Part shown: piece by piece, positions 1-64,000 of the stretch
Position numbering within the stretch: the first letter of the stretch is position 1
How the letters are laid out: each line of letters opens with the position of its first letter
DNA from: an uncultured Rickettsiales bacterium
GTDB taxonomy: Bacteria > Pseudomonadota > Alphaproteobacteria > Rickettsiales > Rickettsiaceae
Assembly (NCBI GenBank): GCA_903952265.1
Contig: CAJBEU010000002.1
Location: forward strand, 186,001-250,000
Length of the DNA stretch: 64,000 nt
Direction: 5' to 3'
Program-made: the position numbers and the translations under genes
The notes under the pieces: generated by a model
What the model was told of the DNA's origin: nothing
Databases searched by the model: none
What the model saw: only the letters and a program-made list of their open reading frames with translations

Positions 1-221
1 TTCAGATTATAAAATTGATGCTCGAGAATTATTGTGAGCTCCTCTGGATATTTTTTCTTAAGTTCGTCAGATATTTGTACGCCTTTATGAAAAGTACAAA
101 AAGTGATAAAAAAATGATGATTTCCCTGTATTCCATGTTTTGCAACTGTGCTTAAAGCTTCTCTTACAACGTAGTACATAGCCTTACTGACCATTTTCAT
201 ATAATCTAGATATCCTCCCAT
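1..221 (-). CDS. sspB: SspB-like ClpXP adaptor, 3' part cut off by the window edge
   Basis: Reading leftward from an ATG at 221 there is an open frame of 73 codons that runs off the window start. It contains GNHHFFITF, then a K-GVQIS segment, and later YPEELTIILEHQF and YNL. This order is characteristic of the alphaproteobacterial SspB family (stringent starvation protein B), which delivers ssrA-tagged and other substrates to the ClpXP protease in the cytoplasm. Only the N-terminal substrate-binding half is visible. The acidic tail that docks on ClpX would lie outside the window. Met8 is an alternative start, but the first Met matches the family's usual N-terminal length better. The assignment rests on remembered family motifs. 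Confidence 0.8.
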   Translation of the reverse strand, partial: MGGYLDYMKMVSKAMYYVVREALSTVAKHGIQGNHHFFITFCTFHKGVQISDELKKKYPEELTIILEHQFYNL

Positions 222-383
222 TTTTTCAACCTTGAGATTATTATTTAAAGACTTACTAAAAGTAGCGCATCCTTATTGTTCTAAATGAATTTTTGCATTA
301 AAAAGCCATGTTGTACATGAATAAAATAAGTAGAGCTCTATTTGTCAAATTTCCTTGAGAGAGTTATTGAGCTTTTTTGCAAC

Positions 384-412
384 TTGTTTTATAGGGTCCT
401 TTTTGTTAGAAT
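384..412 (+). promoter_or_regulatory. Candidate sigma70-type promoter for the desaturase
   Basis: TTGTTT at 384-389 and TAGAAT at 407-412 are separated by 17 bases and would give a leader of about 80 bases before the ATG at 498. The match to consensus is moderate and no transcript data exist, so this is a candidate only. The rest of 222-497 shows no gene that I can support. Confidence 0.3.
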
Positions 413-497
413 GCATGCGGCTCCTTTTCTATCATCTTTTGATTTTGTTAAGGGCTTTTACTTATAAGCCAACAGAACATAATCTAAAAAACACTTC

Positions 498-1667
498 ATG
501 CTAAAAAAGATCTACTTTCCTGCTTTTTTTGTTCTGCTTATTTATCCTATCATTCTTGGCGTTCTTGCCTATTTTTATGTAAAGAACTTTGGTTTTGGCA
601 TGTACGAGCTTTTGTTGATTTTGACAAGCTATTACGTGGTTAATATAACTATTGGAGTAGGTCTTCACAGATGCTGGGCCCACGGTGCGTTTGTTCCAAA
701 TAAAGTCGTAGAACTTATTCTCATAGGACTTTCTTCCGTTGCTCTTCAGGGGCCAATTTTAAAATGGGTTTCTGATCATACAAGGCACCATGCTTACACA
801 GATACTGACAAAGACCCGCATTCTCCGCTAAAATTTGGAGGAGGAATCAAAGGATTCCTTTGGTCTCATATAGGATGGATGCTTGTAAAATCTCCTTTGG
901 ACATAGATAAATCTACCGTGAAAAAGTTTAGTCGCAACAAGCTTGTGATGCTTCAATTTAAATACTATTGGCAGGTAGTTCTCTTTACGAACACTATAGT
1001 GCCTTTTGCGATAGGCTTTTTGTGTACTGGCTCATATGTTGGAGGTATTGCTGGTTTTATATTTTTGGGAATAGGTAGGGCGATTCAGCAGCATGCTACT
1101 TTTTGCATCAATTCTATGACTCACTATTTTGGCAGCAAGGATTACGATAAAAATTCAACTGCTGGGGACATAGCTTGGATGGCTCCATTCTTATTAGGAG
1201 AAAATTGGCACAACTTTCATCATGCTTTTCCGTCTGATTACAGAAATGGTCCAAAATGGTATCAGTTTGACGTGCACAAATGGATCATATGGATTCTTGC
1301 TAAACTTAACCTTGCTCACGAGCTTAAGCTCACTTCTGATATTAGAATTATTGCTCAAAGAAAAGCAGCCTTGAGTTACTCTTTTAAAAGTATTTCTCAA
1401 AGATGGTCTGATTTACAAAAAAGATGTCAGGCTGAAGGTAAATTAGCCTTGAGCAATGTCACAAAGACTACAGAAGACATAAAGTCATACACCGCATTGG
1501 TTTTCAGGGCATATAACAAAAACCTATCCGATCTTTCTTTGCGAATCACATCTTTAATTGATTCTGAAGAGCTTTCAAAGAAATTGGTTGCAGATTGTTC
1601 TGAGCTACTGCTGAAATTTGAGAGCAACGTGAAAAAGTTGGAAAAAGAGGTTGTTGCCTCTACTTGA
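498..1667 (+). CDS. Acyl-CoA/acyl-lipid delta-9 type fatty acid desaturase
   Basis: This 389-residue membrane protein carries the three histidine boxes of the di-iron fatty acid desaturase family. They are HRCWAH (residues 57-62), HTRHH (94-98) and HNFHH (238-242), with hydrophobic membrane segments near 5-50, 70-85 and 160-195. The GENWHNFHHAFPSDYR context is typical of stearoyl-CoA (OLE1-like) enzymes, which use O2 and electrons to put a cis double bond into saturated acyl chains at the inner membrane. After about residue 290 there is a tail of roughly 100 residues, rich in Lys, Ser and Glu and probably helical, that is outside the catalytic core. No electron donor is encoded next to it. 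The family is clear; substrate and regiospecificity are inferred. Confidence 0.88.
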   Translation: MLKKIYFPAFFVLLIYPIILGVLAYFYVKNFGFGMYELLLILTSYYVVNITIGVGLHRCWAHGAFVPNKVVELILIGLSSVALQGPILKWVSDHTRHHAYTDTDKDPHSPLKFGGGIKGFLWSHIGWMLVKSPLDIDKSTVKKFSRNKLVMLQFKYYWQVVLFTNTIVPFAIGFLCTGSYVGGIAGFIFLGIGRAIQQHATFCINSMTHYFGSKDYDKNSTAGDIAWMAPFLLGENWHNFHHAFPSDYRNGPKWYQFDVHKWIIWILAKLNLAHELKLTSDIRIIAQRKAALSYSFKSISQRWSDLQKRCQAEGKLALSNVTKTTEDIKSYTALVFRAYNKNLSDLSLRITSLIDSEELSKKLVADCSELLLKFESNVKKLEKEVVAST

Positions 1668-1683
1668 CCTTTTTGCAGATAAA

Positions 1684-1703
1684 AAAAAGCTTAGATGCTT
1701 TTT
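1684..1703. terminator. Possible bidirectional terminator between convergent genes
   Basis: AAAAAGC at 1684-1690 and GCTTTTT at 1697-1703 form an inverted repeat around a 6-base loop. A-tract and T-tract flanks make it terminator-like on both strands. It sits between the ends of the desaturase gene and lysC, where a shared terminator would be expected. The stem has only two G-C pairs, so confidence is low. Confidence 0.35.
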
Positions 1704-1763
1704 CTTTCATAATCACCTCTTCTGTCTTTTGAAAACTTGATGAATTAAGATTAGGAATTGCAG

Positions 1764-2999
1764 CTAAGTGCCCAATTGTTCGTGAGTGTTTGCATCTCCT
1801 TCTATTAAGGCTTTGTGTAGCTGTTTTACGATTGTATCTCCTTGATTTAAAGAAACCTTTATTTTAATACAGTGAGTATCTGAGGTGATATTTTGAATTT
1901 TTACCTGATTTCTATTTAGCTCTTTCCATACTTTAATTAACAAGTCGCAAGTTTCTCCGATACTCCATCCTACGATTACTACTAGTGCACTTTGAGTATC
2001 AACCATATAACTAGAGACCAACTTTTTGTTTTGCACAATTGCGTTAATCTTTGTATTTTCAGATAGAGGTGCCTCAAACTTGCAGGTGTTTTCATTGTAA
2101 TCTACAATCAAGTTAAAGCACGTGACTTTTATAAGCGCCTCCATTAGAGCATATAAATCTCTGTGCGTTGAAGTTTGTATTTGACAAAAAATTATGTCGT
2201 TTTTGAGGCTTATGCCTTTAATTTCGCAAGATTCCATATGTGTAGATTGTTTCTGAATAACGTTTGTGCCCGGGTTGTGTGAATTTGTTTTTATAACTTT
2301 TAGAGGCACTTTATACCTCATTGCTATTTCGACCGATCTTCTTTCTAGCACTTTTGCACCATACATAGCAAAGCACAGCATTTCTTCGTAAGATATAGAT
2401 TCTATTTTTAGTGCTTTAGGTACTAATCGTGGATCTGCTGAAAAAACTCCAGATACATCCGTATAAATTTCACAAGATTGAGCTTTGATAGCAGCTGCAA
2501 CCGCTACAGCAGTTGTGTCTGATCCTCCTCTACCTAACGTAGTAATAGAGTTTTTCTCTGTTACACCCTGAAATCCGCAAATTACCGGAATGATTCCATT
2601 TTCTACGTATTGCAGTATTTTGTCGTGATCAATTTTTATTATTCGTGCCTTTGAAAAATCATCATTTGTTAAAATCGGAATTTGCCATCCTTGTAGAGTC
2701 TTTGCAAGTATTCCTTCTTTGAGCAAGGCTAGACTGAGCAATGCGGCAGATAAGTTTTCGCCACTACTTATTGCAGAGTCATATGCTTCCTGTGCTAGAT
2801 CAGTTTTTCCTACATTGATTTCCATGCATTTGGCAATGAATTGGTTTGTAGAACCTGCCATGGCCGACACTACTATTACTAATTTCTTTGTACGAGTTTC
2901 TTTTTTTATGGCTGAAGCAACTTTAGATATGTAAGAGATATTAGCTAAAGAGGTTCCGCCAAATTTTTGTACTATTAGAGGGTTTTTATCGAAAAACAT
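1764..2999 (-). CDS. lysC: Aspartate kinase
   Basis: Aspartokinase phosphorylates L-aspartate with ATP, the first step towards diaminopimelate/lysine, threonine and methionine. The 411-residue protein has the N-terminal signature VQKFGGTSLA (KFGGTS at 12-17), a central TTLGRGGSDTTA nucleotide-binding motif and the TDVSGVFSADPRLVP segment. A C-terminal regulatory region of about 140 residues matches the expected pair of ACT domains. The length fits the monofunctional class found in alphaproteobacteria. It stands alone with about 190 bp to the divergent ffh gene. In Rickettsiales the pathway mainly supplies diaminopimelate for peptidoglycan (family knowledge). No leader or attenuator is visible. 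Confidence 0.93.
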   Translation of the reverse strand: MFFDKNPLIVQKFGGTSLANISYISKVASAIKKETRTKKLVIVVSAMAGSTNQFIAKCMEINVGKTDLAQEAYDSAISSGENLSAALLSLALLKEGILAKTLQGWQIPILTNDDFSKARIIKIDHDKILQYVENGIIPVICGFQGVTEKNSITTLGRGGSDTTAVAVAAAIKAQSCEIYTDVSGVFSADPRLVPKALKIESISYEEMLCFAMYGAKVLERRSVEIAMRYKVPLKVIKTNSHNPGTNVIQKQSTHMESCEIKGISLKNDIIFCQIQTSTHRDLYALMEALIKVTCFNLIVDYNENTCKFEAPLSENTKINAIVQNKKLVSSYMVDTQSALVVIVGWSIGETCDLLIKVWKELNRNQVKIQNITSDTHCIKIKVSLNQGDTIVKQLHKALIEGDANTHEQLGT

Positions 3000-3185
3000 C
3001 TTTTATAATTTAAAAATGACATGTGAATTTCTTCTCTTGAAACTATTATAAAAAGAATGAAAGTAGATTGCAGAGCAATACAAAGCTTATTCTTAGAGCG
3101 GGATTGTATTTATTTTTTTTCTAGTGTGCTACCATTTAAACTCTGGTTTCGTAACTAAAAATCACTTTTAAGAAATGAAATTTAT

Positions 3186-4514
3186 ATGTTGAGATCTTTA
3201 ACGAAAGGATTAAGCAACGTATTTGGTAAAATTGTAGGCAAAAAATCAATAGATGTTGCTGCTTTTGAATCGATATTAAAGGGTATTAGAGATTCGCTTC
3301 TAGATTCTGACGTTGCTTTAGAGGTTGTTGACTATCTTATTAGTTGTATAAGAAGTACCAGTAATCAAAAAGATATTTTATCATCACAAGATGCTTCTGT
3401 CTTACTTAGGCAGATTGTAAAAGATGAGCTAATAAACCTTATATCTGATGGCAAAGACTTTGCTACTTTTGCGCCCAATAGTTTTCCGTGCAACGTGATG
3501 ATAATTGGAAATCACGGAGCTGGTAAAACTACTTCTAGTGCAAAAATTGCTCACTATATAAAAACTCATCAGAAAAAATCAGTTTTACTTGTCTCTTTGG
3601 ATATCTTTCGTCCAGCCGCCCAGCAACAATTGAGCATTTTAGCAAATTCAGCATCTGTAGATTTTTTTACGCCAGAAAATCTCAACATAGATCAGATCTG
3701 TATCGATTCTTTGCAATATGCAAATAAAAACGGATATCAGTTTGTGGTCTATGACACTTTTGGTTCTTCTCATACAGACAGAGATGCACTCGATAGCCTT
3801 TTAAGTATTAAGCAAAAAATTCACCCAAAAGAAGTGCTTTTGATCGCAGATGCACTCACTGGTCAGGATGCTGTAAAATCAGCGAAATGTTTTTCTGATA
3901 CTCTGGGCATTTCCGGAGTTGTGCTTACAAAAATGGACGCAGATTCTAGAGGCGCTGGCGCACTTAGCATTAAGTATGTGACAAAAAAGTCAGTTAAGTT
4001 TATAGGGGTAGGCGAAGACATTAAAGATTTAGAAACATTTAATCCCACAAGCATTGTTCTTCGTATACTAGATATGGGGGATATAGAAACTCTAACAAAA
4101 AAGTTAGAGGACGTAATGGATGTCAAGACCAAAGAGCTTGAGCTGCAAAAAGTTCAATCTGGTAAATTTACTCTTGAAGACTATGAGTCTCATATTATGA
4201 AAATAAGCAAAATGGGGGGATTAAGCAAAATAGCAGGATTCCTTCCAGGAGCTAGTAAATTACTCGATAATCCCGCTTTCAAAGGTGGAGCAGACAAAAT
4301 GCTTATTAGACAACAAAGCATTATCAGGTCTATGACTCTTAAAGAAAGAAAGAAACCTCAAATTTTGACCCATTCTCGTAAAAAAAGAGTCGCAAATGGC
4401 TCTGGTAGAACAATTGCCGAGGTTGATGCACTTTTAAAACAGTTTCAACAGATGTCTGATTTGATTAAGTTAGGTCCAAAAGCTCTCTTCAAAACTGGCC
4501 AAAAGTTATTTTGA
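3186..4514 (+). CDS. ffh: Signal recognition particle GTPase Ffh (SRP54), with an atypical G3 motif
   Basis: Ffh binds signal sequences and SRP RNA and, with FtsY, targets nascent membrane proteins to the Sec translocon. The 442 residues contain the N domain (about 1-95), the G domain with a P-loop GNHGAGKTT (108-116), SLDIFRPAAQQQL and TKMD (248-251), and the M domain. The M domain has GKFTLEDYESHI, a methionine-bearing GFLPGASK loop and a basic RNA-binding segment HSRKKRVANGSG. The odd point is G3. The almost invariant DTAGR is DTFGS (190-194), and the usual Gln of GLQGxGKTT is His. The reading frame is intact, so the gene looks expressed but biochemically divergent. tsaB follows 45 bp downstream. 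Confidence 0.93.
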   Translation: MLRSLTKGLSNVFGKIVGKKSIDVAAFESILKGIRDSLLDSDVALEVVDYLISCIRSTSNQKDILSSQDASVLLRQIVKDELINLISDGKDFATFAPNSFPCNVMIIGNHGAGKTTSSAKIAHYIKTHQKKSVLLVSLDIFRPAAQQQLSILANSASVDFFTPENLNIDQICIDSLQYANKNGYQFVVYDTFGSSHTDRDALDSLLSIKQKIHPKEVLLIADALTGQDAVKSAKCFSDTLGISGVVLTKMDADSRGAGALSIKYVTKKSVKFIGVGEDIKDLETFNPTSIVLRILDMGDIETLTKKLEDVMDVKTKELELQKVQSGKFTLEDYESHIMKISKMGGLSKIAGFLPGASKLLDNPAFKGGADKMLIRQQSIIRSMTLKERKKPQILTHSRKKRVANGSGRTIAEVDALLKQFQQMSDLIKLGPKALFKTGQKLF

Positions 4515-4559
4515 ACTTGTCGATTTGTTTAAAATTTAGACTCAAAACACTCTCTTCAC

Positions 4560-5261
4560 GTGAAAATTTTAAGCTTTGATACTTCTGGAGAGTTTTGTTC
4601 CGTAGCTTTGCATGTAGGCAAAGATTTGATTGCATTTGATCAGGACATAACCTGCTCATTGCAAGCCGCAGAGCTTTTGATTCCCATGATTGATAAAGTT
4701 GTTAAATCTTCCTTTCTCAGATACAAAGATCTGGATTATGTTGCTTTAACTAAAGGTCCTGGAAGTTTTACCGGAATACGAGTGGGACTTTCTGCTGCGC
4801 AAGGCATACTCATGTGCACGAAAGCTTCTCCCGTAGTATTTTCTAACTTTGAGTTGTGGAACTACAGGTCTAAAATGCAAATGGGTTCGGGCTTAGATGC
4901 AAGTGTTGTAGTAATTAAGGCCTATTCTGGACAGATTTATACACAAGTTTTTGAATATTGTGGAGATAATAAGAATCCTGAGTTACTTACCCTGGAGCAA
5001 TTAAAAAAAAACATTGAATATCTGGCAGATAAAACTGTAGCTTTTTTAGGCACTGGAATTACATATCTTGTTGACCCTTTTTTTCAAAGGCCTAACTTCT
5101 TTTTTTTACCAAGATATACAAATGCAAAGTTTTTAGGGCAGCTAGCATGCAAACTTATCGATATTAAAGAAATAAATGAGATACACGGAGATTTAAGTCC
5201 TTTGTATATGAAATCTCCTAGCGTAGGGATTCCAAAAAATGAGAAATCAGATTTAAGTTAG
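4560..5261 (+). CDS. tsaB: tRNA threonylcarbamoyladenosine biosynthesis protein TsaB
   Basis: TsaB is the non-catalytic ASKHA-fold partner of TsaD, which makes N6-threonylcarbamoyladenosine (t6A37) on ANN-decoding tRNAs. The 233-residue product starts with [17 protein letters not shown] and has the typical [19 protein letters not shown] segment. The start is GTG at 4560, because the N-terminal beta strand of the family begins directly there. It probably shares a transcript with ffh. Its last 4 bases overlap the end of the convergent lepA gene. The catalytic partner TsaD is at 26885-27916 in the same window. Confidence 0.9.
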
Positions 5262-7057
5262 TCTATCTTCAAAGCTTCTATGAAAACGGATTTGGGTACA
5301 TTTACGTTTCCTATCATCTGCATTTTCTTCTTTCCGGCTTTTTGTTTTTCAAGTAGCTTTCTTTTTCTTGAAATATCTCCTCCGTAGCATTTTGCTAGCA
5401 CATTTTTTCTCATTGCATTTACCGTTTCTCTTGCAACTATACGTCCTCCAATTGCAGCCTGAATTGGAATTTGAAACAGATGCCTAGGTATGAGATCTTT
5501 GAGTTTGTCACATAACTCTCTGCCTCTGCGTTCTGCATGTTGCCTATGTACCATAGAGCATAGTGCATCAACTGGTTCTCCTGCAATTAATACATTCAGC
5601 TTTACCAAATCTCCAACTGCGTATTCTGCAAATTCCCAATCCAGGCTTGCAAAGCCTTTAGATAGAGCCTTAATTCTATTATAAAAGTTAAGTACTACCT
5701 CATTTAAAGGAATTTTGTAAGTTAAAATGACTCTCTGCCCAGAGTATGAAGTGTTAACCTGTTTTCCCCTTTTCTCATTACATAGTTGCAATATGCTACC
5801 TAAAAATTCTTGAGGGGTGATAATTGTCGCCAAGACCCATGGTTCTAATATCTCTTTTATAGAAGATAGATCAGGTAACGCTGATGGATCATGAATATCC
5901 AACACGTCGCCGTTATTAAGGCAAATTTTGTAATTAACGCTTGGTGCTGTTGCAACAACATCAAGATCAAATTCTCTGGCTATTCTCTCTTGTATTATTT
6001 CAAGATGCAGTAGCCCTAAAAAACCGCATCTAAATCCGTGACCAAGAGCGGCAGAAGTCTGTTGTTCGAATTTTAAGCTAGAGTCATTTAGTTTTAATTT
6101 TGCAAGACAATCTTGTAATTGAGGAAAAAGATCTTTTTCTCTTGGATAAAGACCACAAAAAACGTGAGGATTTTGTTCCTTAAATCCTTTAAGCGCTACC
6201 GGATTTGAATCTTTAGCGTCATATATCGTATCTCCTACTTTGCAGTCTGAAATCTGTTTTATTTTTGCAACTAAAAAACCTATTTCTCCGGCAGATAAAG
6301 TATTGGTGAATTGTTTTTTAGGAGAGAAAAAGCCCACTTTGTCTATTGTGTATGTCGAACCAGTGGAAAACAATTTTATTTGCATTCCAACCTTTAAAAT
6401 TCCGCTGACTACCCTAATTAATACTACCACTCCTAGATATTGGTCGTACCAACTGTCTATTATTAACGCCCTTAGCAAAGCGTTGAGTTCTTTTGCGGGT
6501 GCGGGTAACCATTGTACTATGGCTTCCATCAGCTCCTTTATGCCTTGACCAGTTTTGGCAGAAATCAAAATAGTATTTGAGGTGTCAATTCCTATTATGT
6601 CTCTTATTTCTTCTATGATAAGTTCTGGGCATGCAGATGGCATGTCTATTTTATTTAAGACGGGTAAAATCTCGTGATTATTGTCTATTGCCTGATAGAC
6701 GTTGGCAAGAGTTTGAGCCTGAATTCCCTGAGTTGCATCTATTAATAAGACAGAACCCTCACAAGCAGCGAGCGATCTACTTACTTCGTAAGCAAAATCT
6801 ACATGACCAGGTGTGTCTATTAGATTGAATTGATAATTTTGCCCACTATCTGCTTTATACGTAAGTCTTGCAGTTTGTGCCTTGATTGTTATGCCTTTTT
6901 CCTTTTCAAGTGGCATAGAGTCCAGAACCTGATCCCGCATTTCACTGGGGCTCAGTCCTTCACAGATGCCTATCAAGCGGTCTGCAAGGGTGGATTTACC
7001 GTGGTCAATGTGAGCTATTATAGCAAAGTTACGGATAAATTTTTGCTCTGTTTCCAT
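5258..7057 (-). CDS. lepA: Elongation factor 4 (LepA), ribosomal back-translocase GTPase
   Basis: LepA/EF4 is a translational GTPase that acts on stalled or mistranslocated ribosomes and in 30S biogenesis. The 599-residue length and domain order match the family. G1 is AHIDHGKST (15-23), G3 is DTPGH, G4 is NKID, and the EF-G-like domains follow. A LepA-specific C-terminal domain ends with [23 protein letters not shown]. It is the last gene of a minus-strand block pccB-pccA-lepA, 31 bp behind pccA. Its 3' end overlaps tsaB by 4 bp. No Shine-Dalgarno sequence is visible before the ATG. Confidence 0.96.
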
Positions 7058-7088
7058 TGAAATGTTTTATTAGCAATTAAATTTGCTT

Positions 7089-9137
7089 CTATTCGTACTC
7101 TACAAGAAGATCGCCACTTCGTACTATTTGTTGTTTTGTAACGTGGATTTTTTTAATAACGCCATTCATAGGAGCTTTAATCGTATTTTCCATTTTAATA
7201 GCAGCAAGTGTCATTATAGCCATTCCTTCTTTTATTGAATCTCCCTGATTTACTTTCACGTCTATAATTTGTCCACCCAATGGCGAATATACTTCTTTTG
7301 TAATTTTTTCTACAGAGTTTGTGATCATAAAGCCCTCTAACTCTGAAACTTTTGGTGATCTTATGTAGACTGTTGCTGTAACTCCTGTATGAGTTAGCCT
7401 ATATCCAGTACGTATGTGGTCTATTTTGACGTTCAAATTCTTGCCATTAACTTTACACACGAACAGTCTATTTCCTATAGACCAGTTACTGCGAATTGCT
7501 ATTCTATTACTTCCTTGTCTTATGTTGTAGCCTCCAGGCATTGGCTTGATTACAACCGGAAATGATATGTTATCTACTGTCACTACCCAGCGGGTCATGA
7601 TTTTGTTAGTTTGATCGTCGATTCTTTCATTAATCAGTCGAAGCCTTTTCTGTTCTGTAATGAATATGTGAATTGCCGTTGCTACAAAAATTTGTGAAAT
7701 TTCGGATGTAAGCTCTGCTCCTCCAAAACCTTGTGGATATTCTTCTGCTATGAAACCAGTATGAATGTCTCCCGCAATAAACTTTGGGTGAGATATTAAT
7801 GCCTCTAAAAAAGAGATATTGTGGTTAATGCCTCTTATTACGAATGCGCTTAGTGCTGTGAGCATGTGGTTTATTGCTTCTTCTCTGGAATCCCCTATGG
7901 TGCAGAGTTTTGCTATCATTGTGTCATAGTAAACACTAACCTCTATTCCAGCGGCAAGACTGGTATCTATTCTAACGTTTGGAGATTTCGTTGGTTCCCT
8001 GTATTCAGTTATACGTCCACTGGATGGTAAAAATCCTCTAGTTGGATCTTCCGCGCAGATTCTGCACTCTATAGAGTGTTTGTCTATAAAAACCTTATCC
8101 TGAGTAATGGATAGCTCTGCTCCTGCTTCTATTTTTATCATTTCTTCTACTATATCGATTCCGGTTACCATTTCTGTAACCGTATGTTCTACTTGCAATC
8201 TAGTGTTCATCTCTAAAAAGTAGAAACGATTATCTCCGTCTAGCATAAATTCCACTGTTCCAGCGGAATGGTAATTAACTTTTTTTACTAAAGATATGCT
8301 TTGTCTGTACATCTCTGTACGTGCTTCTTCGTTTATGCAAACACTAGGAGTTTCTTCTATAACTTTTTGATGATTGCGCTGTATAGAGCACTCTCTTTCC
8401 CCAAGACATACTACGTTGCCCTGTTTGTCGGCCAGTACTTGAATTTCAATATGTCGTGGAGTTTTTACTATAAATTTTTCTATGAAAACTCTATTGTCGT
8501 TAAAACTATTTGCGGCCTCTATTCTGGCTGATTCAAACGCTGCAACCATTTGCTCTTTGTCGTAAGCAACTCTCATTCCTCTTCCGCCTCCCCCGGCTGC
8601 TGCTTTTACTATCACAGGAAAACCTATTGACTCTGCGATTTCTACAGCTTTAGAAATAGTGGAAATGATTCCTATGTATCCCGGGACCACGTTTACGTTT
8701 GCTTCTATAGCAATTTTTTTTGCTTCGATTTTATCTCCCATTATTTTGATTGCTGTGGAGCTTGGGCCTATGAAATGAATACCTTCCGCTTTTAATCTGG
8801 AGGCAAATTTAGGGTTTTCTGACAAAAATCCGTATCCGGGGTGTACGGCTTGAGCTCCGCTTTGTTTGGCTGCCGTTACTATATTTTGAATGGAGAGATA
8901 ACTTTCAGTTGCCGGAGAGTTTCCTATGTAATATGCCTCGTCAGCCATTTGTACGTGTAAAGCGTTAGCGTCTGCTTCTGAATATACTGCAATAGATCGT
9001 ATATTCATTTTTTTTAAGGTTTTAATAATACGTAAAGCTACCTCTCCTCTGTTTGCAACTAGTATTGAATCAAAGTAAATGGGGTTTTGTTTGTTTTCTT
9101 CCTTGTCTTCGTCTAAGGTTGTATCAATATAGGACAT
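7089..9137 (-). CDS. pccA: Propionyl-CoA carboxylase alpha subunit (biotin carboxylase plus biotin carrier)
   Basis: This 682-residue subunit carboxylates its own biotin with ATP and bicarbonate and passes the carboxyl group to PccB, turning propionyl-CoA into methylmalonyl-CoA. The biotin carboxylase part (about 15-465) has the ATP-grasp glycine-rich loop AAAGGGGRGMR, the ERECSIQRNHQKVIEETPS segment and EMNTRLQVEH. After a linker domain the biotinyl domain ends the protein, with AAIKMEN and the acceptor Lys near 648. The usual motif is AMKM; here Met is Ile. It lies 71 bp behind pccB in the same orientation, which supports a PCC rather than an acetyl-CoA or methylcrotonyl enzyme. Rickettsiales commonly keep this enzyme. 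Confidence 0.92.
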   Translation of the reverse strand: MSYIDTTLDEDKEENKQNPIYFDSILVANRGEVALRIIKTLKKMNIRSIAVYSEADANALHVQMADEAYYIGNSPATESYLSIQNIVTAAKQSGAQAVHPGYGFLSENPKFASRLKAEGIHFIGPSSTAIKIMGDKIEAKKIAIEANVNVVPGYIGIISTISKAVEIAESIGFPVIVKAAAGGGGRGMRVAYDKEQMVAAFESARIEAANSFNDNRVFIEKFIVKTPRHIEIQVLADKQGNVVCLGERECSIQRNHQKVIEETPSVCINEEARTEMYRQSISLVKKVNYHSAGTVEFMLDGDNRFYFLEMNTRLQVEHTVTEMVTGIDIVEEMIKIEAGAELSITQDKVFIDKHSIECRICAEDPTRGFLPSSGRITEYREPTKSPNVRIDTSLAAGIEVSVYYDTMIAKLCTIGDSREEAINHMLTALSAFVIRGINHNISFLEALISHPKFIAGDIHTGFIAEEYPQGFGGAELTSEISQIFVATAIHIFITEQKRLRLINERIDDQTNKIMTRWVVTVDNISFPVVIKPMPGGYNIRQGSNRIAIRSNWSIGNRLFVCKVNGKNLNVKIDHIRTGYRLTHTGVTATVYIRSPKVSELEGFMITNSVEKITKEVYSPLGGQIIDVKVNQGDSIKEGMAIMTLAAIKMENTIKAPMNGVIKKIHVTKQQIVRSGDLLVEYE

Positions 9138-9208
9138 TTTATTTTACTCGTTTTTACTCAATTAGTTGACAAGGTCTGGTCTAACTCTCTTGCGGTAGTA
9201 CGCAAAAA

Positions 9209-10729
9209 TTACAAAGGCATGTTGTCATGCTTTTTCCATGGTACCGCGGTTTCTTTACTTCTTAAAAAATTTAGTGCTCTACATACTCTGAGTCTTGTAT
9301 TTGAAGGATAAATTATATCATCTAAATATCCTCTTGCTGCGGCTATAAAAGGTGAGGTGGTGGTATTTTGATATTCTTCTATTTTCTTTTTTAGAGCCTC
9401 TAGGTCATTTGCTTCTTTTTTAAAAATAATTTTCGCGGCTCCTTGTGCTCCCATTACAGCTATTTCACTGTGTTCCCAGGCGTAATTTACATCTCCTCTT
9501 AGATGTTTTGATCCCATTACTATGTAAGCACCTCCGTATGCTTTTCTTGTAATTACACTAATTTTGGGGACTGTGGCTTCAGCGTATGCGTATAAAAGCT
9601 TTGCTCCATGCTTAATTATTCCTCCTACTTCTTGTTGCACTCCTGGTAGAAAGCCCGGTACGTCTATCAGAGTTACTATTGGAATATTAAATGCATCGCA
9701 AAAGCGCACAAATCTTGCCCCTTTGCAAGAAGCGTCAATATCTAAAGATCCGGCAAGATACATTGGTTGGTTTGCTACAAATCCTACTGTATGGCCTTCT
9801 AAACAACCAAAACCTGTAATTATATTTTTTGCAAAATCAGGTTTTAATTCAAAAAACTCTTCTTCATCTACGATACGCAGAATTAACTCTTTCATATCGT
9901 ATTCTTTGTTAGGATTTTGCGGCACAAGAGTATTTAGTGACATATCGACCCTATCTGCGGGATCTACTGATGGCCTTTTTGGAGCTCGTTTTTTATTGGA
10001 AAGGGGAAGGAAGTTTATGAATCTCCTTACTTCTAGTAGTGCTTCTACGTCATTTTTAAAGACAAGGTCAGCCACTCCATTTTTAGTGTGTACATTTGCT
10101 CCTCCCAGATCTTGTACTGATACAGATTCTCCAGAAACCGCTTCTACGACTGCGGGCCCCGTGATAAACATGTAGGAATTTTCCCTTGTCATAAAGGTAA
10201 AATCTGTAAGGGCTGGGGAATATACGGCACCTCCAGCGCAAGGTCCCATTATTAGTGAAATTTGTGGTATGACGCCTGATGCCAATACGTTTTGTTGAAA
10301 TATGTTCCCATACCCAGCAAGGGCGTCTACTCCTTCTTGTATCCTAGCCCCTCCAGAATCATTTAATCCAATCAAGGGAGCACCGACTTGTATTGCTTTT
10401 TGTATCAAGTTGGAGATTTTATCTCCATGAACTTTTCCTAGCGACCCTCCTAAAACGGTGAAGTTTTGACTATAGACAAATACTAATCTTCCATTAATTG
10501 TTCCGTACCCTGTTATTACTCCATCTCCAACATTATCGTTTTTGCTATTGACGTTTTGTGCAAATGTTCCGGTTTCCTCAAAGGATGCATTATCCAAAAG
10601 CACTTCTAATCTCTCTCTAGCTGTTAATTTTCCTTTGTCGTGCTGTGCTTTTATTCTATCTTCTGTTCCGGCCTCTAAGGAGCGTTTTTGCATTTCATGG
10701 AGACTTGGATACTTCTTGTCAAATGTCAT
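9209..10729 (-). CDS. pccB: Propionyl-CoA carboxylase beta subunit (carboxyltransferase)
   Basis: PccB transfers the carboxyl group from biotin on PccA to propionyl-CoA. The 506 residues are close to the family's usual 510 and contain both crotonase-like halves. The N half has [18 protein letters not shown] and [17 protein letters not shown]. The C half has [37 protein letters not shown] and the [16 protein letters not shown] oxyanion region. It is the first gene of the pccB-pccA-lepA block. About 320 bp without genes lie upstream, so the promoter is probably there. The partner PccA is directly downstream, which makes the substrate assignment fairly safe. Confidence 0.93.
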
Positions 10730-11051
10730 AGAGAAGTTTTTTTGATTTTAAAAAGATTCAATTTTGTAGCGATGGCTAAAGATTTCGATTATTAAAAAAT
10801 TTTTCCAGTAAAATGAGCTTTGGGACGCGATAGTAAAATGTAAAAATGTCAGATTTTTGTGAGTACCGAGGCCGCAATGCTATCAGGTGTAGATTGTTTA
10901 ATCAACATCTTTGGCCGAAAGTGCTTTAGTAGCAAAAGCGCTCTTAATTAATTTATTATTAGTTTACAGATAGGTTTAAAGTTCAACAAAACTGGTATTA
11001 GTGACAGTTTTTTAAAATTAAGATAGAGTCTACTCGAGTGTTTTGTAAAAT
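10730..11051. other. Intergenic region upstream of pccB and tRNA-Arg
   Basis: No gene is supported in these 322 bases. The stretch is AT-rich except for 10868-10942, which can fold into stems and is listed separately. The left end should hold the promoter of the minus-strand pccB gene and the right end that of tRNA-Arg and dksA; neither has a convincing -35/-10 pair. Confidence 0.5.
10868..10942. other. Possible structured RNA or terminator region
   Basis: Two GGCC tracts, near 10870 and 10912, can pair around an inner AGATTG/CAACATCT stem. They are followed by AGTGCTTT (10920-10927) and AAAGCGCT (10935-10942), which form an 8-bp hairpin with one G-T pair and a 7-base loop. The higher GC than its surroundings suggests a functional RNA element or a decayed RNA gene. 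I recognise no family. Confidence 0.25.
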
Positions 11052-11129
11052 GCGCCCGTAGCTCAGCTGGATTAGAGCGTATGACTACGGATCATAAGGT
11101 CAGGGGTTCAAGTCCTCTCGGGCGCGCCA
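11052..11129 (+). tRNA. tRNA-Arg (anticodon ACG)
   Basis: A full cloverleaf is visible. The acceptor GCGCCCG pairs with CGGGCGC, and the D-stem is GCTC/GAGC. The anticodon stem TATGA/TCATA has loop CTACGGA (anticodon ACG). The T-arm carries GTTCAAG, the discriminator is G, and CCA is encoded at 11127-11129. The A34 is the substrate of the tRNA adenosine deaminase TadA encoded at 15420, which converts it to inosine to read CGU, CGC and CGA. Confidence 0.95.
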
Positions 11130-11246
11130 TTGAGTTTTTTCTTCTACTTTACAAGAGCTTTTGTCTTTATATAATTCTATTTTGAACCGACATGCTGTGT
11201 TCGTAGGGTGTATTCCTTTGTATAATGTCTATAGCGAGCTTTTAAT

Positions 11247-11699
11247 ATGGAAAAGATTGAATTGCCTGAAAACTACGAGCCTTCCGTTTCTGAAGAATAC
11301 ATGAACCCAATGCAGCTTGAATTCTTTCGCAGGCGTCTTGTAGAGTGGAAAAAATCTCTTCAATCTAGTTCAGATGAATTAAACCAGCTTCTTCAGCGTA
11401 CTAGCCTTGGAGACCCAGACTTGAGCGACAGAGTTATAGGTGAGTCTGAGGCTCGCTTTGAGTTGCGCAAAGGTAGTAGATGCAGAAAATTGATAGATAA
11501 AATTGATGCAGCGATACATCGTATCGAAAAAAAAGAATATGGATACTGCAGTGTTACGGGTCAGCCTATAGGAATAGAGCGTCTAAAAGTTAGGCCAATT
11601 GCTACGCTTTCTATTGAAGCTCAGCGCAAACATGAATTGGTTGAGAAGCAGCAAAGGGATAAACGTATTTCTGGAAAAAGTTTGCGTTCGATGAAATAG
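11247..11699 (+). CDS. dksA: DksA-family RNA polymerase secondary-channel regulator
   Basis: DksA binds in the RNA polymerase secondary channel and, with ppGpp, tunes rRNA and stress promoters. The 150-residue protein has the long coiled coil with an acidic tip (DPDLSDR, 56-62) and the C-terminal block YGYCSVTGQPIGIERLKVR followed by TLSIEAQRKHE. Only one cysteine (C101) of the four-Cys zinc site remains, and the second position is Thr (C-x2-T). As I recall, this is the zinc-independent form common in alphaproteobacteria, so it is not a defect. A TATAAT at 11221-11226 lies 20 bases before the ATG, but no good -35 is seen. Confidence 0.88.
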   Translation: MEKIELPENYEPSVSEEYMNPMQLEFFRRRLVEWKKSLQSSSDELNQLLQRTSLGDPDLSDRVIGESEARFELRKGSRCRKLIDKIDAAIHRIEKKEYGYCSVTGQPIGIERLKVRPIATLSIEAQRKHELVEKQQRDKRISGKSLRSMK

Positions 11700-11768
11700 A
11701 TCGTTGTTTGGCTTTCATTGATTACCTAGCGTCCGGATTTTTTTTCGATTTGAATTTTTTCTAAAACA

Positions 11769-12266
11769 GTGAATATTTTTGTTACGAGCCCTTGTCCGAT
11801 TACTTGTGCTGTAGAGCTAGATGACAAAAGAGTGGTAAAAATGATACTGGAAAGTGCTCAGTTATTGAGCACTGCAATACACTTGCGCTCCGGAGTTTTG
11901 TATGAAGATATATATAAGCCTACTCACGCTAAACATCCTTGTACAATTTGGGCTTGTCAATCTTTAGAAAATTGGGAATGGCTCTATCAACACATGGAGG
12001 CTCTGTGTGAAGAGTATACATTTCGATACGACAGAGTGCATAAATCCTCTTTTCTTATGGAAAGACTATGGAGATACAGAAAAATTCCAGGATTTGAAGG
12101 TAGCCTTACTCCATTTGCAAATTGCACTAGGTCTGAAATTCTTAAAGTTGACTTTAGAAGCATGTCTGACGTACATAATGCGTACAGGCTATACATGTGT
12201 GCAAAATATTCTTCAAATCCCACAAAGTGGACCAAACGTAATCCTCCGTGGTGGTTTTCAGAATAG
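11769..12266 (+). CDS. Conserved protein resembling a phage-associated family; function unknown
   Basis: The 165-residue product (GTG start) has no signal peptide or membrane segment. Recognisable blocks are DDKRVVKMILESAQLLSTA, KPTHAKHPCTIWACQS, WEWLYQHMEALCEEYTFRY and, at the end, KWTKRNPPWWFS. From memory these resemble uncharacterised proteins of tailed phages (a pattern of the type cDKHVVKMILETAQ, then KPTHxNHP, then W-Y-PxW). The conserved His, Lys, Glu and Trp residues suggest an enzyme, but I do not know the activity and give no symbol. It lies between dksA and fliR with the same orientation and no other phage genes, so it looks like a lone acquisition or relic. Confidence 0.65.
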   Translation: MNIFVTSPCPITCAVELDDKRVVKMILESAQLLSTAIHLRSGVLYEDIYKPTHAKHPCTIWACQSLENWEWLYQHMEALCEEYTFRYDRVHKSSFLMERLWRYRKIPGFEGSLTPFANCTRSEILKVDFRSMSDVHNAYRLYMCAKYSSNPTKWTKRNPPWWFSE

Positions 12267-12301
12267 GAATGTTTTTAAATTCTCTTTAGAGCCCAGGCCT
12301 T

Positions 12302-13060
12302 TTGCTTTTTAGGGCAACTTTTTTAAGCTTTTTTTATAGAGTTGTTTTGGACGAGTTACAAAAATTTGGCATAGTTTTTGCTAGAACTCTTGGGGTTATG
12401 AGTTTTATTCCTGGATTTGGAGTTCAATTTGTTCCGATAAAATTGCGAACTGGTCTCTCACTGGTTTTAAGTTTTATGGCCTTGCCTTACGTAAAAATAG
12501 CAGTTCAAGACTTTTTATATGATTTTTTAATAGAATTTTTGCTTGGATGTTTTGTTGGTATGCTGTCAAAAATTTTTTTTGAGGCATTAAATGTGATTTC
12601 GGCACTGATTTCTCTGCAATCAGGTTTATCTCATTCGTATTCTGCAAGTCTAAACTCTTCTGAACAGAGTATGATTTTTTATAACTATCTATTTCTCATA
12701 GCAATATTTGGAATTTTTGATACTGGACTGTCTTATGTTTTTATAAAAAGCATTATCAATAGCTATAATGTTATACCTTTTGGAGCGCTTCCAAATATGG
12801 GTGACGCTGCGAGTCTTATATCTTCTACTGTGAGTAAAAGCTTTTTGATAGCTTTTAGGCTTGCCTCTCCTTTGATTATTACTAATTTTACTTTAGTTCT
12901 TGGAGGGGGATTGCTTTCCAGGTTAATACCTTCTTTTCAAGCTTTCTTGATACTTACTCCTGCCCAAACTCTTGTTACGCTTTTCATTTTTTCTATTACT
13001 ATTCAGGCTATTGTATTTAAATTTATTGAAGCTTTATCTGAAATAGCTCAAGGTTGGTAA
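12302..13060 (+). CDS. fliR: Flagellar export apparatus membrane protein FliR
   Basis: FliR is one of the integral membrane proteins (with FliP and FliQ) of the flagellar type III export gate. The 252 residues are almost wholly hydrophobic, with about six membrane segments. The N-terminal pattern FARTLGVMSFIPGFG and VPIKLRTGLSLVLSFMALP is typical of FliR (and of SctT/YscT of injectisomes). Flagellar context elsewhere in the window (motAB, fliFGHN) favours FliR. The start is TTG at 12302; a TTG 16 codons further in is an alternative. No fliP, fliQ or flhB is adjacent. Length agrees with the family, so the gene looks intact. Confidence 0.85.
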   Translation: MLFRATFLSFFYRVVLDELQKFGIVFARTLGVMSFIPGFGVQFVPIKLRTGLSLVLSFMALPYVKIAVQDFLYDFLIEFLLGCFVGMLSKIFFEALNVISALISLQSGLSHSYSASLNSSEQSMIFYNYLFLIAIFGIFDTGLSYVFIKSIINSYNVIPFGALPNMGDAASLISSTVSKSFLIAFRLASPLIITNFTLVLGGGLLSRLIPSFQAFLILTPAQTLVTLFIFSITIQAIVFKFIEALSEIAQGW

Positions 13061-13115
13061 CCTGATACTTTAGGATTTTTCTTCTTTTTATCTAAATAAA
13101 AACAACTTTTCGAAA

Positions 13116-13700
13116 ATGTATTCTTTGGTGCTAATTGAAAAATTTTGTGCTGACTTGGCTCAAAATGCTCTGACTCTAAAGTTTAGTTACTATTTTACCG
13201 TTCTTTTTTCGAGCGAGTTATTTGTTTTTTGTTACATTCTTGCATCTTTGATTTTTGTTTTTCTTCTTTTTAGATGCCCACAACAAAGCAGATACGATTT
13301 TTATGATAAAGTCTTTGATTTCTTTGCCAAATTAGGAGTCGTATTTTTTATCTTTGTAATTGTATATGCCCTCATAAAAATATTTTCAGCCGTTCCAAGG
13401 CCAAGTAATATAAACGACTTAAGATCTTTTCCAAGTGCTCATGCAGGTCTTGCAGCTATCCTTGCTTTTCATTTCTACAGGTATTTTTCCAAATTTGCTT
13501 TTGCTGTTTTTGTGTTTTTGATGCTGATAAATGCTTTCGTACTTCTTGTTTTATCTTGTCATAGCGCTATTGACATTATATGCGGAACATTATTTGCGCC
13601 AATTATTAGAATTTTGAGTATTTGGATTTACAACCGTTTTTTAGGCCCGATTGAATTCTTAAAGAGTTTTGTCTACAAGCTGTTATTTGAAAAAAAGTAA
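13116..13700 (+). CDS. PAP2-superfamily membrane phosphatase
   Basis: The 194-residue polytopic membrane protein carries the three motifs of type 2 phosphatidic acid phosphatases: KIFSAVPRP (K-x6-RP), PSAHAG (PSxH) and SCHSAIDIICG (the S-x-H...D motif in shortened form). Such enzymes remove phosphate from lipid substrates such as phosphatidic acid, undecaprenyl pyrophosphate or the lipid A 1-position. The substrate cannot be told from sequence. The first arginine of the SR-x5-H-x3-D motif is not in place (the segment reads LVLSCHSAID), so activity should not be taken for granted. The gene sits between fliR and a convergent MFS transporter. Confidence 0.75.
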   Translation: MYSLVLIEKFCADLAQNALTLKFSYYFTVLFSSELFVFCYILASLIFVFLLFRCPQQSRYDFYDKVFDFFAKLGVVFFIFVIVYALIKIFSAVPRPSNINDLRSFPSAHAGLAAILAFHFYRYFSKFAFAVFVFLMLINAFVLLVLSCHSAIDIICGTLFAPIIRILSIWIYNRFLGPIEFLKSFVYKLLFEKK

Positions 13701-13741
13701 ATATTTTGTCCGTACTGACTTTATTGTTTTGAGAAGATTGA

Positions 13742-14995
13742 TTATTTTTGTTTGACAAATTTTTGTAGGCTTAAAGCACAAAAGCTTGACACTACGCAGA
13801 TAGTTACACAAAAGCAGACTAAGGGCCAATGGCTTTTCGTATGTTGTATCAAAAGCATCCCTACCGAAGGTAAGGATCTTCCCAGCAAATCACTTCCTAT
13901 ACAGTAGCAAATTCCGTAGAATAAATACCTGTTATTAGATATTTTGATAGATGCGTTAAAAGTGATGTCAGTAAATGATATTGAGCAGGCCGTTCCTATT
14001 ACTATTACGCACATTCTTAATATATTTACGCACAAGTACATCTTGGAATTTTCTGCTTGCCAAAAAGCTACGACTATTAATATGCCTAACACCCCAGGTA
14101 GTAAGGGGGCTATTTTTGCAATATAGACTACGGATCTTTTGTAATTATAAAAGATTAAAAGCACTAGTGAGTCTAAGCCCAGGAATGGTACGTTTAGGGA
14201 TAACATTTTTTCATATCTAATATTGGGGTTGATTGTTGAAGCCCAGATATTGATAAAAATGAAAGCAAGAGAATAGGTGAAATAATTAAATCCATGCAAA
14301 AAAGACATCTTGAATAAAACGTTCTTATTTTTTTTTAAAAACGTCAGCAATGCCTTTGGTGAATTCTGATTAAATTGATCAGTTTTTGCATCAGAATACG
14401 GGTTTTTGGTTATGTTGACGCGCATAATCGTAGAAAATACAACTCCTGGCAAAGATAAAAAAAATGCTAATCGCCAAAAATTCGGATACCTGGAACATAC
14501 ATATGCGCACAAGGATGCAATTGCTATTCCAGCAAGAGAGGAGGTTTCGTATTCCATTGTGGACAAGGTATTGTGAGATAATTTATCTTTTTTCAAAACA
14601 TAAAGTTTGGCCAGATTATTTTCTCCTGCTGCAAAAAATGATTGTAAACCTCTAATTAGGAGTAAAGTTATTGAAGAAAATAATGCTCCTGACGGTACTA
14701 ATATCATAGCTGAGGTGGCAAATGTAATTCCTATAATCGAGCTAGACAGAGCCTGCAGAGCTCCTTTCTTATGTGCAAGGTTTGAAAAATATATTATTCC
14801 CAAGGGTCTTGCTATAATTCCTATTAGCGTTGCTCCATATCCTTTAGTGATTGCAAGTGATTGAGTTGTAGTGCTAAAAAATAGTGGAGCTATTATTGGC
14901 ACTAAAAGTATGTATATTGTAGTGTCGTAATGAGTGGTCAAATTGCACAATAATATCGAAAACCTCAGGTGTTTCTTTTTCTGCATTTGTTCCAT
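13742..14995 (-). CDS. MFS transporter of the ProP/MHS type
   Basis: This 417-residue protein has about 12 hydrophobic segments. The N-terminal half shows the pattern of the metabolite:H+ symporter branch (proline/betaine-like carriers), including KGYGATLIGIIARPLGIIYFSNLAHKKG, where the usual RPxG...GDxxGRK motif is degenerate. Rickettsiales carry many ProP-like carriers for taking up host solutes (known for the group). The substrate here is unknown. The gene is convergent with the PAP2 gene and divergent from xseB, with about 70 bp for both promoters. Confidence 0.75.
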   Translation of the reverse strand: MEQMQKKKHLRFSILLCNLTTHYDTTIYILLVPIIAPLFFSTTTQSLAITKGYGATLIGIIARPLGIIYFSNLAHKKGALQALSSSIIGITFATSAMILVPSGALFSSITLLLIRGLQSFFAAGENNLAKLYVLKKDKLSHNTLSTMEYETSSLAGIAIASLCAYVCSRYPNFWRLAFFLSLPGVVFSTIMRVNITKNPYSDAKTDQFNQNSPKALLTFLKKNKNVLFKMSFLHGFNYFTYSLAFIFINIWASTINPNIRYEKMLSLNVPFLGLDSLVLLIFYNYKRSVVYIAKIAPLLPGVLGILIVVAFWQAENSKMYLCVNILRMCVIVIGTACSISFTDITFNASIKISNNRYLFYGICYCIGSDLLGRSLPSVGMLLIQHTKSHWPLVCFCVTICVVSSFCALSLQKFVKQK

Positions 14996-15065
14996 TTAGT
15001 TAAACTAGCTATTAAATTATAGGCAATAGTTACAAATTTTTACCTTAATCACCAGGAATTTTATT

Positions 15066-15305
15066 ATGCAAGACGACATATCAGCCATGTCTTTTGAGGA
15101 AGCTCTTAAAGAATTAGAAACCATACTTGCTCGAATTGATATGGGGGAAGAGAAATTAGAAAATGCTGTTGTTGCCTTTGAAAGAGCTGCCAAATTGAGG
15201 TCGCATTGCGAGAAAAAATTGAATTCTGCTCGTCTTAGAATTGAAAAGGTGGTTGGTTCTGTAGAAGGCAAAGTTTTAACTGAAGAAATCAAATGCGATT
15301 CTTAG
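15066..15305 (+). CDS. xseB: Exodeoxyribonuclease VII small subunit
   Basis: XseB partners with XseA in exonuclease VII, which degrades single-stranded DNA in repair. The 79 residues contain the hallmark MSFEEALKELETILARI, the GEEKLENAVVAFERA block and the helical RSHCEKKLNSA, giving the expected coiled-coil helical hairpin. Length is typical. An AGGA lies 8-9 bases before the ATG, one of the few recognisable ribosome binding sites in this window. xseA is not nearby. Confidence 0.92.
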   Translation: MQDDISAMSFEEALKELETILARIDMGEEKLENAVVAFERAAKLRSHCEKKLNSARLRIEKVVGSVEGKVLTEEIKCDS

Positions 15306-15419
15306 AAAGGCTGTGCTCCAGTGGATTTTTTGCTCTACTTGGAGTACCCTCAAATTAACTTTGGGTTATTCTTGAGTTGCCGAAGGTTTTAGGTTCTTAT
15401 TAACAGCGAGAGTTTTAGG

Positions 15420-15887
15420 ATGGTTTTATGCGATTCTAATCGCTACATGAAGGTTGCTTTAGAAGAAGCTAAATTTGCTTTTGCGCTAGGGGAAGTTCCT
15501 GTGGGTAGTGTTATTGTTTTTAAGGGTCAGATTATAGCAAAAGCTCATAATTTGGTAGAAAAGTACAAAAACCCTTTAATGCATGCGGAAATGATTGCAA
15601 TAAGTCGTGCTTGTGCGGTTCTGAAACAGAAGTATTTATATAATTGTGATTTGTATACTACCTTAGAACCTTGTTGCATGTGTGCGTCATCTATTTCGCT
15701 TGCTAGAATGCAAAGGCTGTTTTATGGGGCAAGTGACAGCAAATATGGAGCTATCGAAAATGACTTAAGCTTTTTTAAAAGAGCTGATTCTAGTTATAAA
15801 CGTCCAGAAATATATGAGTCTATATGCGCTGAGGAATCTAAAGAGCTTTCAAGGGCATTTTTTCAAAATCTTAGAAAATTAGATTGA
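15420..15887 (+). CDS. tadA: tRNA-specific adenosine deaminase TadA
   Basis: TadA deaminates A34 of tRNA-Arg(ACG) to inosine. The 155-residue protein has the zinc-site motifs HAEM (H55, E57) and PCCMC (C85 and C88) of the cytidine/deoxycytidylate deaminase fold, and the GEVPVGSVIV segment near the N-terminus. Its tRNA substrate is encoded at 11052-11129 in this window. The gene ends 9 bp before motA in the same direction and may be cotranscribed with it, an unusual pairing. Confidence 0.93.
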   Translation: MVLCDSNRYMKVALEEAKFAFALGEVPVGSVIVFKGQIIAKAHNLVEKYKNPLMHAEMIAISRACAVLKQKYLYNCDLYTTLEPCCMCASSISLARMQRLFYGASDSKYGAIENDLSFFKRADSSYKRPEIYESICAEESKELSRAFFQNLRKLD

Positions 15888-15896
15888 TAAAATTAT

Positions 15897-16763
15897 ATGG
15901 TTATAATAGTTGGCTTGGTGATAGCTTTTGGGTCAATGTTTCTTGGGTACTTGGGTTGTGGAGGAGAGCTTAGATTATTATTTCAACCTTGGGAATTTAT
16001 AATAATTGTTGGATCTGCTGTGGGAGCAGCAATTTTTACAGCTCCTTGGCAAGTTGTAGTTGGTTCTTTTAGTTCTCTGAAATATCTTTTTAGAATTGAG
16101 ATTCCTGTCAAAAAGGATTATTTAGAGGTGCTCTTATTCTTTTTCAACATGTTTCGAGTTATAAAAGCCAAAGGTGCTATAGAGATAGATAAGCACATTA
16201 ACAATCCTTTCGAGAGTCCTATCTTTCAAAGCGCTCCATTTTTATTAAATGACAAAAAGGGTTTGGATTTCTTGTGTGATTGTCTGCGTATGCTTACTTT
16301 TGGGATGACCAGTTCAGAAATTTTAGATAGCGTGATGAAAAAACAGATCAAATCTCACGACGAAGAGCAGGGCGCGTACGCCAATTTCTTTTTGCAACTA
16401 GGAGATAGTCTGCCAGCTTTAGGAATAGTTGCAGCAGTACTCGGCGTGATAGTTTCTATGAAAAGTATAGGGGAGCCTCCTCAGGTTTTAGGAAAAAAAA
16501 TTGCCGCTGCTTTGGTTGGTACATTTTGCGGAATACTGCTTTCTTACGTTCTTGTTTCTCCGATTGGTCACTTTATTATGAGTAGAATGCAGCATCGGTT
16601 GGATTTTCTTAACTGTCTTAGAATAGGAATGTTGTCTTACTTAAACGGTCATTCACCCGTTGTAATAGTTGAGGTGATGAGACAATCTATTCCAGATAAA
16701 TTTAGACCTGATTTTCAAGAAGTAGAAAAATTTCTTCAAAATAATCAGATAAAAATAGTTTGA
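15897..16763 (+). CDS. motA: Flagellar motor stator protein MotA
   Basis: MotA forms the 5:2 stator with MotB and converts proton flow into rotor torque. The 288 residues show four membrane segments in the family pattern. Two are at the N-terminus (VIIVGLVIAFGSMFLGY; IIIVGSAVGAAIF), followed by a cytoplasmic loop and a C-terminal pair containing LGIVAAVLGVIVSM and IAAALVGTFCGILLSY. This C-terminal pair is the most conserved part and contains the conserved proline-bearing turn region. motB follows after 14 bp. No Shine-Dalgarno sequence precedes the ATG. Confidence 0.93.
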   Translation: MVIIVGLVIAFGSMFLGYLGCGGELRLLFQPWEFIIIVGSAVGAAIFTAPWQVVVGSFSSLKYLFRIEIPVKKDYLEVLLFFFNMFRVIKAKGAIEIDKHINNPFESPIFQSAPFLLNDKKGLDFLCDCLRMLTFGMTSSEILDSVMKKQIKSHDEEQGAYANFFLQLGDSLPALGIVAAVLGVIVSMKSIGEPPQVLGKKIAAALVGTFCGILLSYVLVSPIGHFIMSRMQHRLDFLNCLRIGMLSYLNGHSPVVIVEVMRQSIPDKFRPDFQEVEKFLQNNQIKIV

Positions 16764-16777
16764 AATAATTTCTTAAT

Positions 16778-17506
16778 ATGGCCCGTAAGTTACAAGCAGG
16801 TACGTGGAAAATTGCATATGCAGATTTTATTACTGCCCTTATGGTGCTTTTTTTGATGTTGTGGCTTGTGAGCTCGGTTTCAGAATCTGATCTGCAGGGC
16901 ATTTCTGAATATTTTAGCGAGTCTAATCAAAATATAAGCCTGTTTTCTCAAAATACTCCCAAACAAGAGTCTAGCTTAAGGAATATGCAAGATTTTTTTG
17001 CTACCAATAAAGATTTATCCTCAAGCGAGCAAGAAATGCTTTCTAAAATGTTGCAGTCTATTAGGGAAAGCGATATTGAGAAAGAATTTTCGGACAATTT
17101 ATGTGTCTATTGGCACAATGGCGTAGTGGTTGAACTGTTTGATACCTACAATCGCCCCTTGTTTTCGGGGTCTACCGCGAATTTGCATCCATGGGCTGTG
17201 AGATTAGTGGAGACTTTTGGAGATAAAGTTTTAAGACATCAAAACGATTATATTGTTATTGAAGGACATGCTACCTTAAGTGCACGGAATTCTGATTGTT
17301 GGCACTTATCTTTTTGTCGTGCAAATGTCGTAAGACGCTATTTAGAAAAATATATGCGTAAGGACCAGATCTTAAAAATTACAGGAAATGGAGATAAGGA
17401 TCTTATCGACAAATCCAAGCCTGATTCTCCCTCTAACATGCGAATTTCTATAATTTTAGTAGACAAAAATTTTGTAAATAAAAGACATCGGAGTTTACCA
17501 AATTAA
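16778..17506 (+). CDS. motB: Flagellar motor stator protein MotB
   Basis: MotB anchors the stator to peptidoglycan and carries the proton-binding aspartate. The 242 residues begin with WKIAYADFITALMVLFLMLWLV, where the Asp in ADF is the expected proton site. The C-terminal OmpA-like domain has FSGSTANLHP, IEGHATLS and a pattern ending RANVVRRYLEKY, as in peptidoglycan-binding domains. It lies 14 bp after motA and is the last gene before the mreB promoter region. Both stator genes look intact, which implies a working motor is under selection. Confidence 0.92.
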   Translation: MARKLQAGTWKIAYADFITALMVLFLMLWLVSSVSESDLQGISEYFSESNQNISLFSQNTPKQESSLRNMQDFFATNKDLSSSEQEMLSKMLQSIRESDIEKEFSDNLCVYWHNGVVVELFDTYNRPLFSGSTANLHPWAVRLVETFGDKVLRHQNDYIVIEGHATLSARNSDCWHLSFCRANVVRRYLEKYMRKDQILKITGNGDKDLIDKSKPDSPSNMRISIILVDKNFVNKRHRSLPN

Positions 17507-17637
17507 GTGTTATAAAATTTGATTTTATAGTATTTATTTTGCAATTTTAGTCCTAAGATCTATCGGTTAGACTAAGGTGTTTATGCGGTATTTTCACATA
17601 TGTTTAATTTATCTATTAGTTGTACAATCTTACTATT

Positions 17638-18744
17638 ATGCAGAACCATAAGCTGAATAACAATGGAGAAGGCTGGATCAGAAAAACTCTGAACTTGGCA
17701 TCAAAGGTTTTTTTGTCGGCTTTCTCGGATCTATCCAGCGACATTGCTGTTGATTTGGGTACGGCTAACACTCTTGTGTATGTTAGAGGTAAGGGCATAG
17801 TTTTAAACGAGCCTTCTGTGGTTGCTAAGTTTATTGACGGCCAAAAGAATTTTTACACTTTTGGACACGAAGCAAAAAAAATGCTTGGAAGAACTCCTGC
17901 GGGAATTATTGCAAAAAGGCCACTAAAAGACGGAGTGATCGCTGATTTTACAGCCGCGGAAGCCATGCTTAAATATTTCATAAATCGAGTAAAAGAAAAA
18001 CGTTCCTTCATAGGCCCAAGGGTACTTATTTGTGTGCCTTCCGGCTCAACTCCGGTGGAGAGAAAAGCAATACAGGAAGCATGTGATAATGCTGGAGCTC
18101 GAGAAGTATTTTTGATAGAAGAACCTATGGCGGCGGCTGTAGGGGCAGGCTTACCTGTAACTCAGGCCATTGGCTCTATGATAGTTGATATAGGAGGAGG
18201 AACAACAGAAGTTGCAATTTTATCATTAGGAGGAATAGTGTATTCCAGATCTACAAAAATTGCTGGAGATTATATGGAAGAGAGCATCGTTTCATATATA
18301 AAAAAGATGCACAATCTGCTCGTAGGGGACGTTACAGCAGAGCATATAAAAAAGACCATAGGTACGGTTTACAAAGGAGAAGACTCTAAGGTTTTAAGCA
18401 TGAAAGTTAGAGGCAGAGATTATTTTACTGGAATTCCAAGAGAAATAAATTTGACCTCTCTAGAGATTGCTGACAGCCTTGAAGAAGCTTCTATACAAAT
18501 TGTTCAGGCTGTTAAGGATGCTCTTGAGGCTACTCCTCCAGAGCTTGCATCAGACATAGCAGATACGGGAATAGTTTTAACAGGAGGGGGGTCGTTAATT
18601 GGAGGACTAGACATAGTACTGAGGCAGGCGACTAAACTACCTGTTGTTTTAGCCCCGGAGCCTTTGTTATCTGTTGCTCAGGGTACTGGAATGGTTTTGG
18701 AGCGGTTTGAAGAGTTGAAGCATTTGATCTTCAGGCAATTTTAA
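17638..18744 (+). CDS. mreB: Rod shape-determining protein MreB (actin-like)
   Basis: MreB polymerises under the inner membrane and guides lateral cell-wall synthesis. The sequence has the ASKHA signature DIAVDLGTANTLVYVRGKG, then VCVPSGSTPVERKA, the EEPMAAAVGAGLPV loop, MIVDIGGGTTEVA and VLTGGGSLIGGLD. I start it at the ATG at 17638; a TTG at 17620 would add six residues. There is an N-terminal extension of roughly 20 residues before the amphipathic segment. mreC, mreD and mrdB are not adjacent; a signal peptide peptidase follows instead. Confidence 0.95.
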   Translation: MQNHKLNNNGEGWIRKTLNLASKVFLSAFSDLSSDIAVDLGTANTLVYVRGKGIVLNEPSVVAKFIDGQKNFYTFGHEAKKMLGRTPAGIIAKRPLKDGVIADFTAAEAMLKYFINRVKEKRSFIGPRVLICVPSGSTPVERKAIQEACDNAGAREVFLIEEPMAAAVGAGLPVTQAIGSMIVDIGGGTTEVAILSLGGIVYSRSTKIAGDYMEESIVSYIKKMHNLLVGDVTAEHIKKTIGTVYKGEDSKVLSMKVRGRDYFTGIPREINLTSLEIADSLEEASIQIVQAVKDALEATPPELASDIADTGIVLTGGGSLIGGLDIVLRQATKLPVVLAPEPLLSVAQGTGMVLERFEELKHLIFRQF

Positions 18745-18808
18745 GATATTCTTGACAAATTTTGAACAGGACGGCTTTTTTATTCATTTTTGCTGTGAGG
18801 TTTTGTAC

Positions 18809-19828
18809 ATGAAAAACGAAGACAGTAGCTGGGGGCCTTCTGGCAAGGAAATAAAGGGCTTTTACTTTAGAGTCTGGGCTTCTTGTATCAAAAGGCCGTT
18901 AATCACAACTTTTAGTCTTTGTGGAATTTTAGCCTTTTTATACGTCATTTTCTTCACAAATTTTGAATCTCTATCCATGAAAAGTGATCACCATTCCAGT
19001 AATACTGACTCAAATCAAAGTTTATTTCACAAGATTTTTCTTAAAAAACCAGTAGTTGCGGTTTTAAAACTTTACGGAGGAATAGGCACCGGAAAAGGTC
19101 GCCTGAGCCTTGATTCCCTTAGAGATGACATAGACAAAGCTTTTGCTACCAAAAATCTTTCAGCTGTATGTCTTCTTATCAACTCTCCGGGAGGCTCTCC
19201 TGTTCAGTCTCACTTAATAGCGTCCCGAATTATATCCTTGTCTCAGAAAAATAAAGTGCCTGTTTATAGTTTTGTCGAAGATGTTGGCGCTTCTGGAGGA
19301 TATTGGCTTGCTTGTGCTGGAGAAGAGATTTTTGCATCTTCTAGCTCGATTGTGGGTAGCATTGGGGTTATATATAGTGGTTTTGGTCTGGTTGAAACTG
19401 CTAAAAAATTTGGTGTAGAAAGAAGGATTTATGCACAAGGGAAAAACAAGGTAGGTCTGGACGCGTTTTTACCTGTGGAATCAGAAAAGGTTGCAATGTT
19501 AAATGACGTGTCTATGAAAATGCACAACTTCTTTATCGAATATGTGCGCAGCAGAAGGGGAGATCGTCTAGACGCAGCTGGTAAAGTCGAACTGTTTGAC
19601 GGTAGATATTGGATTGGATCTGATGGAGTAAAGCTTGGATTAGTTGACGCAATACAAAATCTACATGATTTCATAGAAGCTAGATTTGGCAAAAAGGTAT
19701 CAGTCAAATTTATAAAAAAGAAAGAGTCTTGGATGAGGCGTACTTTTGGCGTTGACAGTATACTTGAGGATGTCTCTTCTTGTATTCGCTCTTCTATTGA
19801 AGAGATTTTTACCTCAAAGTGGCTGTAA
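18809..19828 (+). CDS. sppA: Signal peptide peptidase SppA (S49 family)
   Basis: SppA degrades cleaved signal peptides in the membrane. I place the start at the ATG at 18809, because GTGAGG ends 8 bases before it, a rare clear ribosome binding site here; the open frame extends to a TTG at 18752. The protein has one N-terminal membrane anchor (ITTFSLCGILAFLYVIFF), then the ClpP-like fold with LLINSPGGSPVQS. The catalytic serine lies in VGASGGYWLACAG and the general-base lysine in QGKNKVGLDAF. Length (about 339) matches the short single-domain SppA type. Confidence 0.9.
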   Translation: MKNEDSSWGPSGKEIKGFYFRVWASCIKRPLITTFSLCGILAFLYVIFFTNFESLSMKSDHHSSNTDSNQSLFHKIFLKKPVVAVLKLYGGIGTGKGRLSLDSLRDDIDKAFATKNLSAVCLLINSPGGSPVQSHLIASRIISLSQKNKVPVYSFVEDVGASGGYWLACAGEEIFASSSSIVGSIGVIYSGFGLVETAKKFGVERRIYAQGKNKVGLDAFLPVESEKVAMLNDVSMKMHNFFIEYVRSRRGDRLDAAGKVELFDGRYWIGSDGVKLGLVDAIQNLHDFIEARFGKKVSVKFIKKKESWMRRTFGVDSILEDVSSCIRSSIEEIFTSKWL

Positions 19829-19847
19829 TTGGATTGGCCTTTCTATA

Positions 19848-19876
19848 TTGATTTGTGCTAAGACTTTGTGTACAAT
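19848..19876 (+). promoter_or_regulatory. Candidate promoter for rpmG-rpsP
   Basis: TTGATT (19848-19853) and TACAAT (19871-19876) are exactly 17 bases apart and lie about 30 bp upstream of rpmG. This is among the better sigma70-like matches in the window. Confidence 0.5.
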
Positions 19877-19905
19877 GATGTCAGTCGTATTTCTTTATGG
19901 GTGTT

Positions 19906-20076
19906 ATGGTTCGCAAAGCTAAAAGTACTTTAGTAAAGCTTGTAAGCAGTGAAGGCACAGGCGTATTCTTTGTAAAAAAAAGAAACCCTAAGACTTTGGC
20001 AACCAAACTTGAGTTTCGTAAATATGATCCGCGTGTTCGCAAACACGTACTTTTCAAAGAAGCTAAGATAAAATAG
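19906..20076 (+). CDS. rpmG: Large ribosomal subunit protein bL33
   Basis: A 56-codon frame encodes a small basic protein with [20 protein letters not shown] and [22 protein letters not shown] at its end. This is the bL33 pattern; the C-terminal RKHVxFKEAKIK is diagnostic. The cysteine-free form matches alphaproteobacterial and mitochondrial L33. An in-frame ATG at 19897 would add three residues; the chosen ATG gives the usual family N-terminus. rpsP follows after 11 bp, so both probably share a transcript. Confidence 0.95.
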
Positions 20077-20087
20077 GTAGATTTTCC

Positions 20088-20426
20088 GTGGTTAAAGTTA
20101 GATTAAGAAGAGCTGGAAGAAAGGGGCAACCTTGTTACGCGGTGGTTGCCACTGACTCTACTGTTCAACGAGACGGAAAATTCTTGGAAAAGATCGGTAC
20201 ATACCATCCTATGCTTAGCAAGGACAACCCTAATAGGTTTCTCTTAAAGGCCGACAGACTCAGCTATTGGTTTGGCTGTGGCGCTCACCCTACCGAATCA
20301 GTCCTTAAGCTCTTGGTCAGAAGTGGATTTGATCTTCCTAGCAAAATGAGAGAAAAATGGGATGCAAAAGTTAGATGTTGGAGTCGTATGGCTGCCGAAA
20401 GGGAAAGCAAGGCATCTTCCTCTTGA
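20088..20426 (+). CDS. rpsP: Small ribosomal subunit protein bS16
   Basis: bS16 is a 30S assembly protein. The 112 residues begin VKVRLRRAGRKGQPCYAVVATDS and include GKFLEKIGTYHP, the standard family start. The start codon is GTG at 20088. In most bacteria rpsP heads rpsP-rimM-trmD-rplS; here trmD-rplS lies 19 kb away and rimM is not in the window. The gene is followed by a decayed region. Confidence 0.95.
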   Translation: MVKVRLRRAGRKGQPCYAVVATDSTVQRDGKFLEKIGTYHPMLSKDNPNRFLLKADRLSYWFGCGAHPTESVLKLLVRSGFDLPSKMREKWDAKVRCWSRMAAERESKASSS

Positions 20427-20449
20427 GAAGGCCCACACCCTCGGCTCTT

Positions 20450-20925
20450 CTAAATCTTTTCTCTAGGTGCTGCACTGCAGTGAATCGGAACATTACCCTC
20501 TGCTTCATCAGAATTCTGTACAACAAGATTTTTGCTCTTAGCGTCAGCTGAAATACGCTCTTGCATGGCGGGACTCTAAACTTTGACCCTTACTCTAGCT
20601 GCTTTCCTTTTCTGTGGTTTATATTGTGATCAGGAATTGGCTTGGTACCAGAAGGTTTGACACAAAATTCTGGCTGAGATTTGTGTTTAAGTGTCTATTA
20701 AAATCATTCTAATTCAGATAGGGCTTTAAGCTTTGCACCTATATTTATCCTGCAGGCTCTTTTCTCTATAGGTTGTGCCAAAATTAGGCATAGTTTTCCC
20801 TTTGGCATCCCAAAGGTTTGACACAAAATTCTGGCCTAAAGATTTATTAGAACCCATTTTATTCCAGACTGGGCTAAGCTATAGTACACACTTCTCTATT
20901 TTCTGCATTTTAGCCTCTATACCTT
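20450..20925 (-). pseudogene. Decayed repeat-peptide gene (fragments on the minus strand)
   Basis: The stretch holds two degenerate direct repeats (about 20652-20770 and 20813-20917) that share an identical 20-plus base core at 20652-20674 and 20813-20835; a weaker third copy of the core lies near 20771-20789. On the minus strand the core encodes QNFVSNL in both copies. Open pieces are 20726-20857 (43 codons, starting MGSNKSLGQNFVSNLW) and 20450-20566 (38 codons, starting MQERISADAKSKNLVV). They lie in different frames separated by stops. This looks like the remains of a protein with repeated peptides. I cannot name the parent family. Confidence 0.4.
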
Positions 20926-20963
20926 AGACTCTGATCCTTTTTGAAAAACATTTGTTTGCCATA

Positions 20964-21155
20964 ATGTGTGACGTTGATTACTTTTTATATGTTTCTTTAA
21001 TGCTCTTTTTTAGGGCTTGGTTACTGTTAAATTTGGTAATATTAAAAAAACGGAAAAAGAAGTACCAAAGACTGCTTTCAGAGATCAATTTTCGTGAAAA
21101 AATAGAATGTCGATATTTTTATCTAAAAAGAGGCATAAAAATAAGTGTGTCTTAG
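20964..21155 (+). CDS. Small single-pass membrane protein, possibly CcmD-like
   Basis: The frame of about 63 residues from the ATG at 20964 has one strong N-terminal membrane segment (YFLYVSLMLFFRAWLLLNLVIL). A very basic stretch (KKRKKKYQ) and a short charged tail follow. This topology resembles heme exporter subunit CcmD, a short protein that holds CcmABC together, but the sequence is too short and too divergent for a firm assignment. It lies next to a decayed region, so it may be a chance frame. A TTG at 20952 would add four residues. Confidence 0.35.
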   Translation: MCDVDYFLYVSLMLFFRAWLLLNLVILKKRKKKYQRLLSEINFREKIECRYFYLKRGIKISVS

Positions 21156-21336
21156 CATAATCGAGCTATTTCTAGACAAGGTATGATCTTTTTGAATTTC
21201 GTAATTTTTTCAAGTTTTTTGGTATCACGGAATTTTAGCAGAGGTTCTACATGTTGTTTTTATGTATAACAACTGAATTTTAAGTCTGGCAGGGCTTTGT
21301 TTGGGAAGTTTAATAGAAGGGGGTGGCTGGCCGCTG

Positions 21337-21573
21337 CTAAAAAGGGTGGCACCTTAGTAATCTTCTACAAATCAAACAAAGAGCAAAAAGGAAGGGATAA
21401 CGCTTTATAACTATTAAAGCGTAGCTTGAGCAACTTATTCTGAATCTACAGCACCCTGCAAATAAAACAGGATATATAAGAAATTGGTAAAGTCTCAGAA
21501 GGATTATTGCGACAGTTTTTGCACAGATGCTAGCAAAAACTAAAACAGATTGAATAAATCTTGATGATTGCAT
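21337..21573 (-). CDS. yidD: Membrane protein insertion efficiency factor YidD, short C-terminus
   Basis: YidD is a small membrane-associated protein that aids YidC-dependent insertion. The sequence shows the family core LRLYQFLIYPVLFAGCCRFRISCSSYALIVIKRYPF and RRLLRCHPF. The ATG at 21573 is chosen; a GTG at 21591 is an alternative. The family normally continues after RCHP with a glycine-rich GGxGxDPVP tail. Here a TAG follows directly after HPF, and no matching tail is found in the next codons, so the C-terminus is naturally short or recently truncated. Usual neighbours (rpmH, rnpA, yidC) are absent. Confidence 0.75.
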   Translation of the reverse strand: MQSSRFIQSVLVFASICAKTVAIILLRLYQFLIYPVLFAGCCRFRISCSSYALIVIKRYPFLFALCLICRRLLRCHPF

Positions 21574-21739
21574 TGGCTTAAAACAATCCACTATATAGAC
21601 ATGTTCCAGTTAGTTGCAAAATGCACGTAGCTTAACACATGCGAATGGTCATTCAAAGGCTGCTGTAACTCTGATGGTATTTTGCTTTTACCAATTTTGC
21701 TCTATGTATATGGAAAATAAACAATCAAAGTGGCTACTC

Positions 21740-22363
21740 TTAGCGAGAGTAGTGCTCAACTATGAGGTCCGTGTCCACCTCAAATGGAATTGGCACTTCA
21801 GCAAGGTTTTCAGGAGATTTAATGAAAGTTCCGGTTTTATTTTTGGAATCTAGCTTTAAATAGCTTGGTATATTTCTTGCAAGGCTCTCAATTGTGTCAG
21901 ATATAGATTTGATGGATTGAGCTTTTGTTGTTAAGCCAATTACGTCTCCATCTTTTACTCTGTAGCTGCCTATATTTACAACTTTTTCGTTAACAGTGAT
22001 GTGTTTATGACTTACCAACTGTCTAGCTGTAAAAATTGTTGGAGCAAAATTTAATCTGTAAACAACCATGTCCAGCCTTCTCTCAAGTAGGGAGATGAAG
22101 TTGTCCGCAGCATTTCCGTGAGTTTTTTTCGCTAAATCGAATATGTTTTTAAGTTGAGTTTCGGTAATTCTTCCGTAGTGAGCTTTGATTTTTTGCTTAG
22201 CATTTAGTCTTCTCCCATAATAAGAAAAACTGGGTCTAGCGTTTGCTCCATGCTGACCTGGCTTATAATTACGGTTTGAGCCAAAAGGATCTTTTGTATC
22301 TCCCCATATGCTGACTCCCAATCTTCTGCTAACTTTGTACTTAGATTTTGCTATATTAGTCAC
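21740..22363 (-). CDS. rpsD: Small ribosomal subunit protein uS4
   Basis: uS4 is a primary 16S-binding assembly protein. The 207 residues start TNIAKSKYKVSRRLGVSIWGD and contain the GQHGANARPSFSYYGRRL block and the S4 RNA-binding domain LERRLDMVVYRLNFAPTIFTARQLVSHKHITVNEK. This is a full-length alphaproteobacterial S4 without the zinc cysteines. It is a single gene away from the alpha operon, as is common in this group. AAGGA lies about 10 bases before the ATG. Confidence 0.96.
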   Translation of the reverse strand: MTNIAKSKYKVSRRLGVSIWGDTKDPFGSNRNYKPGQHGANARPSFSYYGRRLNAKQKIKAHYGRITETQLKNIFDLAKKTHGNAADNFISLLERRLDMVVYRLNFAPTIFTARQLVSHKHITVNEKVVNIGSYRVKDGDVIGLTTKAQSIKSISDTIESLARNIPSYLKLDSKNKTGTFIKSPENLAEVPIPFEVDTDLIVEHYSR

Positions 22364-22478
22364 AGATTTTCCTTATTGTTAATTTATTACCTTAGTATAA
22401 ATTGCTATGCACACTGATGCAAGCTCTACGATTCTATATAGGTTGATTCATATGTCAAACAACAGGCTTATTTTAAGT

Positions 22479-23855
22479 TCATAGTTTGGTAGATTTTCTG
22501 AGTTTTTTTTGCTTTTTTGTTTTTGTATCTAAAGTTTCTTTCTTTGAAGGGGTATGAATATAGTTACTTAAATTTCCGCAAAGTGTGAGTATTCTGTATT
22601 TTGTCTTAATAAACTCGGATTCCGACTCTAGCTGATATTTTTTTGCTTCTTTAAGATCTTGTTCGGCTTTGTATATTGCAATTAAAGGGCCTTTACCCAA
22701 AACGTATTCTTGAGTTGTTGCCTCTAGTGCAAGGCTTCTTGCTTCTGCGAACTTTTTATACATCTCAAGCTGAGAACTTTTTAGGTCATAATCACTCCAA
22801 CATGCCATTACTTGCATTTTTAAGTGATCTTCGGCGTGCATAGCTATTATTGTAGATTTTCTCACCTCGTGTTTTTTTAACGGAATATCCAGAACAGATT
22901 TACCATTTCCTGCAATTATGGGAATTGAAAGAGAGACGGAGGAGTGTAACTTTTGATCAGAGTGAGACACATTTTTTCTCATCTCATAAGAAATATACGG
23001 CATTCTTCCCGCTATGCTACCAGCAAATTCTGCAGATTTGGCTTTTTTATTACATTTAGAGTATTTTAGAGTAGGGTTGTTGTTTAGAGCTAGCTCTAGG
23101 AATTTTTCTAGTGACTCAGGTAGTGTTTCAGGATCTTCGGGTTTTACCATATTTGAGGTTGGGGCGATGCCAAAAAATTGTATAAAAAGTGCATTGGAAT
23201 AGTTTAATTTGCTTTCTTGTACATCTTTATCGCATTCTGCTTTTGTTAATTCAGCTTGAGCGTTTATCAATTCTGTTTTTGTTGCATGGCCCATATTGAA
23301 TTTACTATTTACCAATTTGAGCCGATTTTTTGTAAATTCTAATAGGGATGAGCACACTTCGAGCAATTGTCGATTTTTGCAAACTTCTAGGTATAGATCA
23401 ATTCCTTCAGTAAGAAGTTTTTGGTTTTCTTCTATTGCTTTATATTTATTTGCATCAGAGATGGCAGACTGAGCTGCAATTGATGTCATCTGTGTCAGAG
23501 AAAAATAGCCAGAGGCAGAGATTATATTTCCTTTTTTTGGTGTTTCTTTTAGTAATCCGTGCTGTTTAAGTCGATTATCCAGTACTGGTATTAGTGGATT
23601 CGTAGATATTGGGGGATTTGATCTTTCTTTATTTGGTCTTTGTTCAATCAATCTTTGGAGATCAACTTTTGGAAGCAGGTCTAGTGCCGCAATAGCTTTT
23701 CTAATTCTCTCTTGCTTTTGATCTAATCCTAGAATCTCAAATCTAGGATTTGTCTTTTTTGCTGATTCAAAGCATTCTTGCAGGGTAAGACTTAATGCTT
23801 TATTGGTCCAAGAAAAAATTAGTGAAATCAACAAAATACTTGTCAGATGAATCAT
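22479..23855 (-). CDS. TolC-family outer membrane efflux protein
   Basis: The 458-residue product has an N-terminal signal sequence (IHLTSILLISLIFSWTNKALS) followed by LTLQECFESAKKTNPRFEIL, the usual opening of TolC-family channels. Two long helical regions contain the repeated pattern seen in the family, for example KLVNSKFNMGHATKTELINAQAEL in the first repeat and EATTQEYVLGKGPLIAIYKAEQDL in the second. TolC forms a periplasm-spanning tunnel for type I secretion or drug efflux, and is conserved in Rickettsiales for effector export. No inner-membrane partner is adjacent. The C-terminus is Lys/Thr-rich. AGGA is six bases before the ATG. Confidence 0.85.
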   Translation of the reverse strand: MIHLTSILLISLIFSWTNKALSLTLQECFESAKKTNPRFEILGLDQKQERIRKAIAALDLLPKVDLQRLIEQRPNKERSNPPISTNPLIPVLDNRLKQHGLLKETPKKGNIISASGYFSLTQMTSIAAQSAISDANKYKAIEENQKLLTEGIDLYLEVCKNRQLLEVCSSLLEFTKNRLKLVNSKFNMGHATKTELINAQAELTKAECDKDVQESKLNYSNALFIQFFGIAPTSNMVKPEDPETLPESLEKFLELALNNNPTLKYSKCNKKAKSAEFAGSIAGRMPYISYEMRKNVSHSDQKLHSSVSLSIPIIAGNGKSVLDIPLKKHEVRKSTIIAMHAEDHLKMQVMACWSDYDLKSSQLEMYKKFAEARSLALEATTQEYVLGKGPLIAIYKAEQDLKEAKKYQLESESEFIKTKYRILTLCGNLSNYIHTPSKKETLDTKTKKQKKLRKSTKL

Positions 23856-24098
23856 TCTTAATCCTATACGAGTTTTTAAAAAGACTTATTACACGCAAGA
23901 TGGTATTGGTGCTGTAGAAAAAGTCAAACTAATTACTCGATAGAGAATAGGTTTACTGGGCCTTGCGGTATTGCGAATCCAGTCCTTTCATATTACTATC
24001 CGTCTGACTTTCAATGCCTTGGCTAGTTTTTAATAGTCAAATTTGAGTAGGTGCATTTCAACACTGACTTTACCACTTTTTTGTATTCACTACGTACC

Positions 24099-24518
24099 AT
24101 GAAACTTACTACTACTTTATCCAGAGTTTGTAAAAAACTGATCTTATGCACATTTGCTTTTGTCCTTTCTAGCTCCTTTTGTGTTGCTGATTTGGCTGAT
24201 AGTAACCAGATGTCTGGCTTTTCCGGATTTGTCAAGAATTGGACGGGTTACGTGCCAATCTTGCTTGTGTTTGGAGTATTTTATTTTCTAGTTATTAGGC
24301 CTCAAAATAAAAAACGCAAAGCTCTAGAGGATATGATTAAGAGCGTCAAGAGTGGAGACCAAATTATCACCCACTCTGGCATGTTTGGCTCTGTTTCTGA
24401 GTGCGCTGAGCGCCACTTTAAGCTAGAAGTTTCTAAAGGTGTAAAGATTAAAATGCTTAAAAGCTCGATAGCTTTTGTAGAGCCCGCAAACAAAACTGAC
24501 AAGGACGCTGAAATATAA
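24099..24518 (+). CDS. yajC: Sec translocon accessory protein YajC
   Basis: YajC binds SecDF. From the ATG at 24099 the protein has a signal-like hydrophobic start (LILCTFAFVLSSSFCVAD), then the family's membrane anchor and motif ILLVFGVFYFLVIRPQNKKRK, and the domain KSVKSGDQIITHSGMFGSV. A GTG at 24051 extends the frame, but it adds residues not seen in the family. The extra N-terminal hydrophobic stretch is more than the classical 110-residue YajC has and may be a cleaved signal or second anchor. secD follows after 98 bp. Confidence 0.88.
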   Translation: MKLTTTLSRVCKKLILCTFAFVLSSSFCVADLADSNQMSGFSGFVKNWTGYVPILLVFGVFYFLVIRPQNKKRKALEDMIKSVKSGDQIITHSGMFGSVSECAERHFKLEVSKGVKIKMLKSSIAFVEPANKTDKDAEI

Positions 24519-24616
24519 ACTTAACCCTATGCTGAAGGAAGAAAGGTATTATTCGTGTTCCACTTTATCTAAATGAATAAGCATGCGAATGCAGTTAAGC
24601 CTATTTGTATTTTTTT

Positions 24617-26152
24617 ATGTCGTCTTCAAAGCTTTTTGATTGGAGTTGGATAAAATTCCTTTTTAGCTGTATTGCATTTCTCCTTTGTTCGCTTTTCCTT
24701 TCTTTTACCTTTTTTGGAAAAGATTTGAATTTCACCGGAAGCTCTATTTTGCAAAGAGAGGTAAATCTAGGATTAGATTTGAAAGGAGGAGTGCAATTAT
24801 TACTTGAGGTTGACTTTGATAGATGCTTAGAAGATAGGTTGAATTTACTCCGAAGAAATATAAGGGAAGCTTTATACAAAGAAGGAGTATACCACTTTGA
24901 TCTTTGTCAAAAAGGGGCTTTTCTACATCTAGAATTAAAAGACTCTCTGGATATGCCAAAAGCTGTGAAAAAAGTCAAAAACATTGAGTCCGAAATTACA
25001 TGTGATGTTGCAAGTAAGGCCATAAAAATATCTTACTCTTTGCCATTTATAGAAAAGCTTCATAACGAGACCATCGAACGTTCTACTGAGATAATTAGAA
25101 GACGTATTGACGCTTTTGGAACAAAAGAGCCTAGCATACAAAAACAAGGAGAGAATTGTATTTTAATTCAAGTTCCGGGAATTAAAGACCTGGATTCTTT
25201 AAAGAGCGTGATAGGTAAAACTGCTAAATTATCATTTCACCTAGTTATTGAAGAACAAGATTTAGAAAAAAACACTGTTACTAAAAGTGTAAAATATAAC
25301 TCTCAGTATCATAAAATAGGAGCTTTTCCTTTAATAACTGGAGATTTGTTAACAGATGCCTCTGTAAGATTTGTTGATAATCGTCCCGCTGTAGCGTTTA
25401 ATTTCAATAGTGTTGGAGCAAGAATTTTTGGCGACATAACAAAATTCTATAAAGGGCGTCAATTAGCTATCGTTTTGGATAATTCAATAATTAGTGAACC
25501 AGTGATCAATGACCATATTTTGGGCGGTTCTGGAATAATTTTTGGAGATTTTGACATAGATTCCGCTCAAGAATTGGCTTTGCTTTTAAAATCGGGTTCT
25601 TTACCCGCTCCTCTAAAAATTGTGGAAGAAAAAGTCATAGGCCCTTCCCTTGGGGAGGACTCTTTGATTGCAAGTAAGACTTCTGGATTAATCGCATTAT
25701 TTTCGGTCTCTTTGGTCATGCTTTGGTGTTACGGAGTGTTAGGTGCCATAGCTATCTTTTCTTTAGTGGCCACTATTGTTTATATTCTCTCTGTCTTGAT
25801 TTTATTTCAGATTACTCTGACCTTGCCAGGAATTGCCGGAATAATTTTGACTTTAGGAATGGCGGTAGACGCTAATATTTTAGTATATGAACATGTAAAA
25901 GAAGAATTAAGAATGGGAGTGAGTGCTTTGTCTGCCGTAAAGCGTGGATTTAGAATTTCCTACAAAACCATTCTGGATGCCAATCTTACTAGTTTGATAG
26001 CCGCCGTGCTACTTTATGTTTTCGGAGTAGGAGCTGTGAAAGGTTTTGCTGTGACTTTTGGATTTGGTATTTTTGCTTCAATGTTTACGTGCTTTTGGAT
26101 TTCTCAGCCTCTTGTTAGTGCATATTATCGTTACAGCATAAAAAAAGCCTAA
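24617..26152 (+). CDS. secD: Protein translocase subunit SecD
   Basis: SecD, with SecF, uses the proton gradient to pull exported proteins through SecYEG. The sequence has the N-terminal membrane segment, EVNLGLDLKGGVQLLLEVD (the D1 motif) and IIRRRIDAFGTKEPSIQKQG. The C-terminal RND-like membrane block follows, with LPGIAGIILTLGMAVDANILVYEHVKEE, which carries the functional Asp. The ATG at 24617 is preferred over the TTG at 24605. secF is not adjacent but at 52063-52986, so the usual yajC-secD-secF operon is split. Confidence 0.94.
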   Translation: MSSSKLFDWSWIKFLFSCIAFLLCSLFLSFTFFGKDLNFTGSSILQREVNLGLDLKGGVQLLLEVDFDRCLEDRLNLLRRNIREALYKEGVYHFDLCQKGAFLHLELKDSLDMPKAVKKVKNIESEITCDVASKAIKISYSLPFIEKLHNETIERSTEIIRRRIDAFGTKEPSIQKQGENCILIQVPGIKDLDSLKSVIGKTAKLSFHLVIEEQDLEKNTVTKSVKYNSQYHKIGAFPLITGDLLTDASVRFVDNRPAVAFNFNSVGARIFGDITKFYKGRQLAIVLDNSIISEPVINDHILGGSGIIFGDFDIDSAQELALLLKSGSLPAPLKIVEEKVIGPSLGEDSLIASKTSGLIALFSVSLVMLWCYGVLGAIAIFSLVATIVYILSVLILFQITLTLPGIAGIILTLGMAVDANILVYEHVKEELRMGVSALSAVKRGFRISYKTILDANLTSLIAAVLLYVFGVGAVKGFAVTFGFGIFASMFTCFWISQPLVSAYYRYSIKKA

Positions 26153-26266
26153 GCTTTTATTTTTCTACACAAAGAATTCATCTCTTTTATTCAGTAATTG
26201 ATCTCATTAATCTGGTGATCAACTATCAGCTTTTCTTGCCCCGCATTCAGATGCAGATTTTTGGCT

Positions 26267-26300
26267 CTTAATTATTAATTAACAATTAAGGGTCTTTTTC
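26267..26300 (+). terminator. Terminator-like hairpin after secD
   Basis: CTTAATT (26267-26273) pairs with AATTAAG (26284-26290) around a 10-base AT loop and is followed by GGTCTTTTTCT. The stem is weak, but its position about 115 bp after secD and the T-run fit intrinsic termination. Confidence 0.35.
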
Positions 26301-26412
26301 TATTTCGCAGATTAGTTTTTTATAGGACAGAAAAATTATAAAAAGTTTATTTTATAATAAAAAAAACCTTGTTTCTTAGGAAAAAAAAGATTTAGTGTAA
26401 TTGGAGTAAATT

Positions 26413-26439
26413 AATTTACATAGCTATTTTATGTAAATT
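26413..26439. promoter_or_regulatory. Perfect 10-bp inverted repeat, possible operator
   Basis: AATTTACATA (26413-26422) and TATGTAAATT (26430-26439) are exact reverse complements separated by 7 bases, about 43 bp upstream of the next start codon. Size and spacing fit a dimeric repressor site or a short hairpin. Because the arms are AT-rich, chance cannot be excluded. Confidence 0.4.
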
Positions 26440-26474
26440 TAGTTAAGAATTTATTCATATTAGTGCTAGTAAAA

Positions 26475-26502
26475 ATGTGTATATGTTAAAACGTATACAC
26501 AT
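26475..26502. promoter_or_regulatory. 9-bp inverted repeat overlapping the start codon
   Basis: ATGTGTATA (26475-26483) and TATACACAT (26494-26502) are exact reverse complements around a 10-base centre that contains most of the ATG start at 26483. In RNA this would fold over the initiation site; in DNA it could be an operator. Confidence 0.4.
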
Positions 26503-26821
26503 TCCAAACTCCATAAATTCAAAGGTAAATAAAGTTATGTCTTCTGTAATTAAACCTCAGGCGCCTTTTGAAAGATTGAAAATTGCTAATGATTCTGCAG
26601 AAATTGCTTTATGTAGAGCGATAATTTTGCAGGCAATTGTGGATGCATCAAATACTTCGAATAATGTCGCTTCCAAACAATTCGCTGAGGAAGCCGTGGA
26701 ATGGCTTTTTATAAGCAATGAAAACTTTATTGAAGTATGTACAAGTGCTGGGCTAGAAGTAGATTTTGTCCGGCTTATTGCATCAAGAATGATTACTCTC
26801 CACAAGAACAAAAAACTATAA
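26483..26821 (+). CDS. Small conserved-looking protein of unknown function
   Basis: About 112 residues, mostly helical, no signal peptide. The conserved-looking part is CRAIILQAIVDASNT followed by AVEWLFISNENFIEVCTSAGLEVDFVRLIASRM. The pattern W-L-F-x-(S/N)-x-x-F-x-x-VC-x-x-AG-L-x-x-x-x-VR occurs, as I recall, in small uncharacterised proteins of alphaproteobacteria and their phages, and could be a helix-turn-helix-like unit; that is an inference. GTG at 26477 and ATG at 26537 are alternative starts. It lies upstream of tsaD (63 bp) and is bracketed on the 5' side by two palindromes, which suggests regulation. Confidence 0.6.
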   Translation: MLKRIHIPNSINSKVNKVMSSVIKPQAPFERLKIANDSAEIALCRAIILQAIVDASNTSNNVASKQFAEEAVEWLFISNENFIEVCTSAGLEVDFVRLIASRMITLHKNKKL

Positions 26822-26884
26822 CGCCCTTAAACATAAAAACCAAAAATATATTATACTGGGTAGAGAAACTAGATACCGACGATA

Positions 26885-27916
26885 ATGGGTTTAATACTTG
26901 CAATAGAATCTAGTTGTGATGACACTTGTGTTGCGCTAGTGAGTTCGGAAAGAGAGATTGTTCGTAATCTTGTGATGAGTCAAAACGATGCTCATTCTGC
27001 ATATAATGGTGTTGTACCCGAAATAGCCTCTAGGCTACATGTTAAGAATATTAGGGATCTAGCAGTGCGTGTCCTTGAAAATCATGATGTGCATTCTCTT
27101 TTGGCAATTGCTGTAACTGCAGGTCCTGGTTTGATAGGGGGGCTGATTACTGGAGTAACCTTTGCAAAAGCTATGGCTGTTTCTTTATCTAAGCCGTTTA
27201 TTGCAATCAATCATTTGGAAGGACATGCGCTAACTGTACGTCTTACTCATGAAATTCAGTATCCCTACTTGTTGCTTTTAATGTCTGGAGGGCATTGCCA
27301 ATTTGTAGCAGTTTTACAATTAGGCAAATATCAGGTTTTAGGATCTACTCTGGATGATGCATTGGGAGAGGTATTTGACAAATTAGCAAAAATGCTTGGT
27401 TTAGGCTATCCCGGAGGTCCTATAGTTGAAAGTTATGCTAAAAAGGGTAACCCTCATTCTTTTATACTGCCTCATCCTCTAATCAATGAAGAGAATAGCG
27501 ACCTTTCTTTTTCTGGTCTGAAAACTTTTTTGAGAAACTTAATTTTAAGAATTGGAGTTTTAAATGAAGCAACTATTGCAGATATTTGTGCTTCTTTTCA
27601 GTACACTGTAGGCAAAGTGCTTGTAAAAAAATGTGAAAATGCGATTACTCAATTTGAGAAACTGATCAAAAATAGCGATGAAGTTACCAGAGCCTTGGTA
27701 TTGTCTGGAGGAGTTGCTGCTAATTTGTATTTGCGACAAGTCATTAGTGATTTTTCTGAGCAACTTGGCTTTTCTTGCATTGCTCCTCCTCTAAATCTAT
27801 GCACGGATAATGCTGCAATGATTGCCTGGGCAGCTCAAGAAAGATTTGCCTTTGGTCAATCAGATTCAATGGATTTTCGCCCCAAATCTAGATGGCCTCT
27901 AGATTCTTTAACTTGA
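26885..27916 (+). CDS. tsaD: tRNA N6-adenosine threonylcarbamoyltransferase TsaD
   Basis: TsaD transfers the threonylcarbamoyl group to A37 of ANN-decoding tRNAs, with TsaB, TsaE and TsaC. The 343 residues start LILAIESSCDDTCVAL and have the metal-binding HLEGH (H110, H114), MSGGHCQFV, LDDALGEVFDKLAKMLGLGYPGGP and, near the end, the CTDNAAMIAW motif. All are hallmarks of the Kae1/Qri7 family. Length and motifs are complete. The partner tsaB is at 4560-5261. Confidence 0.96.
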   Translation: MGLILAIESSCDDTCVALVSSEREIVRNLVMSQNDAHSAYNGVVPEIASRLHVKNIRDLAVRVLENHDVHSLLAIAVTAGPGLIGGLITGVTFAKAMAVSLSKPFIAINHLEGHALTVRLTHEIQYPYLLLLMSGGHCQFVAVLQLGKYQVLGSTLDDALGEVFDKLAKMLGLGYPGGPIVESYAKKGNPHSFILPHPLINEENSDLSFSGLKTFLRNLILRIGVLNEATIADICASFQYTVGKVLVKKCENAITQFEKLIKNSDEVTRALVLSGGVAANLYLRQVISDFSEQLGFSCIAPPLNLCTDNAAMIAWAAQERFAFGQSDSMDFRPKSRWPLDSLT

Positions 27917-27927
27917 GTTTAAAGTTT

Positions 27928-28266
27928 TTAAACAGAAAAAGAGTTGCCACATCCACATTTTAGCGTGGCGTTTGGATTGATTATTTGAAAATAAGAGTTA
28001 CCCAAGTTTTCTATATAATCTAGTGTGCTGTTGTTTAGGAATGGCTGAGAAACACTATCAACTATGAGGCTTACTGTTTCTATTTCAAATATTTGATCAT
28101 CTTGATTTGTTGAACTTGTGAGTTCGTATCTGTAAAGTAGCCCCGAACATCCTCCGCTATCTACTGTGATACGTAACTTTAGTTCAGATTTTTCCTCTAA
28201 TGAAATAAGATACAGTATACGTCTTTGAGCATTTGTTGTGACTTTGAAATGAAAATCTGCAGACAT
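27928..28266 (-). CDS. A-type iron-sulfur cluster carrier (IscA/ErpA family)
   Basis: The 112-residue protein has the HesB/IscA pattern with three conserved cysteines, C40 in DSGGCSGLLYRYEL and C104/C106 in LKCGCGNSF. These bind a [2Fe-2S] or [4Fe-4S] cluster that is passed on to target enzymes. The full length agrees with IscA, SufA and ErpA (about 105-120 residues). With no other isc or suf gene adjacent I cannot tell which subtype it is. It is convergent with tsaD (11 bp between the ends) and divergent from argS. Confidence 0.9.
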   Translation of the reverse strand: MSADFHFKVTTNAQRRILYLISLEEKSELKLRITVDSGGCSGLLYRYELTSSTNQDDQIFEIETVSLIVDSVSQPFLNNSTLDYIENLGNSYFQIINPNATLKCGCGNSFSV

Positions 28267-28364
28267 TAGCGCGCTTTTCTATAGTATTGTTGCAAACACG
28301 GGCAACCTAAACTCACTTGAGCTACCCATCAGTTGATTAAAATTCTACATTTTTCAGAACAAAT

Positions 28365-30080
28365 ATGACAGTTTTTCATCTTGTACGTAGAGACTTGTCT
28401 GATATTGTCAAAAAAGTTTTTGCAATTATTCCAAAAAACTTTTCTGTAAACTTTACCAAAGATCACGGAGAGCTTTCTACTAACGTAGCTTTTGTGCTTA
28501 GCAAGGCTTTAAGCAAAGATCCTGTAGAAGTTGCTCTTGCCTTGAAGGGCGAATTAGAGACTTTGAGCTACGTGAAAATAGTAGAGGTTGCAAGTCCCGG
28601 GTTTATAAATCTAACATTCAATGTTGATTTTTGGCATATTCATTTACTAAAAATAGTGGCTCTTGACCCTGAATATATTTTTCCAAACGTTGGTAATAAT
28701 AAAAAAGTTAATGTTGAGTACGTATCTGTAAATCCTACAGGACCTATGCACATAGGTCACGCTCGTCTTGCAGCTTATGGAGACGTTCTTGCTAGATTAC
28801 TAGATAAATGCGGTTTTGTTGTTACTAAAGAATTTTATGTCAACGATTACGGTAGCCAAATCAACAATCTTGTAAGCACCGTATGGATTCGTTATAAGAA
28901 CATTGTGCTAAATCAGGACGAAAAAATACCAGAAGGATTATATCCAGGAGAATATTTAATTGATGTTGCCAAAGAGATAGTGGACCTTTATGGGCCTTTG
29001 CTTGCTGAAAGAGGAGATTGGAGTTCTGTTATCAGAGAGCATGCTTTAAATGCAATGATGAGGATTATCAGGGAAGATCTTAAAAGTATTGGCGTAGAGC
29101 ATGATGTGTTTACTTCAGAAACATTGATGCATGAGTCGGGCAAAATAGATTCTGTTGTTGAATTCTTGAAATCTAAGGATTTAGTATATGAAGGTACTAT
29201 TCCAGAGCCAAAAGGATATCAAAGTTTACAAGAAACCTCTCCTACTTCTCAAATGCTATTTAGGAGTACCAGATTTGGAGATAAGCAAGATAGATCTCTG
29301 ACAAAGGGAGACGGAAGCTGGTCGTACTTTGGAGCAGAGCTTGCTTACATACAGGATAAAATAAGCAGGGGTTTTGAATCTTTGGTGATGGTGTTGGGTG
29401 CTGATCACATAGGGTACTTAGAACGTCTAAAAGCTGCTGTGGAGGCATTGAGCAACGCAAGTGTTAGTTGTGACGTTAGGGTGTGTCAGCTCGTTAAGTA
29501 TCTTGAGGATGGTGTTCCAGTTTCTATGTCAAAACGCAAAGGTACTTTTGTTAGCGTAAAAGCTTTGATCGATGAAATTGGTTGTGACGTTTTTCGGTTT
29601 ATGATGATTACTAAGACTAACGATGTGCCTCTGGATATAGATATTACAAAAGTGCAAGAACAATCTAAAGATAATCCAGTTTTTTACGTTAATTACGCTT
29701 ATGCAAGGTCTCGGTCTATATTAAAAAAAATAGAGGAAAATTTTTCTACAATCTGCATTGATTTTTCCAAAGATGAGTACGTAAGCCAGCTTACAAGCAA
29801 GGAAGAGATCGCCTTGATTAGAAAATTTACTCAATGGCCCAAAGTTCTTGAAGATGCAGCAATATCTCGTGAGCCTCATCGAATTGTCTCTTATTTGCAA
29901 GACCTTGCTGTGCAGTTTCATGCGTTGTGGGACCTATGTGACGAAGGCATTCCCTACAGATTTATTATTAAAGATAACTTGCCTGTAACACTTGCTCGTT
30001 CTTTAATTGCATTGGGTACAATTAGTATTATTGAATCTGCATTTGACATCATAGGCATTACTCCAATGCCCCGCATGTAA
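28365..30080 (+). CDS. argS: Arginyl-tRNA synthetase
   Basis: ArgS charges tRNA-Arg; two of its substrates are encoded in this window (anticodons ACG and CCG). The 571-residue class I enzyme has the N-terminal Add1 tRNA-recognition domain. The HIGH motif (129-132, in NPTGPMHIGHARLAAYGD) and the KMSKS-equivalent VSMSKRKGTFV follow, and the anticodon-binding alpha-helical domain lies at the C-terminus. Length is normal. No leader peptide or T-box-like element is visible in the 98 bp upstream. Confidence 0.96.
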   Translation: MTVFHLVRRDLSDIVKKVFAIIPKNFSVNFTKDHGELSTNVAFVLSKALSKDPVEVALALKGELETLSYVKIVEVASPGFINLTFNVDFWHIHLLKIVALDPEYIFPNVGNNKKVNVEYVSVNPTGPMHIGHARLAAYGDVLARLLDKCGFVVTKEFYVNDYGSQINNLVSTVWIRYKNIVLNQDEKIPEGLYPGEYLIDVAKEIVDLYGPLLAERGDWSSVIREHALNAMMRIIREDLKSIGVEHDVFTSETLMHESGKIDSVVEFLKSKDLVYEGTIPEPKGYQSLQETSPTSQMLFRSTRFGDKQDRSLTKGDGSWSYFGAELAYIQDKISRGFESLVMVLGADHIGYLERLKAAVEALSNASVSCDVRVCQLVKYLEDGVPVSMSKRKGTFVSVKALIDEIGCDVFRFMMITKTNDVPLDIDITKVQEQSKDNPVFYVNYAYARSRSILKKIEENFSTICIDFSKDEYVSQLTSKEEIALIRKFTQWPKVLEDAAISREPHRIVSYLQDLAVQFHALWDLCDEGIPYRFIIKDNLPVTLARSLIALGTISIIESAFDIIGITPMPRM

Positions 30081-30293
30081 ATCTTGTACAATTGTCAGGA
30101 TATTTTACTGAAATCTCTTGTAATGATTGGTTTTTATATTTTTTCAATTATTGGGCCCAGAGACAGAAGAAATTTTGCATGATTTTGATCAACCCTCTGT
30201 GAAACAGAGATTTCCCTTACATAAGGATGAGGGTGATTGGTTTTCTATTGCATGATTACATAATCCAATTTATCATCTCTTTCGTTGGTTTTG
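30081..30293. other. Intergenic region with a small unsupported frame
   Basis: These 213 bases lie between argS and tRNA-Pro. A 42-codon frame from a TTG at 30127 to a TGA at 30253-30255 encodes a peptide that ends in HKDEGDWFSIA and contains LLGPETEEILHDFDQPS. It has the look of a protein tail, so it may be a relic, but no family is recognised and no good start exists. Confidence 0.3.
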
Positions 30294-30370
<77 letters not shown>

Positions 30371-30384
30371 AAGCTCATATTTTT

Positions 30385-30459
30385 GGGCAGTTAGCTCAGT
30401 GGTAGAGCGCTACGTTGACGTCGTAGAGGTCAGTGGTTCGATACCACTACTGCCCACCA
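30385..30459 (+). tRNA. tRNA-Val (anticodon GAC)
   Basis: Acceptor GGGCAGT pairs with ACTGCCC. The anticodon stem CTACG/CGTAG holds loop TTGACGT (anticodon GAC, reading GUU and GUC). The T-arm has GTTCGATAC and CCA is encoded at 30457-30459. It probably shares a transcript with the preceding tRNA-Pro. Confidence 0.96.
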
Positions 30460-30850
30460 TCTTTTGTGTTTTTAGAACAAGCCAGGGCAAGCTTTGAAAC
30501 TTCTCTTTGTTAGAGTCAATTTCTTCAGGAGCTATTTTTCAGAAACAGCAGAATCTAAGATCGAATCCTTGCTTATTCTAATTTGAGAAATTAAAGTTTC
30601 GCGCAAAAATTGACTTGTATAATCTTAATTAAAAATCACTCAGCAGTCATTATTGCTGCATTTTTGTGATTTGTAATCTGAGTCAATACTGGGGAGAGCG
30701 AATTTTGTACTAATTTTTGCATTGAAAACTAAAGATAGATGCCATTAAGGAAGGGCAAGTGGGCTTGAGAAGCTTGTGACCTGAGATCTGGAGGGAGAAC
30801 AGCACACTCCAGCGGCAGTTCTGTCGCGTGCTGTATAGAGGAGGGGTGGG
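30460..30850. other. 391-bp intergenic region with hairpins; no protein gene
   Basis: No coding frame is supported. There is a TATAAT at 30618-30623 without a matching -35. An interrupted inverted repeat lies at about 30631-30674 (AAATCAC, CAGCA, then TGCTG, GTGATTT), and a GC-richer, strongly foldable stretch at 30750-30840 is listed separately. The region is downstream of the tRNA pair and downstream of the minus-strand pal gene, so a separate RNA gene is possible. Confidence 0.45.
30746..30840 (+). ncRNA. Possible structured small RNA (SRP-RNA-like apical part is one reading)
   Basis: The stretch is more GC-rich than its surroundings. CAGCAC (30800-30805) pairs with GTGCTG (30828-30833), enclosing GCGGCA (30812-30817), loop GTTC and TGTCGC (30822-30827). 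An alternative fold pairs CTGGAG with CTCCAG. A third reading resembles the apical loop of bacterial SRP RNA: TGTG, then CTGAGA, TCT, loop GGAG, GGA, GAACAG and CACA. However, the canonical GGAA tetraloop context is not present. Strand and ends are guesses, and I cannot assign a family. Confidence 0.25.
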
Positions 30851-31363
30851 TTATTTATATTCAGTTCCAGGAATCAGTACAGCTCTGCGGTTTTCTGCAT
30901 GATCTTCCTGGGAATCCCCATGTCTTAGTAATTTCTCTTTTCCGCAAGACCTTACTTCTAACCTTTCGGAAGCTATTCCGCAACTCACTAGATATCTTTT
31001 CACTTCTTCTGCTCTTCTTTCTCCAAGGGCAAGGTTATACTCTCTAGTACCAACTTTATCACAATGACCTTCTATTACATTGCATGTGAAATTGTTGTGG
31101 TTACTTAACCATTCAACTTGCTTGTCTAAAATTGCTTTGTTCTTTTCTGATAAAACGCTGCTATCAAACTCAAATGACACCGTGGAAAGAATGTTTTCTT
31201 GAAAATCTTTTAGTGCTACTTCTGGGGAATGTTCAACGGTTGCCAAATTTTGACTTAAAGATTCGTGGCTAGGCTTCATTTTGCTAATTTTGCCTTGTTT
31301 TCCAGAGCAAGCAGCAAGGCTTAATAATATTAGCAGGGATGCAGCCTTTGTTATTTTTCTCAT
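30851..31363 (-). CDS. pal: Peptidoglycan-associated lipoprotein Pal (OmpA-like)
   Basis: Pal is an outer membrane lipoprotein that ties the outer membrane to peptidoglycan as part of Tol-Pal. The 170 residues begin with a lipoprotein signal peptide whose lipobox LSLAAC places the lipidated cysteine at 19. The C-terminal OmpA domain has VEGHCDKVGTREYNLALGERRAEEVKRYL-type features, here starting VIEGHCDK, and ends with HAENRRAVLI. tolB is not adjacent; tolQ-tolR-tolA are 6 kb away on the other strand. Lgt, which lipidates such proteins, is at 38876-39694. Confidence 0.9.
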   Translation of the reverse strand: MRKITKAASLLILLSLAACSGKQGKISKMKPSHESLSQNLATVEHSPEVALKDFQENILSTVSFEFDSSVLSEKNKAILDKQVEWLSNHNNFTCNVIEGHCDKVGTREYNLALGERRAEEVKRYLVSCGIASERLEVRSCGKEKLLRHGDSQEDHAENRRAVLIPGTEYK

Positions 31364-31628
31364 AGAGCGGATATTTTTATTAAATTTTCAGGTTTTTGAA
31401 ACGCAAAACCAGCGGGAAGAGCAGCCCTATGCACCTACGAAAGAGCATACCCTAGACTTATCACATTAAACATATCGCCAGTCAAAATGTCAAACAAAAA
31501 AAAGCAAAACCTTTACTTATATCAAGCTTTTAAGAAAAGAAAAAAGAAGAAGTAATTGGTACAGCCTAAGATTCTAACTACTATTTATTTTTACCACTTA
31601 AGGTTTGCATTTTAAACTTTTACTTGTT

Positions 31629-31949
31629 TCATTTTTCGTTTAGAATTTTTATTATCGTTGGGGATTTAAAATTGTGTTTTATTTTTTTGTAGCTGTTTTC
31701 GTACCCAAGCTTTTTTGCACTCCACAAAGCTGCAAAATTATCTCCAACTTCGAGTACTGTCATTTCTATAAAATTAGGAAACTCTTTTTTGAGACTTTCA
31801 AAGCAGTAACTCAGCAGCATTACCCCTAAGAACTTTACTTGTTCCGGCGTGTTGCTCAGTTTAATTGTTTTTGTGCCTTTACTAATTAGTTTTGCAATTG
31901 CATTTTTATCTTTTTCTATATTGCAGGTTACATAATATACTAAGGACAT
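31629..31949 (-). CDS. Small protein of unknown function
   Basis: The 106-residue product has no signal peptide or membrane segment. It contains KGTKTIKLSNTPEQVKFLG, then MLLSYCFESLKKEFPNF, then a block TVLEVGDNFAALWSAKKLGYENS and a Lys/Ile-rich end. The orderly composition and codon use like its neighbours suggest a real gene, perhaps one restricted to Rickettsiales, but I recognise no domain. It is divergent from pdhA with about 120 bp between, and separated from pal by 265 bp in which I see only a 22-codon Lys-rich frame (31487-31555) that I do not count as a gene. Confidence 0.6.
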   Translation of the reverse strand: MSLVYYVTCNIEKDKNAIAKLISKGTKTIKLSNTPEQVKFLGVMLLSYCFESLKKEFPNFIEMTVLEVGDNFAALWSAKKLGYENSYKKIKHNFKSPTIIKILNEK

Positions 31950-32073
31950 TTTCAGAGCCGTAGTTTTGGGTACTTAGTTGGCAAAATTCTAAGGCAGATT
32001 TGATTTTTGCGAAAGTGTCTAATACAATGCTTGCCTAAATAAAGAATGTGGCCACTAAGAATTATAACACTTC

Positions 32074-33093
32074 ATGTCTAAGTCAAAAAAGAAAGGTTTT
32101 GCTGTGGTTGAATCTGAAGCTAAGACTTTTCAATCTAATTTGCAAAATCAAGATTGGATTGAGGCTTTTGAATCAATGCTACTTATTCGTAGATTTGAAG
32201 AAAAATGTGGGCAACTTTATGGTATGGGGAAAATATCTGGATTTTGTCATCTATACATAGGGCAAGAAGCAGTGGTGGTTGCTGCTAATCTTACAAAACA
32301 AAAGGGAGACAGTATGGTTACTGGATACAGAGATCACGGACATGCTCTTGTGTGTGGTATAGAGCCCAAATACCTATTTGCTGAACTGATGGGCAAGGCT
32401 ACTGGATCCTCAAAAGGAAAGGGTGGGTCTATGCACATTTTTAACAAAGAGGATAAATTTTATGGGGGGCACGGTATCGTAGGCGCTCCAGCCTCTATTG
32501 GCACTGGCCTTGCTTTTGCTGAAAAATACAATAATACCAACAACATATGTTATACTTTCTTTGGAGATGGGTCTGCAAATCAAGGACAAGTGTTTGAGTC
32601 TTTTAATATGGCAAAACTCTGGAATTTGCCAGTTCTTTACGTGATAGAAAACAACGGATACGCAATGGGTACTTCTGTTGCAAGGTCCACTTACTCTACA
32701 GACTTATCTAGCAGAGGTGCCTCTTTTGCAATAGAGGGGGAGCGTATAGATGGTATGAAATTTGATGCCTTGTATCACGCATTCCTTAGAAATTCAGAGT
32801 ATGTAAGAAATGGAGGAGGTCCTAGAATTTTAGAAGTCGAAACATATAGATTCAGAGGGCATTCTATGTCAGATCCTGGAAACTATAGATCAAAAGAAGA
32901 GGTTGAATCTTATAAACAAAATGATCCAATCGTTAATATGAAGAACCACATGATGGAAAATGGCATTGCTTTAGAAGCGGAATTAAAACAATCAGAGCAA
33001 AAGATTAGAGATGTAATTAAAGAAGCTGTGGATTTTGCGGAAAAATCTTCTTTTCCTGACTCAAGTCAGCTTTTTTCAGACATCTTAATTTAA
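32074..33093 (+). CDS. pdhA: Pyruvate dehydrogenase E1 component, alpha subunit
   Basis: With PdhB this thiamine-diphosphate enzyme decarboxylates pyruvate and acetylates the lipoyl arm of E2. The 339 residues contain EEKCGQLYGMGKISGFCHLYIGQEA, the GSMHIF segment, the ThDP-binding GDGSANQGQVFESFNMA (GDG...N) and YRFRGHSMSDPGNYR with the regulatory-loop serine region. It is the first gene of pdhA-pdhB-pdhC-lpd. The alpha/beta two-subunit E1 is typical of alphaproteobacteria and mitochondria. No Shine-Dalgarno sequence precedes the ATG. Confidence 0.96.
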   Translation: MSKSKKKGFAVVESEAKTFQSNLQNQDWIEAFESMLLIRRFEEKCGQLYGMGKISGFCHLYIGQEAVVVAANLTKQKGDSMVTGYRDHGHALVCGIEPKYLFAELMGKATGSSKGKGGSMHIFNKEDKFYGGHGIVGAPASIGTGLAFAEKYNNTNNICYTFFGDGSANQGQVFESFNMAKLWNLPVLYVIENNGYAMGTSVARSTYSTDLSSRGASFAIEGERIDGMKFDALYHAFLRNSEYVRNGGGPRILEVETYRFRGHSMSDPGNYRSKEEVESYKQNDPIVNMKNHMMENGIALEAELKQSEQKIRDVIKEAVDFAEKSSFPDSSQLFSDILI

Positions 33094-33172
33094 GATTTAT
33101 CTCTTTAAATTTTGAGTTGTGCGTGTTTAAATTAAGAACATGCGCACCTTTGTTTTATCAAAATGCGTTTTT

Positions 33173-34156
33173 ATGAAAGAAAAGACCGTACGGGAAGCTG
33201 TTAGAGATGCAATCAAAGAGGAGATGGAAAAAGATGATAGGGTCTTCATAATAGGGGAAGAAGTGGGCGAATATCAGGGGGCTTACAAATGTACTCAAGG
33301 GCTTTTAGCTCAATTTGGTCCACGGCGTGTGATTGATACTCCAATCAGCGAACACGGATTTGCGGGTATTGCAGTAGGGGCCGCTTTTGCTGGACTGCGT
33401 CCTATAGTTGAATTTATGACCTTTAATTTTGCCATGCAAGCAATGGATCATATAGTAAACTCTGCTGCAAAAACCCTATATATGTCTGGGGGTAACATTT
33501 CTTGTCCCATAGTTTTTAGAGGCCCTAATGGAGCAGCTCTTGGAGTGGCTGCTCAGCATAGTCAGAATTATTCTGCGTGGTTTTCTCATATTCCGGGTCT
33601 TAAGGTAGTAACTCCTTACTGCGCTCAAGACACAAGTTTGTTACTAAAAAGTGCTATAGAAGATCCAAACCCTGTTATTGTGCTGGAAAACGAAATTCTT
33701 TACTCTAAAAGCTTTGAGGATGATCCTGAATTTACCTACATCTCGATGGATAAAGCCAGAATTCGCAGATCCGGCTCAGATCTGACCATCATTTCTTTTT
33801 CAAAACAGGTAGGCATTGCTCTTGAAGCAGCTGAAATTCTATTAAAAGAACACGGATTGAGCGTTGAGGTTATAGATCTGCGCTCTCTGCGTCCTTTAGA
33901 CCATTCAACTGTATGCAACTCTGTAAAAAAGACCAATAGGGCAATAGTTGTTGAAGAGGGATGGTTTTATTCTGGCATTGGAGCCACAATTGCGTCTATC
34001 ATAATGAATCAGGTATTTGATTATTTAGACGCTCCCATTGAAATCATTTCGGGAGAGGATGTACCTCTGCCTTACGCTGCTAATTTAGAAAAGTTGGCTA
34101 TGCCTTGTGTTGAGAAAATTTTGCAAGCCTCAAAAAAGATTGTACCTATAAAATGA
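33173..34156 (+). CDS. pdhB: Pyruvate dehydrogenase E1 component, beta subunit
   Basis: PdhB completes the E1 heterotetramer. I place the start at the ATG at 33173, since [17 protein letters not shown] is the usual family N-terminus; an upstream ATG at 33140 would add eleven residues. Family blocks are [54 protein letters not shown] and [13 protein letters not shown]. It lacks the N-terminal lipoyl domain found in some alphaproteobacterial PdhB proteins, so its length matches the Rickettsiales form. It lies 79 bp behind pdhA. Confidence 0.95.
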
Positions 34157-34229
34157 GAGACAGAAAAATTACAATTACTAATTCTTTCTAGCTTAAATTT
34201 TCAACTTATAGTTCTTTAAGTATATTACG

Positions 34230-35507
34230 ATGTCTCTTGATATTTTGATGCCAGCTTTATCTCCCACTATGAAACGAGGAAAACTTGCTCGCTGGATTAA
34301 AAAGGAAGGCGATTTTATCGAGCCTGGCCAAGTGATTGCGGAGATAGAGACTGATAAAGCTATAATGGAGGTAGAGTCTGTAGACGCTGGAGTTTTACTA
34401 AAAATCTTAGTTTCAGAGGGTACAGAAAACGTTCCAGTGAATGCAAAAATCGCTATTTTATTGGAAGAAGGGGAATCATCTGAGGATTTTAAAGAAAACT
34501 TTGAAACTGCAAGTTTGGATCAACCTTCACAAATTAAATTGGAATACGCTGTAGAAAAATCCTTTGAAACCACAAAAGTTCAAAATCTTTTTTCTAATCA
34601 AAATCAGGCATTAGAATCTTTACCACAAAAGGAAGATGCTTCTCGCATTTTTGCATCTCCCCTTGCAAGGCGCCTCGCAAAAGAACACGCTCTTAATTTA
34701 TCGAATCTTAAAGGTAGCGGTCCAGGAGGCAGAATTATGAAATCCGACGTCTTAAATGCTTCTTCACATTCTGGACAAAATCTTAGTCAAGATTTGCATG
34801 AGAGTGCGCTGGGAATAATGCCTACCGGCAAGATGATTGGGCATAGCTCCATGAGGCTTTCTATAGCTCAAAAGATGTCTTTATCCAAGAGAGAAATACC
34901 CCACTTTTATTTAGCTATAGACTGTTGTGTAGACAACTTATTGAAGTTGAGAACCAACGTAAACAAAGACCTTGAATCAAATATTTCAGTTGGTGACTTT
35001 GTCCTCAAGGCTAGTGCTTACGCTTTGAAGAAAGTTTCGCGTGTTAACTCTTCTTGGTCTGAAAGCGGAGTAATAATTCACGAAAATATTGACGTATGTG
35101 TTGCTGTTGGTTTAGAAGATGGACTGATTACTCCTGTAATATTTCAAACAGACAAGAAAAATTTATTGCAGATTTCATCGGAAGTAAAGGATTTAGCAGC
35201 AAGGGCTAGAGAGAGAAAACTTACTCCTAAGGAATATCAAGGAGGAAGCTTTACAGTTTCCAACTTGGGTATGTATGGAATTTCTGAGTTCAGTGCAATC
35301 GTGAATCATCCTCAAAGCGCTATTTTGGCTGTGGGGGCTATTCGAGAGGAAGTCTGCGTTGATAAAGACAATGGTGATTTTATTGTAAAAAATCTCATGA
35401 AGGTCACATTATCTTGTGATCATCGCGTAATTGATGGAAAAGTTGGAGCCGACTGGTTGGCTCAATTTAAGGACCTAATTGAACGTCCTCTCCAATTGAT
35501 GCTCTAA
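34230..35507 (+). CDS. pdhC: Pyruvate dehydrogenase E2, dihydrolipoamide acetyltransferase
   Basis: E2 is the core of the complex and makes acetyl-CoA. The 425 residues have a single lipoyl domain (1-80, lipoyl Lys43 in [11 protein letters not shown]), a linker, and a peripheral-subunit-binding domain near 139-173 ([20 protein letters not shown], then GPGGRI). The catalytic domain follows, with the DHRVIDG motif (Asp397, His398). All catalytic features are present. It sits between pdhB and lpd in the same direction. Confidence 0.95.
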
Positions 35508-35536
35508 AATTTATTGTTAATTTATACATTTTTGGC

Positions 35537-36934
35537 ATGACTAAATCAAATTATGATCTTGCAGTGATTGGAGCTGGGCCTGGAGGGTACGTTGCTGCAA
35601 TCAGGGCTAGTCAACTTGGAATGAGAGTCGTTTTAATTGAAAAGGAGAATTTAGGGGGTATATGCTTAAATTGGGGATGTATACCAACTAAGGCCCTGCT
35701 AAAGTCTGCGGAAGTTTTTTCCTTGGTTAAAGAATCTTGGAAATACGGAGTTAACGCTCTGCATCCAACTTGCGATATAAAGTTCATGGTAAAGCGTTCA
35801 CGAGACATCGTTGCCTTGTTAAATCAGGGAATAGAAATGCTTTTAAAAAAGAATAAAGTTGAAGTTTTATCTGGGCATGGGAGAATACTGTCTCCGGGTA
35901 CGATTGAAGTTAGTTTGCCAAACAAAGAGACAAAAAGGTTAAAAGCAAAGAACACAATACTTGCAACAGGCGCTAGTGCCCGTACGATCAAGGGCTTTGA
36001 TTTTAATGGTAAGGACGTTTGGAGCTACAAAGATGCAATGATTGCTGAGTCAGTGCCAGAATCGCTAGTGATTGTGGGAGGTGGGGCCATTGGAATAGAG
36101 TTTGCATACATGTATAATTCTTTGGGTAGCAAAGTCACAATATTGGAAAGCTCTTCTAGAATTCTTGCAAAAGAGGATTTAGATGTGTCTAACTTTATGC
36201 ATAATGAATTAAAAAAGAGCGGCATAGAAATATTGACGGACATTGTTTTGGAATCTTTAGATAGGTCCATAGGAGAAATAAAGGTTTCTTTCAATGTCAA
36301 AGGAAACAAAAACTCTATTACTGCAAGTAAGATCTTAATAGCTATAGGAGTAGTTCCAAATAGCTCAAACTTAGGTTTAGAAAATACCAAAGTTGTATCG
36401 GATAAAGGGGTAATTCAGACAGACAAATTTTTGCGTACAAATCAAGAAGGAATTTTTGCAATTGGTGACTTAACCCACGGGCCTTGGGTGGCTCATAAAG
36501 CTAGTATGCAAGCTTTAGTATGCGTTAATGCAATAGCGGGTCTGAAAACCTCTCCTATTAACTTTGATAACATTCCCTTGTGTATATACTCTAACCCTCA
36601 AGTTGCAAGTATCGGTTTATCCGAACATGTCGCAATTGAAAGAGGTTACGAGATTAAGGTAGGTAAATGTCCATTTAAGGCAAGTGGGAAAGCTCTGACA
36701 TCAGGTCATTTTGAAGGTTTTATTAAGTCTATTTTCGACAAAAAATCTGGAGAATTGTTGGGGGTGCATATGGTTGGTGAAGGAGTCAGTGAGCTTATAC
36801 ACTCTTCTGCTTTGGCAAAGCACCTGGAATGTACAGAAGAAGAATTGCTTAACGTAGTTTTTCCTCATCCAACCCTTTCTGAAATTTTGCAAGAATCTGT
36901 TGCAAACGCCTTTGGAATCTCAATACACATCTAA
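35537..36934 (+). CDS. lpd: Dihydrolipoyl dehydrogenase (E3)
   Basis: This flavoprotein re-oxidises the dihydrolipoyl groups of the 2-oxoacid dehydrogenases, passing electrons to NAD+. The 465 residues show the FAD site AVIGAGPGGYVAA, the redox disulfide in GGICLNWGCIPTK (C43, C48), the NAD site VIVGGGAIGIEFA and the C-terminal HPTLSE with the catalytic His-Glu pair. It lies 29 bp after pdhC, which ties it to the pyruvate complex, although it could also serve 2-oxoglutarate dehydrogenase. Confidence 0.96.
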   Translation: MTKSNYDLAVIGAGPGGYVAAIRASQLGMRVVLIEKENLGGICLNWGCIPTKALLKSAEVFSLVKESWKYGVNALHPTCDIKFMVKRSRDIVALLNQGIEMLLKKNKVEVLSGHGRILSPGTIEVSLPNKETKRLKAKNTILATGASARTIKGFDFNGKDVWSYKDAMIAESVPESLVIVGGGAIGIEFAYMYNSLGSKVTILESSSRILAKEDLDVSNFMHNELKKSGIEILTDIVLESLDRSIGEIKVSFNVKGNKNSITASKILIAIGVVPNSSNLGLENTKVVSDKGVIQTDKFLRTNQEGIFAIGDLTHGPWVAHKASMQALVCVNAIAGLKTSPINFDNIPLCIYSNPQVASIGLSEHVAIERGYEIKVGKCPFKASGKALTSGHFEGFIKSIFDKKSGELLGVHMVGEGVSELIHSSALAKHLECTEEELLNVVFPHPTLSEILQESVANAFGISIHI

Positions 36935-37025
36935 AAACTGTTCTTGAAAGTGATTTTTAGTTAGACAAAAAATCTTGATTTCAATTACATTACACAGAAT
37001 AACTTTTATTTTACCGCAGGTAGTA

Positions 37026-37694
37026 ATGTCTTTGCTAGCAACCATTTTTGCTTCAGATTTTGTAATAAAGGTTGTTTTGTTATTATTATTTGGTTCTTCT
37101 GTGATCTCTTGGGCTGTGATTTTTGAGAGATACGTAGTCCATAGAGATCTTATAGTGAAGATGCGTCAATTTGAGAAAATTTTCTGGGAAGCAAAATCTT
37201 TAGATTCACTATACGAATTTACCAGAGGCAAAATGAACAATCCCTTAGCACGCATGTTTGTTAGTGCTATGGAAGAATGTCAAAATCTTAAAGGATCAAC
37301 AAATCATGTATTAAGATCTGGAACAAAAGAGAGAATGTTGTTTTCGATTAACTCAATTAAAAATGCAGAACTATCTAGAGCGGAAAGAAATCTTCCTATA
37401 CTTGCGATTCTTGGATCTAAGGCTCCTTTTCTAGGTCTTTTTGGTACGGTTTGGGGTATAATGCATAGTTTTCAATCAATTGCTGCTTCTAAAAACACAA
37501 GTCTTACCGTTGTCGCTCCTGGGATAGCTGAGGCTTTGTTTGTCACTGCAGTTGGATTGTTTGTTTCCATTCCAGCGATTGTTGCTTACAACTTATTTGC
37601 AGATAGGCTCAATAAACTAGATTCTATAATGCAAAGCTTTATGGGAGATTTATACAACTTGTTTTCGAGGCTTTTAGACGATCATGGTATTTAG
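37026..37694 (+). CDS. tolQ: Tol-Pal system inner membrane protein TolQ
   Basis: TolQ and TolR form a proton channel that powers TolA. I start it at the ATG at 37026, which has an AGG five bases upstream and fits the family's short N-terminus; a TTG at 36975 would add 17 residues. The sequence has three membrane segments: one near the start (VIKVVLLLLFGSSVISWAVIFERY), and a second and third with the motifs LAILGSKAPFLGLFGTVWGIMHSF and VAPGIAEALFVTAVGLFVSIPAIVAYN. It heads tolQ-tolR-tolA and is 91 bp after lpd. Confidence 0.93.
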   Translation: MSLLATIFASDFVIKVVLLLLFGSSVISWAVIFERYVVHRDLIVKMRQFEKIFWEAKSLDSLYEFTRGKMNNPLARMFVSAMEECQNLKGSTNHVLRSGTKERMLFSINSIKNAELSRAERNLPILAILGSKAPFLGLFGTVWGIMHSFQSIAASKNTSLTVVAPGIAEALFVTAVGLFVSIPAIVAYNLFADRLNKLDSIMQSFMGDLYNLFSRLLDDHGI

Positions 37695-37705
37695 GTTAAT
37701 TGAAA

Positions 37706-38134
37706 ATGATGATTCCAGAATGTTTTAAAAGAAAAAAAAACCTTCTAATAGAAGAGATTAATGTTACACCTATGGTTGATGTGATGTTAGTACTTTTGAT
37801 AGTATTTATGATTACTTCTCCTATGCTTGTATCTCAGATTAACGTACGTTTACCTCATGCTGATAGCTCTTTACAAACAGAAGGTAAAGATGATCCCATT
37901 GAAATTAGCGTTACAAAAGATAAAAAAATTTATGTTCTTAGTACTTTAGTGCCTTTGTCTCAATTACAAAAAAAATTAGTCGCAATTTCTCAAGCTAATT
38001 TTGAAGCAAAAATTTTGGTCTCCGGAGATTCTGGCGCTTCTTACGGGGATATCGTTGCCGTAATTGACAAAATCAAGCTGTCGGGATTTTCTAAAATAGG
38101 TCTGATTACCTCAGCAAATCAAAGCAAAGATTAG
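37706..38134 (+). CDS. tolR: Tol-Pal system protein TolR (ExbD/TolR family)
   Basis: TolR has one membrane helix carrying the proton-carrying Asp in INVTPMVDVMLVLLIVFMIT, followed by a periplasmic domain ending KLSGFSKIGLIT. The 142 residues agree with the family. The start is uncertain: TTG at 37700, ATG at 37706 or ATG at 37709; I use 37706. It begins 11 bp after tolQ and ends 24 bp before tolA, so all three are likely cotranscribed. Confidence 0.92.
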   Translation: MMIPECFKRKKNLLIEEINVTPMVDVMLVLLIVFMITSPMLVSQINVRLPHADSSLQTEGKDDPIEISVTKDKKIYVLSTLVPLSQLQKKLVAISQANFEAKILVSGDSGASYGDIVAVIDKIKLSGFSKIGLITSANQSKD

Positions 38135-38158
38135 AACTTTTGCAAAGCAGATTTCATT

Positions 38159-38896
38159 ATGTTACTTGGCTTTAGCGTAAGATTTACATGGGTGTCTTTA
38201 ATATTGCACCTTTCTTGTATAATTGCGTTGGCTTTTATCAAATTTGGAGTTGTGCCTAATTTGGATGATACCCCCAAAGACATATCTATTGTTTTTGATG
38301 TGGTTTCTGACGTTAGAAATATTAAGACTCAAACAACAAAAGTTGCCACTGCTGTTGTGCTAAAAGCCCAGCCAAAGCAGGCAGAAAAAAAGAAAAAGCC
38401 TGTTATTAATAAGGAAGCAACAAAGGTCACAGTTCCTGCCAAAAAAGAGATGCAAAAGATGAAGTCAGATGTTGCCAACACTAAAGTTTTGAAAGAAAAG
38501 ACTCCAAAAAGTCCTGCATTAATTTCAAAACAATCCGAGGAAAAATACGAAGATCCTTTTAGCTTGGGTGAAATTTCAGAAGATACAGCTGAGAGCATAA
38601 AGGCGATTGAATACATAAAAGGAAAAATTGAAGAACATAGAAATTTTGTTGGCCTTTGTGGAAAAGGTTTAGATGAAGTGGAAATGGTATTTGAAATAGG
38701 TATTAATTCTGATGGCTCTATAAGTTTTGCCGAATATTTAGGTGATAATGCTGGAAGATCGATAACTGAAAGCACTAGACAAGCTCTTATACGTCAAAAT
38801 CTTAGGGCAATCCAACTTGCGGCCCCTTTTGATAAATTAGATCTTACAAAACATAAAAATTGGCAAAATCTGAGATTAAGGTTTACTCAAAATTGA
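38159..38896 (+). CDS. tolA: TolA-like periplasm-spanning protein
   Basis: The 245-residue product has an N-terminal membrane anchor (TWVSLILHLSCIIALAFIKFG), a Lys/Ala/Glu-rich helical middle (about 60-130) and a C-terminal domain. That domain has VEMVFEIGINSDGSISFAEYLG and a final LRLRFTQN, which resembles TonB/TolA C-termini. Its position behind tolQ and tolR makes TolA the best name. The coiled middle is much shorter than in E. coli TolA. Its last 21 bases overlap the end of the convergent lgt gene. Confidence 0.82.
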   Translation: MLLGFSVRFTWVSLILHLSCIIALAFIKFGVVPNLDDTPKDISIVFDVVSDVRNIKTQTTKVATAVVLKAQPKQAEKKKKPVINKEATKVTVPAKKEMQKMKSDVANTKVLKEKTPKSPALISKQSEEKYEDPFSLGEISEDTAESIKAIEYIKGKIEEHRNFVGLCGKGLDEVEMVFEIGINSDGSISFAEYLGDNAGRSITESTRQALIRQNLRAIQLAAPFDKLDLTKHKNWQNLRLRFTQN

Positions 38897-39694
38897 CTTG
38901 TTTTCTTCTACTAATTTGAAAGACTGCCAAATTAGAATTGAACCTGCAATTAACAAAGGAGATGAAAGAATTTGTCCCATTGTGCAGTATTTTATTAAGA
39001 AGCCTATTTGAACATCGGGCTCTCTAAAAAACTCTGAGAAAATTCTTGTACATCCGTAGCCAACATAAAACAAACCACTAGTAAGACCTTTATATCTTAA
39101 AGTTTCATATTTACCTACAGACCATCTAATAAAGAAGAAAAGAAAAATACCTTCAAGTATTGCTTCATAAATTTGGCTTGGATGTCGTGCGTGATTGTCT
39201 AAATAAGGAAAGATTACTCCCCAAGGAATGTCAGTTTTGCGACCATACAATTCCTGATTAATAAAATTTGCAATTCTTCCAAGCAATATCACGATTGGAG
39301 CGGATATTGATAATAAATCGCTTAGAGTTTTCCATTCTAAAGAATGCTTTTTACAAAAGAAATATATTGCAATACACACAATAAACATTCCTCCATGAAA
39401 AGACATTCCGCCTTCGTGAATTTTTAATATTTCTAAGGGATTTTGTACATATTTTAAAGGGTCATAGAAGATTACGTAGGCAAGCCTTCCGCCAAATACT
39501 ATAGACAATACGGCCCAGGTAAAAAAATTATCGATATGAATCGTTGAAAAATTGAGTTTGTACAACTTTATTATTCTTTTGATATACAAATATCCTAAAA
39601 ACAGTCCTACCGAATAGGCCATTCCGTACCATTTAACTGAAATAAATCCTATTTTAATCATTACAGGATCAATTATTGGTGCAGTGAAAGTCAT
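38876..39694 (-). CDS. lgt: Prolipoprotein diacylglyceryl transferase
   Basis: Lgt transfers diacylglycerol from phosphatidylglycerol to the lipobox cysteine of prolipoproteins, such as Pal in this window. The 272-residue polytopic membrane protein has the Lgt signature in LLGRIANFINQELYGRKTDIPWG, an early IKWYGMAYSVGLFLGY segment, the EGGMSFHGGM motif and the HPSQIYEAILEG motif. These include the conserved His, Arg and Glu residues. The 21-bp overlap with tolA is tail to tail. Confidence 0.95.
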   Translation of the reverse strand: MTFTAPIIDPVMIKIGFISVKWYGMAYSVGLFLGYLYIKRIIKLYKLNFSTIHIDNFFTWAVLSIVFGGRLAYVIFYDPLKYVQNPLEILKIHEGGMSFHGGMFIVCIAIYFFCKKHSLEWKTLSDLLSISAPIVILLGRIANFINQELYGRKTDIPWGVIFPYLDNHARHPSQIYEAILEGIFLFFFIRWSVGKYETLRYKGLTSGLFYVGYGCTRIFSEFFREPDVQIGFLIKYCTMGQILSSPLLIAGSILIWQSFKLVEENKSILSKP

Positions 39695-39768
39695 AATTAA
39701 AAGTAATTGTCAAATTTACTACTTCGTAGTACCTAAAGCAGTTAGTAAAATATAGGAGTTTTAAATAG

Positions 39769-40461
39769 ATGAATGATCAAACTTTATTTCATGCGATAAT
39801 ATTGTCAATTTTTCCAGAAATGTTTCCCGGAACATTGGGTTTTTCTATTCCAAAAAGAGCTTTGAAAAGTGGAATATGGTCTTATGAAGTTGTTAACATC
39901 AGAGATTTTGGCATAGGTGTGCATAAGAAAGTAGATGATCCACAATGTGCTGGATTGGGTGGAATGGTTATGAAAGCTGATGTTTTAGGCCATGCGATAG
40001 AGAGTCGATTGGATGCAATAGATAAGGTGTATTATTTTTCTCCTAGAGGTAAAAAAATTTCTCAAAAATTTGTGCAGCAGGTGGTACAAAATAATCGAAT
40101 AATGCTAATTTGTGGAAGATTTGAAGGTGTTGACGAGCGTGTATTGGAAGAATACAATGTTGAAGAGCTTAGCATTGGCGACTTTATACTATCTGGTGGT
40201 GAAGTTGCTGCTATGGCCTTTCTTGAGGCCTGCGTGAGAATTTTGCCAGGAGCTTTAGCTAGTGCTGTCATTGAAGACGACTCGTTTGGAGAGGAGATTT
40301 CTGGAATGCTGGAATACCCTCTTTATACCAAGCCTCGTAAATGGAAGAACAGATTCATTCCAGATGTTCTCATGAGTGGGGACCATCAAAAGGTAAATGA
40401 GTGGAAAAGAAAAAAAGCTAGCGAAGTTACTGCGCTAAAAAGACCAGATTTAACTTTATAA
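39769..40461 (+). CDS. trmD: tRNA (guanine-N1)-methyltransferase TrmD
   Basis: TrmD makes m1G37 in tRNAs with G36 (for example Pro, Leu and Arg CCG), preventing +1 frameshifts. The 230-residue SPOUT enzyme has HAIILSIFPEMFPG at its start, VDDPQCAGLGGMVMKADV, LICGRFEGVDERVLEEY and the knot motif LSIGDFILSGGEVAAMAFLEA. TAGGAG lies 10 bases before the ATG, one of the few strong ribosome binding sites seen. rplS follows after 13 bp; rimM and rpsP, the usual upstream partners, are not here. Confidence 0.95.
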   Translation: MNDQTLFHAIILSIFPEMFPGTLGFSIPKRALKSGIWSYEVVNIRDFGIGVHKKVDDPQCAGLGGMVMKADVLGHAIESRLDAIDKVYYFSPRGKKISQKFVQQVVQNNRIMLICGRFEGVDERVLEEYNVEELSIGDFILSGGEVAAMAFLEACVRILPGALASAVIEDDSFGEEISGMLEYPLYTKPRKWKNRFIPDVLMSGDHQKVNEWKRKKASEVTALKRPDLTL

Positions 40462-40474
40462 ATACAGACGAAAA

Positions 40475-40843
40475 GTGTCCAACATTATAGATCAAATAGA
40501 ACAGGAACAGATCTCTAAATTACTAAATGTTAGAGAGCTTCCCAATTTTAAAGTTGGAGATGTAATTAAGGTTGCTCTTAGAGTCTCTTCGTCTTCTTCA
40601 AGTAGAGTGCAGGTATGTCAAGGGCTTGTTATTGCAAGACGCAGTAAAGGTCTTCGTTCTTCTTTTTTGATAAAAAAAATGTCAGATGAGCATGGAGTGG
40701 AATATCACTTTCCACTTTACTCTCCGTGCATAGAGAGTATTACTGTTGTTAGAAGAGGAGTTGTTCGTAAGGCAAAGCTTTACTATTTTAGAAACCTGAC
40801 AGGAAAAGCTGCTAGAATTAAAGAAGACCGAACCAGAGTTTAA
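40475..40843 (+). CDS. rplS: Large ribosomal subunit protein bL19
   Basis: bL19 sits at the 30S-50S interface. The 122 residues have the typical LPNFKVGDVIKVALRVSSSSSSRVQVCQGLVIARR and the C-terminal block ESITVVRRGVVRKAKLYYFRNLTGKAARIKE. The start is GTG at 40475, giving the usual family N-terminus (SNIIDQIEQEQI). It is 13 bp behind trmD and almost certainly cotranscribed with it. Confidence 0.95.
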   Translation: MSNIIDQIEQEQISKLLNVRELPNFKVGDVIKVALRVSSSSSSRVQVCQGLVIARRSKGLRSSFLIKKMSDEHGVEYHFPLYSPCIESITVVRRGVVRKAKLYYFRNLTGKAARIKEDRTRV

Positions 40844-40909
40844 AAAATAGCGAATTAGAGTTTTTTGTTTACTTAACTCAGATGTCGCTTCAATTTTTTT
40901 TATATTAGT

Positions 40910-41437
40910 ATGCAAAAAAAGAGATTGTCTGCTGGAGATAATGTTCCTGATTCTTTCGACGTGCTCATAGAGATTTCTATGAACGAGTCTCACGTAAAAT
41001 ACGAGTTTGATAAAGAGTTGGAATTTCTGCGTGTGGACAGGTTCTTCAAGGCACCTATGTACTATCCATTTAACTATGGGTACATACCCGGTACCTGTGG
41101 AGGAGACGGCGATCCTCTTGATGTAATGGTTGTCTGTCCTCATCCCATCATTCCTTGTACTCTGATTGAATGCCGTCCTGTTGGAGTGTTACTGATGGAT
41201 GATGAGGGTGGAAGAGACGAAAAAATTATAGCTGTACCTCACGAAAAGATTTCTCCTTCTTTTCTAAATGTAAACTCTTTAGCTGATTTGCATTCAGAAG
41301 TTGCAGAAAAGATAGAGCATTTCTTCTCCTATTACAAAGCAGTTGACAACGGTAAATGGGTGAAGATAGAAAGATGGGGCTCTGTTGAAGAAGCTAAATC
41401 TATAATCAAAGGTTGCATTATAAATCTTTCAAAATAA
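40910..41437 (+). CDS. ppa: Inorganic pyrophosphatase
   Basis: This soluble class I enzyme hydrolyses PPi and drives biosynthesis. The 175 residues have the Mg2+-binding DGDPLDVMV signature, the preceding YPFNYGYIPGTCGGDGDPLD loop and VEKIEHFFSYYKAVDNGKW-like residues (here EKIEHFFSYYK). This is the expected length for the bacterial hexameric family. A gene of unknown function follows after 6 bp. Confidence 0.96.
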   Translation: MQKKRLSAGDNVPDSFDVLIEISMNESHVKYEFDKELEFLRVDRFFKAPMYYPFNYGYIPGTCGGDGDPLDVMVVCPHPIIPCTLIECRPVGVLLMDDEGGRDEKIIAVPHEKISPSFLNVNSLADLHSEVAEKIEHFFSYYKAVDNGKWVKIERWGSVEEAKSIIKGCIINLSK

Positions 41438-41443
41438 TCTTGA

Positions 41444-42229
41444 ATGGAAGAAGATGCACGACTTTCCTTAGTAAACTCGTCAAACAAAAAAGCTTCAGAT
41501 AGCAATCATGGCGTTGCTCACAGAAAAACCCCTTTCCGTTCTCATAAAGTTCGCAAAAGTGGATTGAACAGCTCCTTTTTTAGTCATCTTCAAAGAAATC
41601 TTACAAGGACAGAGGATGTTCCTGAAATCAGGGATAATAAAAATTTGTCAAAAATTGCTTTTCAAAAAGAGCTCAATCAAGATTCTTTGCTCGAATCAAA
41701 ACAATATTTGAAAGAGTTAAATTTCAGAATAGAGAATGACTGCTTATTTTTTCCTCAAGCTGTTCAAGAGTTTATCAAGGAGTGTTTTTTATTAAATCTA
41801 AAGAGTGAATCTTTTGTTGCATCACAAGTTTGTCGTTTTTTTGATGCACTGATTAGTTGTTTAATTTTAACAAGTAATGAAAATGCTAGTCTCTTAAGGT
41901 TTGTTTCTTTAAACGACAAGATACGCATTTTTACGCATACGTGGAATGTGGAAATTACTGTTAATCAGAGTGGTAAAATTGAAAGTGTGAAAATATCTAC
42001 TTCAGATAAAATTTTTTTTGACAAGTGTTCTAAAACTACGTCAAAATTCAGACAGATAGTAAATGAATATGATTGTATTGAGGAAGTTGATGTTATCGTG
42101 TCCTTTGAGACCAAAACAGAAGAATCAAAAACTTTTAGCTACAAAGCATATGGATGCTCCAATAAGAATCTAGATTGTGTGGAAATTTTCGAAGAAAAAA
42201 CCTCAAAAAAGCTAAATCTTTTGATTTAA
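41444..42229 (+). CDS. Protein of unknown function following ppa
   Basis: The 261-residue product has a polar N-terminal 60 residues rich in Ser, Asn, Lys and Arg (likely disordered). A mixed part follows, with FPQAVQEFIKECFLLNLKSESFVASQVCRFFDALI (helical), and then a beta-rich region with IRIFTHTWNVEITVNQSGKIESVKIS. No signal peptide or membrane helix is seen and no family is recognised. The disordered start and the later beta-rich part recall flagellar hook-length or secretion proteins, but nothing diagnostic is visible, so that is speculation. The 6-bp gap suggests cotranscription with ppa. Confidence 0.7.
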   Translation: MEEDARLSLVNSSNKKASDSNHGVAHRKTPFRSHKVRKSGLNSSFFSHLQRNLTRTEDVPEIRDNKNLSKIAFQKELNQDSLLESKQYLKELNFRIENDCLFFPQAVQEFIKECFLLNLKSESFVASQVCRFFDALISCLILTSNENASLLRFVSLNDKIRIFTHTWNVEITVNQSGKIESVKISTSDKIFFDKCSKTTSKFRQIVNEYDCIEEVDVIVSFETKTEESKTFSYKAYGCSNKNLDCVEIFEEKTSKKLNLLI

Positions 42230-42387
42230 GATCTTTGTTTAGATTAAAAGAAAAGTAACCTTTTAACATAAAACTAGCTTAAGAAACAACTTAAAATATA
42301 CAGCTGCACAATTTAGCAATACTCTATTAAAGACGTATTGGTGCACTTAACCTTATATTAGAAGATTTTGCGAAATTTTTAGATCTT

Positions 42388-43269
42388 TTAGTCTTCTTCT
42401 TGAGGAATTTTATATAATTTTGCAAGGACATGGTCTAGCTCTACAAGATCTTTAAACCGTATTGTGAGTTCACCTTTTAGTTTGTCTATAGAAGCGCTTG
42501 CTCCCAATTTTTGCGTAATCATTTCTTCTATTTGAGCGATATCTACATCAAGGTCATCATAGCGAGTATTAGACTTCTTTTTGTCTTTTTTTGTGAAATT
42601 TTTAGCTTTTTGATCTAGGCTTTGTAAAAGCTCCTCTGTTTGTCTAACGTTAAGGTTTTTTTCCAAGATTATCTTTACTATGGAGTCTGCATCTTTTCTT
42701 CCTGCAATAATTTTGGCATGGCCCATCGAGATTTTTTGTTGTTCTAGATAACTTTTAATTGATTCAGGTAGAGTATTAATTCTGAGTAAATTGGCAATGT
42801 GGCTTCTGCTTTTTCCTATAATTTGGCTTAACTGATCTTGTGTATAGTCATACTTTTCTATAAAGCTTGCGTAATAAGATGCTTCTTCAGTAATGCTTAA
42901 GTTTTGTCTTTGTAGATTTTCTATTAAAGCTACTGCGTCTGAATCCCTTTGTTCTTTTGGAGATTTAATGATAGCGGGAAGCGTCTTTACGTTTGCTATT
43001 TTGCATGCTCTCCATCTGCGTTCTCCAGCTATAATTGAATACTTTTCGTCTCCTATTTCTTGCAATATAATTGGCTGTAGTATCCCATATTGTCTTATAG
43101 ACTGAGCTAATTCTTCTAGCTTTTCTTCGTCAAAATGCTTTCTAGGCTGATCCGGGTTAGAAACAATTGATTCAATGTCAACATATCTGAGAGGATTGTG
43201 CGCGACTTTGCCAATTTGCTCTCCTAAAATTGCAGCTATTCGACTTGTTTTTGTGTTTGATGTGTCCAT
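42388..43269 (-). CDS. parB: Chromosome partitioning protein ParB
   Basis: ParB is a CTP-dependent DNA clamp that loads at parS sites and partitions the origin with ParA. The 293 residues have the DIESIVSNPDQPRKHFDEEKLEELAQSIRQYGILQPI N-terminal block, the CTP-binding GERRWRACKIAN motif, the ALIENLQRQNLSITEEA segment and the helix-turn-helix TQDQLSQIIGKSRSHIANLLRI. A C-terminal dimerisation region ends ITIRFKDLVELDHVLAKLYKI-like. parA, normally just upstream, is absent; the upstream neighbour is the divergent fliF gene. I did not find a consensus parS site. Confidence 0.94.
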   Translation of the reverse strand: MDTSNTKTSRIAAILGEQIGKVAHNPLRYVDIESIVSNPDQPRKHFDEEKLEELAQSIRQYGILQPIILQEIGDEKYSIIAGERRWRACKIANVKTLPAIIKSPKEQRDSDAVALIENLQRQNLSITEEASYYASFIEKYDYTQDQLSQIIGKSRSHIANLLRINTLPESIKSYLEQQKISMGHAKIIAGRKDADSIVKIILEKNLNVRQTEELLQSLDQKAKNFTKKDKKKSNTRYDDLDVDIAQIEEMITQKLGASASIDKLKGELTIRFKDLVELDHVLAKLYKIPQEED

Positions 43270-43712
43270 AAAATTTTTACTTAAAGTAAAATTAAGCTTT
43301 CACTTTTGTTTTACCTAAATAGTGAGAACGCAACATAATCTTATCAGCTTTAAGTTCAAAAGCATACAGATTTGCAGCATATGTCAACCGAGTAATAAGT
43401 TAAAAGGCAATGTTAAATTGCTTTGTAAAATGTAAAAAGGGCTGATTAGCAATTGAGGCCATGTTTTGCTAAAAGTTTTGACCGATTGGTATGTCTTTTT
43501 TGAAGCATTATGAGCCAATTTTGCAAAGATTTTCACAAATCTATAGTATATATTTATAATGATTAAAACAGCGTTGACTGTTTTTGTAGAGATCATTAGT
43601 TGTGTAACTTGGCAAATGGTCTGCACTGTAAAGTTTTTTTATTTTCAATTTTAAGATGTATGATTTAGAATCTACTTTAATTAAGACATTGTAAGTTTAC
43701 TTGGAATCTATT
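43270..43712. other. 443-bp intergenic region between parB and fliF
   Basis: No gene is supported. A minus-strand frame of 80 codons (43384-43626) has no family features and a composition expected of non-coding AT-rich DNA. The region must contain the divergent promoters of parB and fliF; TTGACT occurs at 43574-43579 without a clear -10. A 17-bp palindrome lies next to parB. I see no DnaA-box cluster that would mark an origin. Confidence 0.5.
43275..43291. promoter_or_regulatory. 17-bp palindrome just upstream of parB
   Basis: TTTTACTT (43275-43282) and AAGTAAAA (43284-43291) are exact reverse complements with one central base, beginning six bases before the parB ATG. The position suggests an operator or translation-control site. 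It does not match the parS consensus TGTTTCACGTGAAACA. Confidence 0.35.
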
Positions 43713-45305
43713 GTGCTAAAAGCGTTGCTCTCGTACTTGCAAAAGGTAGGACGTGTTAGAGTTATTTTGATTGGTTTGGGATTTTGCATCTTGGCGGGGG
43801 CTTTGTTATTTTATTCTTTGGTTGGGGGCAAGGATCGCATGGTGATCCTTTATTCTGAACTTAGCAGAGATAATTCTGAAGCAATTCTGCACAGGCTTGA
43901 TCAGGAGAATATTACTTACGATATTGTGCAGGATGGTAAGGTAATTAGGGTAGATCAATCTAATGTATATAAAGTTCGAGCTTTGTTGGCAAAGGAGGGG
44001 TTACCTACTTTTGGTTCTGTTGTCGGATATGAGATTTTTGACAAGGAGGAATCTTTGGGAACGACAAATTTTTTACAAAACGTTAAAAGCGTTCGCGCAA
44101 AACAAGGAGAGTTAAGTCGTACGATTCAGGCTTTTGAAAATATTTTAAAAGCTAGAGTGCATTTGGCTATTCCGCAAAGAGAGTTGTTTTCTAAGGAAAA
44201 TCATAGGCCCACGGCTTCTGTAATGCTTACACTAAAGCCTGGGGCAATACTCAACACCTCAGAAATAAAGGCTATTAGTCATCTAGTTGCAAGGTCTGTT
44301 GAACGTCTTAGCGACAAGGATATTACTATCGTTGATACTAAGGGTAACGTTTTGCAGATTGGTGGTGAGGAGGATTCTTTTGGCTTTGGTGCGTCTTATA
44401 ACATGCAACATAGAAGTGCTTACGAAAAAAGAATGCAATCTAAAATCGAAACTTTGCTTAGTAAAATAGTGGGTTTTGGTAATGTCGAGGTTAAAGTAAA
44501 CGCGGAAATGTTGTTTGACAAAGTTGTTACTAATGCTGAGGTCTATGACCCAGACAAAACTGCTTTACGTTCTAGTCATTCAAAAGAAGAGAGAGAAAAC
44601 GTTCCCAGTAATTCTGAAGAAGAAGGAGATGTATCGGTTGCAAACAATTTGCCAGACTCTATGGAAGAAAATGAAAATACCACCAGATTTGCTGAATCAA
44701 AAAAGTTAGAAGACATTAATAATTACGAAGTTTCTAAGACGATTCAAAACACCATAAAAGAGGTGGGTATAATAAAACAGATTTCTGTTTCTGTCTTGAT
44801 TAACGATCATTATGACTCTAAAACGGAAACCTTTTCTCCAAGATCTGAAGCGGACATGACAAAAATTGAAGAATTGGTCAAGGCCGCTATGGGATATCAG
44901 GAAGTAAGAGAGGATAAGCTTATAGTGGTGCACATGCCTTTTTTTAAAGATGAAGCATTTGTTTCAGAAGAAGGCAGCCAAGCAAACCCTGTTTGGTGGA
45001 AAGATCATTTGAGCTCTATTATCAACTCATCTTTTTTATTTATAGCTTTTTTAGCGTTGGTATTTTACGTGTTAAAGCCTTTATTATCAAAGCTAACGAT
45101 TCAAAATGGTCAAAAGTTTAGTATCGATAAGGGCTCTTTCAGTGATGAGGGTTTAGAAAGTGATCAAACTCGGGATGTTTTTGAAAATAAACAGAATTTT
45201 GGCAAGATTCTGGAGAAAAGCCAAACCCTTGAAAAGCTTGCGGAGGAAGATCCAGAAAGCTTTGTTAACGTTTTGAGACGCTGGCTTAGTCAAGAGAAAA
45301 AATAA
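43713..45305 (+). CDS. fliF: Flagellar MS-ring protein FliF
   Basis: FliF builds the inner-membrane MS ring, the base of the flagellum. The 530-residue product has an N-terminal membrane helix (ILIGLGFCILAGALLFYSLV), ring-building motifs with YEIFDKEESLGTTNFLQNVKSVRAKQGELSRTI and RVHLAIPQRELFSKE, an acidic disordered loop near 300-340, and a C-terminal membrane helix before the FliG-binding tail. The GTG at 43713 is preferred (GGA seven bases upstream); a TTG at 43701 would add four residues. It heads fliF-fliG-fliH-fliN. Confidence 0.94.
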   Translation: MLKALLSYLQKVGRVRVILIGLGFCILAGALLFYSLVGGKDRMVILYSELSRDNSEAILHRLDQENITYDIVQDGKVIRVDQSNVYKVRALLAKEGLPTFGSVVGYEIFDKEESLGTTNFLQNVKSVRAKQGELSRTIQAFENILKARVHLAIPQRELFSKENHRPTASVMLTLKPGAILNTSEIKAISHLVARSVERLSDKDITIVDTKGNVLQIGGEEDSFGFGASYNMQHRSAYEKRMQSKIETLLSKIVGFGNVEVKVNAEMLFDKVVTNAEVYDPDKTALRSSHSKEERENVPSNSEEEGDVSVANNLPDSMEENENTTRFAESKKLEDINNYEVSKTIQNTIKEVGIIKQISVSVLINDHYDSKTETFSPRSEADMTKIEELVKAAMGYQEVREDKLIVVHMPFFKDEAFVSEEGSQANPVWWKDHLSSIINSSFLFIAFLALVFYVLKPLLSKLTIQNGQKFSIDKGSFSDEGLESDQTRDVFENKQNFGKILEKSQTLEKLAEEDPESFVNVLRRWLSQEKK

Positions 45306-45307
45306 TT

Positions 45308-46300
45308 ATGTCTACAAAAGAAGATTTAAGTGGAGAAAGAAAGGCTGCAATAGTGTTGCTTAGTCTAAATCGTGAAAAAGCTGCCTCTATAATGTCCATT
45401 ATGGAGCAATCTGAAATTTTGACTTTGGCATCTGCTATGTCTTCTTTGGGGTCTGTTGAATCTGACATCGTGGATTCTGTACTTTCTAAATTTGTACAAG
45501 AGATCCAGAAAAAAAGAGGAGGCATTAGTAACAGCAGTAAAGCAACCGAGCACATTCTTGGTAGCTTTTTGAGTAAAGAGGAAGTCAGCAAAATATTAAC
45601 TAAAATTCATAGCAGCGTATGGAAAGCTTTAGAAATTGTTAATCCTAAAGTTTTAGCGCAGTATTTGTCAAAAGAGCATCCTCAAGCAGCAGCGTTAATT
45701 TTTTCCAAAATAAAACCATCCCACACTGCTGCGGTATTGCCTTTCTTCAGTGAAGAATTTTCAAAAATTGTAATGGAAAGGGTGGTTAATTTAAAACCCG
45801 TATCTCATGAGCTTTTAGAACAAATAGAACAGTGCTTGAAAATTGAGCTTATGAGCGGCGTACAACATTTAGATATTCAGCAAGATGTAGCAAAACAGTT
45901 GGCTTTAACTTTAAAGAGTATGTCAACTACCGAAATGAATAAATATTTACACTGGCTTAAAGAAAAGCATCCACAAATGGCGCTATGCGTTGAGGAGCTA
46001 ATGTTTTCTTTTGAAGATTTGACTCAAATTGGAATCAGCGGATTAGGTATTCTTATTGGATCTATTGATCAAGGAGATTTAACTTTAGCATTAAGGAGTG
46101 TTTCCTCAGACATTCGGACTTTTTTCTTCACAAACATACCTCAGCGTATGGTAAAAATGATACAAGATGAGTGGGATATGCTTGGAAAAATAAAAATGAA
46201 AGACGTAAAAGCATCTCAAAACAGGATATTAGTACAAGCTAAGTTACTTATCGGAGAGGGTAAAATTACTCTTCAATCCCGAGATGAAGAATACGTTTAA
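45308..46300 (+). CDS. fliG: Flagellar motor switch protein FliG
   Basis: FliG sits on the MS ring and receives torque from MotA. The 330 residues show the three FliG domains. The N domain starts SGERKAAIVLLSLNREKAASIM. The middle domain has the conserved EHPQAAALIFSKI (EHPQR-type motif). The C-terminal motor domain contains charged residues around LRSVSSDIRTFFFTNIPQRMVKMIQDEWD, typical of the torque helix. It begins 2 bp after fliF. Confidence 0.93.
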   Translation: MSTKEDLSGERKAAIVLLSLNREKAASIMSIMEQSEILTLASAMSSLGSVESDIVDSVLSKFVQEIQKKRGGISNSSKATEHILGSFLSKEEVSKILTKIHSSVWKALEIVNPKVLAQYLSKEHPQAAALIFSKIKPSHTAAVLPFFSEEFSKIVMERVVNLKPVSHELLEQIEQCLKIELMSGVQHLDIQQDVAKQLALTLKSMSTTEMNKYLHWLKEKHPQMALCVEELMFSFEDLTQIGISGLGILIGSIDQGDLTLALRSVSSDIRTFFFTNIPQRMVKMIQDEWDMLGKIKMKDVKASQNRILVQAKLLIGEGKITLQSRDEEYV

Positions 46301-46311
46301 AGTAATAGCTA

Positions 46312-46920
46312 ATGGATTACCCTAGATTTTTATTTCCAAGTCTTTCTGACTCATTTGACGAATATGAGGAAGAAGTTTCTCTACTACAGGGGGATTCTAC
46401 ATCTTTGGTAGGTTCTGAGGAACATGAAGAAAAAAGAGATCTTTACAAGGAAGGTTATGAGGCTTGCAAAAAAGAGTTTGAGGATAAATTACAAAGAGAA
46501 AATTATAAAAACAAGCTAGTTGAGATTTTGCAGTGTGCTCTTGATTCATCAATTATTTCTGATGAACTTTTGGAGAAAGTCCTAAGGGATAGCATCAAAA
46601 TTCTGGAACATATGATAGAGGCTTTATGTTTAGAAACGCCAGCAAACTTTGGTTTGATTTTTCAGCGTCTGTTTAAATTGGTAAAGCAACACTACAAAGA
46701 GGGAAGTGTAAAAATTGAAGTTAGTAAAGAGCACTATAAAACTTGCCTTGGTATTGTGAAAGATTTACCAGATACATTTTTTAAAAAAGATCTGGTTCAA
46801 GTATCGGAACTAGATAAAATGGATAAAGAAGTGTGCCGAATTCATTATAATGCTACAATTTTTGAGTATGATAAAAATCAAATTATTACAGAGCTAAGGG
46901 AACAGCTAAAATCAATTTAG
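46312..46920 (+). CDS. fliH: FliH-like flagellar export regulator
   Basis: The 202-residue product has a long charged helical N-terminal half (about 40-80, with KRDLYKEGYEACKKEFEDKLQ) and a globular C-terminal half (ILEHMIEALCLETP, then KIEVSKEHY and so on). FliH binds and controls the export ATPase FliI. Sequence similarity in this family is always low. The name rests mainly on position between fliG and fliN, on the length and on the GYxxG/A-rich helix start (EGYEACKKE). fliI is not in the window. Confidence 0.72.
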   Translation: MDYPRFLFPSLSDSFDEYEEEVSLLQGDSTSLVGSEEHEEKRDLYKEGYEACKKEFEDKLQRENYKNKLVEILQCALDSSIISDELLEKVLRDSIKILEHMIEALCLETPANFGLIFQRLFKLVKQHYKEGSVKIEVSKEHYKTCLGIVKDLPDTFFKKDLVQVSELDKMDKEVCRIHYNATIFEYDKNQIITELREQLKSI

Positions 46921-46969
46921 TAAGCTTTGAAATGATTATTAATTAAAAACCTGTTGGTTAAATTTGTTT

Positions 46970-47230
46970 ATGGAAGAAAAAAAGAATCATGAGAACGTCA
47001 ATTTGAGTTCGCTATCTAAAATGCCTGTTCAAATATCGGTTGTTTTGGGTCGTTGCAAGATGAAATTGCACGAGATTTTAAATATAGAGCCTGGTTCTGT
47101 AATTGAATTGGACAAAAGAGTTGATGATCTTGTTGAGATTTTTGTGAATGAAAAGCTCATAGCAAGAGGCGAAATAGTTGTTGTAGAAAACAAGGTAGGA
47201 GTTACTTTGAAGGAAATTATTGATCAGTAG
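46970..47230 (+). CDS. fliN: Flagellar motor switch protein FliN
   Basis: FliN forms the bottom of the C-ring with FliM and FliG. The 86 residues from the ATG at 46970 show the complete SpoA-fold: MPVQISVVLGRCKMKLHEILNIEPGSVIELDK, VEIFVNEKLIARGEIVVVENKVGVTLKEII. The start at ATG is preferred to the TTG at 46964. It is the last flagellar gene of this cluster; fliM is not in the window. Confidence 0.93.
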   Translation: MEEKKNHENVNLSSLSKMPVQISVVLGRCKMKLHEILNIEPGSVIELDKRVDDLVEIFVNEKLIARGEIVVVENKVGVTLKEIIDQ

Positions 47231-47382
47231 GGCTAAATGAAAACTGCTATCGTGTCAATTTTAGAATTGTTTCAGAAAGCTGACTTTTCTGCTTTCGCTT
47301 AAGCCTTGTTTGTTTGTATTTTTAGGTTTTTATGATAACATCTCACAGTGATTCTCTTTTCAAACGCATTGTAGCTTTTTTT

Positions 47383-47583
47383 ATGCCTAAACTGAAAACC
47401 AGCTCTGCTGCTAAAAAGAGATTTAGCTTGACTGCTTCAGGGAAACTGAAGGCATCTCAGGCTAATAAGAAACATCTGATGAGACATAAATCTAAATCTC
47501 AGCTTCGTGACTTGCGCGGTACTACCATATTGGAAGGTAGACAGGTCAACAATGTGAAGAGATTTTTTATGCCTTACGCTTAG
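47383..47583 (+). CDS. rpmI: Large ribosomal subunit protein bL35
   Basis: The start at the ATG at 47383 gives the standard bL35 opening [20 protein letters not shown] and the later basic block [19 protein letters not shown], 66 residues in all. The open frame continues upstream to an ATG at 47332, but this adds 17 residues not found in the family. rplT follows after 20 bp. infC, normally directly upstream, is missing here. Confidence 0.93.
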
Positions 47584-47603
47584 TTTTCAATTTGATCTAA
47601 ATC

Positions 47604-47963
47604 ATGACAAGAGCAATATCTAGCGTTGTTACTAAGAAAAAACACAAAAAAATTCTAAAGCTTGCAAAAGGTTACAGAGGTAGGTCTAGTACCTGTTATA
47701 GAGTTGCTTTGCAAAGAGTTGAGAATGCTTTGAGGGACGCTTATAAAGATCGTCGTAGAAAGAAGAGAGATTTTCGTGGATTGTGGCTTCAGCAGATTAA
47801 TGCTGCAGTTCGTGAGCACGGAATGGTTTATTCTCGTTTCATAGACTTGTTTAAAAAATCCGGGGCTATAGTTGACAGGAAGATTTTAGCTCATCTTGCT
47901 GGTCATCACCCAGAGTCTTTTGGCAAAATCATTTCAAATCTAAAATCCTCCCACGCTGCTTGA
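47604..47963 (+). CDS. rplT: Large ribosomal subunit protein bL20
   Basis: bL20 is an early 50S assembly protein and, in many bacteria, represses its own operon. The 119 residues have the typical N-terminal arm [23 protein letters not shown] and the globular part [21 protein letters not shown]. Note that ARAHGL-type residues appear as REHGM. It is 20 bp after rpmI. No leader fold for L20 feedback was visible upstream. Confidence 0.96.
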
Positions 47964-48089
47964 TTACACAGGCATTGGGGCTAATAATTGACTTTTGCGT
48001 TTTCGCCAGAGTTCTTTTTGTATCCAGAGCTGCTTCTATTTGCTGATTCTCTGCACCTTGTTTTTCTGTAAACGGTTACTCATACCAAT

Positions 48090-48758
48090 ATGAAAGAATT
48101 GCTGAAAATAGAAAATGTAAGCAAAAAATATAAGGGGAAAACTGTTCTAGAGGATCTAAACTTTAACTTATATTCAAATCAGATTGCCTTACTAATAGGA
48201 CCTAATGGCGCAGGTAAGAGTACTTTGGCCAGACTGCTTTTAGGTATTGAAAAACCTAATTCCGGTTTGATTAGTAGAGAAAAACAAATTCGATGCGGAT
48301 ATTTACCTCAAAGATTAAGCCTTAACACCTCAATTTCCATGAGTGTGCTTGCAGTTATTAAGCTTATTAGTAAGTCCCTCGAACCAGACAATGAGTTACT
48401 TCGGGCCTTAAACATTAGGCATTTGCTAAATGAGCAAATATCTAATCTTTCTGGTGGGCAGTTACAAAAAGTCTTGATAGCAGCCAACATCGCTGCAAGA
48501 CCCAATTTTCTAGTATTAGATGAACCTCTACATGGCTTGGATGTGGAAAGTCAAGATGAGTTGCACAATTTGATATTGAAGTTAAAGGCTGATTTTAATG
48601 TATCCATTTTATTTATATCTCACGACTTAAGAGCGGTTGTGAGCTATGCAGATCAGATATTGTGTTTAAATAAAAGATTGCGTTGTCATTCAGAAGTGGG
48701 GCCGAACAGAGAAAATCAAAATCTTTCTGAACTAAGTATCTATCATCATGAGCATTAA
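48090..48758 (+). CDS. znuC: Zinc ABC transporter ATP-binding protein
   Basis: The 222-residue ATPase has Walker A GPNGAGKST, Q-loop LPQRLSL, signature LSGGQLQK, Walker B FLVLDEP and the H-loop SHDL. The short family-specific C-terminus and the adjacent ZnuB-type permease identify a high-affinity zinc (or manganese) importer. It overlaps znuB by 11 bp, so translation is probably coupled. The substrate-binding protein znuA is not nearby. Confidence 0.88.
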   Translation: MKELLKIENVSKKYKGKTVLEDLNFNLYSNQIALLIGPNGAGKSTLARLLLGIEKPNSGLISREKQIRCGYLPQRLSLNTSISMSVLAVIKLISKSLEPDNELLRALNIRHLLNEQISNLSGGQLQKVLIAANIAARPNFLVLDEPLHGLDVESQDELHNLILKLKADFNVSILFISHDLRAVVSYADQILCLNKRLRCHSEVGPNRENQNLSELSIYHHEH

Positions 48759-49551
48759 TCTTTTTGACGGTGTTTTTGATATTACACTGCTCAGTTGCTT
48801 GCTTGCTCCTCTTGGTTGTGTATCTTTGTGGAGAAAATCCACTTACATGGCAGATGGACTTTCTCATGCTGGAGTTCTTGCGAACACTATAGCTGGAATT
48901 TTATTATACAACGTGGTACCTCTTGGAACCCTTGTGGCTTTAATTTTAGTTTTATTTATCTACTGGCTCGAAGATAGCAGCGACATTTATGTTGCCACTA
49001 ATATCGTCTCTATGATCTCTGTGGCATCGGCAGTTCTCATTTGGTATTTTTATCCATCAAAAGTTAATATTCAGACTATTCTTTTGGGAAGCACCTGCTG
49101 CCATAGAATGCATCACATAGTGGATTATAAAGTCTTAATTTGTCTTGCATGTTGTTGTGCAGCTTTTATAGGATTCTTTTTTAAGCAGCTTGTTTTTATC
49201 TCGTTTAACAGGGATTTAGCAATTGTTTTTGGCGTACGAGTAAAAATTATAGATATGCTCTTTTTTATTTTCTCTGCTATTGCAATTAACGTTGCAGTTT
49301 CTGCGATAGGGATGTTTTTGGTGAGCGCTTTGCTCATTTTACCAGCAGCAAGTAGTAAATTTTTTAGCAGCACTCCTTTGAAAAATCTTTTAAATTCGAT
49401 TATTTACGCGTTTATTGTTAGTTTTTCTGGAGCCCACGTATCTAAGTACCTTCATATACCATTAGCTCCAACTATTGCCGTGCTTTCATTTGGAGTTTTT
49501 GTGCTCATTTATAGCGTATTTCGCTACGTATTAAAGGTTAGGGCAACATAA
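48748..49551 (+). CDS. znuB: Zinc ABC transporter permease
   Basis: The 267-residue protein has about eight membrane segments and family motifs. These are LLAPLGCVSLWRKSTYMADGLSHAGVLANTIAGIL near the start, and later an AISAIGMFLVSALLILPAA-type segment reading AVSAIGMFLVSALLILPAASS. It forms the channel of the ZnuABC importer with znuC, which it overlaps. Its last 14 bases overlap the end of the convergent xthA gene. Confidence 0.9.
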   Translation: MSINLFDGVFDITLLSCLLAPLGCVSLWRKSTYMADGLSHAGVLANTIAGILLYNVVPLGTLVALILVLFIYWLEDSSDIYVATNIVSMISVASAVLIWYFYPSKVNIQTILLGSTCCHRMHHIVDYKVLICLACCCAAFIGFFFKQLVFISFNRDLAIVFGVRVKIIDMLFFIFSAIAINVAVSAIGMFLVSALLILPAASSKFFSSTPLKNLLNSIIYAFIVSFSGAHVSKYLHIPLAPTIAVLSFGVFVLIYSVFRYVLKVRAT

Positions 49552-50344
49552 TTTCAAGCATTACTGGCGCATGATCTGATGGAGACTGGCGTGCTCGCCA
49601 CTCTTTTTGTATAGAGCACTGAACCTTGTGCTGTGTTAGGTTGTAAGAGCTGATAATTGTATCTATTCTGAGGCCTTGATTTCTTTTTAAGGAAGAGCCC
49701 CTATAATCCCACCAGCTAAACTCTGCGTTGTCTGGGTTGACCAATCTATATAAGTCGCACATTCCGTTATTTAATATTGTTCTCAGAGCTTGTCTTTCAG
49801 GAATAGTACAGCATGTGCTGTCTTTATATTTAGATGGTTCGCATACATCTATATCTTCTTTTGCTACATTGAAATCTCCCCCTATTATTAAGAATTCGTC
49901 ATATTTTTTGATTGAATCTAGGTAGCGAGAAAAAGCCTTCAAAAACTCTAATTTCATGTGGTAATTCTCACTATTTACCTCTCCTCCATTTGGTACATAG
50001 ATTGATATGACTCTAGCGTATCCAATTGGAAGCATTATTTCTGTTTCCAAAAATCTTGCTTGATGGGGCGCTGGATTATTCTTAAAATCGGTTTTGTGTG
50101 CATCTATTGGAAATTTGCTCAGTACTGCAACTCCGTTGTAAGTTTTTTGTCCATGAGATAAAACGTTATAACCTAAACTTGCTAACTCTTCTTCAGGAAA
50201 CTTAGTATTTTCACATTTTGTTTCTTGCAAAAGTAGTATATCCGGAGATTCAGTTTTAATTAAATCAAGCAATAGAGGAATACGCACTCGGACAGAGTTC
50301 ACATTCCACGTAACAAGTCTTATTTTATTTGAAAAGATATTCAT
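49538..50344 (-). CDS. xthA: Exodeoxyribonuclease III (AP endonuclease)
   Basis: This EEP-fold repair enzyme cuts at abasic sites and removes 3' blocking groups. The motifs IRLVTWNVNSVRVRIPLLLDLI, LLQETKC (metal-binding Glu), YVPNGG, IGGDFNVAKEDIDV (D-N pair) and the C-terminal SDHAPVMLEI (D-H) are all present. I take the ATG at 50344; the frame continues upstream to a TTG at 50404, but the added residues are not part of the family. The 14-bp tail overlap with znuB is convergent. Confidence 0.93.
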   Translation of the reverse strand: MNIFSNKIRLVTWNVNSVRVRIPLLLDLIKTESPDILLLQETKCENTKFPEEELASLGYNVLSHGQKTYNGVAVLSKFPIDAHKTDFKNNPAPHQARFLETEIMLPIGYARVISIYVPNGGEVNSENYHMKLEFLKAFSRYLDSIKKYDEFLIIGGDFNVAKEDIDVCEPSKYKDSTCCTIPERQALRTILNNGMCDLYRLVNPDNAEFSWWDYRGSSLKRNQGLRIDTIISSYNLTQHKVQCSIQKEWRARQSPSDHAPVMLEIMLP

Positions 50345-50496
50345 GACTTTGTCATTTGAAAGAAATACACTTTGTAATCTACATTGAGCCATGTCATGTT
50401 GCAATGATGTCGATGGTGTGCTTGAATCTGGAAAAGTTATTGCTTCATGGCAATTGACTTTAGGTTGGCTAACTTTTGAAGATTAAAAGTTCTAAT

Positions 50497-51018
50497 ATGG
50501 CTGAATTATTAAATCTGGTTACAGTTCCAGATGAAAGATTGAGAATCTGTTCAGAGGACATATTGCAAATTGATTTAGAGATCAAAGATCTTTTTTATTC
50601 TATGGTTAATACCATGTATCATTCAGAAGGCATCGGCCTTGCAGCTATACAAGTTGGAATACCAAAAAATATTATAGTGATTGATATAGATAATTTGGAA
50701 GAAATTTCAAGTTTTGAGTATCCTATATGCCTTATTAATCCACAAATCTCTGTACTAAACAGTAAGACTTGTAGCATGCAAGAGGGATGCCTTTCTGTGC
50801 CCGGAGAATATGTAAAAGTTGTGCGCCCCAGCTCTATTTTGGTCCAATACCTCAATCTAGAGGGGCAACAATGTCAAATGAAGGCTGAGGGTTTACTTGC
50901 GAGAGTGATACAGCACGAATGTGATCATTTAAAAGGTAAACTCTTAATAGATTATTTATCACATCTTGAGCAGGATAAGGTTTTAGAGAGAGCTGCTTTA
51001 AAAAAAAGCATCCTTTGA
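50497..51018 (+). CDS. def: Peptide deformylase
   Basis: Def removes the formyl group from nascent proteins. The 173-residue product has the three motifs of the family: EGIGLAAIQVG, EGCLSVPG and QHECDHLKG (HExxH metal site). The ATG at 50497 gives the usual start AELLNLVTVPDERL; a TTG at 50476 would add seven residues. It lies upstream of fmt (70 bp), the usual pairing, since Fmt adds the formyl group Def removes. Confidence 0.95.
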   Translation: MAELLNLVTVPDERLRICSEDILQIDLEIKDLFYSMVNTMYHSEGIGLAAIQVGIPKNIIVIDIDNLEEISSFEYPICLINPQISVLNSKTCSMQEGCLSVPGEYVKVVRPSSILVQYLNLEGQQCQMKAEGLLARVIQHECDHLKGKLLIDYLSHLEQDKVLERAALKKSIL

Positions 51019-51087
51019 GTACAGAAAAAAGCCTCTTTCCCGCTGGATTACATTTTTTTAGCAAATTATTTTTTTCATTTCTATAAG

Positions 51088-52008
51088 ATGGACGTTATCT
51101 ACATGGGAAGTGGCAATTTTGCTGTTGCTCCTTTGTCTGAAATGTTGCAAAACGGTCACAGAGTCTCTGCCGTTTTTACGGCTCCTCCAAGAGCTGCAAA
51201 AAAGGGTGGGCAGTTTATCAAAAACACCTTGCACGAGTTTGCAGAATCTAAAAACTTAAACGTTTATACTCCTATTTCTCTAAAATCAGATGAAGCCCTT
51301 AGAGTTATAGATGCTACCAATGCTGACATAATAGTCGTCGCGTCGTACGGTCAAATTTTAAGTCCGCAGGTATTAAATAGTAAAGTTTTAGGTGCAATCA
51401 ATATTCATCCTTCTGCATTGCCAAGGTTTCGTGGGCCATCTCCTTTGCAACATATAATTTTATCTGGGGAAAATGAGAGTTCTGTTTGTATTATAAAGAT
51501 GGATTCTGGAGTAGATACTGGCCCGATTTTACTAAAATCTAATTTTTGTTTAGAACCAGGAATTTATTACCATCAGTTAGAGACTCAATCCTCTAAAATT
51601 GGAGCATCTTTATTGATTCAGGTTTTAAGCAGTTTTAAAGCTCTAGTGCCAACACCTCAGGACGAATCTTTACCAACCTCCTATACTAAAATAATCAAAA
51701 AAGGGGACGGACTGATTGATTGGAACAAACCTTGTGAACTAATTGAGTCTATGGTTCGTGCATTTGCAGGTTGGCCTGGTAGTTTTTTTCTTTATGATGG
51801 AGAACAAATCAAAATTTTTAAAGCCGAATTCGATCTAGAATCAAACCAGGCTTATTCTCCTGGTACTATTGTTGATTCCAATTTAGGTATTGCATGCGGA
51901 AAAGGAATTTTGCGACCAAAAATATTACAAAGGGCGGGCAAAAGAGCTATGTTTTTTGACGAATTTCTTAGAGGTTTTCCTATAAAAGAAGGCGAGGTAT
52001 TGTTCTAA
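51088..52008 (+). CDS. fmt: Methionyl-tRNA formyltransferase
   Basis: Fmt formylates Met-tRNA(fMet) with 10-formyltetrahydrofolate. The 306 residues start DVIYMGSGNFAVAPL, contain the catalytic segment NIHPSALPRFRGPSPLQ (Asn, His) followed later by a D-T-G motif in DSGVDTGPIL, and have the C-terminal OB-fold (IDWNKPCELIESMVRAFAGWPGSFF). It is downstream of def with the same direction. No truncation is visible. Confidence 0.95.
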   Translation: MDVIYMGSGNFAVAPLSEMLQNGHRVSAVFTAPPRAAKKGGQFIKNTLHEFAESKNLNVYTPISLKSDEALRVIDATNADIIVVASYGQILSPQVLNSKVLGAINIHPSALPRFRGPSPLQHIILSGENESSVCIIKMDSGVDTGPILLKSNFCLEPGIYYHQLETQSSKIGASLLIQVLSSFKALVPTPQDESLPTSYTKIIKKGDGLIDWNKPCELIESMVRAFAGWPGSFFLYDGEQIKIFKAEFDLESNQAYSPGTIVDSNLGIACGKGILRPKILQRAGKRAMFFDEFLRGFPIKEGEVLF

Positions 52009-52062
52009 TTTGCTTTTATACTGTATTCTCTGGTTGAGTTTTTAATAAAATCTGAAGACTAT

Positions 52063-52986
52063 ATGTGGATATACCCTTTAAAGCTTGTACCAGAAAACAC
52101 CGAAGTTAATTTCGTAAAACTAGCTAGATATTTGTCTATAGTTTCCTTATTTATTCTTATTTTGGGATGCATTGTGATTTACCTTAAGGGTTTTAATTTT
52201 GGCATAGATTTTGTTGGCGGAACCCAATTAGAAATTAAAGCTGATAAATCTATTGAATTAGACAAAATGCGTGAGGTTTTAGCAAACCTTAATCTAGGGG
52301 ATGTATCTTTGCAATGTCAGGGACAAAAAGATCAAAAAAGTGAGGTTGTAATTAAAATAGCTCACTTGCAAGGCAAAGCCGAGCCTAACTCAGAAATCGT
52401 AAAGAATGCTTTAGAGGGGGCTTTTTTGGAACACAAGTTTGAATATTTAAGTGTCAGTTTTATTGGTCCACAAATAAATTCATATCTAATTAAATCTGGA
52501 GTGAAAGCAGTAGCGTTTTCTATTTTAGGTATATTTGTATATGTATGGATTAGGTTCAAATTATCTTTTGGATTTGGCATACTTGCTACTCTTTTGCATA
52601 ACTTGATCTTATGCTTCTCGTTTTTAAGTATCTCTGGCATTGACTTTAATCAAGCAACTATAGCTGCGCTTTTAATAATCATAGGATATTGCGTAAATGA
52701 TTCTATCGTGATTTACGATAAAATTCTCTCTAACGCAAATCAAATGAAAGTCTTAAATCAGGGAATAGTTAATTTAAGTATTAACAGAACTTTATCTAGG
52801 ACTATTTTAACCTCTTTTACTACTTTGCTTGCAAATCTTGCTTTGATATTATTTGGGGGTAAAACTTTACTTAGTTTTAGTTTGCTAGTTTTTGTTGGAA
52901 TTTTAATTGGTACATATACTTCCATTGTGTTTTCTGGTCCAATAGTACTTTGCTTTTTAAACAAAAAGAAAAATGTACAAAGCTAA
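52063..52986 (+). CDS. secF: Protein translocase subunit SecF
   Basis: SecF complements SecD in proton-driven protein export. The 307 residues show the early FGIDFVGGTQLEIKADKS block, then membrane segments with the RND-type signature DFNQATIAALLIIIGYCVNDSIVIYDKI. The C-terminal half includes RTILTSFTTLLANLALILFGG. Six membrane segments are expected and visible. secD is 26 kb away, an unusual separation, since the two are normally adjacent or fused. Confidence 0.94.
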   Translation: MWIYPLKLVPENTEVNFVKLARYLSIVSLFILILGCIVIYLKGFNFGIDFVGGTQLEIKADKSIELDKMREVLANLNLGDVSLQCQGQKDQKSEVVIKIAHLQGKAEPNSEIVKNALEGAFLEHKFEYLSVSFIGPQINSYLIKSGVKAVAFSILGIFVYVWIRFKLSFGFGILATLLHNLILCFSFLSISGIDFNQATIAALLIIIGYCVNDSIVIYDKILSNANQMKVLNQGIVNLSINRTLSRTILTSFTTLLANLALILFGGKTLLSFSLLVFVGILIGTYTSIVFSGPIVLCFLNKKKNVQS

Positions 52987-53126
52987 ATCTCTTTTGCTTT
53001 GTTTTTAAGTTAGATTTTTTTTAGGATTAAATCCTGCTTTAGAGTTAATTGAATGACTTTGTTGACTTTGGATCCTTTTTATTTATGCTGCCTTTGTTGT
53101 GTTTGATAAGGGCAGAATGAAATTTT

Positions 53127-53214
53127 GGATGGGTGGCCGAGTGGCTTAAGGTAGCGGTCTTGAAAACCGTCGTGCAGAGATGCACCGTGGGTTCGAATCC
53201 CACCCCATCTGCCA
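53127..53214 (+). tRNA. tRNA-Ser (anticodon TGA)
   Basis: Acceptor GGATGGG pairs with CCCATCT (G-U at the first pair). The D-arm is of class II type, and CTTGAAA carries anticodon TGA. A long variable arm (CGTGCAGAGATGCACCG) is present, as expected for serine. The T-arm has GTTCGAATC and CCA is encoded at 53212-53214. It decodes UCN-type serine codons and lies one base upstream of tRNA-Arg(CCG). Confidence 0.95.
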
Positions 53215-53215
53215 T

Positions 53216-53292
53216 GCATTCGTAGCTCAGCTGGATAGAGCGTTGCCCTCCGAAGGCAAAGGTCGTTGGTTCGAATCCAATCGAATGCGCCA
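53216..53292 (+). tRNA. tRNA-Arg (anticodon CCG)
   Basis: Acceptor GCATTCG pairs with CGAATGC. The anticodon stem TTGCC/GGCAA holds loop CTCCGAA (anticodon CCG, for the rare CGG codon). The T-arm has GTTCGAATC and CCA is encoded at 53290-53292. It immediately follows tRNA-Ser with a one-base gap, so the two are processed from one transcript. Confidence 0.95.
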
Positions 53293-53438
53293 TTTTCGTA
53301 AGTTAAATTCCCTAGAACGCCATAACTGCCAAGAGAAAGAACATCTATATTGGACTAGAGAATCCTAAAGTATTGGAAAAAGAAGCAAAGGCTTATTTCT
53401 TTTTAACGTTTTTCAGCGATAATCACCGTTTGAACTTT

Positions 53439-54608
53439 CTATTTAGCTTCTGGATTGCTTGTTGCAACTTTTATAGGCATTACTACAAAAGATGTATTTA
53501 CGTCATTTTTTGGTTTGATCAAAATTGGGGACAGAGAAGCACCAAAAAAGATTTCTATGTCTGTTTTGCCTACAGCTCTTAATACCTCAAGTAGATATCT
53601 AGGATTAAAACCAGTAATTAATTCCTCTCCTAAATAACTAAGACTGGGTTGATCTTTGTTTGAAAATTTTACCGTCTCATTTGCAGAAGTATAAGAATTA
53701 CCATAGGCACTAACGTGCATTTGCTCAATATTTATTTTAATTTGTATAGTTCTGAGTTTTTCTATTGCACCAGTAGTGATAGTTGAAACTCTGCTGATAA
53801 CTTCTCCAAAATATTCAGAGTCTATTGTTAAAACGTTGATATTTTTACTCGGAATTAAGCTTTTGTACTCTGGAAATTTACCATCTATAAGCTTTGATAC
53901 CATCATGGTGTTTTCATTGCTTATTTTTATTAATCTATCGTTCAAAGCAATTTGCAGATTTTCTGAAATGCTACTTTTGGAAAGCTTTATAAATTCTTCT
54001 GTAGTTTTTCTGGGTAAGATGATCTCAAAGTTTTTACATTTTTCTTTGACTGGACAAGAAGAGAAAGATAATCGATGACAATCGGTTGATGCTGCACGCA
54101 GCATAGATTGAGACTCAAGTGATACGTGAAGACATACTCCGTTTAAGTTGTATCTTGTTTCTTCGTGAGAGACAGAGAACACTGTCTTTTCTAAGATCTT
54201 TGCTAAATCTTTTGTTACAATGCTTAATTCAACCGCGGGAGCAAAATTTTCTATACTTGGAAATTGGCCACTAGATAAAGTTGGAAGAGTAAATTCACAA
54301 TTATTGCCTTTAATCTGTAGTTGTTCGTTTTGTTCTAAATATTTTATTGTGATTTCTTCGTCACTAATCTTGCGTACGATATCGTTTAACATTCTAGCCG
54401 AAGCGGTAGTTGATCCTTGAGTTTTGAGATGAACATTATGATCTTTGGAAGCGTAAGTACTTGCGTCTGAAGCTGAAATAGTAAATTTTCCAGATTTAGC
54501 AACAAGCAAAACATTGCTCAAAATTGGTTTGACATTAGTCTTTTCTACTATAGCAAGCATGCTTCCTAAGGTTATAGATAGACTTTTGGTATCAATTCTT
54601 ATTTCCAT
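53439..54608 (-). CDS. dnaN: DNA polymerase III beta subunit (sliding clamp)
   Basis: DnaN rings DNA and tethers the replicase. The 389 residues have the family start MEIRIDTKSLSITLGSMLAIVEK and the three clamp domains. Typical sequences are ISASDASTYASKDH, LNGVCLHVS with TDCHRLSFS, and near the end ITGFNPRYLLEVLRAVG with a final segment ending FVVMPIKV. It is behind dnaA (80 bp apart) in the same direction, the conserved dnaA-dnaN order. Convergence with the tRNA pair leaves 146 bp. Confidence 0.95.
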   Translation of the reverse strand: MEIRIDTKSLSITLGSMLAIVEKTNVKPILSNVLLVAKSGKFTISASDASTYASKDHNVHLKTQGSTTASARMLNDIVRKISDEEITIKYLEQNEQLQIKGNNCEFTLPTLSSGQFPSIENFAPAVELSIVTKDLAKILEKTVFSVSHEETRYNLNGVCLHVSLESQSMLRAASTDCHRLSFSSCPVKEKCKNFEIILPRKTTEEFIKLSKSSISENLQIALNDRLIKISNENTMMVSKLIDGKFPEYKSLIPSKNINVLTIDSEYFGEVISRVSTITTGAIEKLRTIQIKINIEQMHVSAYGNSYTSANETVKFSNKDQPSLSYLGEELITGFNPRYLLEVLRAVGKTDIEIFFGASLSPILIKPKNDVNTSFVVMPIKVATSNPEAK

Positions 54609-54688
54609 AATTGGTATTTTTTAATTTTAAGTGAAACTTATAAACCCATTTTGATCTTTACCTTGATATGTGCCTACAAAAGCCATGA

Positions 54689-56071
54689 TTAGTTTTGCAG
54701 ATTTCTTGCTAAAAGCTCCACTTCTTTAGCAAATTCTTGGTCAGAAGAGCACATTGCTTCAATTTTTTTAATTGCATGAATTATTGTAGTATGATCCTTA
54801 TTGCCGAATTTTCTTCCTATTTCAGAAAGACTCTTGGGCGTAAGTAACTTAGATAGATACATTGCAATTTGTCTTGGCCTTGCGACTTTTCGCTCTCTGC
54901 AAGTTGATGCCATGTCAGTGGTTTTGATTCTGTAATGATGAGCAATCTTTTTCTGTATGTCCTCTATTAAAATTGCTTTGTCGGCGGATTTTAACAAATC
55001 TTGCAAAATATTTTTAGTCTGACTGAGGCTTACTGGCTGTTTGGTTAAAGTGGAATGAGCGATTACTTTGTTCAAAGCTCCTTCTAACTCTCTTACATTT
55101 GAGGTTACTTTGCTCGCTAAAAATTCTATTACGTCTTTTGGAATACTCACCTTGAGCTGCTCTATTTTAGATTCTAGTATGCCAAGTCTGAGCTCATATG
55201 TAGTGCTGTGTACGTCTGCGACTAATCCCCACCCAAGTCGGGATTTAATTCTATCCTCAACATTGTCAAGATCGGAAGGAGAGCGATCACAAGAGATAAC
55301 CATCTGTCGATGATTATCTATCAAAGTGTTAAATGTGTGAAAAAATTCTTCTTGAGTGCTGTCTTTTCCGCAAATAAACTGTATGTCATCAATCATTAAA
55401 ACGTCAACAGAGCGAAATTGCTCCTTAAAGGACAGTAAGTTTTTGTTACGCAAAGCTCTAACAAATTGGTACATGAATTTTTCAGCTGAAATGTAGATGA
55501 ACTTTCTCTTGGCGTTGTGAGAAAGCATGTGCCAGGCAATTGAATGCATAAGATGGGTTTTTCCTAATCCAACTCCGCCGTATAGAAAAAGAGGGTTGGA
55601 TTCTGGCATTGCTTTGCTGCCTTCTGCGATTGCTCTTGCTGCTGAATATGCAAGCTCATTTGGAGATCCCACTACAAAGTTATCAAATGTAAAACGCCTA
55701 TCTAAATTGGTATTAAAAGCCGATTCGGCTGCTGAAGTTTCTTCTGGGTTAGTTACAAAATTGACGTAGGAATCACTTTCTTCCTTGTTTTGTAGATTTT
55801 CCGAGATTTTAATATCCAAAAGGATGTCGGTGTACCCGTAATGGTGCCAAAGTCCAAGTATTAGGTCGTGATAATTGTTGGTTATCCAATCTTTTATGAA
55901 ACCATTTGGTACTCCCAAAATAACTCTATCATCTTGCCTGCCTAGCAGAAACATCTTGCTAAACCAACTACTAAAAAGCTTTGTTCCATACTGAGTGAGC
56001 AAATCCTTTTTGATGTCAGACCAAGTTTTGTAGTATGGCTCTATAGCCCTTTCGTCTTGCTGTTGGTGCAT
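54689..56071 (-). CDS. dnaA: Chromosomal replication initiator DnaA
   Basis: DnaA melts the origin in its ATP form. The 460 residues have domain I ([13 protein letters not shown]), a linker of about 100 residues, the AAA+ domain III with [17 protein letters not shown] (Walker A 165-172), [11 protein letters not shown] (Walker B), and the DNA-binding domain IV with [20 protein letters not shown] and [17 protein letters not shown]. These are all hallmarks. It is followed by dnaN. The 124 bp before it are AT-rich and contain no DnaA-box cluster, so the origin is probably elsewhere. Confidence 0.96.
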
Positions 56072-56195
56072 GGTTATTTTTCTAGTGCTCCTCTATATTT
56101 CTCCTTATAGTTACGATTATAGTGAACTTTATTAAAAATTCGACAGACAATGGTAAATTTATGTTTTTATAGGCGCATTAATTATTTATGGTTTG

Positions 56196-58298
56196 TTAAT
56201 TTAAAATTTCTCTTTTTCCTGAAGGGTTTGGAGCAGAAACTACTCCTTCTGTTTCCATCTTCTCTATTAGAGACGCCGCTTTATTGTACCCTATGTTAAG
56301 CCTGCGTTGTATGTAACTAATTGAAGCTTTATTATCTCTTGTGACTATTTCTACAGCCTTTTTATAAAGATCAGATGCATTTGCTTTTTTATCCCCATTA
56401 ATCAAAGTTTCGAGATTGTCCTCATCTTCAGAATCTGCAATTGTTGTAACTTCTGTTACGTATTCTGGACTTGCTTGAGTTTTAAGATGTGCAACTATTT
56501 CCTCTATTTCTTTATCTCCCACAAATGGTCCATGAGCACGTACTATTTTTGCACCTGAACCCATATAGAGCATATCTCCAGAGCCAAGAAGCTGCTCTGC
56601 TCCAACATCTCCTAATATAGTTCTAGAATCAATTTTTGACGTGACTTTGAAACTTATTCTGCTAGGAAAATTTGCCTTGATTACTCCTGTAATCACATCA
56701 ACAGAAGGTCGCTGAGTTGCCATGATTAAGTGAATACCTGAGGCTCTTGCCATTTGGGCTAATCTTTGTATGGAGGTCTCTATTTCTCTTCCGGCGACCA
56801 ACATTAAGTCTGCCATTTCATCCACGATGACCACTAAAAAAGGTAATTTTGTGGGATGAGCAGTAATCGTCTCATATTTAGGCAAACCTGAATTTGGATC
56901 AAATCCAGTTTGGACTTTTTTTTCTAAAGAGGAGCCGGATTTTTTGGCCTCTTCGCACTTCATATTATAGCTTGTAATGCCCCTTACTCCTAGAGCTGAC
57001 ATTAATTTGTACCTTTTTTCCATTTCTTTGACAGTCCACTTCAAAGCTGCAACTGCTTTATTTGGCTCTACTACAACTGGAGTGAGCAGATGAGGAATAT
57101 CGGCATAAACAGAGAGTTCTAGCATTTTAGGATCGATCATTATCAGTTTGCAGTGCTCAGGAGAATATCTGTATAGTAGGGACAAAATTAGGGTGTTGAT
57201 CGATACAGATTTTCCTGATCCTGTTGTGCCCGCAATTAATAAGTGCGGCATTTTTGCTAAATCTACTATACAGGGTTCTCCATCTAAAGCCTTACCTAAA
57301 ATGATTGGAAGCGCGAAATCATTATTTCTGTAATCTTCTGATTCAATTAGTTCTCTAAGACCAAAAAAGGCACGTTCATGGTTTGGAATTTCAATTCCGA
57401 TGACTTTGCGCCCAGGGATGCTTGCTATTCTAGCTGATTCTGCACCAAGTGATCTTGCAATGTCGTCTGCAAGCCCTATAACTCTTGAAGCTTTTATTCC
57501 TGCAGCAGGTTCGAATTCATGTAGAGTTACAACTGGTCCCTGCTTGATGTTTAGTATTTGACCTTTTACTCCAAAATCTTCTAAAACTTTTAATAATTGG
57601 TCTGCGTCTTTGCGAAGCTGATCTTGAGATAGAGGTTTTATCTTATTTTTATGGTGAGATAGTAGGTCGGTAGAAGGCATTTTAAATTCTTCAGATTTAT
57701 CCTTACTTGGCACAGAGCCAAGTTTCTTGCCTGTCTTGTCCAGATTTTGTTTTGAAAATCTTTTCTTTCTTTGAAAGATTTTGAATCTTGAAATATTGAA
57801 AAAGTTTAGAAAGCTAGTCTTTCTAAAATTAAAAGATAAAAATAGACCCAATAAAAACAATGTGGATAGAATTGAATATTTTACTAGACCTTTAATTTGA
57901 GGAAAAAGATAAGACCCAACTACTCCTCCAGACATAGCTCCTGTGAGTTTTTTTATGCCTTCTAAAAAAATGCAAGATGTCACAAGGAGGACCAGCAGAG
58001 AGCAATATCTAATGCGTTTTCCAAACAAAGAGAAATTTTTGACTAACGCGCAACAGCACCAAAAAATCGGCACTATTGCAAGTAGGTAAGATGCATGACC
58101 AAAAAATTGTACTAATATGTCAGAATAAAGAGCTCCAACTTTTCCTAGTATGTTTGTTACTGGTTTTTCATTGAATACGTTAAAGCTTCTGTCGTCACAA
58201 TTATATGAAATCAGAGAAAGCAAAGTAGCTATTCCAAAGACTCCGCAAACAACAATACGTATCTTTTGTCTAAAAAAATCCGAAAATCTAAGTCGCAT
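56196..58298 (-). CDS. ftsK: DNA translocase FtsK/SpoIIIE family
   Basis: FtsK pumps chromosome dimers and termini through the closing septum. The 700 residues have four N-terminal membrane segments (about 15-155), a linker much shorter than in E. coli, and the alpha/beta motor with Walker A GTTGSGKS (357-364), Walker B LVVIVDEMADL and RMARASGIHL-type motif (QMARASGIHLIMATQRPSVDVITGVIK). The gamma domain (RLNIGYNKAASLIEKMETEGVVS) reads KOPS polarity sequences. It lies upstream of dnaA in the same orientation and downstream of radA by 28 bp. Confidence 0.95.
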   Translation of the reverse strand: MRLRFSDFFRQKIRIVVCGVFGIATLLSLISYNCDDRSFNVFNEKPVTNILGKVGALYSDILVQFFGHASYLLAIVPIFWCCCALVKNFSLFGKRIRYCSLLVLLVTSCIFLEGIKKLTGAMSGGVVGSYLFPQIKGLVKYSILSTLFLLGLFLSFNFRKTSFLNFFNISRFKIFQRKKRFSKQNLDKTGKKLGSVPSKDKSEEFKMPSTDLLSHHKNKIKPLSQDQLRKDADQLLKVLEDFGVKGQILNIKQGPVVTLHEFEPAAGIKASRVIGLADDIARSLGAESARIASIPGRKVIGIEIPNHERAFFGLRELIESEDYRNNDFALPIILGKALDGEPCIVDLAKMPHLLIAGTTGSGKSVSINTLILSLLYRYSPEHCKLIMIDPKMLELSVYADIPHLLTPVVVEPNKAVAALKWTVKEMEKRYKLMSALGVRGITSYNMKCEEAKKSGSSLEKKVQTGFDPNSGLPKYETITAHPTKLPFLVVIVDEMADLMLVAGREIETSIQRLAQMARASGIHLIMATQRPSVDVITGVIKANFPSRISFKVTSKIDSRTILGDVGAEQLLGSGDMLYMGSGAKIVRAHGPFVGDKEIEEIVAHLKTQASPEYVTEVTTIADSEDEDNLETLINGDKKANASDLYKKAVEIVTRDNKASISYIQRRLNIGYNKAASLIEKMETEGVVSAPNPSGKREILN

Positions 58299-58326
58299 AT
58301 AAAAAATTGTTTTATTAAACTGCTTG

Positions 58327-59673
58327 TTACTGAAAAATGTCTCTTAATTGCTGAACATTTGATAGAGATATAAGGTTAAGGTCTGTATCCCTTTGTTCCT
58401 TAGGGATATTACAAATAAGTGTTTTAAATCCTACTTTTTTTGCCTCGTTGATTCTTTTTGCATGTTGTACACTTTTTTTTATTTCTCCTGAGAGGCTGAT
58501 TTCTCCAAAAAAGACACTGCTGTGGGGAGTGGCCTTATTAGTGCTAGCCGAGATTACAGCAGCAGCTACTGCAAGATCAGCAGCAGGTTCGCTAATTTTA
58601 AGGCCTCCAACTATGTTTAAATATACGTCATAGGAATACAAATTCAAACCACAGCGAACAGCAAGGACTGCCAGAATCATTGCAAGTCTGTTTTGATCCC
58701 AACCGATTACATTACGTTTTGCTGAATTGATAGGGGATGGCGCTACAAGTGCTTGTATTTCAGCAAGAATTGCTCTTGAACCTTCAATTCCTACAAATAT
58801 GCTAGTTCCAGTTTTTGATTCAGAAGTGTTTGTGAGAAAAACCTGAGAAGGATTTTTCACTTCTTCTAAGCCGTTTTGAGTCATTTCAAATACTCCTACT
58901 TCATTGACTGGACCAAAACGATTTTTTAAAGCTCTTAAAATTCTGTAATGATAATTGTGATCTCCCTCAAATTGAAGAACAGTATCTACCATATGCTCTA
59001 GCACTTTTGGTCCTGCAATTTGTCCGTCTTTAGTTATGTGTCCTATTAAAAACAGACTTATATTTTTACGTTTTGCATAATAAATCAACTTCTGAGCAGA
59101 GGTGCGAATTTGAGCCATTGTACCAGGAGCAGAGCTTGTTTCTTTGCAGTGCAAAGTCTGTATAGAATCTATTACGACAACGTCTAATTTTGGTATCGAT
59201 TCAATTGTGGCAATTATGTCTTCTAAATCTCCAGCTGCAAGGATTTTTGCGTAATCATTTACTGGCTTTTCTTTTAATCTTGAGGCTCTTAACTTGATTT
59301 GATTTACCGATTCTTCTCCAGAAACATAAAGCGAAGTAATTCCATCTTTTGCTAAATTTGTTACAAGTTGTAGCATCAGAGTAGATTTACCTATTCCTGG
59401 ATCTCCTCCAAGAAGTATGGTTGCACCGCATACTAGAGCTCCGCCTAGTACGTGATTAATTTCTTTGATCGAAGTGTAGATAGTTTTGTCTATACCTTGC
59501 TGTAAATCCTTACCGAAAAATGTAGAGATTTGCAAAGCCTCTCCTTTAGTACTTGTGGCCTCTTTTTGCTCTGATATACTCCCCCATGTGGAGCATTGAG
59601 TGCATTGCCCTGACCATTTATTGAAAAAAGCTTTGCAAAAGCCACACTGATACGGTTTTTTGTCTTTTTTCAT
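58327..59673 (-). CDS. radA: DNA repair protein RadA (RecA-like helicase)
   Basis: RadA helps RecA branch migration in recombination repair. From the ATG at 59673 the 448-residue protein has the zinc finger (C10, C13, C24, C27), Walker A GGDPGIGKST (about 89-98), the family KNRFG motif in ALKNRFGPVNEVGVFEM, and a C-terminal Lon-protease-like domain with GLKISEPAADLAVAAA and FFGEISLSGEIK. A TTG at 59694 would add seven residues. It is divergent from yciB and followed by ftsK on the same strand. Confidence 0.94.
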   Translation of the reverse strand: MKKDKKPYQCGFCKAFFNKWSGQCTQCSTWGSISEQKEATSTKGEALQISTFFGKDLQQGIDKTIYTSIKEINHVLGGALVCGATILLGGDPGIGKSTLMLQLVTNLAKDGITSLYVSGEESVNQIKLRASRLKEKPVNDYAKILAAGDLEDIIATIESIPKLDVVVIDSIQTLHCKETSSAPGTMAQIRTSAQKLIYYAKRKNISLFLIGHITKDGQIAGPKVLEHMVDTVLQFEGDHNYHYRILRALKNRFGPVNEVGVFEMTQNGLEEVKNPSQVFLTNTSESKTGTSIFVGIEGSRAILAEIQALVAPSPINSAKRNVIGWDQNRLAMILAVLAVRCGLNLYSYDVYLNIVGGLKISEPAADLAVAAAVISASTNKATPHSSVFFGEISLSGEIKKSVQHAKRINEAKKVGFKTLICNIPKEQRDTDLNLISLSNVQQLRDIFQ

Positions 59674-59761
59674 GAATACGAAGGCCTGAAACAATGAACT
59701 AAAGCTTTGGATTAAAGGGAATCAACGGTACAACCACAAAAATCTTAAACGAGACATCAAA

Positions 59762-60325
59762 ATGAGCAAGTTAGTGTTTAACATCAAATTTCTTCTAGAG
59801 GCGGGCCCAATTATTGTCTTTTTTGCGACATATAAGCTTTCTCAGTCAAACATCTTGCTTGCAACGGTTTGGATCATGGTGGCTAGTGTTATATGTTTAG
59901 CACTAAGATATCTGATTGTAGGAAATATTTCTCCTTCTCTTTTATTTTCTAGCGCAATATTGGTTGTTGCCGGTAGTATCACTTTGATTACCGGGAACAC
60001 TTCTTACATAAAAATGAAGCCAACCATAGTCTTTGGTACATTTGGATTGTTAACTTATATTGGAACATTATTTAAAAAGTTTTTTATCAAAGATATTGTT
60101 GAAAGTGGAGTAAGACTCAGATATAGACATTGGAGAACTCTTTCTTTTAGAGTCGCCGCATATTTTATACTTCTTGCATTGATTAACGAAGTTACTTGGC
60201 GATTGTTTAGTGAAAAAACCTGGGTTAATTTCAAAATCTTTGGAATAGGTGCCCTATCTACGGTTTTCGTGCTTATTCAAGCACGTTTTATAGAGAAAAA
60301 TAAAATTACCGGGGAAAGGCGCTGA
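59762..60325 (+). CDS. yciB: Inner membrane septation protein A (YciB/IspZ)
   Basis: This 187-residue membrane protein has five to six hydrophobic segments. Family features are the opening NIKFLLEAGPIIVFFATYKLS and the central KMKPTIVFGTFGLLTYIGTLFKK, followed by RHWRTLSFRVAAYFILLALINEVTWRLFS with the conserved N-E and W residues. YciB acts in septation and envelope integrity. Its neighbours radA and ftsK across the divergent promoter fit a role in division. A hydrolase gene follows 22 bp downstream. Confidence 0.9.
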   Translation: MSKLVFNIKFLLEAGPIIVFFATYKLSQSNILLATVWIMVASVICLALRYLIVGNISPSLLFSSAILVVAGSITLITGNTSYIKMKPTIVFGTFGLLTYIGTLFKKFFIKDIVESGVRLRYRHWRTLSFRVAAYFILLALINEVTWRLFSEKTWVNFKIFGIGALSTVFVLIQARFIEKNKITGERR

Positions 60326-60347
60326 TTCTCTCCAAATTTTATCCGAA

Positions 60348-61238
60348 ATGTCCTCAATGAGAACCTTGGAAATACCTTTGTATTTCAACTGGCTAAAACT
60401 TTGTTGGATTCCCAAGCACACAATTTCCTACCGAATTTTAGGAGAAGGTAATTGTGAAACCGTTGTTTGTGCTCACTCTTCCACTACCAATTCTTGTGAA
60501 TTTGATTATCTGGCGAACGTGCTTGCATCTAGATATTGTGTTATTCTTTTTGATTTTGCTGGCAGAGGAGAAAGTTCTTGGCTACCATTAAAAAAGCATT
60601 ATCATTACTACGTTTACATAAAAGACAGCATTTTTTTGCTCAAAAAATTATCTCGTAAGAGTGTTCATTGGATTGGAACATCTATGGGTGGAATCGTGGG
60701 TATGATAATTGCTGCGTTGTTTCCAAAAAGAATTTTAAGTCTTGTTTTGAACGATATTGGAGCGGAAATACCAAAAAAGTTTCTTGGTAAGATGAAGCAT
60801 TATATAGATATGAATGTTAAATTCACTAGTTTGCAGCAAGTAGTGGACTATGGAAAAATTGCATACAGTAGGCTCGGAATTTGCAATGAGGAAGATTGGC
60901 TATACTTTGTAAAAAATATAGTGAGAAAGGATCAAGATACAGGTTTATATAGTCTTAAATACGATCCTTTGATCACGAATGATATAAAAAATTCCAGAAA
61001 ATCTGACAAAATATCACTGTGGTTTTGGTGGAATAGAGTTAAATGCCCTGTTTTATTGATTTCTGGTAGTCAGTCAGAAGTATTGTTGCCTGAGACTATT
61101 GAAAAAATGAGACTCTGCAAAAATAGATTTGAGGAGTATAAAATCTTTGGCACGGGTCATTTTCCGATTTTATTTGCAAAAGATCATATCAATAGGGTTT
61201 TACAATGGATGAATTCTCAAAAAAGCAAAAAAACTTAA
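60348..61238 (+). CDS. Alpha/beta hydrolase of unknown substrate
   Basis: The 296-residue product has the alpha/beta hydrolase core. There is an oxyanion-type strand VVCAHSSTTN, the DFAGRGESS turn, the nucleophile elbow GTSMGG (Ser), a later SLVLNDIGAEIP, and a catalytic His in GTGHFPILF. The substrate is unknown; the fold covers esterases, lipases, epoxide hydrolases and others. The annotation usually transferred would be simply 'alpha/beta hydrolase'. An in-frame ATG three codons in is an alternative start. Its last 34 bases overlap trxB in another frame, so the two genes are likely translationally linked. Confidence 0.8.
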   Translation: MSSMRTLEIPLYFNWLKLCWIPKHTISYRILGEGNCETVVCAHSSTTNSCEFDYLANVLASRYCVILFDFAGRGESSWLPLKKHYHYYVYIKDSIFLLKKLSRKSVHWIGTSMGGIVGMIIAALFPKRILSLVLNDIGAEIPKKFLGKMKHYIDMNVKFTSLQQVVDYGKIAYSRLGICNEEDWLYFVKNIVRKDQDTGLYSLKYDPLITNDIKNSRKSDKISLWFWWNRVKCPVLLISGSQSEVLLPETIEKMRLCKNRFEEYKIFGTGHFPILFAKDHINRVLQWMNSQKSKKT

Positions 61239-62191
61239 TTAAAGACTCCACGCAAACAAAGGTTTTGATAATAGGATCTGGCCCCGCTGGATGCACTGCC
61301 GCTCTTTATGCCGCAAGGGCTGGTCTTGAGCCAATTATGGTACAAGGAAGGCAACCAGGGGGGCAACTTACCATTACCAATGATGTAGAGAACTATCCTG
61401 GTTTTGCTGATTCTGTTACTGGTCCTGAGCTCATGGATCAAATGACGAAGCAGGCTCAAAAATTTGGCGTAAGAACCATACAAAAGGATGTTGTCAGTAT
61501 TGACCTTAATAGTCGTCCTTTTAGAGCGCAGGACGATTCCCAGGGGTTGTATTTGTCTTCTAGCGTAATCATTGCAACTGGTGCAAGTGCTAAATGGCTG
61601 GGAATTGAGTCTGAGAAAAAATTTATGGGTTTTGGAGTTTCTTCTTGTGCAACATGTGATGGCTTTTTTTATAAAAATCAAAATGTCATCGTTGTGGGCG
61701 GAGGCAATACTGCAGCAGAGGAAGCTATATACTTAAGTTCCATTGCTAAGAAAGTTACTCTAATTCACAGAAGAGACAAATTGCGAGCCGAACAAATTTT
61801 ACAAAAAAGAATCTTTGCGACTCCAAATATTGAGATATTGTGGAATTCAAATTTAGTTGAGGTATTAGGCAAGGAAAATGGATCTGATAAAAATGTGACA
61901 GGAGCCTGGATACTTAATCATGATATTTTGGAAACGAGACAATTAGATGCTCAAGGAATTTTCATTGCAATTGGCCATTCTCCCAATACGAGTCTTTTTA
62001 CTAATTCGCTTCATTGCGATGAAGAAGGTTACATAATTACTGAACCTGGTTCTACAAAAACCAGCGTTGCTGGAGTTTTTGCAGCTGGAGACGTTCAAGA
62101 CAAGATTTTTCGTCAGGCGATAACTGCTGCAGGTACTGGATGTATGGCCGCACTCGAAGCTCAAAAGTTTTTGTCAACAGAGCATTGTTAA
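61205..62191 (+). CDS. trxB: Thioredoxin reductase (NADPH)
   Basis: TrxB reduces thioredoxin with NADPH. The 328 residues have the FAD-binding VLIIGSGPAGCTAALYAARAGL, the redox pair in SCATCDGFFYKN (CATC), the NADPH-binding VVGGGNTAAEEAIYL with HRRDKLRAEQILQ, and a GVFAAGDVQDKIFRQAITAAG flavin site. The N-terminus has about 20 extra residues before the first beta strand, overlapping the previous gene by 34 bp. A shorter start would remove the overlap, but no better initiation site is visible. Confidence 0.94.
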   Translation: MDEFSKKQKNLIKDSTQTKVLIIGSGPAGCTAALYAARAGLEPIMVQGRQPGGQLTITNDVENYPGFADSVTGPELMDQMTKQAQKFGVRTIQKDVVSIDLNSRPFRAQDDSQGLYLSSSVIIATGASAKWLGIESEKKFMGFGVSSCATCDGFFYKNQNVIVVGGGNTAAEEAIYLSSIAKKVTLIHRRDKLRAEQILQKRIFATPNIEILWNSNLVEVLGKENGSDKNVTGAWILNHDILETRQLDAQGIFIAIGHSPNTSLFTNSLHCDEEGYIITEPGSTKTSVAGVFAAGDVQDKIFRQAITAAGTGCMAALEAQKFLSTEHC

Positions 62192-62230
62192 AATACTTGG
62201 TAGTAATTGATAAAACGAGTAAATAACAGC

Positions 62231-62259
62231 TTGACTTAGATGCTTATTATCGAGATAAT
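62231..62259 (+). promoter_or_regulatory. Promoter of the 16S rRNA gene
   Basis: TTGACT (62231-62236) and GATAAT (62254-62259) are spaced by 17 bases and lie about 100 bp before the 16S gene, where an rRNA promoter is expected. It is the closest match to the sigma70 consensus that I found. A second TTGACA at 62296 falls inside the leader stem. Confidence 0.6.
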
Positions 62260-62297
62260 CCCTCATGTTCTTTCTTGAACAGCTGTTTTTATAAGTT

Positions 62298-62316
62298 GAC
62301 AATTGAAGGTAGTGGC
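62298..62316 (+). repeat. 5' arm of the 16S pre-rRNA processing stem
   Basis: GACAATTGAAGGTAGTGGC is the reverse complement of the sequence at 63890-63908 apart from one T-T mismatch and one G-U pair. In the precursor these arms would pair as an RNase III stem enclosing the 16S rRNA. Within the leader, CGTGAGA (62318-62324) and TCTCACG (62336-62342) form a second, local hairpin. Confidence 0.75.
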
Positions 62317-62362
62317 GCGTGAGATTAATAATGATTCTCACGTCAATTTGATTTAATGTTTA

Positions 62363-63878
<1,516 letters not shown>

Positions 63879-63889
63879 AGTGAAAAATT

Positions 63890-63908
63890 GCCACTGCCTT
63901 CATTTGTC
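63890..63908 (+). repeat. 3' arm of the 16S pre-rRNA processing stem
   Basis: GCCACTGCCTTCATTTGTC pairs with the leader at 62298-62316 (17 Watson-Crick pairs, one G-U, one T-T). It starts 11 bases after the mature 3' end of 16S. The remaining bases to 64000 are AT-rich and hold no recognisable gene. Confidence 0.75.
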
Positions 63909-64000
63909 TTCTTATAAAAATAATTTAGCTCTACTTTAAAATTTCCTCAAATCTTATCTCAACTTAGCTCTTATACTTGCCATGATTTAGATAACGCAAC

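Follow-up and report, generated by a model that had tools for sequence, protein, structure and literature searches.

The GTPases of the bacterial signal recognition particle (SRP), Ffh and its partner FtsY, share a reciprocal-activation network. Through Gln107, Ffh touches the ribose of the GTP bound by FtsY, an Asn of FtsY does the reverse, and the two Arg191 residues are latches whose docking is required for catalysis (PMC517823). Mutants of E. coli FtsY at N302(107) and R386(191) formed stable complexes and failed in activation, single substitutions at 107 or 191 blocked hydrolysis at both sites, and half-site mutants indicated that hydrolysis of one GTP is enough for the complex to dissociate (PMC517823). 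The same Asn and Arg of FtsY move together around the gamma phosphate (PMC1904258), which provides a structural reason why both might be lost together. Our literature search found neither kinetics of Ffh-side mutants nor a report of a paired loss of the Ffh P-loop and latch residues. Residues of this network are numbered here as in T. aquaticus (Taq); the numbering of the protein described below is higher by 3 at the P-loop and G3.

That protein is an Ffh encoded in the window, the whole 64,000-nt stretch of a Rickettsiales genome (family Rickettsiaceae) that was analyzed. Its features are the following.

3186..4514, + strand: ffh, signal recognition particle GTPase, 442 aa; intact ORF, supported by Pfam, NCBIfam, and an AlphaFold model compared with the PDB
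3507..3533, + strand: G1/P-loop GNHGAGKTT, residues 108-116; Leu106 replaced by Asn and Gln107 by His (window residues 109 and 110), P-loop Lys and Thr kept
3600..3629, + strand: G2/insertion box DIFRPAAQQQ; catalytic Asp135, Arg138, and Gln144 kept
3753..3767, + strand: G3 DTFGS, residues 190-194 (gac act ttt ggt tct); Ala189 replaced by Phe and the latch Arg191 by Ser (window residue 194)
3927..3938, + strand: G4 TKMD; guanine-specificity Asp248 kept
3954..3956, + strand: second Gly of DARGG replaced by Ala (Taq 254; window G257A), a change also found in the same-genus Ffh L042
4164..4463, + strand: M domain, for binding of the signal peptide and SRP RNA; PF02978 at 1.3e-27, near-invariant positions kept in 12/12 cases
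4374..4406, + strand: SRP RNA-binding motif SRKKRVANGSG, conserved

The preliminary description read this gene as ffh with a conserved M domain, a DTFGS in an otherwise intact frame, and a deviating P-loop, and each of these points was borne out. Pfam found the SRP54 N, G, and M domains in order and above cut-off (PF02881, 1.4e-12; PF00448, 6.6e-59; PF02978, as listed). The ffh equivalog TIGR00959 was by far the best NCBIfam model (E 6.6e-124); the score of 414 bits is below the cut-off of 473.2, as expected of a divergent member, and ffh is without a match over the cut-off in 77 of the 344 genomes of the order, incomplete genomes counted in. An AlphaFold model built from a five-sequence input (mean pLDDT 67) matched solved Ffh/SRP54 chains of the PDB, with TM scores of 0.84-0.90 (target-normalized) for the NG domains. 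The gene is present in a single copy, its product is monophyletic with the Ffh of relatives, and its neighborhood is kept, the order lysC-ffh-tsaB-lepA being common to the window genome (572 kb in 2 contigs, 96% complete, with one Ffh and one FtsY), to the other genome of its genus (G001), and to a genome of the same family (G018). By these remaining tests, the window Ffh is a divergent ortholog despite its sub-cut-off equivalog score. Between the window genome and G001, dN is 0.29 for ffh, far below a saturated dS of ~2.6, so ffh is under purifying selection (for ftsY, dN is 0.32 and dS 2.1). Judged from its sequence, the protein is functional and is the only Ffh of a bacterium with a reduced genome.

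The window Ffh is changed at 8 of 55 near-invariant columns (L109N, Q110H, A192F, R194S, E204S, V220I, G257A, and E305K). Four of the eight are Leu106/Gln107 and Ala189/Arg191, and none falls in the insertion box or among the 12 columns of the M domain, a clustering in G1 and G3 that argues for more than chance deviation. The residues that bind GTP are intact (P-loop Lys/Thr, Asp187 of G3, TKxD of G4, and also GxGE), as are the in-cis catalytic residues of the insertion box. At the two positions characteristic of reciprocal activation, Gln107 and the G3 Arg191, His and Ser are found instead. The alignment shows that the protein has lost the contributions of Ffh to the reciprocal-activation network, namely, P-loop Leu106, Gln107, and latch Arg191. 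The FtsY R386(191) mutant (PMC517823) agrees with the role in GTPase activation that had been assigned to the lost Arg.

Comparison with the Ffh of relatives, as proposed in the preliminary description, revealed the same loss: the nearest relative has DTAGC rather than the standard DTAGR. In G001, whose Ffh is 59% identical to that of the window, DTAGC accompanies GNNG, and in G018 (~0.6 Mb) it accompanies GPQG. The codons suggest a path from Arg (CGT) through Cys (TGT, in G001 and G018) to Ser (TCT, in the window). Since the loss recurs in these independent genomes, it is not an assembly error, and the intact ORF, a dN far below dS, the conserved M domain, and the kept gene order led us to reject a pseudogene as well; we give a minute chance to either a pseudogene or an error of sequencing or assembly.

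Our alignment comprised 107 Ffh, taken from a sample of the family and order and supplemented with low-scoring members of the phylum. Leu106 and/or Gln107 is missing from every protein without Arg191 (19/19). Gln107 is kept in 88/88 of those having Arg191, and Leu106 is changed in only 3 of them, each time mildly (L106I). The raw Fisher p value of this association between G1 and G3 is 2.8e-18, with relatedness ignored; on the tree, it comes down to two independent pairs (sign test, p 0.5), so few that a tree-corrected test cannot reach significance. We regard the P-loop and G3 deviations as probably one linked trait. The same sequences qualify the earlier statement that DTAGR is nearly invariant: it holds for D, G, and R and not strictly for Thr, which is replaced by Ser in 8 of the 107 Ffh, mostly as DSAGR.

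Parsimony places at least two losses on the tree, both inside the order to which the window genome belongs. This genome forms one clade with G001 and G018 (support, 98/93), and a single loss event occurred in their shared ancestor. A separate linked loss took place one or more times in a second family (f15) of the order, where it affects the genera g38, g59, g60, g62, g63, and g64, while g61 keeps GLQG and DTAGR. In a survey of 398 genomes of the phylum, which is a sample and not a census, 376 scored above the ffh cut-off, and the low-scoring genomes examined for Ffh all keep GLQG/GIQG and DTAGR.

The partner has largely retained its side of the network. FtsY of the window genome keeps Asn107 and Arg191 (P-loop GTNG, G3 DTSGR), those of G001 and G018 likewise retain Asn107 and the G3 Arg, and GxNG with DT[AS]GR is kept in 11 of the 14 sampled f15 genomes that have an Arg-less Ffh, the G3 Arg being lost in the rest (G136, G139, and G140). 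The loss appears mostly one-sided, affecting Ffh and not FtsY. That the deviations seem linked (19/19), recur in a distant family, and hit Ffh rather than FtsY goes beyond the preliminary description.

The explanation we favor, with a probability of about 0.5, is a working SRP under purifying selection with an asymmetric GTPase pair in which Ffh is impaired. Ffh would still bind GTP and dock on FtsY; its own GTPase site would be poorly activated and would contribute little to activation; FtsY would supply the latch and the trans contact that remain, so that the heterodimer would work asymmetrically. One productive hydrolysis per cycle would then suffice to release the complex. From the lost residues we infer a kinetic effect: either hydrolysis is slowed or the FtsY site does most of it, and E. 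coli probably achieves faster activation, a difference that a cell growing slowly inside a host cell might tolerate. A slowed SRP cycle, as suggested earlier, is plausible. Because a change of FtsY at 107 or 191 blocks both sites in E. coli, those data predict that both would suffer here, and the Ffh-side loss might also disable both sites and not one.

The main rival to an asymmetric pair is drift: in a reduced genome in which selection on fast SRP cycling is weak, the latch residues would have decayed neutrally or at a slight cost, with both sites slow and nothing asymmetric or adaptive about the pair. Carriers in the window lineage are all ~0.6 Mb in size and those of the other family ~0.7-1.3 Mb, the change to Cys seen in G001 and G018 takes one step (Arg CGT to TGT), in keeping with AT-biased mutation, a single further step from TGT gives Ser (TCT), and in f15 the erosion extends to the insertion box, RNA-binding residues, and FtsY. 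However, other small genomes of the order keep DTAGR and Gln107 (e.g., G105, ~0.6 Mb, and G169, ~0.8 Mb), G1 and G3 of the window Ffh carry a cluster of changes that spares the M domain and the insertion box, and FtsY, which is equally diverged overall, keeps its latch. On balance, we consider drift somewhat unlikely.

Other substitutions in Ffh, FtsY, or SRP RNA could also restore activation at normal speed with a different geometry. FtsY position 106, the site matching Ffh L106N, is V/I/L/M elsewhere in the set compared and T in exactly two genomes, those of the window genus, where it is the sole candidate co-change. It speaks for the suggestion of the preliminary description that the partners co-evolved; the DTSGR and GTNG kept by FtsY speak against it, leaving this part of the earlier interpretation doubtful while its identification of Ffh, the motif deviations, the M domain, and the role of the Arg stand. 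Both Ffh of this genus likewise have Ala for the second Gly of DARGG. Nevertheless, G018 has Val106 in FtsY and the normal Gly in DARGG, so these candidate compensations are not shared; no compensating change in the G motifs of FtsY is common to all Arg-less carriers, and no new conserved Arg or Lys near G3 takes the place of Arg191.

The SRP RNA provides a further candidate. The window genome encodes one outside the window (about C1:93304-93385, 82 nt), which has all invariant core bases; it scored 27 bits (E 4e-4) with RF00169, below the gathering score, and 56 bits when the model had been trained on RNAs of relatives together with this RNA itself. The SRP RNA of G018 was missed by Rfam alone and scored 49 bits with the relatives-trained model, G018 not being in the training set. 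The hairpin tip, lying between CAGG and AGCAG, is 1 bp shorter in 6 of the 344 genomes of the order, including the window genome (G000, C1:93335-93354), G001, and G018, all three Arg-less. The other three, G009, G017, and G033, have a normal Ffh; on the tree, one of the two Arg-containing short-tip genera adjoins the Arg-less clade and the other does not. The tip is of full length in some of the f15 genomes with an Arg-less Ffh. The relation between the short tip and the Arg loss is suggestive and not one-to-one, and we judge a compensated pair improbable.

Presence of the RNA also bears on whether the Arg loss follows loss of SRP RNA, as might be thought from the RNA-less chloroplast and mitochondrial SRPs. 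The most eroded Ffh, those of G136 and G139, come from genomes without detectable SRP RNA and lack the M-domain RNA motif; against this, the window genome, G001, and G018 all have an SRP RNA, as does the majority of Arg-less f15 genomes, and the window Ffh has an intact M-domain motif. The latch loss is therefore not a result of RNA loss in the window lineage, for which we rejected this explanation, and we hold it very unlikely overall.

Several SRPs of the order are eroded in other ways. Many f15 Ffh have Glu in place of Asp248 in G4 (TKxE; L131-L134, L136-L139, and L141). In the Ffh of G146 and G142 (L142 and L144), G3 is eroded to DDAVE and DDADK and Gln144 is lost, and L144 is also without Asp135 and Arg138; these two proteins are possible pseudo-GTPases. 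The most eroded SRP is that of G139/G136 in f15 (Ffh L145/L146; FtsY L174/L175), in which the M-domain RNA motif is gone and FtsY has lost its G3 Arg; we found no SRP RNA in either genome, and only these two are without both the RNA and the M motif. In G552, a genome of the same class (~0.9 Mb, rated 100% complete), we found no recognizable Ffh or FtsY, the best match to the ffh profile being a 441-aa frame (L212; E 1.5e-4).

Returning to the asymmetric, Ffh-impaired pair, we tentatively extend it to at least two lineages: in each, Ffh may bind GTP and be hemi-active, with FtsY alone giving the latch and the trans contact, and symmetric reciprocal activation may be dispensable for a living SRP. 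Work on FtsY mutants found 107 and 191 to be needed for both sites, yet on two or more occasions one partner seems to have lost both in evolution while the system was kept. Such natural proteins make an old question testable, namely, whether both GTPases must be activated or one is enough. The order offers a graded erosion series, from a normal SRP to one without the latch and then to one without the latch, RNA motif, and SRP RNA, and this series bears on the simplification of organelle SRPs.

Among known systems, bacterial Ffh/SRP54 (TIGR00959; PF00448 + PF02881 + PF02978) shares with the window Ffh the domain order, fold, single genomic copy, P-loop Lys, catalytic residues of the insertion box, G4, G5, and M-domain RNA motif, as well as the presence of FtsY and SRP RNA. 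In contrast, Leu106/Gln107 of G1 and Ala189/Arg191 of G3, which are nearly universal, are missing from the window Ffh, and it scores below the equivalog cut-off. The E. coli FtsY Class II mutants N302(107) and R386(191) have lost the same structural positions and still form stable GTP-dependent complexes (PMC517823), whereas the window case is a natural double loss in Ffh. Class IV half-site mutants of FtsY, e.g., G455(254)W (PMC517823), have one impaired partner, which is the state proposed for the window. The window Ffh is also altered at 254, but from Gly to Ala, a milder change than Trp, and it differs from Class IV in that its main change is at other residues and in the opposite partner. 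Chloroplast and mitochondrial SRP54 likewise belong to reduced SRPs of bacterial origin in endosymbiotic settings (PMC8321541). The mitochondrial and seed-plant chloroplast SRPs have lost the SRP RNA and the RNA-binding motifs (PMC8321541), whereas the SRP of the window genome has both.
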